Positions 1-30,224 of a stretch of DNA of 30,224 bases are shown here, piece after piece; within the stretch, counting starts at the first letter, position 1; each line of letters opens with the position of its first letter. The translations under genes and the position numbers were made by a program. The notes beneath the pieces are model-generated. The model was not told the DNA's origin and made no database searches. It worked only from the letters and a program-made list of their open reading frames with translations. Source of the stretch: a virus; the IMG/VR virus record IMGVR_UViG_3300017708_002878, positions 1 to 30,224 of that record. One strand, 5' to 3'.

Positions 1-1
1 T

Positions 2-445
2 GGTTTAGTTATTTCTACTGAAGATTTTGGTAGTATGAAAATTCGACATATTCATTATAATTTTGAAGAATTACAAAATACTATTAATGGTATTATGGAA
101 CAACTTCCATTAACGGTTGATTCAATGAATAAAATGAAAGAAATCAAATTGGATCAAGATCAATTAATTGAATTTGCTAAAAAAGCTGTTTCAACTCGTT
201 TTTCAGAAGATAAGTTAAAAGCGATTACCATTGATTATAAAGAATTGCTTGAACCAACTCGTAATGAGGATGCTGATGGTTCGCTTTGGTCAACATTTAA
301 CTTACTTCAAGAAAAAGTAATTCACGGAATGTTTGAATATAATTACGGAGTTAAAACCCGTAAAGTTCGTAAAATTAAGAACTTCGCTCAAAATCAAAAA
401 GTTAATCAAGAGTTATTCAATATGGCACTTGAGTACGTAAGTTAA
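2..445 (+). CDS. DUF932-family protein, C-terminal part (5' end outside window)
   Basis: The reading frame is open from base 2, so the gene begins upstream and the ATG at 35 is internal. The visible 147 residues look like the C-terminal half of the DUF932 (phage/plasmid-like TIGR03299) family: a segment GSMKIRHIHYN near the front, then LWSTFNLLQEKVIHGMFEY, a basic KTRKVRKIK stretch, and a closing N-x-E-L-F-x-x-A-L-E helix. The family's biochemical role is not established; members occur in many phages and plasmids, often near replication or recombination genes. The gene ends 15 bases before a strong terminator and so closes the preceding transcription unit. I am fairly sure of the family and have no basis for a function. 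Confidence 0.7.
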   Translation, partial: GLVISTEDFGSMKIRHIHYNFEELQNTINGIMEQLPLTVDSMNKMKEIKLDQDQLIEFAKKAVSTRFSEDKLKAITIDYKELLEPTRNEDADGSLWSTFNLLQEKVIHGMFEYNYGVKTRKVRKIKNFAQNQKVNQELFNMALEYVS

Positions 446-460
446 TTATTTAATTAGATT

Positions 461-487
461 AATACCCCCTATATTGGGGGTATTTTT
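461..487 (+). terminator. Intrinsic terminator after the DUF932 gene
   Basis: A perfect 9-bp stem (AATACCCCC at 461-469 with GGGGGTATT at 476-484), a 6-base loop TATATT and a T-run continuing to 487. It is the only textbook intrinsic terminator I see between genes in this window. It separates the upstream unit from the virion genes. Confidence 0.9.
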
Positions 488-490
488 CTA

Positions 491-499
491 TATTTATAA
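491..499 (+). promoter_or_regulatory. Candidate phage late promoter element TATTTATAA
   Basis: TATTTATAA directly after the terminator and 11 bases before the ATG at 511. It is one of seven intergenic copies at unit boundaries. Its reverse complement contains the T4 late box TATAAATA. That it acts as a promoter is an inference from position. Confidence 0.55.
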
Positions 500-510
500 T
501 AAAGTTTATT

Positions 511-1650
511 ATGCCTATTACGGGATCATTTAGTTCAACTCAATTAATAGGAAGTGGAATAGTTACTTCCTCACTTTTGAATTCAACTCTTTTTGATTTT
601 AGAAATTCAGGAAATTCGGCTTATCTTATTTTTGAGGATGATGGTAGGTCAGGACCAGATATTTATACATCTAGTATAGGATTTGCTGCCGGTTCTTCCT
701 CTATATCTCAGGTTACATTAGTATCTTCTAGCAATTATATATTTGGGGTGGTTATTCCTTCTGTAAATAGTAATTTTAATGGAACTGGAAGTTTTACTTT
801 TACCCCATCTAATATTACTGGAAATGGAAATATTAGATTAAGAGGAACTGGAGATTATAGTCTTAATATTAAACCTAGTTTATTACTTGACCGGTATAGC
901 GCTAATGTTAGAGTTGCCTATAGTGTACGTAGATTAAGTTCTACTTATTCTGGACCTTGTGTACAAGTACGTAATGGTTCAAATGTTGATGCTGATATTG
1001 GGTTTGATAGTAGTGGTAATCTTGATGAAGCTGCATTATTAACCCACTGTGGAAGTGGTGATGGTTTTGTAGCAAAATGGTATGATCAAAGTGGTAATGG
1101 TGGAGATTTAGAACAAACTACGGATGCTAATCAACCACAAATAGTATCAAGTGGCGCTGTATTAAAAGAAAACGGCAAACCATTAATCACAGCATTAGCT
1201 GCAAGCAATGGATCACATTTAGATCTTTCGGGAACAAAAACCGATTACTTACCATCAACGGGGCAACATTATTTCTTCTCAGTAAGTAAGGTATCAACTG
1301 ACAGAGCTATTTTATATCGAGAGGATACAAGATTTCAATTAATAGCACAAAACGGTAATACATCAACAAATACAAGAAATGATCCTAATTATTTGTCAAA
1401 TACCTATAGAAAAAATTCCGCTGCATATACACCAACTAATAGAGGAGAAGTATTTACAAGTTTCAATTCACAGCATTTACTAACTATTAATGGTAGTTTA
1501 GATAATGGGGTTAGTTCTTTTGTATTAGGGTATGGTACAGCTAATTTTGCTAATTGGAGTATGCAAGAATTTATTGTATATGAAGGAGATAAAGCTAGTG
1601 ATCAATTAAATATTGAAACAGACATAAACGGACATTATTCAATATTCTAA
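511..1650 (+). CDS. Adhesin/tail-fibre-like protein with GH54-like domain
   Basis: A 379-residue protein. Residues 1-125 are rich in Ser, Gly, Asn and Thr, as in phage fibre shafts. Residues about 126-215 (AYSVRRLSSTYSGPCVQV, then DIGFDSSGNLD and KWYDQSGNGGDL) resemble the catalytic-domain fold of fungal arabinofuranosidase B (GH54), whose hallmark segments are YSGPLYQVRR and YDQSGRGN. The rest looks like a LamG-type beta sandwich and includes LDLSGTKTDYLP and FIVYEGDK. Phage proteins with this fold are usually virion adhesins or polysaccharide-binding proteins; whether this one is enzymatic cannot be told from the sequence. It is the first gene after the terminator and a TATTTATAA element. 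A receptor-binding or surface-glycan role is inferred. Confidence 0.6.
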   Translation: MPITGSFSSTQLIGSGIVTSSLLNSTLFDFRNSGNSAYLIFEDDGRSGPDIYTSSIGFAAGSSSISQVTLVSSSNYIFGVVIPSVNSNFNGTGSFTFTPSNITGNGNIRLRGTGDYSLNIKPSLLLDRYSANVRVAYSVRRLSSTYSGPCVQVRNGSNVDADIGFDSSGNLDEAALLTHCGSGDGFVAKWYDQSGNGGDLEQTTDANQPQIVSSGAVLKENGKPLITALAASNGSHLDLSGTKTDYLPSTGQHYFFSVSKVSTDRAILYREDTRFQLIAQNGNTSTNTRNDPNYLSNTYRKNSAAYTPTNRGEVFTSFNSQHLLTINGSLDNGVSSFVLGYGTANFANWSMQEFIVYEGDKASDQLNIETDINGHYSIF

Positions 1651-1651
1651 T

Positions 1652-1897
1652 ATGAAATATTACAAATATACAACTAAAGGAGAAGTGCAAACAGCATCTT
1701 CAAATATTTATAATTTAAATACAACTCAACCACTCAACCAACGTACCACAATTTATAGTTATCCATGGTATACTAATGGAACAGATTGGGTGTTAGGGGT
1801 TAATGGATCTATACCAACTGGATCAGTATTAGATGGTGTAGAGTGGATAACACAGGAGGAAGCAGAGCAACAAGGTTACGTATCTAATAATATATAA
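1652..1897 (+). CDS. Small unknown protein following the adhesin gene
   Basis: An 81-residue protein starting one base after the adhesin stop codon, so it is probably translationally coupled to it. It is rich in Tyr, Thr, Asn and Trp, with segments TNGTDWVLGVNGSIPTG and DGVEWITQEEAEQQGY. I do not recognise a family. Its place directly behind a fibre-like gene would suit a fibre accessory or chaperone, but nothing in the sequence shows that. No signal peptide or membrane segment is visible. Confidence 0.55.
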   Translation: MKYYKYTTKGEVQTASSNIYNLNTTQPLNQRTTIYSYPWYTNGTDWVLGVNGSIPTGSVLDGVEWITQEEAEQQGYVSNNI

Positions 1898-1909
1898 TAA
1901 TTATTACCT

Positions 1910-2095
1910 ATGGCTCAAGAAGTAAAAGATAGAATGGATCTAATTAATCAATTAGCGGACCTAGCTAATATGAAAGATGATTTATGGAAATATCATCCTG
2001 ATAATCCCAAAAAAGTAAATATAATACAAGAATACGCTAAAATTTGTGCTGAAATATCTGGTATAGAGGGAGAATTAGCATCTTTACATTCTTAA
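1910..2095 (+). CDS. Small helical unknown protein
   Basis: A 61-residue, mostly helical, charged protein with one Trp (DDLWKYHPDNPKK). No recognised family. It starts 12 bases after the previous stop, without a Shine-Dalgarno sequence, and ends one base before a TATTTATAA element. The start chosen is the only reasonable ATG. It is accepted as a gene because it fills the space between neighbours in the same direction and has a plausible composition. Confidence 0.5.
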   Translation: MAQEVKDRMDLINQLADLANMKDDLWKYHPDNPKKVNIIQEYAKICAEISGIEGELASLHS

Positions 2096-2096
2096 G

Positions 2097-2105
2097 TATT
2101 TATAA
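2097..2105 (+). promoter_or_regulatory. Candidate phage late promoter element TATTTATAA
   Basis: TATTTATAA fills the 12-base gap between two genes and ends two bases before the ATG at 2108. The sequence extends to a near-palindrome that also contains TATAAATA at 2101-2108. A transcript started just downstream would be leaderless or would begin inside the gene, so this copy is weaker evidence for a promoter than those with 11-base spacing. Confidence 0.4.
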
Positions 2106-2107
2106 AT

Positions 2108-2545
2108 ATGAACCTATCCCGTATTTTTTCTTTATTTTCTAATAATGAGGATTTAGATGGTACCCCCATTAATGCAACATCATATGAAGATTTTACTACT
2201 ACTCCTGTTTTTTGGGTAGCTATGTTTAGAAAACTTATTAATGGTTATAAAAATATAGGGGGGAACTTTATGGAAAATATGATAAAAGATAATACTTCTT
2301 TAGATTCTGATGATTTAGTAAGGGCTTATGAATTTTTAACTTTTACTAAGGCATATAATTATTTAGTTAACCTTGATTTAGATGAACCTACTCATAAAGA
2401 AGCCCTATTAAGGTATGGAGGAGATACGATGAATATAGCATTATATGAATCACTTTTATTTTTTGAGGAGTTTGAAGAGTACGAAAAGTGCCTAACTCTT
2501 AAAAAAATTATTGATTTCTACAAAAACTCTTCACAAAAAACGTGA
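2108..2545 (+). CDS. Unknown protein, 145 residues
   Basis: A predicted soluble, mainly helical, acidic protein. Visible features are an aromatic stretch TTPVFWVAMFRKLINGY near residue 35 and a helical C-terminal half (ESLLFFEEFEEYEKC). I do not recognise the family. It is the last gene before the longest intergenic gap and the host-like promoter. Codon use and composition match the neighbouring virion genes, so a late or virion role is possible but unsupported. Confidence 0.6.
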   Translation: MNLSRIFSLFSNNEDLDGTPINATSYEDFTTTPVFWVAMFRKLINGYKNIGGNFMENMIKDNTSLDSDDLVRAYEFLTFTKAYNYLVNLDLDEPTHKEALLRYGGDTMNIALYESLLFFEEFEEYEKCLTLKKIIDFYKNSSQKT

Positions 2546-2564
2546 CTACCCGGAATATTTTTCG

Positions 2565-2571
2565 TATCTTC
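2565..2571 (+). promoter_or_regulatory. Bacteroidetes-type promoter -7 element (host sigma factor)
   Basis: TATCTTC preceded by TTTTTCG, followed by A/T-rich sequence. It closely resembles the Bacteroidetes primary-sigma -7 box TAnnTTTG in its usual context. The -33 TTTG box is not clear; GTGA lies at about the right distance. It sits in the only larger intergenic gap (2546-2646) without TATTTATAA, upstream of the unit that contains the sigma-factor gene. Confidence 0.5.
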
Positions 2572-2576
2572 AGAAC

Positions 2577-2657
2577 ATGTTAATGAAACATAATAACTTA
2601 TGGAAAAAAATAGGTGTTAAAGGTTTCAAAATTATAAAATTAAACTATGAGAAATAG
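2577..2657 (+). CDS. Possible 26-residue leader or small ORF
   Basis: An ATG at 2577 (second ATG at 2583) just downstream of the host-like promoter opens a 26-codon frame. It is basic and hydrophobic, with segments MLMKHNNLWKKIG and GFKIIKLNYEK, and overlaps the next gene's start by 11 bases. It could be a leader peptide, a tiny phage effector or chance; AT-rich DNA yields many such frames. It is listed only because it occupies most of the 101-base gap. Confidence 0.2.
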   Translation: MLMKHNNLWKKIGVKGFKIIKLNYEK

Positions 2658-2856
2658 AGAGTACTTCTTTCGTAAACTACAGTCTATCCAGACTAAATTA
2701 ACTATTATTAATAATATGGTTTCTACTAATACTAATCCCAGGGATATTAAAAATGAACTAAGTAATATCAACGATGTTGTTGAGGATATTGCTACCCAGC
2801 TTGAGCGTGAACCATTGGACGGTAGAGAACTAAATAATACTTCCAACTTACGTTAA
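2647..2856 (+). CDS. Small coiled-coil-like unknown protein
   Basis: A 69-residue protein, predicted helical with heptad-like hydrophobic spacing (FFRKLQSIQTKLTIINNMV, then LSNINDVVEDIATQLE). No family recognised. It is the first full gene behind the host-like promoter and ends three bases before the HD-hydrolase gene. The minus-strand frame covering the same bases is a shadow. Confidence 0.55.
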   Translation: MRNREYFFRKLQSIQTKLTIINNMVSTNTNPRDIKNELSNINDVVEDIATQLEREPLDGRELNNTSNLR

Positions 2857-2859
2857 TAT

Positions 2860-3615
2860 ATGAGTTTAACAGCAGAACAAATTCAGTCTAATTGGATTGA
2901 ATTTTTGGGTAATATTGAAAAATATATTACAGGGGAACGTCAACAAAAATTACTTAATTTTTATAAAAAATATGAGGAAAGAATATCCCTTATGCCAGCG
3001 GCCCATAAGAAGGAATATCACAATTCATTCCCCGGGGGGTATGTTGATCATGTAAACCGTGTTGTTGCAGCATCACTTAAAATATATGATGTGTGGTGTG
3101 AATTTGAAATGGATAGGTCTACATTTACTATCGAAGAACTAGTATTCTCAGCTATTAACCATGACCTAGGTAAAATGGGTGATGAAAATAGTGCTTCCTA
3201 TATCCCCCAGACTGATAAATGGAGACGTGAAAAGTTAGGAGAAGAATACATGTTTAATAAAGAAGTACCTTTTGCATCTGTTCCAGATAGGGGATTATTT
3301 ATGTTACAATCCCATGGTGTTTCTTATACATTTAATGAAATGTTAGCTATTCAAACTCATGATGGTTTATATGATGATGCAAATGTAAAATATTTAAAAA
3401 CATTTATGCCAGAACAAAAACCACGTACAAGCTTACCTTTTATTCTTCATCAAGCAGATTTGATGTCAGCTAGAATAGAATTTGAAAAAGAATGGTTACC
3501 AAAATTCAATAAAACTACAACCCCCCCTTCACCTAAACCATCAACTTCAGCGAAGAAAAAAGCATTATCTTCAGTTAGTAGTTCAGGTTTAAAAAGTATG
3601 TTAGATAGTTTATGA
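2860..3615 (+). CDS. HD-domain metal-dependent phosphohydrolase
   Basis: A 251-residue protein with the ordered metal ligands of the HD superfamily: His54 and His64 (in GGYVDHV), the His101-Asp102 pair in INHDLGK, a second His-Asp at 167-168 (QTHDGLYDD), and a late Asp200 in LHQADLMS. HD enzymes hydrolyse phosphoester bonds in nucleotides, cyclic nucleotides, (p)ppGpp or nucleic acids; the substrate here cannot be read from the sequence. The last ~35 residues (Pro, Ser, Lys-rich) look like a flexible tail. Its stop overlaps the start of the next gene (ATGA), implying coupling. The unit lies behind the host-like promoter with the sigma gene, so early or middle expression is inferred, which would suit nucleotide metabolism or countering a nucleotide-based host defence. 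Confidence 0.8.
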   Translation: MSLTAEQIQSNWIEFLGNIEKYITGERQQKLLNFYKKYEERISLMPAAHKKEYHNSFPGGYVDHVNRVVAASLKIYDVWCEFEMDRSTFTIEELVFSAINHDLGKMGDENSASYIPQTDKWRREKLGEEYMFNKEVPFASVPDRGLFMLQSHGVSYTFNEMLAIQTHDGLYDDANVKYLKTFMPEQKPRTSLPFILHQADLMSARIEFEKEWLPKFNKTTTPPSPKPSTSAKKKALSSVSSSGLKSMLDSL

Positions 3616-3923
3616 TTAGTTATATTATTATAGGAATATTAGTAGTTTTATTAGGAGTGTTAGGATATACTACTCTTAATTTATTACGCAAAAATGAAAC
3701 AGCTGAAGATCTTATATTAGGTTATTTAGGTTATTTAGAAAGGTTATCACAAGTTATAGATCTAACAGATGAAAAATTAAAAAAGTTAGACAGTAAAGGT
3801 TCTTTTAAATCAGACGATGAAATAGGTTTTTTCTTTAATCAGGTTATGGAATTACAAAAAATTCTTAATGAATTTAACATTAAAACCATAGATAAGGATG
3901 GATCGAATAATAGCCAGACATAA
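3612..3923 (+). CDS. Small membrane-anchored protein
   Basis: A 103-residue protein. Residues 3-24 form one hydrophobic helix (IIIGILVVLLGVLG) at the very N terminus, acting as a signal anchor, followed by a charged helical domain (LERLSQVIDLTDEKLKKL) that is probably cytoplasmic or periplasmic depending on orientation. It overlaps the HD gene by four bases and the sigma gene by 26 bases, so the three are expressed together. Family not recognised. Small single-span proteins like this occur in many T4-like phages without a known role. Confidence 0.65.
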   Translation: MISYIIIGILVVLLGVLGYTTLNLLRKNETAEDLILGYLGYLERLSQVIDLTDEKLKKLDSKGSFKSDDEIGFFFNQVMELQKILNEFNIKTIDKDGSNNSQT

Positions 3924-4671
3924 AGCACAAAAACAAAAAAGACAATATTTTACTAAAGATACAGAAGATGCTATAGTTAGATATAATAATAGTGAGTGTT
4001 CCCAGGAAAGAAGTGACACTTATGAAGATTATATACATTGGCCTTTTTATAAGTTAACAGAAAACATAATTCATACCTTTAAATTTTATAATACGGATGT
4101 AGAGGATTTAGAGGATTTACAACATGAAATAATTACATTTCTTCTTTCTAAAATTCATTTATTTGACCCCTCTAAAGGGGCTAAGGCTTACTCATATTTT
4201 GGTACTATAGTAAAAAGATATCTTATAGTTTATAATGAAAAAAATTATAAAAAACTACTTAGTAATTATTCATTAAGTCAAAATGATGATGGTTCGGCTA
4301 ATGATGATGCTAATTCTATAGCGGCTCACCCAAAAATGCATTATGAGTTAGATTTAGAATGGGGAGATTTATCTTTTAATGGTTATACCCCAAAAGATAG
4401 ACTATCATTATTTATGGATTATTACATTGAATATTGCTCCGATAATCTACAGAACCTATTTCCTAAACCTGAAGATGCTAGGGTAGCAGATTGTATTTTA
4501 GAATTATTTAGGAAAAGGGATAATATAGATGTATTTAATAAAAAGGCTTTATACATTTATATTAGGGAAATGATGGATGTTAAAACCCCTCAAATAACTA
4601 AAAACGCTAAAGTATTATATTCCATTTTTGATGAAAAGTATGGGCAGTTTAATGAATTAGGAGGTTTCTAA
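3898..4671 (+). CDS. 55: Late-transcription sigma factor, T4 gp55-like
   Basis: A 257-residue protein. Residues about 70-120 hold a sigma region 2-like helix pair: LEDLQHEIITFLLSKIHLFD, then PSKGAKAYSYFGTIVKRYL, which corresponds to T4 gp55's [22 protein letters not shown] segment. gp55 binds host core RNA polymerase and recognises the minimal late promoter. The N-terminal 20 residues are basic. The 26-base overlap with the previous gene is kept because the first ATG gives an uninterrupted, plausible N terminus; a later start cannot be excluded. No TATTTATAA precedes this unit; a host-type element does, which fits expression before the late genes it would activate. I do not see a convincing C-terminal clamp-binding motif. 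A diverged general phage sigma factor is the alternative. Confidence 0.8.
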   Translation: MDRIIARHKAQKQKRQYFTKDTEDAIVRYNNSECSQERSDTYEDYIHWPFYKLTENIIHTFKFYNTDVEDLEDLQHEIITFLLSKIHLFDPSKGAKAYSYFGTIVKRYLIVYNEKNYKKLLSNYSLSQNDDGSANDDANSIAAHPKMHYELDLEWGDLSFNGYTPKDRLSLFMDYYIEYCSDNLQNLFPKPEDARVADCILELFRKRDNIDVFNKKALYIYIREMMDVKTPQITKNAKVLYSIFDEKYGQFNELGGF

Positions 4672-4690
4672 TAATATTTTTTTTCTAATA

Positions 4691-4699
4691 TATTTATAA
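4691..4699 (+). promoter_or_regulatory. Candidate phage late promoter element TATTTATAA
   Basis: TATTTATAA in the 33-base gap after the sigma gene, five bases before the ATG at 4705. A T-rich run at 4676-4685 precedes it without a stem, so I do not call a terminator. Confidence 0.55.
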
Positions 4700-4704
4700 G
4701 AAAA

Positions 4705-5061
4705 ATGGGGTTATTAGATTCTGTCATATTTAAGGATAAGAAGTTCTCCGATTTGTTGGAGGAAATCTATGATCTTCAACAACAAAAAAACACTCAGGTA
4801 ACGGCTTTAATACAAGAGTTAAAACCCTTAGTACAAGAAATAGGGGATGCTACTTTAATAGTTCCTTTAATAAAAGAATATTTAGAAATAAGTATTAAAA
4901 ATAATGAACAACTAGTCAAAATGGCTGGTATAGTACAAAGAACTTTACAATCAAGTACATCAGGGGATGAATTTGGTTTATCCGATGAAGAAAAAGAACA
5001 ATTATTAAATGGTTTAGAGGGTACTATAAAAGAACTAACTCAGGGAGATGGCACAAAGTAG
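4705..5061 (+). CDS. Unknown helical protein ahead of the spike/hub gene
   Basis: A 118-residue acidic, almost wholly helical protein (LLEEIYDLQQQKNTQV, then LIQELKPLVQEIGDATL, then SDEEKEQLLNGLEGTI). No family recognised. It overlaps the spike/hub gene by 14 bases, so they are co-translated. This position suggests a small tail or hub component or an assembly factor, which is inference. The minus-strand frame at 5035-5289 is a shadow. Confidence 0.6.
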   Translation: MGLLDSVIFKDKKFSDLLEEIYDLQQQKNTQVTALIQELKPLVQEIGDATLIVPLIKEYLEISIKNNEQLVKMAGIVQRTLQSSTSGDEFGLSDEEKEQLLNGLEGTIKELTQGDGTK

Positions 5062-6298
5062 AACAGGATTATCATATTTAAACCCTAGTGCTACTACTAC
5101 CCAATCACCTGTAGGCATATTTCCAGCTAGGGTGGAATTTGTTTTATTGGATGATAAAACAGATAAAACTAAATTTAAAAATCTAGGAGAATGGTCAGGT
5201 ATTGGTTCAATCCTATTTTCTAGAATAAAAGAAAATAATAGAGGTCTTAATAATAAAACTGTAGCTAAACCTTTATTTCCAAACCTCAAGAATTATCCCT
5301 TAATTAATGAATTAGTATACATTATGGCTTTACCCAATGCTGATATTCAAGTGGATATGAATGATGTAAGTTTTTATTATTTTCAATCTGTTAATGTATG
5401 GAATAGCAACCATCATAATGCTATACCTAATGCCTTATCTGATCTTTCTATTCCTGAATCCCAAACTATGGATTATCTCCAAACAGAAGGAGGCACAGTG
5501 AGAAGAGTTACTGATGAAGGTACAGAAATAAATTTAGGTAACACATTTATGGAAAGACTTAGTGTAAAAAACACTCAAGCCTTTGAAGGGGATGTAATAC
5601 ATGAAGGTAGGTGGGGTCAATCTTTGAGATTTGGTTCTACTGTTACTGATTCTAATATATTTAACCCATGGTCTATAGTAGGTACGAATGGAGATCCTAT
5701 TACTATTCTAAGAAATGACCAACATGATGATGGTAAAGATCCATGGGTACCCCAGGTTGAAGATATTAATAAAGATGAAAGTAGTATTTATTTAACTTCT
5801 ACTCAAAAAATCCCTATTGATGTTGCATCCAATAAATATAAATCATATGATAGTGGATTAGAACCTAAAGACCCCAAAACATATTCTAATTCACAAATTA
5901 TACTAAATGCAGGTAGATTATTATTCAATGCTTATGACGATAGCATTTTATTATCTTCTAATGATTCTATTAATCTAAATACCCAAGAATCCGTAAATAT
6001 AGACGCTGTAGAAGGTCTATCTGTTTCTGTAGGAAATCAAGCGGAAATATTACTAGGTAGTAATGATTTTTCAACTATAGAACCAGTAATATTAGGGGAT
6101 AAATTCTTAGGGGATATAGAAAATCTTGCTAATATATTAATATCACTTGGAAATAATTTTGAACTTAACCCCATGTTAACTTCAGAAGAAACAGCTAATT
6201 CAGGTTTATTAACTATAGGAGGAGATATAAGAGATGCTGCACAGACTATATTAAATAATATAGAAAATTATAAATCCAAAGTAACTTTTTCTAAATAA
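5048..6298 (+). CDS. Baseplate central spike/hub protein (gp5-like OB-fold, no lysozyme domain)
   Basis: A 416-residue protein. The diagnostic segment is EGRWGQSLRFGST at about residues 186-198, followed by NPWSIVGTNGDPITILRNDQ and DKDESS-like SSIYLTSTQKI. This is the OB-fold and post-OB pattern of gp5/VgrG-type spike proteins in marine T4-like phages. Residues about 280-350 (ILNAGRLLFNAYDDSILLSS, NLNTQESVNIDA) resemble the start of a short beta-helical or gp5-C-like spike. T4 gp5 carries a lysozyme domain between these parts; I see none here. The product would sit at the tip of the tail tube in the baseplate. It lies in the baseplate cluster, overlapping the genes on both sides. Confidence 0.7.
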   Translation: MAQSRTGLSYLNPSATTTQSPVGIFPARVEFVLLDDKTDKTKFKNLGEWSGIGSILFSRIKENNRGLNNKTVAKPLFPNLKNYPLINELVYIMALPNADIQVDMNDVSFYYFQSVNVWNSNHHNAIPNALSDLSIPESQTMDYLQTEGGTVRRVTDEGTEINLGNTFMERLSVKNTQAFEGDVIHEGRWGQSLRFGSTVTDSNIFNPWSIVGTNGDPITILRNDQHDDGKDPWVPQVEDINKDESSIYLTSTQKIPIDVASNKYKSYDSGLEPKDPKTYSNSQIILNAGRLLFNAYDDSILLSSNDSINLNTQESVNIDAVEGLSVSVGNQAEILLGSNDFSTIEPVILGDKFLGDIENLANILISLGNNFELNPMLTSEETANSGLLTIGGDIRDAAQTILNNIENYKSKVTFSK

Positions 6299-8886
6299 TG
6301 AGTTTTAAATCTCTTACAGCAAGACTTCTCAAATTAGCTAGAGATCAGGTATTTAAGCTTGATGATATAGCTATTAGACAAGGTATTCAGTGGGCAGATA
6401 ATACTTTAGATACTTTTGAAAGAAAACTTGAATCTAAAATTGGGTTTGATCTTCCAATACCCTGGACATTAGAAGGACTATTTGCTAGTAAATTAATAAC
6501 ATTAAGTAATAAAGCTCAGGAAAAATTAGTTGAACGGTCTAAAGCTAAATCAGAGGAAAGGCAAGAACGAAGAGCTGAACGTAATGAATTAGAAACTTCA
6601 CGTAGTGCTAGACATACCCAGGCTTTAGCTGATATTAAAGCAGTATATAGAGCCGAAATTAAAAGAATAGATGATTTAACTAATAGATCCACTTTCAGTA
6701 CTATTATAAGATTCTTACCCCCACCTGATGAAACTACCGTAGTAATATTAGGAAAACCTCGAACTGTAATAGAAGATATTAAACCCTATACTAAAAAATT
6801 TGATGGTAATTTAAAAGATGCTATTGTAAGTGGAGATTATAGGGAATTAATAACCCAGGGTGCTGACTCCACTGATATAACTGCCATTGATGCAGGTTTT
6901 TTTTCTTTAGGACAGGGAAGAACAAAAAGAACTATAGTTGGTGATGATGGTGTTATAGATCCTGGAGATTATGGTTTCGAATTAGTAGAAGTTAAAGAAA
7001 ATAAAAGAGGTTTAGATCGCGTCATATCCTTTGAAGAAGAAACAAGATTACGTAGAGCTGCTTTATACAAATATCAAGCTGATTTAAGAGAAGAAAATGA
7101 CATATATGCCGATGAAAGAGAACAATTTAGAGCAGAGGATAGACAAAAGAATGAAGATGAAAGGAAGCAAAAAAGAGAAAATAGGGGAAAAAGGGATAAA
7201 GAAAAAAGAGAAAAATTAACTCCCGAAGAAAGAGCAGCTAGAAAACAAGAGAGGCAGGATGCAAGAAATACAAAAAGAGATGATAGAAAGGATAGAAGAG
7301 ATGATAATAAAGAGGAAAGGAAAGAAAAAAGAGATGATAAAAAGAAAGATAGGGATCAAAGAAGAGATGATAATAAACAAAGAAGAGATGATAATGAACG
7401 AAGAAGAAAAGATAATCGTAAATTATTAGATGACGCTAGGGAAGCTCGAAATGAAGAGGAAGCAGAATTTGATAGAGATCTTGATCAAGCTATAGAAGAA
7501 TTAGATTTTCAAGTTGAAATAGGTCAAATTACAGAAGCCCAGAAAAGAGAAATTTTAAGAGATATTAGAGAAGAAGAAAAGGTAGATGTAAATAGCGCTA
7601 GGGATAAAATTAGAGAAGTTAAAGCAGGCAATAGACAATCCAATAAAGCTTTTAGAAATCAGAAAAAAGAACAAAAAAATAGAGGAGCTAGAAAAGATCG
7701 TGATCCCTTATTTGATACTTCTATGCTAAAGGATCCTGCATTTGTAAGAACTATTTATCAACAAACTTATCAATTTTTACCACAACAAGATAAAGATGCA
7801 TTAGCCATAACTTTAGCTGAATATCAAACTGTTCTTAATAAAACAGTTAAATCCTTAAGCATTATTCAAGCATCTATTATTAGTGTGCAAGGAATTTTAA
7901 ATATTTTAAGTAAAACAGGGACAACATTAGGTATAGTAAGTGACTCTGTAAATACAGCTACTAGACTTATTACTACCTTAGCTATACCTACAGGTGCACC
8001 TATAGGAGTAGGCTTACCTTTAAATATTATAACTCAATTAGCCCAAACTTTAGATCAATTAATAACCCAATCTGAAAAAGTAAATGGAGCCTCAGATTTA
8101 ATAGCTGATGCAACTCCTCCTATAGCTCAAAAATTAGAGGATACTCTACAAGTTATAAATACTCTTTTAGATGTAATTACTATAATATTTGATTTAGTAG
8201 TCTTTATAAATTATATAGCACAGTCGGGAGCAACTTCTTTAGAAGAAATTAGAAATGGATTAGGTCAGGAATTAAATAATGCATTAGCACAATCAGGCAA
8301 CTCAAGTAACCCAGGACAAAATGTAAGTGAGGAAGAAGACTTATTAGCAAGATTAGCTCCTAATTCTAATGATCCGTTATTTTATAAGGGTTTTAGGCTT
8401 ACATTACAATATGTAACTAATGATGGGGAACTTACCCAAACTAGAGTTTTAGGTTTAAATGAAACTAATGGGGTGTCATTAGCTACAGAACTTTCATTTA
8501 CTAATGCCCCCGAGGTATTAGTTCAGGAAATGCAGTTTCAAATAGATAATTATAATTTGATTTTTGTAAATGATCCTAATATTTCTATTGAAAATCAGCT
8601 AGATACAATAGATTTAGAAAATTTAGAAGGATTCCAAACTATTATTCCTTCAACTGATATAGAAGATATAGAAATACCAGGTTTGCCACCACGTTTTACG
8701 GCTAAACAAATTAGACAATTAAAACGTAAGGATAGAAGAAGTGATACAAAAGAAAGAAGGGAAGCTAGACAATCCGGAGAGATAACTAGAAAAGAAGCTC
8801 GTAAAGATAGAAAACAAGATAGAAAAGAAAGAAAAAAACAATCCAAGAATAGAAGAAGAAATAGAATACGTAAAAAAGAAAGATAA
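6298..8886 (+). CDS. Large, highly charged tail protein (possible tape measure)
   Basis: An 862-residue protein in four parts: a helical N terminus (1-140); a mixed region (140-260); an extreme Arg/Lys/Asp/Glu coiled-coil or single-helix stretch (about 255-480) built of repeats such as KRDDRKDRRDDNKEERKEK; and a hydrophobic helical region (about 505-650) with IIQASIISVQGILNIL, AIPTGAPIGVGLPLNII and LLDVITIIFDLVVFINYIA. A short beta-rich domain follows, then a strongly basic tail (about 805-862). Length, helicity, hydrophobic core and position between the spike/hub and gp25 fit a tape-measure or hub-associated protein, but it lacks a clear family signature. It starts on the last base of the previous stop codon (TAATG). 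Confidence 0.55.
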   Translation: MSFKSLTARLLKLARDQVFKLDDIAIRQGIQWADNTLDTFERKLESKIGFDLPIPWTLEGLFASKLITLSNKAQEKLVERSKAKSEERQERRAERNELETSRSARHTQALADIKAVYRAEIKRIDDLTNRSTFSTIIRFLPPPDETTVVILGKPRTVIEDIKPYTKKFDGNLKDAIVSGDYRELITQGADSTDITAIDAGFFSLGQGRTKRTIVGDDGVIDPGDYGFELVEVKENKRGLDRVISFEEETRLRRAALYKYQADLREENDIYADEREQFRAEDRQKNEDERKQKRENRGKRDKEKREKLTPEERAARKQERQDARNTKRDDRKDRRDDNKEERKEKRDDKKKDRDQRRDDNKQRRDDNERRRKDNRKLLDDAREARNEEEAEFDRDLDQAIEELDFQVEIGQITEAQKREILRDIREEEKVDVNSARDKIREVKAGNRQSNKAFRNQKKEQKNRGARKDRDPLFDTSMLKDPAFVRTIYQQTYQFLPQQDKDALAITLAEYQTVLNKTVKSLSIIQASIISVQGILNILSKTGTTLGIVSDSVNTATRLITTLAIPTGAPIGVGLPLNIITQLAQTLDQLITQSEKVNGASDLIADATPPIAQKLEDTLQVINTLLDVITIIFDLVVFINYIAQSGATSLEEIRNGLGQELNNALAQSGNSSNPGQNVSEEEDLLARLAPNSNDPLFYKGFRLTLQYVTNDGELTQTRVLGLNETNGVSLATELSFTNAPEVLVQEMQFQIDNYNLIFVNDPNISIENQLDTIDLENLEGFQTIIPSTDIEDIEIPGLPPRFTAKQIRQLKRKDRRSDTKERREARQSGEITRKEARKDRKQDRKERKKQSKNRRRNRIRKKER
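7261..7440 (+). repeat. Degenerate short repeats coding for RDD(N/K)-type charged repeats
   Basis: AGAAGAGATGATAATAAA occurs at 7294-7311 and 7360-7377, and again with one change at 7381-7398, among other GA-rich copies. It encodes RRDDNK units within residues about 322-381 of the 862-residue protein. This purine-rich low-complexity DNA could vary in copy number by slippage. Confidence 0.75.
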
Positions 8887-8904
8887 TAATTTTTAATATT
8901 GTAG

Positions 8905-8913
8905 TATTTATAA
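8905..8913 (+). promoter_or_regulatory. Candidate phage late promoter element TATTTATAA
   Basis: TATTTATAA in the 38-base gap before the baseplate-wedge unit, 11 bases before the ATG at 8925. This is the same spacing as the copies at 491 and 20145. Confidence 0.6.
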
Positions 8914-8924
8914 CAAATAATAAG

Positions 8925-9248
8925 ATGAAAGTAGAAAAACTAAAAGAAATAATTAAAGAAGCTACTAGAGAGGTTATACATGAGGAGTTAAAGGAGATTT
9001 TATTAGAAGCTGTAAAAAGTAGATCTTCTGCACCTATTACGGAAAATAGAATTATGCCTCAACCCTCTGAAGGGATAGGAAATAATTTAAGAAGTTCATA
9101 TAAGGATATTTTAGGAGAAACAGCTCAAACTATGACTACTAATAATCTCCAGGGAACTTTTAGACCTCAACCCGGTATGGATTCTGCTAATGGTGCTCTA
9201 CCCCCAGGGCAAGTATCTTTAGATCAAATTGGAGCTTTTATAAAATAA
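8925..9248 (+). CDS. Small protein with LKEIIKE-type N-terminal helix
   Basis: A 107-residue protein. Residues 1-32 form an amphipathic helix (KLKEIIKEATREVIHEELKE) of a type that recurs in genes at 28744, 29084 and 30067. Then comes a Pro, Ser, Asn-rich, probably disordered part, with PITENRIMPQPSEG and GALPPGQVSLDQIGAFI at the end. No family recognised. It is the first gene of the baseplate-wedge unit and ends three bases before gp25. A virion scaffold-associated or internal protein is possible; the helix may be a targeting or docking sequence, which is inference. Confidence 0.6.
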   Translation: MKVEKLKEIIKEATREVIHEELKEILLEAVKSRSSAPITENRIMPQPSEGIGNNLRSSYKDILGETAQTMTTNNLQGTFRPQPGMDSANGALPPGQVSLDQIGAFIK

Positions 9249-9251
9249 AAT

Positions 9252-9656
9252 ATGGCTACTATAGTTCCAAATCAATCCCCCCTTGATATAAGTAGAAGGA
9301 CAGGAATAGGATTTAGTTTTCCTATTAATGGTCCCGCTGTCTTTAATACTACTTATCAAACTAGGGATCAAATAAAAGCTAATTTGCTTAATTATTTATT
9401 AACTAATCAAGGTGAAAGAGTATTTAATCCTGATTTTGGAGCTGATCTTAGAATTTTATTATTTGATTTTAATGGAGATGCACAACAGGGATTAAGAGAT
9501 ATTTTACAATCTAAAATTTCGGAATTATTTCCTACTGTTAAAATACAACAGTATCAATTAAAAAGAAATGAGGATATCAATACTATCCAATTATCTATAG
9601 TTTATTCAATTCAGGACTTTGGAATATCGGATTCAATAGACATTAATTTAACATAA
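9252..9656 (+). CDS. 25: Baseplate wedge subunit gp25
   Basis: A 134-residue protein, the usual length for the gp25/GPW family (lysozyme-like fold without lysozyme activity). The family signature TNQGERVFNPDFGADLRILL lies at residues 51-70, preceded by a helix (RDQIKANLLNYLL) and followed by the strand pattern FPTVKIQQYQL and IQLSIVYSI. gp25 is part of the baseplate wedge core, contacts gp6 and gp53, and serves in sheath assembly. The gene overlaps gp6 by one base (TAATG), the conserved gp25-gp6 order of T4-like phages. Confidence 0.95.
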   Translation: MATIVPNQSPLDISRRTGIGFSFPINGPAVFNTTYQTRDQIKANLLNYLLTNQGERVFNPDFGADLRILLFDFNGDAQQGLRDILQSKISELFPTVKIQQYQLKRNEDINTIQLSIVYSIQDFGISDSIDINLT

Positions 9657-11521
9657 TGGCAGAATTAAAAAGAGACATAAGGTATATAAATAAAGATTTT
9701 AATAGTTTAAGAAATAGATTAATAGAGTATACCAAAACCTATTTTCCTAACACTTTTAATGATTTTTCTCCCTCTTCTACGGGAATGTTATTTATGGAAA
9801 TGGCAGCATATGTAGGGGATGTATTATCTTTTTACATAGATAATCAAATTCAAGAAACTTACATTCAAAGGGCTAGACAAACTAGTAATATCTTTAATTT
9901 AGCATATCTTTTAGGGTATAGACCTAAGGTAACTACAGCAGCAACAGTGGATATAGATTTTTTCCAACAACTTCCCGCTAAAACCGTAAATGGAGCTAGA
10001 GTGCCAGATTTTAATTATGCTTTGAATATTCCAGCAAATACTGTTGTATCAAGTTTTATAGACCAAAGCGTAGAATTTATTATAGAAGATAGTATAGACT
10101 TTACTGTTTCTTCATCATTAGATCCTACTGAAATTACTGTGTATCAAGTTTCCAATACTCAACCAGAATTTTTTCTATTAAAGAAAACACGAAAAGCTAT
10201 ATCTTCTACTATTAATACATCCAATTTTAGTTTTGCCTCTCCTGAAAAATTTACCACTAGAACCATTAATAATAATAATATTATAGGAATATTAGATATA
10301 TTTGATAGTAATGGAAATGAATATTTTGAAGTTCCAAATTTAGCACAAGAATCAGTTTTTGATTCCATAAAAAATACTAATCCTAATGATCCTAATATTT
10401 CTGCAGATAATACTACAAGCCATTTATTAAAATTAAAAAAGGTTCAAAGAAGATTCACTACTAGATTTTTAGATAGAGAAAATCTACAGATAGAATTTGG
10501 AGCAGGTACTACATCAGATAATGATGAAGAAATAGTTCCTAATCCTAATAATGTAGGTTTAGGGTTACCTTTTCAACAGGATAAACTAACTACTGCATTT
10601 TCACCTACTAATTTTGTATTTTCAGATACTTATGGAATAGCACCCTCTAATACTACTTTAACAGTAAGATACCTAACCGGTGGAGGAGTTGGTGCTAATA
10701 CTCCTGCTAATACTTTAACTAATCTAAATAAAGATGGAATAGTATTTAGAACTCCTACTTCTTTAAGTAATATAGCTTTATCCAATACTATTTTTAATTC
10801 ATTAGCTACTAATAATAGATTAGCTGCTGATGGGGGATCAGATGGAGATACTGTAGAAGAAGTAAGACAAAATGCTCTAGGTAATTTTCAAAACCAATTA
10901 AGAACTGTCACACCTCAAGATTATTTAATTAGAGCCCTTTCTATGCCCCCTGAGTTTGGGACTATATCCAAGGCATATACCACACCAACTCGGAGATCAA
11001 ATTTAAACCCTGGAGAAACACCAACAGTATTAGATTTATATGTTTTATCCCAAGACAACAATGGTAATTTAATTTCAGCTTCCCAGGGTTTAAAAAAGAA
11101 TCTAAGGACATACTTATCTGAATACAGAATGGTAGGAGATTCAGTTAGAATAAAAAATGCATTTGTTATTAATATAGCTGTGGAATTTGATATTGTTGTA
11201 AGACCTAATTTTAATAATGACCAAGTCTTAACCAATTGTGCAAGTTCTCTAAGATCATTCTTTAATGTAGATAATTTTGAAATAAATGAACCTATTTTAA
11301 TTACTGATGTAAATACTTTACTATCTAATATTAGTGGGATCCAAACAGTTAAAAACATACGAATAACTAATGAAGCTGGTGGGGATAGGGGTTATAGTGA
11401 TTATTCTTATGATATTGAAGGAGCAACTATAGATCAAGTAGTTTATCCATCTTTAGACCCAATGATTTTTGAAGTAAAATTCCCTAATCAAGATATTAGA
11501 GGAAGAGTAGTACCATTATAA
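9656..11521 (+). CDS. 6: Baseplate wedge subunit gp6 (baseplate J-like)
   Basis: A 621-residue protein, close to the length of T4 gp6 (660). The N terminus has the characteristic RYINKDFNSLRNRLIEYTK, FNDFSPSSTGMLFMEMAAYV and GDVLSFYIDNQIQETYI (residues about 9-70). The middle contains the baseplate-J pattern: FRTPTSLSNIAL, GGSDGDTVEEVRQNALG and TVTPQDYLIRALSMPPEFG at residues about 360-430. The C terminus has VNTLLSNISGIQTVKNIRI. gp6 dimers form the ring that clamps the inner baseplate and links the wedges. It follows gp25 directly. No truncation or frameshift is visible; the minus-strand frames here are shadows. Confidence 0.95.
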   Translation: MAELKRDIRYINKDFNSLRNRLIEYTKTYFPNTFNDFSPSSTGMLFMEMAAYVGDVLSFYIDNQIQETYIQRARQTSNIFNLAYLLGYRPKVTTAATVDIDFFQQLPAKTVNGARVPDFNYALNIPANTVVSSFIDQSVEFIIEDSIDFTVSSSLDPTEITVYQVSNTQPEFFLLKKTRKAISSTINTSNFSFASPEKFTTRTINNNNIIGILDIFDSNGNEYFEVPNLAQESVFDSIKNTNPNDPNISADNTTSHLLKLKKVQRRFTTRFLDRENLQIEFGAGTTSDNDEEIVPNPNNVGLGLPFQQDKLTTAFSPTNFVFSDTYGIAPSNTTLTVRYLTGGGVGANTPANTLTNLNKDGIVFRTPTSLSNIALSNTIFNSLATNNRLAADGGSDGDTVEEVRQNALGNFQNQLRTVTPQDYLIRALSMPPEFGTISKAYTTPTRRSNLNPGETPTVLDLYVLSQDNNGNLISASQGLKKNLRTYLSEYRMVGDSVRIKNAFVINIAVEFDIVVRPNFNNDQVLTNCASSLRSFFNVDNFEINEPILITDVNTLLSNISGIQTVKNIRITNEAGGDRGYSDYSYDIEGATIDQVVYPSLDPMIFEVKFPNQDIRGRVVPL

Positions 11522-11534
11522 AATAATTATAACC

Positions 11535-11978
11535 ATGCCCACACCAGATACAGTACAATTACGAACACCAGTTCCTATATCTAATTATGATTCATCTCAA
11601 TTACCTCAACCGGAACCCAATACAGGAAATTTTTTAGAAAATAGTTTTGATAAAACTAATTTAGATTTAGAAAATGGGGATCCTGCTGGTGGTCCTATTA
11701 ATGACCCAAACTCTAATTTTACACATTTTTATACCCCTACTAAACCATATTCCGGCACATCCCAAGGTGCAACTAGGGGAGAAGGAGCTTTACAAGCTAC
11801 CCCAGGATTAACTAATTTAGATGTAGAAAATCCATTTCCTAATGGGGGGCCTATTAATGTGCCTTATACTACTAGGATAGGTGGTCAATTTGCGGGTTTC
11901 ACCACTACTCACCCATTTACTCCGCTAAATACCTATGCTGATTCATTTAACCCAATCCCCCCTGGAATATTAATATAA
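11535..11978 (+). CDS. Pro/Asn/Gly-rich virion protein with an internal duplication
   Basis: A 147-residue protein rich in Pro, Asn, Thr and Gly and probably extended. A block T-N-L-D-(L/V)-E-N-x-x-P-x-G-G-P-I-N-x-P occurs at residues 41-58 and again at 93-110, each followed by an aromatic/Pro segment (FTHFYTPTKPY and THPFTPLNTY). No family recognised. It lies between gp6 and a DNRLRE-like protein in the wedge cluster, so a minor baseplate or tail-decoration component is likely by context. A one-mismatch relative of the late element (TAATTATAA, 11524-11532) stands two bases before its ATG. Confidence 0.65.
   Translation: MPTPDTVQLRTPVPISNYDSSQLPQPEPNTGNFLENSFDKTNLDLENGDPAGGPINDPNSNFTHFYTPTKPYSGTSQGATRGEGALQATPGLTNLDVENPFPNGGPINVPYTTRIGGQFAGFTTTHPFTPLNTYADSFNPIPPGILI
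11655..11864 (+). repeat. Protein-level tandem duplication inside the 147-residue gene
   Basis: Codons for the T-N-L-D-x-E-N...G-G-P-I-N-x-P block occupy 11655-11708 and 11811-11864, a period of 52 residues. The DNA copies have diverged, so this is an old duplication under protein-level constraint. Confidence 0.6.
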
Positions 11979-11982
11979 TATT

Positions 11983-13134
11983 ATGGCTATTTATAAATTA
12001 TTTCCTACTAAAGATGCTACTTTATATTCGGGATTTCCTAATATGAATACTGGGCTAGATTCTATAATTGAGACTACTACTGATTTCTTTAGTACTAGAA
12101 CACAAGCAGAATCTGGAGAAATAGGGCCTAGTCCTCAAGCTTCTAGATTTTTAGTGCAGTTTGATCTTAATGAAATTAATAATGTAGTTAATAATATAGC
12201 TAACGGAGCATCAACCACATCTTTTTTAAGAATATATTCAGCTAATGTAAGAGGATTAACATCAGATACTATACTTTTAGTTAATGCTGTAGGCCAAAAT
12301 TGGAATATGGGATCAGGGATTTATCTTGCTGATCCTGTAGTTAAAAATGGATGTAGTTGGAATACAAGACTATCTGAAGGTAATGGAACTTGGAGTACAG
12401 ATAACCCCACCTCGGGAATAACAGGTTCATACTCAGGTTCAAATAACCAAGGAGGAGGAGCATGGTATACAGCAAGTATTACAAACCCACAAAACTCTCA
12501 ATCTTTTGATTTTTATAGTAGTCTGGATTTAAATGTAAATGTAACTCAAATTGTTAATAACTGGGGTTCTTCTTTATTTACTAATTATGGGTTTATAGTA
12601 AGACAAGAGGAATCCCAAGAATTTGTTGATGACATTAATTCTAGAACGGAATTAAAATTCTTTTCTAGAGATACTAATACAATTTATCCACCCCAACTAG
12701 AAATTAAATGGGATGATGCAATATGGAGTACAGGTTCTTCTACTAATGTCGAATTAACTACTAGTGAAGCATTAATAGCTATACCTAATAATAAAAACGA
12801 GTACTACCCAGAAGAAATAGCTAAATTTAGAGTAAATGCTATAGAAAAATATCCAGTTAGAACATATCTAACTGCATCATCTTATACTAGTAATTTTTAC
12901 TTACCTTCTGCTTCTTCTTTATATGCTATTAAAGATAGTAAAACAAATGAATATATAATAGATTTTGATTCTCAATTTACTAAAATAAGTGCAGATGAAG
13001 AATCTTCATTCTTCAAGGTTTATATGAATGGATTGGAACCCGAAAGATATTATACTGTTTTAGTTCAAACTACTATAGAGGGCGAAACTAAAATATTTGA
13101 CCAAGATTTAAATTTTAAAGTAATAGAGGGATGA
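11983..13134 (+). CDS. DNRLRE-like tail/baseplate protein
   Basis: A 383-residue protein. Residues 1-230 follow the DNRLRE-domain pattern: FPTKDATLYSGFPNMNTGLD, then SRFLVQFDLNEI, FLRIYSANVRGLTSDTILL, a W-rich centre (GCSWNTRL), LDLNVNVTQIVNNW, NYGFIVRQEES and TELKFFSRDTNTIYPPQLEI. Such beta-sandwich domains are known from surface proteins and bind or display, rather than catalyse. Residues about 235-383 form a second beta-rich domain (VELTTSEALIAIP, FRVNAIEKYPVRTY, VYMNGLEPERYYTVLVQT) resembling an Ig/FN-like module. It lies in the wedge cluster between gp6 and the giant tail protein and overlaps the next gene by four bases. A fibre-network or host-contact role is inferred. Confidence 0.6.
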   Translation: MAIYKLFPTKDATLYSGFPNMNTGLDSIIETTTDFFSTRTQAESGEIGPSPQASRFLVQFDLNEINNVVNNIANGASTTSFLRIYSANVRGLTSDTILLVNAVGQNWNMGSGIYLADPVVKNGCSWNTRLSEGNGTWSTDNPTSGITGSYSGSNNQGGGAWYTASITNPQNSQSFDFYSSLDLNVNVTQIVNNWGSSLFTNYGFIVRQEESQEFVDDINSRTELKFFSRDTNTIYPPQLEIKWDDAIWSTGSSTNVELTTSEALIAIPNNKNEYYPEEIAKFRVNAIEKYPVRTYLTASSYTSNFYLPSASSLYAIKDSKTNEYIIDFDSQFTKISADEESSFFKVYMNGLEPERYYTVLVQTTIEGETKIFDQDLNFKVIEG

Positions 13135-13616
13135 GTAAACAAAGCATAGGATTTACTAGACAAGTTTTTAATAAACAACAATTTAATCAAACTATTGATA
13201 CTGAATTTTCCCAACTAGTAAATATACCAGATGAAACTTTTTTTGATATAAGTTTGGCTAATGTAGAAGATTTTTTTACGTTGTATCAAAATTTCTTTTT
13301 AGAGATACCAAAATTAGGAGATGTTAATTCACATGAATTTATTATTAAACAATCAACAGAGTATGTAGGGTTTGAGGAACAAAATGAAACTATACAAGCT
13401 TTACTTGATGAAATAACAGAGTTAAGAGAACAAAATTTGGAAATTAGAAGACAAAATTTAGAATTAGTACAACAGTTTTCTACTGGGGTATTAACAACGG
13501 ATAGACAAGAATTAGCTACGGGAGCTAGTATAGCAGGAGTTAGATCTACTTCCGCTATATCAAGTGGAGGAAATTTAACTACTGGAGGAAGTAGTACTGG
13601 ATATAGTGGAGGTTAA
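13131..13616 (+). CDS. Small baseplate-region protein with coiled coil and Gly/Ser tail
   Basis: A 161-residue protein. The N-terminal part (FFDISLANVEDFFTLYQNFF, then EIPKLGDVNSHEFIIKQS) is followed by a coiled coil at residues about 85-112 (IQALLDEITELREQNLEIRR) and a Ser/Gly/Thr-rich tail. No family recognised. It starts inside the previous stop codon and is followed by the 2164-residue gene. The LREQNLEIRRQNLEL heptads suggest it trimerises or binds a helical partner. A wedge component is likely by position. Bases GAGGG just upstream are one of the few Shine-Dalgarno-like sequences here, but they are coding. Confidence 0.6.
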   Translation: MSKQSIGFTRQVFNKQQFNQTIDTEFSQLVNIPDETFFDISLANVEDFFTLYQNFFLEIPKLGDVNSHEFIIKQSTEYVGFEEQNETIQALLDEITELREQNLEIRRQNLELVQQFSTGVLTTDRQELATGASIAGVRSTSAISSGGNLTTGGSSTGYSGG

Positions 13617-13632
13617 TATTAAATAAATTATA

Positions 13633-16600
13633 ATGGGAGCTATTTTATACACTGAAGGAGGATTATTACAATATCTTGATGGTAGACCATATATAGGAAG
13701 TTATCACATAATGCCAGATGGTACTCCAATGGGAGGGGCTGTTCATACAGACAATGAAGAAATCCTACGATATGATCCTAATAGGGCTAGAGTATCAGTA
13801 GTAAATCCTGATAATTATTCATCCCAGATATTTGAGGCGGATGATCGAAGTCTTATTAGTAACTCAGAAATAGAATCATTTTTTGATCCCCTTGTAGATA
13901 GAATAGAGTTTTTTATTTATGATATATCTAGAAATTTAGTCTTATATGATGATGATTTTAGGGAATATAGAATAGAAAATAATATAAGTGCTGACCCTAA
14001 TGAAATAGATGAAATCATTCTTCAACCTCAAGTTGATGCAGTTAGAAATGGATTTAATAGGGGATCTATATTTACAGTTTATAATTTTATTACTTCTGAA
14101 ATAAGTGACGTTTTTATATCCGAAATATCACCTGATAGAACAGAAATTAGATTACAATCTAATGTTTTAACTAGTGAAGATATAAGAGAAGAAGTTTCTT
14201 CATTAAAAAGTAAAATAGATGGTCTAAATTACTTTGATGAACTTTACCTCAATTTTGGAAATAATGATTATTTTATAGCTGTAAACATACAGTTAGATAA
14301 TACTACGTCTCCTACATCATTCTTAGTAAAATTATATACCCCTCTACGTGATGACATTACTACTAAAACAGAATTAGAATTAGTAAGTAAGGTATCCGAA
14401 ACACAAGCATTTGAAGTTGATTTCCCCGATATCACAATACCAATAGATAATACTATTAGTATTAAGGGACCTAATACAAATTTAAAAATTAAAGATAAGA
14501 TAAATAATTCTTCGGAATATAAAAATTTAACTTCTTTAACAACTTCTTCCTTTACTGCTTCCCTAGACCAAACTAGTTATTTACTTAATCAAACCGGAAT
14601 TCCACTCCACCCTAGTTATTCTATTGTCGATTATAATGATTTTGTTCACTTTTCTTCTGCTAAAGAAAGATTAGAAAATTTTTACTACAAAGTAGGCCAA
14701 ATAGAATCTAATCAAAATTCTATAAATAGTTTAAGGATTATTACTGGGTCATCTTCGGGTTCTTCTACTACTCTTACTTCTTTTAAAATATTTGAAGATA
14801 GAATAACAGAAACTATTAGAAACTTTGATGGGTTTGAATATTTCTTATACTATAATAGTAGTTCAGATGCCTATCCTAAATTAAATAATAATGCTCCTTA
14901 TAGATTACAATCTACAGGTAGTGCTGAGGTATTAACTTGGTTAGGTAGTGATATAGTAGGTAGTGCTAATTATGGAGGTGCTTTATTAAATGCCTCTAGG
15001 TTTGATGAAGATAACCCCAGCAATCTAAAATACACTATTCCCGAATTTATAAGAGAAAACTCCAGCAATGATAATTATTTAAAATTTGTAAATTTAGCAG
15101 GACAACATTTTGATGAATTATGGTTATACATTAAATCTATAACAGATAAACTTAAAGCATCCAATAATTTAGAAACTGGGGTACCCCCTGAACTAGTTGA
15201 AGAAACACTTAAATCTTTTGGATATGATATTTATGGTAATAATTTTGATAACAATGACATTTTTACCAGCTTAATAGGTATAAATGAATCTGGGTCATAT
15301 TTTACTGAAACTAATCAGGAATTAATTACCACTGCTATATCAGCAAGTAATACTCCTATTCCTATAAATGATGTAAGTAAAGAAATTTACAAAAGATTAT
15401 ATCATAATCTAGTTTACTTAGCTAAGAAAAAAGGTACAGTCTCGGGCTTAAGAAGTTTAATTAATATTTGGGGTTTACCAAATACTGTACTAAGAATAAA
15501 TGAATTTGGAGGTAAAGATAAAGTAAATGCTAATGATTGGGACTTATATAGAAGAATATATAATAAAGAACTAGTATCTACAGGAAGCTCTAACCACTTC
15601 ACTTCAGTTTTTGCAAATAAAGGAACACCCGACACTGGACTTAATTCAGATTGGGGAGTAGATCCTAATGTTCCAAGAACTGTTGAATTTAGATTTAAAT
15701 CAAGAATTAATCCTAACACTCTACCTAACTGTACAGGTTTAACAAATACACCAATAAGGGAAGAATTATTTATACTAAAAGATAGTGGTGTTGTAGGCTC
15801 TACAGCCTCCTCATCCTTAGCAATTACACTAGAGTATTTCGGATCGGGATCAGCTACAGGCTCATTTTCAGGTAGTACCTTTGACCCTAATAATCAATAT
15901 GCGGATCTAGCATTATATGTAAGTGGCTCAACACAATACTATTCATCATCTATTAATCTACCATTCTACAATCAGGATTGGTGGAACGTAATGTTACAAT
16001 ATGATAGTGGTTCTAATAAATTTAACCTTAATACTGGTGATAAAATTTACAATGGTAATGATGGAACTCAATTAGGTTTTACTGGAAGTACATCTATAAC
16101 AGTTCCTGCATATGCTGATACATTAGGATATCGTAATGCTAATCTTGCTAACTCAGGAACCGGAGGTGCTAATAGATTCTTTGGAACCGGAAAAAGCGGA
16201 TCCCTAAAATTCTCAGGATCATTTCAAGAATACAGATACTGGACAAACCTTTTATCGGAAGAAGCATTTCATAATCATATTATGGATCCCTTATCGATTG
16301 AGACAGGATATTTAACAGGATCCCTCTCACCGGTAGAAACTCTTGCATTTAGAACTAGGGAAGGAGAAGATTGGTCAATAACGGGTTCTCTTACAAATCC
16401 TGAATATCAATCAATCCATCCGAAAGTAACAGGACTCTTTACCCCAACCTCATCTTTTACTTCAAGAGGCACTGATACTAACACATATAATGTAAATGGG
16501 TTATATCAAGCAAATAGAGAAACCCAATTCTTAAACCAACCTAATTTAGGAATTAAAAATAGGGTAGATGATAAAGTACGTGTTGTTGATAATGTAGTTT

Positions 16601-19600
16601 ATGAAAGCACTTTATCATCACTTAGATCAATTCAACAGAATTATGAAGTTTCCCAATCATTTACGGAAGATACTAATTTACTCGAAGTAGCATTCTCACC
16701 CCAGGATGAGATAAATGATGACATAATCCACGAATTAGGGTTTAATAATAATATTACTGAACAATTAGCTGACCCACGAAACTTATCTTCATCTCTTGAA
16801 TATTATGATGGATTAAGAGATATATCTCTAAAATATTTTGAAAAATATGTTAAAGATAATGCAAATGATTACTATAGGTTAATCAAATATATAGATAATT
16901 CTTTATTTAAAGCTATTAAAAACTATGTACCTGCCAGAACTTCAGTTTCTACAGGTATAGTAGTCAAACAACATTTATTAGAAAGAAATAGAGTAAGACC
17001 TCCCCAAGTTAACATAAATACTGCTATAGCTAAAACCCCTGAAACTGGTTCGGCTGTAAATGGAATATCACCAACAGGTAATAATAGTCAATTATCTTTT
17101 CAGGATATATCACTAGAGGGATCTATTAAATCTCAACCAAGAGGATTTATAACGGGTTCTCCCGTTCAAGTGTTTACGGGGGGAACTGGGGGTTCATTTG
17201 AGAAATTTAATTCTATTCATTTTCACCCCTATGGTACTTCTGGTAGTGGTCCTACTGAAAAATTTGGTTTTGATATTTCTCAATCCTTTATAGAAACCGT
17301 TTCCACTTTATCAGGTAGTGTAAATACCTTAATAAGTAACCAAGATGAATTTTATAATGGAGAGTTTAATGGTTCCACTTTAATAGTAACTACTCAATCC
17401 TTAAATCCTGGATGTAAAAAATTCTTAAATGTTAGCATTCAAGGGGGAGAATTATTACATGAGTATGATAGATTTATTTACAATCCTATTACTACTTCAT
17501 TAGCTCCCTTTGAAAATCCTAGAACATCTCCTAGAAGTGGTGAAATATTTTTCTTTACTAATATTAATCCTTCTCCCACTAGGTTTGAAAAAATTAAAAT
17601 ATCCAATACTACTAGAACAGGAGTAGATTTATCTAGTATTTTACCCTCCTTAGATAATATTACTTTTGATTTTATAGGAAATAATAAAAATGTAAATATA
17701 TCATTTGCAGGGGGAGGAAATAACTTTGCTGAATTCGATGTTATATCCCCTACATTTACATATGATTCGGATAATTTTACTTCTAACTTTATTAATTATT
17801 CGGCATCTGCTACTAAGACTTCATCATTAGTTGATATAAGAGTTAGTGAACCCGTTTCTGCTAGTTTTACACATTTTAACTATGTGGTTCCCATTTCGAA
17901 TTTTGATACTGAAACAGACCCAGAAAACTTATTTGATTTATCTACGGGTGAATACGCTTGTCCCCTTACTAATAATAGATTTTTATCAATTACAGGATCA
18001 GCTTCTGGATCTTATACTTTTGATAATACTGAGGGTATAAGCCCTGTTCAGTATTTTGTAGATATACAATTAATTAATAAAACTAGTAATTATGTGTTTT
18101 TACAAAACGGGATTAGCGTAGGACTCAATCCTGGTAGTTCACTTACCACACAATTTGATTTAGATTTAAGAACAAAAGTAGCAAATACTACTGCCCTAGT
18201 TACAGGGGATAGATTAGGATTGCAGGCTAACATTCGTTTTAATGATCAAAAGACATTAATAAAGGGCTCGGGATCCTTAAATATTTCTGCATCTTCTTTT
18301 GCTGTTAATCATGTAAATACAGTAAGTGACCTAAATCCTACTTCTTCACTACTTAGTATAGAACCATCTTTTTTAATAGATGGAAATGAAGATTTTCAAA
18401 GAGCCTTTGATTGTCAACCTTTATTCAACAACTCAATAGAAAATAGGAACTCTACAACATATCAAGATGTAGACTACTCAACAGGTTTATTAACTCCTAC
18501 TAATGTAGTTCCTATAATTAATAATGATGCTGTTCCTGCACAAACCCCGGATTCTAATTATACACAAAAATCTAGAATTTTACTTAGATATGAAGGTTCA
18601 AAATTACAAGCCTTAGATATTAATGCTTATAATGCACCTGGTGCTTTACTTAAGGATGGTACAAGATGGGGTGGTGACATATCATTTGGGAAAACTCCAG
18701 TTATACAAAGAGTAAAACCATTTTTCAGTTATTTCCAATTATTAGTACCTGCTTCACCTGAATTAGAAAATGCTACACAGGTTAAACTAGCATATTTAAT
18801 AGATTCTCAGGGTAATGCTTTTAAACCTCTTTTGAATTCACCTACTTTTTTTAATGTTGAAGGAACGTTTGAAAGTGGTGATAAGGTAGATATAGCATTA
18901 GAGGATACTCTACAGACAGATGATCCATCTTTAGTAAATGCTGCAGTGGGAATTAACTTAGATAACTTTAACACCTCGGCTAATGTCCTTTATGGGGCTA
19001 GAAGAGTAGATCCTATTTTAACTACACAAAAAGTATCCATAAATGATGTATCTAATGCTAGTGATGCTTTTGTATCTACTTTAACCTTCCAAGGAATAGG
19101 AGATGAAGAAATTAATTATGCATTTTATGCTAATGGTGCACAATTACCAGGATTATCTTTAGATACTAGTTTAGAACATGTAATAGGCGGTACAGGTGTA
19201 AATTATACCCCATCTGTTACAGATTATGCTGGTGGATTTAATAATACTACTGGAATTTATACTTTTCCTTCTAACCCCATCCCCAGTAACAGGATAAAAT
19301 TTAGTGGAGGAATATCTGGTTTTGCTAGGACTAATATTTTAGGTTTACAACAAGGTAATGGTTATTCATTTTATGAAAATACCCCTGTAGCAAGACTACA
19401 ATTAATAAAAGAAAGATCATCAGTTCAAACGGTATTAGCGGAAGAAACAATTGTATATAGACGTAATTTTGATCCATCATTCCCAAATGGTATAGAACCT
19501 TTACAAAGTATAACATTGGAATCTTTAAATACTGAGGTAGTTTCTGCCGATCAAATATTTTTAAAATTAGTTTTAGAAAATCCTATTCTCTTTGATTTTG

Positions 19601-20127
19601 AATTAACCGGAGAGTTACTTAGAGGAAGACCTACATTATTTCCTACTATTACAATTCAACCTGAGTTTTTTCAGACAGGTAGTAATTTCACTAATACAGT
19701 AACTGCTTCTATCTCAATGTCACAATTTTTTGATATAAGCCAACAGTTACCTTTACAAGAAAGTACATTTAAACCTATTAATGAAAACTTTACATTTAGA
19801 AAAGGAGATGAACTAAGATTTGAAGGAACTGAAGCCTTAGCATTTAAAATATATGATGTAACATTATCGGAAAATGGTAGTACTTCAGGAAGTTATATTC
19901 TTAATGTGCAACCTGAAGTTCCTCCTAGAGTGGATTTAAATCAATTTTTATTAAGAAGATATAATCCTGATGGCACATCGGTATTAATAGATTTAGTACC
20001 ACCTTCTTCTTCATTTGCTACTACTAAGGGGGTTATGAAAAATACTTTAATATCGGAAGAATTAGGGGAAAATATAGATCTTATAATTTCGGATCTAGTT
20101 AAAGAAGGAGTTTTAAATAATAAATAG
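13633..20127 (+). CDS. Giant baseplate/tail protein with LamG-like domain (2164 residues)
   Basis: The longest gene in the window. Residues about 480-535 (FVNLAGQHFDELWLYIK, VPPELVEETLKSFGYDIYGN) and 590-635 (YHNLVYLAKKKGTVSGLRSL, INIWGLPNTVLRINEFGG) resemble the gpI-like tail-protein segment of large marine-phage baseplate proteins. Residues about 676-895 form a LamG/concanavalin-like domain (VEFRFKSRI, WWNVMLQYDSGSNKFNL, FSGSFQEYRYWTNLLSEEAF). The C-terminal 1200 residues are beta-rich, full of Ser, Asn and Thr, and probably form several adhesin-like domains. Its place after gp25 and gp6 matches that of gp7 in T4, but the length is double and homology to gp7 is unproven. It is probably an extended baseplate arm that contacts the host. 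Confidence 0.65.
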   Translation: MGAILYTEGGLLQYLDGRPYIGSYHIMPDGTPMGGAVHTDNEEILRYDPNRARVSVVNPDNYSSQIFEADDRSLISNSEIESFFDPLVDRIEFFIYDISRNLVLYDDDFREYRIENNISADPNEIDEIILQPQVDAVRNGFNRGSIFTVYNFITSEISDVFISEISPDRTEIRLQSNVLTSEDIREEVSSLKSKIDGLNYFDELYLNFGNNDYFIAVNIQLDNTTSPTSFLVKLYTPLRDDITTKTELELVSKVSETQAFEVDFPDITIPIDNTISIKGPNTNLKIKDKINNSSEYKNLTSLTTSSFTASLDQTSYLLNQTGIPLHPSYSIVDYNDFVHFSSAKERLENFYYKVGQIESNQNSINSLRIITGSSSGSSTTLTSFKIFEDRITETIRNFDGFEYFLYYNSSSDAYPKLNNNAPYRLQSTGSAEVLTWLGSDIVGSANYGGALLNASRFDEDNPSNLKYTIPEFIRENSSNDNYLKFVNLAGQHFDELWLYIKSITDKLKASNNLETGVPPELVEETLKSFGYDIYGNNFDNNDIFTSLIGINESGSYFTETNQELITTAISASNTPIPINDVSKEIYKRLYHNLVYLAKKKGTVSGLRSLINIWGLPNTVLRINEFGGKDKVNANDWDLYRRIYNKELVSTGSSNHFTSVFANKGTPDTGLNSDWGVDPNVPRTVEFRFKSRINPNTLPNCTGLTNTPIREELFILKDSGVVGSTASSSLAITLEYFGSGSATGSFSGSTFDPNNQYADLALYVSGSTQYYSSSINLPFYNQDWWNVMLQYDSGSNKFNLNTGDKIYNGNDGTQLGFTGSTSITVPAYADTLGYRNANLANSGTGGANRFFGTGKSGSLKFSGSFQEYRYWTNLLSEEAFHNHIMDPLSIETGYLTGSLSPVETLAFRTREGEDWSITGSLTNPEYQSIHPKVTGLFTPTSSFTSRGTDTNTYNVNGLYQANRETQFLNQPNLGIKNRVDDKVRVVDNVVYESTLSSLRSIQQNYEVSQSFTEDTNLLEVAFSPQDEINDDIIHELGFNNNITEQLADPRNLSSSLEYYDGLRDISLKYFEKYVKDNANDYYRLIKYIDNSLFKAIKNYVPARTSVSTGIVVKQHLLERNRVRPPQVNINTAIAKTPETGSAVNGISPTGNNSQLSFQDISLEGSIKSQPRGFITGSPVQVFTGGTGGSFEKFNSIHFHPYGTSGSGPTEKFGFDISQSFIETVSTLSGSVNTLISNQDEFYNGEFNGSTLIVTTQSLNPGCKKFLNVSIQGGELLHEYDRFIYNPITTSLAPFENPRTSPRSGEIFFFTNINPSPTRFEKIKISNTTRTGVDLSSILPSLDNITFDFIGNNKNVNISFAGGGNNFAEFDVISPTFTYDSDNFTSNFINYSASATKTSSLVDIRVSEPVSASFTHFNYVVPISNFDTETDPENLFDLSTGEYACPLTNNRFLSITGSASGSYTFDNTEGISPVQYFVDIQLINKTSNYVFLQNGISVGLNPGSSLTTQFDLDLRTKVANTTALVTGDRLGLQANIRFNDQKTLIKGSGSLNISASSFAVNHVNTVSDLNPTSSLLSIEPSFLIDGNEDFQRAFDCQPLFNNSIENRNSTTYQDVDYSTGLLTPTNVVPIINNDAVPAQTPDSNYTQKSRILLRYEGSKLQALDINAYNAPGALLKDGTRWGGDISFGKTPVIQRVKPFFSYFQLLVPASPELENATQVKLAYLIDSQGNAFKPLLNSPTFFNVEGTFESGDKVDIALEDTLQTDDPSLVNAAVGINLDNFNTSANVLYGARRVDPILTTQKVSINDVSNASDAFVSTLTFQGIGDEEINYAFYANGAQLPGLSLDTSLEHVIGGTGVNYTPSVTDYAGGFNNTTGIYTFPSNPIPSNRIKFSGGISGFARTNILGLQQGNGYSFYENTPVARLQLIKERSSVQTVLAEETIVYRRNFDPSFPNGIEPLQSITLESLNTEVVSADQIFLKLVLENPILFDFELTGELLRGRPTLFPTITIQPEFFQTGSNFTNTVTASISMSQFFDISQQLPLQESTFKPINENFTFRKGDELRFEGTEALAFKIYDVTLSENGSTSGSYILNVQPEVPPRVDLNQFLLRRYNPDGTSVLIDLVPPSSSFATTKGVMKNTLISEELGENIDLIISDLVKEGVLNNK

Positions 20128-20144
20128 GAAAATTTAATTTAGTA

Positions 20145-20153
20145 TATTTATAA
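20145..20153 (+). promoter_or_regulatory. Candidate phage late promoter element TATTTATAA
   Basis: TATTTATAA in the 37-base gap after the giant gene, 11 bases before the ATG at 20165. It overlaps a TATAAATA on the plus strand at 20149-20156, so this copy satisfies both orientations of the T4-type late box. Confidence 0.6.
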
Positions 20154-20164
20154 ATAAAATAAAA

Positions 20165-20845
20165 ATGGGATATTTAAATAATCAGATAGTTACAGTGGAT
20201 GCTATCCTTACTAAAAAAGGTAGAGAACTGTTAGCTAGAAATGATGGTTCTTTTCAAATTACACAATTCGCGGTTGCAGATGATGAAATAGATTATACAC
20301 TTTATAATCCAAACCATCCCTCAGGTTCTACTTTTTATGGGGAGGCTATTGATAATATGCCTTTATTAGAAGCCTTTCCGGATGATACACAAATAATGAA
20401 ATATAAGTTAGCTACTCTCCCTAGAGGTACTGCTAAATTACCTGTATTGGATTTAGGATTTGCTGCTATTACCTTGAAACAAGGAGCTTCATTAGCTATA
20501 ACTCCTCAAACTCTTAACTTTTTAGGAGCTGCTAATGCTAATGAGACTTCGGGCTACTCATGTACTATAGCGGATGTTAGAGTACTTAATACTTTTACAG
20601 GTATAGGCATTGATACAGCTGCAGCACAAACCCAAAATTCTAGTGCGGTTAATCGAACTTTAGGAACTAATGTTTCTCAAACTGTAATAGGTTCACAAAT
20701 TAACCTTAGAGCCACTACAGTAAATACTTTATTTGGAGAAACCTCGGCCACAGGGGCACAAATTAGAACTACTCTTACATTTGTAGGAATAGATTCGGGA
20801 GCTAGATTAACTATTCCATTAACAATAACAAAAACTAACGTATAA
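20165..20845 (+). CDS. Virion structural protein of a type common in marine T4-like phages
   Basis: A 226-residue protein. The N terminus (VTVDAILTKKGRELLARND, then FQITQFAVADDEIDYTLYNP) matches a protein I recognise from many T4-like phages of marine and Bacteroidetes hosts, usually annotated only as structural. The rest alternates short strands with Thr/Asn/Ala-rich loops and ends in a strand-rich domain (INLRATTVNTLFG, LTFVGIDSGARLTIPLTI). No enzymatic motif. It is the first gene of a late unit, overlapping the next gene by one base. An exposed tail or decoration protein is plausible; its place in the particle is not known to me. Confidence 0.65.
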   Translation: MGYLNNQIVTVDAILTKKGRELLARNDGSFQITQFAVADDEIDYTLYNPNHPSGSTFYGEAIDNMPLLEAFPDDTQIMKYKLATLPRGTAKLPVLDLGFAAITLKQGASLAITPQTLNFLGAANANETSGYSCTIADVRVLNTFTGIGIDTAAAQTQNSSAVNRTLGTNVSQTVIGSQINLRATTVNTLFGETSATGAQIRTTLTFVGIDSGARLTIPLTITKTNV

Positions 20846-21864
20846 TGAGTTTTAAAAGATTTGACACTGAGGATATAGTAGTTAGTAGTGATTCAATTAC
20901 TGGTCCTGCTTGGTCCACAGGTAATCCTACGTTAACTTCATTTTTCACCTCTTCAATCCAGAAAAATGGATCTTCTGGTGATTTTTACATGAGTGCATAT
21001 CAAGTAGACCCTTCAATATCTGCTTCACTTGCAGATGTACAATTTGATATAGCATATGCTGATTTAAAAGGAAGTGGTTCTGTTTACTATAATCCAGGAG
21101 TAGTGGGCAAAACCCCTACTTTATCTAATTTTGGACAATATAGATCCCTAATATTAGAAGATGAAAATGCTAATTTTATTTTTGGTAGTGGTACTAATAC
21201 TTTAACAGCTGATAACTTTTTTGTAATATCTGTTGAAAGAGCTAGATATAAAGAATCACTATTTCCTGAAACATTTAATTTATCCCTATCGGGTTCAGAT
21301 GGATTTGGTAAAATTAATTTAACTAATGACTCTAAGGACACATTAGTTAATACATTTTTGGGGTCTACTAGAGTACTTCAAGTAGTATCGGGTTCTAATG
21401 GTAATGCAGTAGGTACAGATGGGTTCGTAGCAGGTAGTGGTTCTTATGGTTTATTTTTCCCAGATATAGGAACTATATTACTTAACCCACACGCTATATC
21501 ACAATCTATACATGTTGATGCTAATAGAACTAATAACTCAAATGGTTTAAATAACCAAACTTTATATAACGCTATTAGATTAGGGGGTAACTTCCAACTC
21601 AATTCCCAAGAAACTATTTCATCTGATTTTGTTTTTGCTAGAATTAGAAATGGAGAATTTAATTATTCCGAAAACCCATCATTTATATCAGGTTCAACTG
21701 GAGAAGTAATTTATTCTAATTTTATAAATCAACCCCAAGTTTATATTACTACAGTAGGAATGTATAATGATGCTAATGAATTATTAGCTGTATCCAAATT
21801 ATCTAGACCTTTATTAAAAGACTTTACTAAAGAAGCATTAATTAGGGTTAAATTAGATTTTTAA
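20845..21864 (+). CDS. Virion structural protein, paralogue 1
   Basis: A 339-residue protein. It shares with the next gene both an N-terminal block (MSFKRFDTEDIVVS here, MSSFKQFNAKDVVVS there) and a C-terminal block (ITTVGMYNDANELLAVSKLS here, ITTVGMYNNTYDLLAVAKLA there); the middles differ. It is Ser/Gly/Asn-rich and beta-like, without catalytic motifs. Proteins of this type are conserved next to the VTVDAILTKKGREL protein in related phages and are presumably virion components. It overlaps the previous stop codon by one base and ends five bases before the next gene. The role is inferred only from neighbourhood. Confidence 0.65.
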   Translation: MSFKRFDTEDIVVSSDSITGPAWSTGNPTLTSFFTSSIQKNGSSGDFYMSAYQVDPSISASLADVQFDIAYADLKGSGSVYYNPGVVGKTPTLSNFGQYRSLILEDENANFIFGSGTNTLTADNFFVISVERARYKESLFPETFNLSLSGSDGFGKINLTNDSKDTLVNTFLGSTRVLQVVSGSNGNAVGTDGFVAGSGSYGLFFPDIGTILLNPHAISQSIHVDANRTNNSNGLNNQTLYNAIRLGGNFQLNSQETISSDFVFARIRNGEFNYSENPSFISGSTGEVIYSNFINQPQVYITTVGMYNDANELLAVSKLSRPLLKDFTKEALIRVKLDF

Positions 21865-21869
21865 GGTGA

Positions 21870-22832
21870 ATGAGTTCCTTCAAACAATTCAATGCCAAGG
21901 ATGTTGTAGTATCACCCTTTAAAGTTAATAAAAGTTTTACTTTTAGGGGAACCTCTGAATTTACAAAATCTGATGTAGGAATAGATAGATTTATAGGTAA
22001 AAATTCTACACCTACTAATAACATACTGCAAGAAGTAACAACAGGTCAAATATCATTAATCCCAGAAAGATTATTATATAAATCAGTTGAACAACTTTAT
22101 TATTCTAATTTTTTATTAGATGCCTCGGGTAGTAATGCGTCAACGGCTTCTTTTAATCCTGATTTAACTATAACAGGACCTGGAGCTACTACTAATTATT
22201 ATAATTATTTATCATCTGATCTGGTACCCAGAAGAGAATTTCCTACACAATCTGATGCTAGAATAGGAGTAATATCTATACCTTCTAAAGTATTTGGGGA
22301 GTATATTAAACCTGGTACTTTTAGATATAAAGAGAATTCTACTACAATGACAGATGATGGGGAGGGGAATTTATTTGACCAAGATGGTAATCAATTAGGT
22401 AATATTATATATGAACATGGGTTAGCTATTGTTACAGTAGAAAGTGAGGATGCATATGATTCACTATATGGCACAGCGGTTTATGGAACAGATTTATATG
22501 GTGAAGCACCAGGATTTGATGCTTTTATGACGGGATCTAATGTTACGTGTTCTTTTGAAAGTACCTTAACGTTAAATGAATCACAATACGCTGCTAGAAT
22601 AACAGAAAATGAATACCAATTTTCCCTTAATCCCACTATAATAAAAGGCAATGATGTAAATTCTGATACTTATTATGATTTTGCCACTGGTTCTTATTTC
22701 ACCCCTTATATTACTACTGTAGGGATGTATAATAATACTTATGATTTATTAGCAGTTGCTAAACTTGCTAAACCCCTCCCTGTATCTCAATTTACAGATA
22801 CAACAATAATGGTTAACTTAGATATGTTTTAA
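21870..22832 (+). CDS. Virion structural protein, paralogue 2
   Basis: A 320-residue partner of the preceding gene, with the same terminal blocks and a different centre (YYSNFLLDASGSNAS, LVPRREFPTQSDARIGVISI, IKPGTFRYKENSTTMTDDGE, and a Tyr/Gly-rich YDSLYGTAVYGTDLYG). An AAGGTG sequence six bases upstream of the ATG is one of the few Shine-Dalgarno-like sites in the window. No catalytic motif. The conserved ends with a variable middle suggest shared docking surfaces and different exposed domains, which is inference. Confidence 0.65.
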   Translation: MSSFKQFNAKDVVVSPFKVNKSFTFRGTSEFTKSDVGIDRFIGKNSTPTNNILQEVTTGQISLIPERLLYKSVEQLYYSNFLLDASGSNASTASFNPDLTITGPGATTNYYNYLSSDLVPRREFPTQSDARIGVISIPSKVFGEYIKPGTFRYKENSTTMTDDGEGNLFDQDGNQLGNIIYEHGLAIVTVESEDAYDSLYGTAVYGTDLYGEAPGFDAFMTGSNVTCSFESTLTLNESQYAARITENEYQFSLNPTIIKGNDVNSDTYYDFATGSYFTPYITTVGMYNNTYDLLAVAKLAKPLPVSQFTDTTIMVNLDMF

Positions 22833-23254
22833 TGAATTGGACTTATGAAGGGAATGAAATAGTAGATATTTCACAATTTCCCGAAAATACATTTGGTTTT
22901 ATTTATGAGGTAACTCATACACCTACAGGTAAAAAGTATATTGGTAAAAAACAATTATTTTTTAATAAAAAACTTCCCCCTCTTAAGGGGTACAAACGCT
23001 GGAGGAAAGTAGTAAAAGAAGGTAATTGGAAAGGTTATTATGGTTCTCATGATTATATAAAGGGACTACTTAAGGAAAATAAACAAGAGGAATTTACGCG
23101 AGAAATAATCCAAATTTGCTATTCTAAAAAAGAACTTACATACAGTGAAACAAAATATCAAATGATGTTTGAAGTCCTGGAAAATCCTTCGTATATTAAC
23201 GCCAACATTTTAGGTAAATTTTTTAGATCTGATCTAGAGAATTATAAAGATTAA
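22832..23254 (+). CDS. GIY-YIG-like nuclease
   Basis: A 140-residue protein. The GIY-YIG core is visible: GFIYEVTH at residues 22-29, TGKKYIGKKQL at 32-42, then a basic helix with YKRWRKVVKEGNW, WKGYYGSHDYI at 67-77, and a candidate catalytic Glu106 in YSETKYQMMFEVL. These enzymes cut DNA with one metal ion. Short stand-alone versions occur near late genes in many T4-like phages, and some are homing endonucleases; this one has no extra DNA-binding module, so a housekeeping role in recombination or packaging is as likely as homing. It is in the same unit as the primase, starting one base inside the previous stop codon. Confidence 0.75.
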   Translation: MNWTYEGNEIVDISQFPENTFGFIYEVTHTPTGKKYIGKKQLFFNKKLPPLKGYKRWRKVVKEGNWKGYYGSHDYIKGLLKENKQEEFTREIIQICYSKKELTYSETKYQMMFEVLENPSYINANILGKFFRSDLENYKD

Positions 23255-23255
23255 T

Positions 23256-24185
23256 ATGGTAAACGAATTATTAGTCAATTTGACTAATTCAGTTTTAGGA
23301 ACTGGTAAGAAAACTGCAAGAGGGAATTATGCTTATACTTGCCCTTATTGTAATCATTCTAAACCTAAATTAGAAATTAATTTCACTACTAACAAAAAGG
23401 GTTTAAACCCCTGGAATTGTTGGGTTTGCAATACTAAAGGTAGCAGAATATCAGTTTTATTTAAAAAAATTAAAGCTGATTTTTCTAAATTCCAAGAACT
23501 AAAGTCATTAGTTAAGGTCTATGATTACGAAGATAAACACGATGTATCTGCAGATACTTTACGTCTGCCAAAAGAGTATCGCAACATATTAAACAATAAT
23601 GATATCATAGCTAAACATGCACATTCATACCTTAAACGTAGGGGATTAACTGATAATGATATCATAAAATATAATATAGGATATTGTGAAAGTGGTTTAT
23701 ATGCTAAAATGGTAATTATCCCTTCCTATGATATTAATGGTGATTTAAATTATTTTACAGCTAGGTCATTTGAAAAAGACCCCTATGTAAAGTATAGAAA
23801 CCCTAGCTGGTCAAGAGATATTATACCTTTTGAATTTTTTATAAATTGGAATCTTCCTATTATATTGTGTGAAGGTCCCTTTGATGCTATTAGTATTAAA
23901 CGTAATGCTATTCCCTTATTGGGGAAAAATATTCAAAAATCTTTAATGAAGAAAATAGTATTATCTACAGTTGAAAAAATTTATTTAGCATTAGATACTG
24001 ATGCTATGGTAAGAGCTTTAGAATTCGCTGAAGAATTTCTAAATGTGGGTAAAAAAGTTTACCTTGTGGAATTAAAAGATAAAGATCCTAATGAAATGGG
24101 TTTTATTGATTTTACTAAATTAGTCCAAACTTCTAAGAAGTTAACTTATGAAAACCTATTTGAAAAAAAATTATCTTTAATATGA
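23256..24185 (+). CDS. 61: DNA primase (T4 gp61-like)
   Basis: A 309-residue protein close in length to T4 gp61 (342). The N-terminal zinc-binding domain has Cys29, Cys32, Cys55 and Cys58 (CPYC and CWVC). A linker helix region follows (YLKRRGLTDNDIIKYNIGY, the usual pre-Toprim pattern). The Toprim domain shows the acidic motif LCEGPFDAISIKR at residues 204-216 and the second motif LALDTDAM at 244-251. It makes RNA primers on the lagging strand with the phage helicase; the helicase is not in this window. It overlaps the following nuclease gene by four bases. It is unusual that this replication gene lies in the middle of a virion-gene unit. Confidence 0.93.
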   Translation: MVNELLVNLTNSVLGTGKKTARGNYAYTCPYCNHSKPKLEINFTTNKKGLNPWNCWVCNTKGSRISVLFKKIKADFSKFQELKSLVKVYDYEDKHDVSADTLRLPKEYRNILNNNDIIAKHAHSYLKRRGLTDNDIIKYNIGYCESGLYAKMVIIPSYDINGDLNYFTARSFEKDPYVKYRNPSWSRDIIPFEFFINWNLPIILCEGPFDAISIKRNAIPLLGKNIQKSLMKKIVLSTVEKIYLALDTDAMVRALEFAEEFLNVGKKVYLVELKDKDPNEMGFIDFTKLVQTSKKLTYENLFEKKLSLI

Positions 24186-24952
24186 AAAGAAATGTAAAAA
24201 AATCCTATAATAGGATAATCGAAATATCTTCTGATGCTAAACAAATAACTTTACCTGATGCTAGATATTATAGAAGGAATGGTGATTATTACCCTTCTAT
24301 AACTTATGTGTTAAGTTACTACCCTAAGGGCAAATTTTTCCAAGACTGGCTTAAAAAAGTAGGATACTCTGCTGACTTTATAGTTAAAAAAGCAGGAGAA
24401 GAGGGTACTCAAGTTCATGAAATGATTGAACAGTATCTAAATGGTAAAGAGCTTAATTTCCTAAGTGATTACGGAAGCCCACAATATCATCCTGATGTAT
24501 GGCAGATGTTTTTACGTTTTGTTGAATGGTGGGAAGAGTATAAACCTACATTAATTGAAACTGAAGTCCATTTATTCTCAGATGAATTAAAAGTAGCCGG
24601 TACTTGTGATATGGTTTGTGAAATAGATGGTGAAATGTGGATTGTAGACTTTAAAACATCTAACCATTTACAAACTGTCTATGATTTGCAAACCGCTATA
24701 TATGGTAAATGCTATGAGGAATGTTATGGCAAAACCCCAGACAGGTATGGAATACTATGGTTAAAATCATCTAAAAGGAAACCTGCTAAAGGTAAAATGC
24801 AAGGTAAAGGATGGGAAATGTATGAATCTAAAAGAACACAGGAAGAAAATATTGATATTTTCCAAACAGTTAAAAAATTATTTGATTTAGAAAATCCAAA
24901 GCATTCACCTATTTTTACAGAATTTAAAACAACAGTCAAGAGAGAGTTGTAA
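24182..24952 (+). CDS. PD-(D/E)XK exonuclease (RecB/Cas4-like)
   Basis: A 256-residue protein with the ordered motifs of the PDDEXK_1 group: SITYVLSYYP near the front, GTQVHEMIE (His79) at residues 75-83, a Glu128 strand (LIETEVHLF), VAGTCDMVCEIDG with Asp143, DFKTS with Asp156 and Lys158, and a QxxxY-like LQTAIYG with Gln170 and Tyr174. This set is typical of phage exonucleases related to RecB and Cas4; I see no four-Cys iron-sulfur cluster of the Cas4 type. It would resect DNA ends or degrade DNA. It overlaps the primase gene, so a role in replication or recombination is likely. The stop codon is immediately followed by a TATTTATAA element. Confidence 0.85.
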   Translation: MKRNVKKSYNRIIEISSDAKQITLPDARYYRRNGDYYPSITYVLSYYPKGKFFQDWLKKVGYSADFIVKKAGEEGTQVHEMIEQYLNGKELNFLSDYGSPQYHPDVWQMFLRFVEWWEEYKPTLIETEVHLFSDELKVAGTCDMVCEIDGEMWIVDFKTSNHLQTVYDLQTAIYGKCYEECYGKTPDRYGILWLKSSKRKPAKGKMQGKGWEMYESKRTQEENIDIFQTVKKLFDLENPKHSPIFTEFKTTVKREL

Positions 24953-24961
24953 TATTTATAA
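24953..24961 (+). promoter_or_regulatory. Candidate phage late promoter element TATTTATAA
   Basis: TATTTATAA fills almost the whole 11-base gap between the nuclease and kinase genes and ends two bases before the ATG at 24964, as at 2097. If it is a promoter the transcript would be leaderless or the true start would lie inside the gene. Confidence 0.45.
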
Positions 24962-24963
24962 TA

Positions 24964-25764
24964 ATGATATCATTGATACAACTATTGAAAGAACAAGCTG
25001 ATAAACCTAAAGCTGTTATTTTAGCAGGTGCCCCTGGAGCTGGAAAAGGATCTATTTTAAAAGATCTTAATTTAGGGGGGCTTAAAATACTCAATGTAGA
25101 TGATATTTTTATTAAAAATCTTAAACAAGCTAATGTTAGCTTAGATTTAAAGAATGCTACACCCGAAGATAGAGTTGAACAAGCCAAACAAATGGCTGCA
25201 TCCAACAAGGAATTTAAGGGTGAATTGCAAGGCGTAATAGATGGTAAACAATCATTTGTGTTAGATGGCACCGCTGCCTCATATAATAAAACTGCTGAGT
25301 TAAAACAACAGTTAGAAGAAGCAGGGTATGAAATAATGATGCTTTATGTTTATACTGATTTAGAACGTTCTCTAAAACAAAATGAAAAACGATTCGAAAA
25401 GTCAGGTGGTGAAGATAGAAGTTTAGCACCTGCTATTGTAATGCGTACTTGGAAAAGCGTAACAGATAATATAAAACCCTATTTTGATTTATTCACACCT
25501 AATTTTATAGCTGTAGCTAATACATTAAAGGGTGATAAACTTGAAGATATAGAGAAAATTATTAAAAAATATCTAAAACCATATACACCTAAAAATACTA
25601 AGCCTAAAACACCAGCACAGCAAAAAAGATCTGAAGAACAAAAAGCTAAATTAAATGCTGAAATCCAGGATATGTTAGGTGAAGAATTTCTATATGATAT
25701 TTTATCATACACAATATCTAAGGAAGAGGCACAAATGAGATTAAAACAATTTTTAAATGGCTAA
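24964..25764 (+). CDS. P-loop kinase, zeta-toxin-like
   Basis: A 266-residue protein. The Walker A motif GAPGAGKGS is at residues 22-30, followed by a strand ending NVDDIF (44-49), the place where zeta-type and similar kinases bind substrate. A conserved FVLDGTAASYNKT strand-loop and an IMMLYVYTDLERSLKQN segment follow, resembling the Walker-B strand and lid helix. Residues 1-14 (MISLIQLLKEQADK) form a short helix like the N-terminal targeting helices of T4-type internal proteins. The last 50 residues, after a Lys/Pro-rich linker (TPKNTKPKTPAQQKR), form a small helical domain. Zeta toxins phosphorylate UDP-GlcNAc; other relatives act on nucleotides or polynucleotides, and the substrate here is unknown. 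It overlaps the fusion gene by eight bases, so the two are tightly coupled. Confidence 0.7.
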   Translation: MISLIQLLKEQADKPKAVILAGAPGAGKGSILKDLNLGGLKILNVDDIFIKNLKQANVSLDLKNATPEDRVEQAKQMAASNKEFKGELQGVIDGKQSFVLDGTAASYNKTAELKQQLEEAGYEIMMLYVYTDLERSLKQNEKRFEKSGGEDRSLAPAIVMRTWKSVTDNIKPYFDLFTPNFIAVANTLKGDKLEDIEKIIKKYLKPYTPKNTKPKTPAQQKRSEEQKAKLNAEIQDMLGEEFLYDILSYTISKEEAQMRLKQFLNG

Positions 25765-28126
25765 AATAGGGCTATATGGAGGTGGGTTTAAACCACCAAC
25801 TAAGGGACATTTTGAAGTAGTAAAACAAGCTCTCGAAAATAATCCTGATATTGATTCACTTATAGTTATAGTAGGTCAAAAGGAAAGGGGTGGTATAGAT
25901 CAATCTGATTCTTTAGTCATATGGGATATGTATTTAAAGTACTTACCTTTAAAAGTTGAAATACTACCTGTTTCTACTCCTATCCGCACTGTTTATAACC
26001 TTGCAAAGGATAATCCCCAAAATGAATATAAATGGTTTTTAGGTAAAAGGCAGGGTAAAGAAGATGATGAGGCAGACATAGCATTAAGGACTAAACATCT
26101 TACTACTAAAAAGGATAATTACCCTAATCTTACTCCAATCACTATTGAAACTGCAGATAAAGGGATTAGTGGTACTAAGGCTAGAGAATATATAAGAAAT
26201 AATGATAAAACCGGTTTTTTTTCTTTATTACCTAATAACCTATCCCTTGAGGAAAAAGAACAAATTTATACTATGGTATCTAAAAAAATAAATGAGGGGG
26301 GTCATAAGAAAAAAGATCCAAAAACCGGAACGGGTAAAAAACCTGAGGGTTCTAAAAGACGTTTATACACAGATGAAGATCCTAAGGATACAGTAAAAAT
26401 TAAATTTAGAACTAAGGAAGATATAGTAGATACTTTAAATAAAAAATCATTTAAAGCTAAATCTCATGCCCGTCAATCTCAAATAATTAATTTAATTCAT
26501 CAAAGGGTAAGAGCAGCTTATCAAAATTCTAAAGATCCAGATACTAAAAGCAGATTAAAAAGAGCTTTAGATTATATTACTAATAGAAAAGAAAAATCCA
26601 AGGAAAAAACTAAACGTTTAAAACAACAAGACGAAAGTTTAAAGGGATTTGCTAAGAGTAATGTAGGTACAAGATACAGAGCTATAGAAAAAAGAGGTAA
26701 TAAATATTATTATAGACAGGATGACCCACTGGGTGCTGGCATTAAACAAGAATTCGGTCCCTTTAATACTAAGGCTCAAGCTATTAAAAAAATGGAGGAA
26801 TTCCCTCCTGCTAGCAGTTATAGAGATATTACAGATAATATAGATCCTAAATCACAAGAAAAGCATAAAGGTAAATCCTCTCCTTACGGATCAGCATATG
26901 AACCCGTAGATGAAGGAGACACTTATGAAAAAATGGCTGCTAAAGGTAAAAAGGCAGGTAATTTAAAACAGGGTACTGTTAGAAAAAGACTAGGAATAAA
27001 AAAAGGGGAAAAAGTTCCGTTATCTTTAATTAAAAAAGAAATATCACGTTTGAAAAAAATGGATAAAGATCCTAAAAAGAAAGGAGCTCAACTAGGAGAC
27101 AAAAACCAAAAATATTATAAAGCATTACAGTTAGCTAAGACTTTAAAAACTACTACTAACATTAATGAAAATGCTACTTACTCTGATAGTATAGATTATA
27201 GACAACAAATCCTAAATCTAACTAAACATATGTTAGAAAAAGGGGAAAATATTACTCCTTTACCTAATGTTATTTTTAAACATGGTGATCAGGAAAATGC
27301 CCAAGAATTTTTAGGTAAAACAGCATATTATGACCCTAAGGCAATGACTATTGTATTATATACTGAAGGTAGACATCCAAAAGATATTGTTAGGTCATTC
27401 TCCCATGAAATGATTCACCATCAACAAAATTTAGAGGGTAAATTAAAAGGTATTAATACTACTAATACTTTAGAAAATGATTATCTCGAAAATATAGAAA
27501 AGGAAGCGTATTTAGAAGGCAATATTAATTTTAGGAATTACACAGATAGCCAATTACACGAAAAGAAAAAAATAAAAGATCCTTTTGGGATATCTGCTTT
27601 TGCCTATGAATTAGCTCGTGGTTTAGAAGAGCAAGAAGAAAAAATAGAAACTAAATATACTATTTATTCCGATATGGATGGTGTATTAACTGACTTCGAT
27701 AGTAGATTTAAAGAATTTTCTAAGGGTATTGCACCTAAAGATTATGAAAATAAATTTGGGTTGAAAAAGTTTTGGAATTTAGTTGATAATATTGGAGGGT
27801 TAGATTTTTGGGCTAACATGGAATGGATGTCCGATGGTAAAGAATATTGGAGTTATATTCAAAAATATAATCCTATTATTTTAACCGCACCATCTATGAA
27901 CCCCGTTTCCAGATTAGGAAAAAGACAATGGAGAGATGGTAATTTACCTGGAGTAAAAATGAAAATGGCATCTTCCAAAAATAAACCCAATTATTCCAAG
28001 AGAAATGCCATTTTAATAGATGATAGACAGGATACTATTGATGCATGGAGTGCAATGGGTGGTATTGGGATTCACCACACTTCATCAGCTAGCACAATTA
28101 AAAAATTAAAAGAACTTGGTTTATGA
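25757..28126 (+). CDS. Fusion protein: nucleotidyltransferase, unknown modules, HExxH zincin, HAD 5'-nucleotidase
   Basis: A 789-residue mosaic. Residues 1-175: cytidylyltransferase/NMNAT-like domain with GGGFKPPTKGH (8-18, the HxGH-type site with Thr for the first His) and ISGTKAREYI (137-146, the ISSTxxR-type site). Residues 200-345: two Lys-rich modules (LYTDEDPKDTVKIKF, SHARQSQIINLIHQRVRAAY; GTRYRAIEKRGNKYYYRQ). Residues 385-465: module KGKKAGNLKQGTVRKRLGIK. Residues 475-600: zinc-peptidase-like domain with H550-E551-x-x-H554 and candidate third ligand among Glu581, 583 and 587. Residues 633-789: HAD domain like 5'(3')-deoxyribonucleotidases with DMDGVLTDF (Asp639, Asp641), Thr710, Lys741/743 and LIDDRQDT (Asp755, Asp756). 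I see no frameshift. Substrates are unknown. Confidence 0.75.
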   Translation: MAKIGLYGGGFKPPTKGHFEVVKQALENNPDIDSLIVIVGQKERGGIDQSDSLVIWDMYLKYLPLKVEILPVSTPIRTVYNLAKDNPQNEYKWFLGKRQGKEDDEADIALRTKHLTTKKDNYPNLTPITIETADKGISGTKAREYIRNNDKTGFFSLLPNNLSLEEKEQIYTMVSKKINEGGHKKKDPKTGTGKKPEGSKRRLYTDEDPKDTVKIKFRTKEDIVDTLNKKSFKAKSHARQSQIINLIHQRVRAAYQNSKDPDTKSRLKRALDYITNRKEKSKEKTKRLKQQDESLKGFAKSNVGTRYRAIEKRGNKYYYRQDDPLGAGIKQEFGPFNTKAQAIKKMEEFPPASSYRDITDNIDPKSQEKHKGKSSPYGSAYEPVDEGDTYEKMAAKGKKAGNLKQGTVRKRLGIKKGEKVPLSLIKKEISRLKKMDKDPKKKGAQLGDKNQKYYKALQLAKTLKTTTNINENATYSDSIDYRQQILNLTKHMLEKGENITPLPNVIFKHGDQENAQEFLGKTAYYDPKAMTIVLYTEGRHPKDIVRSFSHEMIHHQQNLEGKLKGINTTNTLENDYLENIEKEAYLEGNINFRNYTDSQLHEKKKIKDPFGISAFAYELARGLEEQEEKIETKYTIYSDMDGVLTDFDSRFKEFSKGIAPKDYENKFGLKKFWNLVDNIGGLDFWANMEWMSDGKEYWSYIQKYNPIILTAPSMNPVSRLGKRQWRDGNLPGVKMKMASSKNKPNYSKRNAILIDDRQDTIDAWSAMGGIGIHHTSSASTIKKLKELGL

Positions 28127-28698
28127 GAGATAATGTTTTAAAAAAAGAATTTAATAAAAAAGATGTTCAAAGGATAAGAAATCTGGTACAGGGGAAAAGT
28201 GGAGATAAAATTACCCAAAGTGTTGGTTATAATAAGGGATACATAAAAAGAAAAGAGGGTGATATATGGGAAGAAAAAGGTCAAACTTGGACTATAAAAG
28301 AGGGAATTAGACAAAATATAACGAAATTAGATAAGGCTAAAAAAGCTTTTAAAACCCCCCTATTTTGCCCTGAATGTAACACATTAATGAAAAAAAGATT
28401 TGATTCCCAATATTATAAGATCCATAAAACTTGTTTTGATTGTGTTATTGAAAAAGAACAACTTCTTAAATTAGAAGGTAAATGGGAAGAATATAAAAAG
28501 GGTATTCATAATACTGATATAGACGGTATGATAACGGATTATACCTCATTTATGGAAGCAGCTCTAAAAGAAACTAATAACTCATTTATAACTGAGGCCG
28601 GTGATGTAGAAAAATGGGATGGGGGTATAAACAAAGAACGAGCAGAAGAAGCTTTAAATAAAGGAATTGAATATTTAGAATCTAAAAAAATAAAATAA
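28123..28698 (+). CDS. Conserved phage zinc-ribbon protein
   Basis: A 191-residue protein. Residues 40-80 (EGDIWEEKGQTWTIKEGIRQ and ITKLDKAKKAFKTPLF) lead into a zinc ribbon with Cys82, Cys85, Cys104 and Cys107 (CPEC and CFDC), then CVIEKEQLLKLEGKWEEY. I recognise the order W-E-x-x-G-x-x-W-T-I...C-P-x-C...C-x-x-C-V-I-E as a conserved T4-like phage family without a known role. The C-terminal 50 residues (ITEAGDVEKWDGGINKERAE) are an acidic helical extension. It overlaps the fusion gene by four bases. A protein-protein or nucleic-acid contact through the ribbon is likely; function is not assignable. Confidence 0.65.
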   Translation: MRDNVLKKEFNKKDVQRIRNLVQGKSGDKITQSVGYNKGYIKRKEGDIWEEKGQTWTIKEGIRQNITKLDKAKKAFKTPLFCPECNTLMKKRFDSQYYKIHKTCFDCVIEKEQLLKLEGKWEEYKKGIHNTDIDGMITDYTSFMEAALKETNNSFITEAGDVEKWDGGINKERAEEALNKGIEYLESKKIK

Positions 28699-28717
28699 TT
28701 CTAACTACAGAGATACA

Positions 28718-28726
28718 TATTTATAA
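28718..28726 (+). promoter_or_regulatory. Candidate phage late promoter element TATTTATAA
   Basis: TATTTATAA in the 45-base gap after the zinc-ribbon gene, 17 bases before the ATG at 28744, the longest spacing among the seven copies. Confidence 0.55.
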
Positions 28727-28743
28727 AATATAACATTAATACC

Positions 28744-29082
28744 ATGACCAAGGAAGAACTAAAGGAAATAATTAAAACCTCTATTATGAATGAGATGCAT
28801 TGTTCTAAAGAGGTAAGAGAGCAGGAAGAAGAAATTGAAACCGAAGAAAAGGAAGAAATTGAAGTAGTTGATGATGAAGGTATACAATTGTCTCCTGAAG
28901 AGCAAGAAGTTCAAAATGCTTTAGAAAAAGCATTAGATGCTGCTAAAAAAATAAATAATCCTAAACTAGTAACTCAGATAGGTAATACTATTACATACTT
29001 TACAAGGTCAGAAATTATAAAAGAGGAACAGGAAGAAGAACATATAAAATCTCGGTTTTTAAGAACCCTTAGAATGCAATAA
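28744..29082 (+). CDS. Acidic helical protein with LKEIIK helix
   Basis: A 112-residue protein. The N-terminal helix ELKEIIKTSIMNEM is of the recurrent type seen at 8925, 29084 and 30067. An extremely Glu-rich stretch follows (EEEIETEEKEEIEVVDDE), then a module LEKALDAAKKINNPKLVTQI and GNTITYFTR at residues about 60-87, which I recall as a recurring module in proteins of marine T4-like phages. The C terminus is helical. No enzymatic motif. It may be a scaffold-associated or internal head protein; this is inference from the N-terminal helix and context. Confidence 0.6.
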   Translation: MTKEELKEIIKTSIMNEMHCSKEVREQEEEIETEEKEEIEVVDDEGIQLSPEEQEVQNALEKALDAAKKINNPKLVTQIGNTITYFTRSEIIKEEQEEEHIKSRFLRTLRMQ

Positions 29083-29083
29083 A

Positions 29084-30070
29084 ATGCCTTATAAAAGAGT
29101 AGGTAAATGCGTTCATAAGAAGTATGATAATAAGAATATTTCTAAAAAACCTATTGGGTGTTCTGATAATGCATCTGATGCTAAAGAATACTTAAAAGCT
29201 CTTTATGCTAATGAAATGAATGAAAGAAAAGGAATGTCCCCCCAAGAATTATCTAAAAGAGATGATATCATAAAGGGAATGTTAGATAATAAAAAATCAC
29301 TTGTTAAAAAATATGGTGCCGATGCAGAAAAAGTAATGTATGGCACCGCAACTTCAAAAGCTAAAAAAATTGCCGAAATGGAATCAAAAGATAAACTTAG
29401 AGAGATTATCAAAAATGCTCTTTCCAAACCTATGGAAGAAGCAAAAACAGATAAATATGATGATCATCCCGCTTTAAAGGGAAAACAAAAAGATAACCTA
29501 CCTGATGGTCTTCAAAAAGCTATTATCAAGAAAAAAGGAGGAAAAGTTGAAGAGGGTGATTTAGATTTGGGTCATCAAGATGATGAACCTGGAATGTTAA
29601 AAGCTAACCTTTATACTTTAGGTAAAGATGTTATAGCATTATATAAGATGGTTTCTGAATTTGATAATATAGAAGGTGAAGTAGATTTTCCCCATTGGTG
29701 GCAATCAAAAGTAATTAAAGCTAAGGATTATATTACCTCAGCTAAACAATATTTAGATTTTGAAGTTAATGAACCCAAAATAGATACTATGGTTGGTATT
29801 TCCCCTGGAGTAGAGGATGGGTTAATGGAAACTATTAAAGAATTAAAAAAATCTAATCCTGAAGCTACTGTTGAAGAAATTACTAAACAAATTCAAGAAA
29901 TTAAAATTTTATCCGAGAAAAAAGATTCACTTTGTAAGCGAGGAAAAGATTATATTAAAGCCCGTAAAGCAGCAGGTGAAAAATCATCAGCATATCTTTC
30001 GGGTCGAGCTGTAAAAGTATGTAAGGGTGATATTAAATTTAAAGGTAAAAAAGTAAATAGTTACGAATGA
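29084..30070 (+). CDS. Mosaic protein with two Cys modules flanking a helical core
   Basis: A 328-residue protein. N-terminal module: VGKCVHKKYDNK and KPIGCSDNASDAKEYLKALY (Cys9, Cys26), a form seen in many phage proteins. Residues about 100-120 contain an internal LREIIKNALSKPMEEA copy of the recurrent helix. Residues about 155-230 form an all-helical domain (MLKANLYTLGKDVIALYKMV, PHWWQSKVIKAKDYITSAKQ). C-terminal module, residues 284-320: CKRGKDYIKARKAAGEKSSA then YLSGRAVKVCKG (Cys284, Cys313), again widespread in phages. The function of both modules is unknown; a role as virion or cargo attachment modules is speculative. It starts one base after the previous stop. Confidence 0.6.
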   Translation: MPYKRVGKCVHKKYDNKNISKKPIGCSDNASDAKEYLKALYANEMNERKGMSPQELSKRDDIIKGMLDNKKSLVKKYGADAEKVMYGTATSKAKKIAEMESKDKLREIIKNALSKPMEEAKTDKYDDHPALKGKQKDNLPDGLQKAIIKKKGGKVEEGDLDLGHQDDEPGMLKANLYTLGKDVIALYKMVSEFDNIEGEVDFPHWWQSKVIKAKDYITSAKQYLDFEVNEPKIDTMVGISPGVEDGLMETIKELKKSNPEATVEEITKQIQEIKILSEKKDSLCKRGKDYIKARKAAGEKSSAYLSGRAVKVCKGDIKFKGKKVNSYE

Positions 30071-30224
30071 TTACTGAATCCCGTCTTAGAGAAATAGTTA
30101 GAGAATCGTTGAGAGATTGGTTCAAAAAAGAAGACTGGGTAAAAATTAATACTGCTGGTACAATTGAGGGGCCCTGTGGTACAATGGATAAAAAAGAACC
30201 TACTCAAAGATGTTTACCTCGTAA
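30067..30224 (+). CDS. DUF5872-like protein, N-terminal part (3' end outside window)
   Basis: An ATG overlapping the previous stop codon by four bases opens a frame that runs off the window; 52 residues are visible. Residues 6-20 are another recurrent helix (RLREIVRESLRDWFKK). Then comes WVKINTAGTIEGPCGTMDKK with a later RCLPR, which resembles the Cys-containing module annotated as DUF5872 in phage and giant-virus proteins. Function unknown. The shared helix and Cys module tie it to the preceding genes. Confidence 0.55.
   Translation, partial: MITESRLREIVRESLRDWFKKEDWVKINTAGTIEGPCGTMDKKEPTQRCLPR

Follow-up and report, generated by a model that had tools for sequence, protein, structure and literature searches.

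Three enzyme domains in one phage protein: a candidate head-packaged polyprotein with predicted prohead-protease sites at its joints

Why would a phage encode a nucleotidyltransferase, a metallopeptidase and a nucleotidase as one polypeptide? The question is raised by an ORF at 25757..28126 of the window, i.e., the whole 30,224-nt stretch of viral DNA analysed here (+ strand, as are the domains, modules and sites given below). The ORF is a single uninterrupted, ATG-started frame of 789 aa plus stop with an in-frame TAA immediately 5' of the ATG at 25757, and it is supported by full-length homologues and an AlphaFold model. A first interpretation made from the letters alone (the sequence-only reading) had reported three enzyme signatures in this frame. 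All the motifs that it quoted (GGGFKPPTKGH, SGTKAR, HEMIH, DMDGV, and LIDDR) were found, and frame, folds and conserved active sites bear the report out. The full-length AlphaFold model predicts order at about residues 1-175, 214-296, 306-357, 420-465, 474-602, and 633-789, with disorder between these stretches, including 177-213 and 355-406. Besides the enzymes the model contains a helical Lys-rich module with a net charge of +20 (residues 181-304; 26297..26668), a small beta module, GTRYRAIEKRGNKYYY... (residues 305-360; 26669..26836), and a second Lys-rich module, KRLGIKKGEKVP...KALQLAKTL, with a net charge of about +17 (26915..27160). The charge of the two Lys-rich modules suggests that they contact DNA. 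PADLOC returned no match for the 789-aa protein.

Searches with the single protein against Pfam and PHROG gave weak matches for the nucleotidyltransferase and the zincin, and family alignments of 57-60 sequences per domain were required. The first domain (residues 1-176, from GGGFKPPTKGH to SGTKAR; 25757..26284) is, judged from motifs and predicted fold, a HIGH-superfamily nucleotidyltransferase of the NadD/PPAT fold; its substrate may be of the NMNAT or of the PPAT type, and its product may serve NAD, CoA or another pathway. Pfam CTP_transf_like matches 49 of 60 relatives, the profile matches the NMNAT structure 1f9a at 1.4e-6, Foldseek retrieves NadD/PPAT at 2.7e-7, and both GxFKPP..H and the R of SxTxxR are invariant in the alignment; NCBIfam placed the domain at superfamily level only, with no equivalog above cut-off. 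The third domain (residues 632-789, from DMDGV to LIDDR; 27650..28123) is by the same kind of evidence an NT5C-type HAD 5'(3')-deoxyribonucleotidase. It matches PHROG 2643 deoxyribonucleotidase at 2.5e-23 as well as the profile of the mitochondrial deoxyribonucleotidase, its model agrees, and DxDG, the motif K and DD are invariant.

Between them lies a domain (residues 472 to about 602; 27170..27559) with HEMIH at 27404-27418, which the model presents as a small zincin. It is modelled with a pLDDT of 88 in the order helix, three strands, HExxH helix, helix, so that the HExxH, the downstream acidic ligand and the core of three strands and three helices are all present, and the H/E/H and downstream E are invariant in 57 sequences. 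The top Foldseek matches, IrrE, selecase and SPRTN, are all zincins, with weak E-values, and a PDB profile search with the domain gave no match. Domain-by-domain comparison of profiles and structures, one of the checks proposed by the sequence-only reading, recovered the nucleotidyltransferase and HAD folds and, with weak E-values, the zincin fold. That reading was staked on the zincin and nucleotidyltransferase folds and on conserved active sites; both folds are predicted and the residues are conserved in homologues. Pfam matches among the 57 zincins are weak, i.e., M91 in 33, DUF6782 in 30, PipA in 11, and MPTase-PolyVal in six (best 0.013). The weak resemblance to the effector families M91 and PipA suggests that the zincin acts on a host protein.

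The architecture is not confined to this record. Two scans yielded at least 572 relatives of the nucleotidase and at least 488 of the zincin, and the best 80 of each were analysed. The three domains are found again across these related IMG/VR loci, about 160 in number, where they share a single ORF or are divided between a nucleotidyltransferase-zincin ORF and a nucleotidase ORF; about 120 loci carry all three, and full-length relatives reach 85-92% identity, which answers the call for a wider search for the architecture. The sequence-only reading had also stated that such enzymes are normally separate. This does not hold for the nucleotidyltransferase and the zincin, which are nearly always encoded in one ORF, and it does hold for the nucleotidase, which comes and goes, being either fused or encoded in an adjacent, often overlapping ORF. 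Dereplication leaves 89 loci, of which 47 have the fused and 42 the separate arrangement; their tree requires at least seven fusion or fission changes, at least four of which are forced by well-supported branches. ORF sizes range from about 290 to more than 1300 aa, owing to the varied modules (Lys-rich helical, zinc-ribbon-like, and "APYGSGY") that are inserted between the enzymes.

Synteny extends to the closest annotated phage, the isolate Flavobacterium phage immuto, in which the nucleotidase is split off. Its gene order is primase, exonuclease, one ORF, the nucleotidyltransferase-zincin gene gp182, the nucleotidase gene gp183, and a 191-aa gene, so that a nucleotidyltransferase-zincin protein directly followed by an NT5C nucleotidase stands between corresponding flanking genes in both phages. 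Unlike the window, immuto encodes the nucleotidase separately and furnishes it with a leader of its own, and gp182 has an extra N-terminal stretch which by eye carries a signature like that of Pol-beta nucleotidyltransferases; in the N-terminus of gp182 and in gp181 (L017 6294-7100 and 5384-6292) the stretches GSVKAGSKADFGDLDI and GSVGKKDYSGDIDLAL are suggestive of this family, on which Pfam is silent. A stretch like the second Lys-rich module of the window protein is also seen, by eye, in immuto gp190. As gp183 starts only 1 nt after gp182, one could suppose that the fused frame arose when adjacent genes merged by chance in a single lineage, or through an assembly artefact, and has no functional meaning. 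We consider this highly improbable, since an identical architecture with conserved active sites is found in dozens of independent metagenome contigs and the homologues contradict it.

What, then, happens to the fused protein? In T4 the prohead protease gp21 cleaves after L/I-x-E, and internal proteins bear a short capsid-targeting leader (PMC9026906), which in IPII and IPIII reads MKTYQEFIAE/A (a slash marks the cleavage position, observed or predicted). Sites of this kind are predicted at the joints of the 789-aa protein from motif and model: INE/GGH in the disordered segment 177-213 (residues 178-180; 26288..26296), VDE/GDT, which closes the SSPYGSAY linker module within the disordered segment 355-406 (residues 384-386; 26906..26914), INE/NATY at the conserved joint before the zincin, where the motif recurs across the family (residues 469-471; 27161..27169), LHE/KKK (residues 600-602; 27554..27562), and LEE/QEE (residues 623-625; 27623..27631), which follows an internal helix, FGISAFAYELARGLEE, resembling a capsid-targeting leader. 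In the model, these [LIV]xE sites, ending at 180, 386, 471, 602, and 625, are located within or next to segments of low confidence; against packaging and cleavage, two further L/I-x-E sites (166 and 786) fall in helices.

The joints are also marked across the family. [LIV]-N-E/NA[ST]Y dominates directly before the zincin whichever module precedes it, and [LIVMF]xE[NH] is found there in 94 of 139 distinct sequences compared with 13 in shuffles; here and for the leaders described below, shuffles overstate the significance, as homologous sequences are not independent. The other 45 joints, about a third, have no motif in the tested stretch. Of 36 copies of the "APYGSGY" linker module 35 end in [LIV]xE. 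The enzyme cores show the reverse. Observed over expected L/I-x-E is 0.66, 0.54, and 0.61 in the nucleotidyltransferase, zincin and HAD cores, respectively, with bootstrap intervals below 1, as against an enrichment of 1.28 in the linkers; [LI]xD is not depleted in the same cores, and 22 early immuto enzymes give 1.17 for L/I-x-E, i.e., no depletion. Because the sequences are related, the strength of this depletion is that of three independent folds and not of hundreds of counts.

Many ORFs of the family begin with what looks like a T4-type leader (MNQLTKFLVDGILNE/, MSLVNELIKGLLPE/, and similar). Nucleotidyltransferase leaders of at least 8 aa contain [LIVMF]xE in 59 of 59 cases (40 in shuffles), and the leaders of stand-alone nucleotidases, which begin MYKLTDLYKQIKE/E and similar, in 56 of 57 (36 in shuffles). 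Immuto has leader-like N-termini in 16 of 23 head-block genes where 6.5 are expected, an enrichment that is absent from the early genes (20 of 81 against an expected 21.7) and the tail genes (4 of 28 against an expected 5). The window protein has no N-terminal capsid-targeting leader, as it starts MAKIGLYGGGF directly after a stop. It is therefore not classed as a classical T4 internal protein, and its targeting would need an internal helix; the helix FGISAFAYELARGLEE before the nucleotidase may replace the missing leader. Of 40 records, 19 encode an S77 prohead protease, among them 12 of the 13 IMG/VR contigs that reach at least 60 kb; immuto encodes one as well, and there terminase, portal, S77 protease and gp23 follow about 10-15 kb further on. 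The 30-kb window contains neither S77 protease nor capsid genes and ends before that region. Relatives of gp23 share ILENQAKQ[LI]VxE/ at the end of the propeptide, and by analogy with T4 the conserved [LI]VxE, read by eye from a MAFFT alignment block in which the relatives' E is not exactly aligned to T4 E65, is probably the capsid maturation site in these phages. A stretch near the N-terminus of immuto gp187, RMQKLAGIITE/, is similar to RWQKLAGIIK, with which the scaffold-like gp203 ends (L021 2631-3095 and 16582-17823, respectively); targeting leaders may mimic the end of the scaffold.

Taken together we favour, with a probability of roughly 70%, the view that the 789-aa protein is a late-expressed, head-packaged cargo polyprotein which is cut at its joints by the S77 protease. 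The sequence-only reading had thought of a virion-delivered polyprotein, and gp21-type joint sites, leaders resembling capsid-targeting sequences, the late head-gene neighbourhood and homologues reported in cyanophage virions speak for this from sequence. Its other suggestion, self-processing by the zincin, is unsupported as the main route. It is true that the zincin sits centrally, is fused to the nucleotidyltransferase in nearly every locus and has invariant catalytic residues, and autoprocessing has been proposed for MPTase-containing polyvalent proteins such as phage P1 DdrB (Iyer et al., 2017; PMC5512222). A polyvalent protein that its own zincin processes, before packaging or after injection, nevertheless appears unlikely. 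The joints fit gp21 specificity, and [LIV]xE recurs where no zincin is present, i.e., in the leaders of HTVC008M and other stand-alone nucleotidases, in cyanophage NMNATs, and in gp23 propeptides, a pattern that speaks for the S77 prohead protease. Avoidance of L/I-x-E in all three folds likewise fits a prohead protease, and the zincin has its weak Pfam similarity to effector-type zincins (M91 and PipA). Less probable still is a stable multifunctional enzyme which stays unpackaged in the cytoplasm and, in the late phase of infection, works on the nucleotide or NAD metabolism of the host. The two nucleotide-handling domains are kept together in gene order, and the immuto annotation labels the two proteins NadR and NT5C, as would suit such an enzyme; it is at odds with linkers that are highly variable and disordered, with repeated fission and fusion, with the restriction of targeting-like leaders to head-block genes, and with the late head-gene neighbourhood.

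If the protein is packaged and cleaved as we favour, N-terminal or internal amphipathic helices would bring the polyprotein into the prohead scaffold, and the S77 protease would cut after each joint Glu, releasing free nucleotidyltransferase, zincin and nucleotidase as well as the Lys-rich modules that could bind DNA. Together with the genome the freed enzymes would then enter the next host, in which the nucleotidyltransferase might support NAD or CoA metabolism, the nucleotidase act on nucleoside monophosphates and the zincin cut some host protein. It is tempting to generalize, at even odds in our estimate, that the prohead protease also serves to process polyproteins across a large group of uncultured T4-like phages from the sea, that cargo is made of interchangeable modules bounded by [LIV]xE and targeting helices, that the injected set can be read from sequence, and that cores are selected to avoid the cut site. 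Were this true, a code of targeting helix plus [LIV]xE with core L/I-x-E avoidance would list the proteins carried by T4-like phages from metagenomes alone, unannotated late genes would become early-acting effectors that can be tested (enzymes of NAD/CoA and nucleotide metabolism, proteases of the effector type, and zeta-type kinases), and the prohead protease would gain a role as polyprotein processor.

A packaged and processed enzyme polyprotein would, on our best reading, be a variation on T4 internal proteins and on polyvalent proteins. With the T4 internal head proteins (IPI-III and Alt) the family has in common that many members start with a leader-like stretch ending in [LI]xE, that the phages also encode an S77 protease and a gp23 capsid, and that the genes lie in the late head block. 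In T4, however, a single protein carries a cleaved leader, whereas here several enzymes have sites at internal joints; in Alt one site lies close to each terminus, and the window copy lacks the N-terminal leader. With polyvalent proteins (Iyer et al., 2017; PMC5512222) the 789-aa protein has in common that several enzyme domains, a zincin-like metallopeptidase among them, are joined in a single phage polypeptide, and that carriage in the virion is proposed; it differs in joints that look like prohead-protease sites, and the set of HIGH nucleotidyltransferase, zincin and NT5C was not found in the consulted passages of that paper. The nucleotidyltransferase has distant homologues in the cyanophage "cytidylyltransferase"/NMNAT proteins (S-SCSM1 ORF91 and S-CREM2 gp154), which share the HIGH domain and in neither of which a zincin or nucleotidase was seen. 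These NMNAT-like proteins were reported in virions by mass spectrometry, with carry-over in CsCl preparations considered possible by the authors (PMC9602691, PMC10665884). Their N-termini, MKSFLQFLKE/A and MKNFSSFLTE/A, are T4-leader-like.

Besides baseplate genes of the T4 type, the 30-kb fragment encodes a late sigma factor, a primase and an exonuclease; it comes from a marine T4-like myovirus. The host probably belongs to the Flavobacteriia, since relatives are also found on contigs in flavobacterial MAGs and the nearest annotated phage is immuto; the Baltic Flavobacterium phage paper (PMC7077304) mentions neither immuto nor virion proteomics. Directly upstream of the 789-aa ORF, and overlapping it by 8 nt, is a gene for a zeta-toxin-type P-loop kinase (24964..25764, +; Pfam Zeta_toxin 4.7e-17) with the capsid-targeting-like N-terminus MISLIQLLKE/. 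A frameshift fusion of the two was considered and rejected, as the sequence offers no convincing slippery site and the ATG is preceded by a stop; the overlap is likelier to reflect ordinary translational coupling. Downstream lies a 191-aa gene (28123..28698, +) that has a counterpart of the same place and length and of recognisably similar sequence in immuto (gp184). The label "NAD synthetase", carried by PHROG 447 and by a similarly placed immuto gene, is apparently a mislabel and is wrong for 22832-23254, which encodes a SegE-type GIY-YIG protein (Pfam 3.2e-28), so that no NAD-pathway argument is drawn from this gene. Between the baseplate-type genes and the primase, a 2164-aa ORF (13633-20127) without Pfam or significant PHROG match is probably a tail or adhesin protein. 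An acidic 112-aa protein encoded at 28744-29082 has an N-terminus, MTKEELKEIIKTSIMNE/, that is also capsid-targeting-like.
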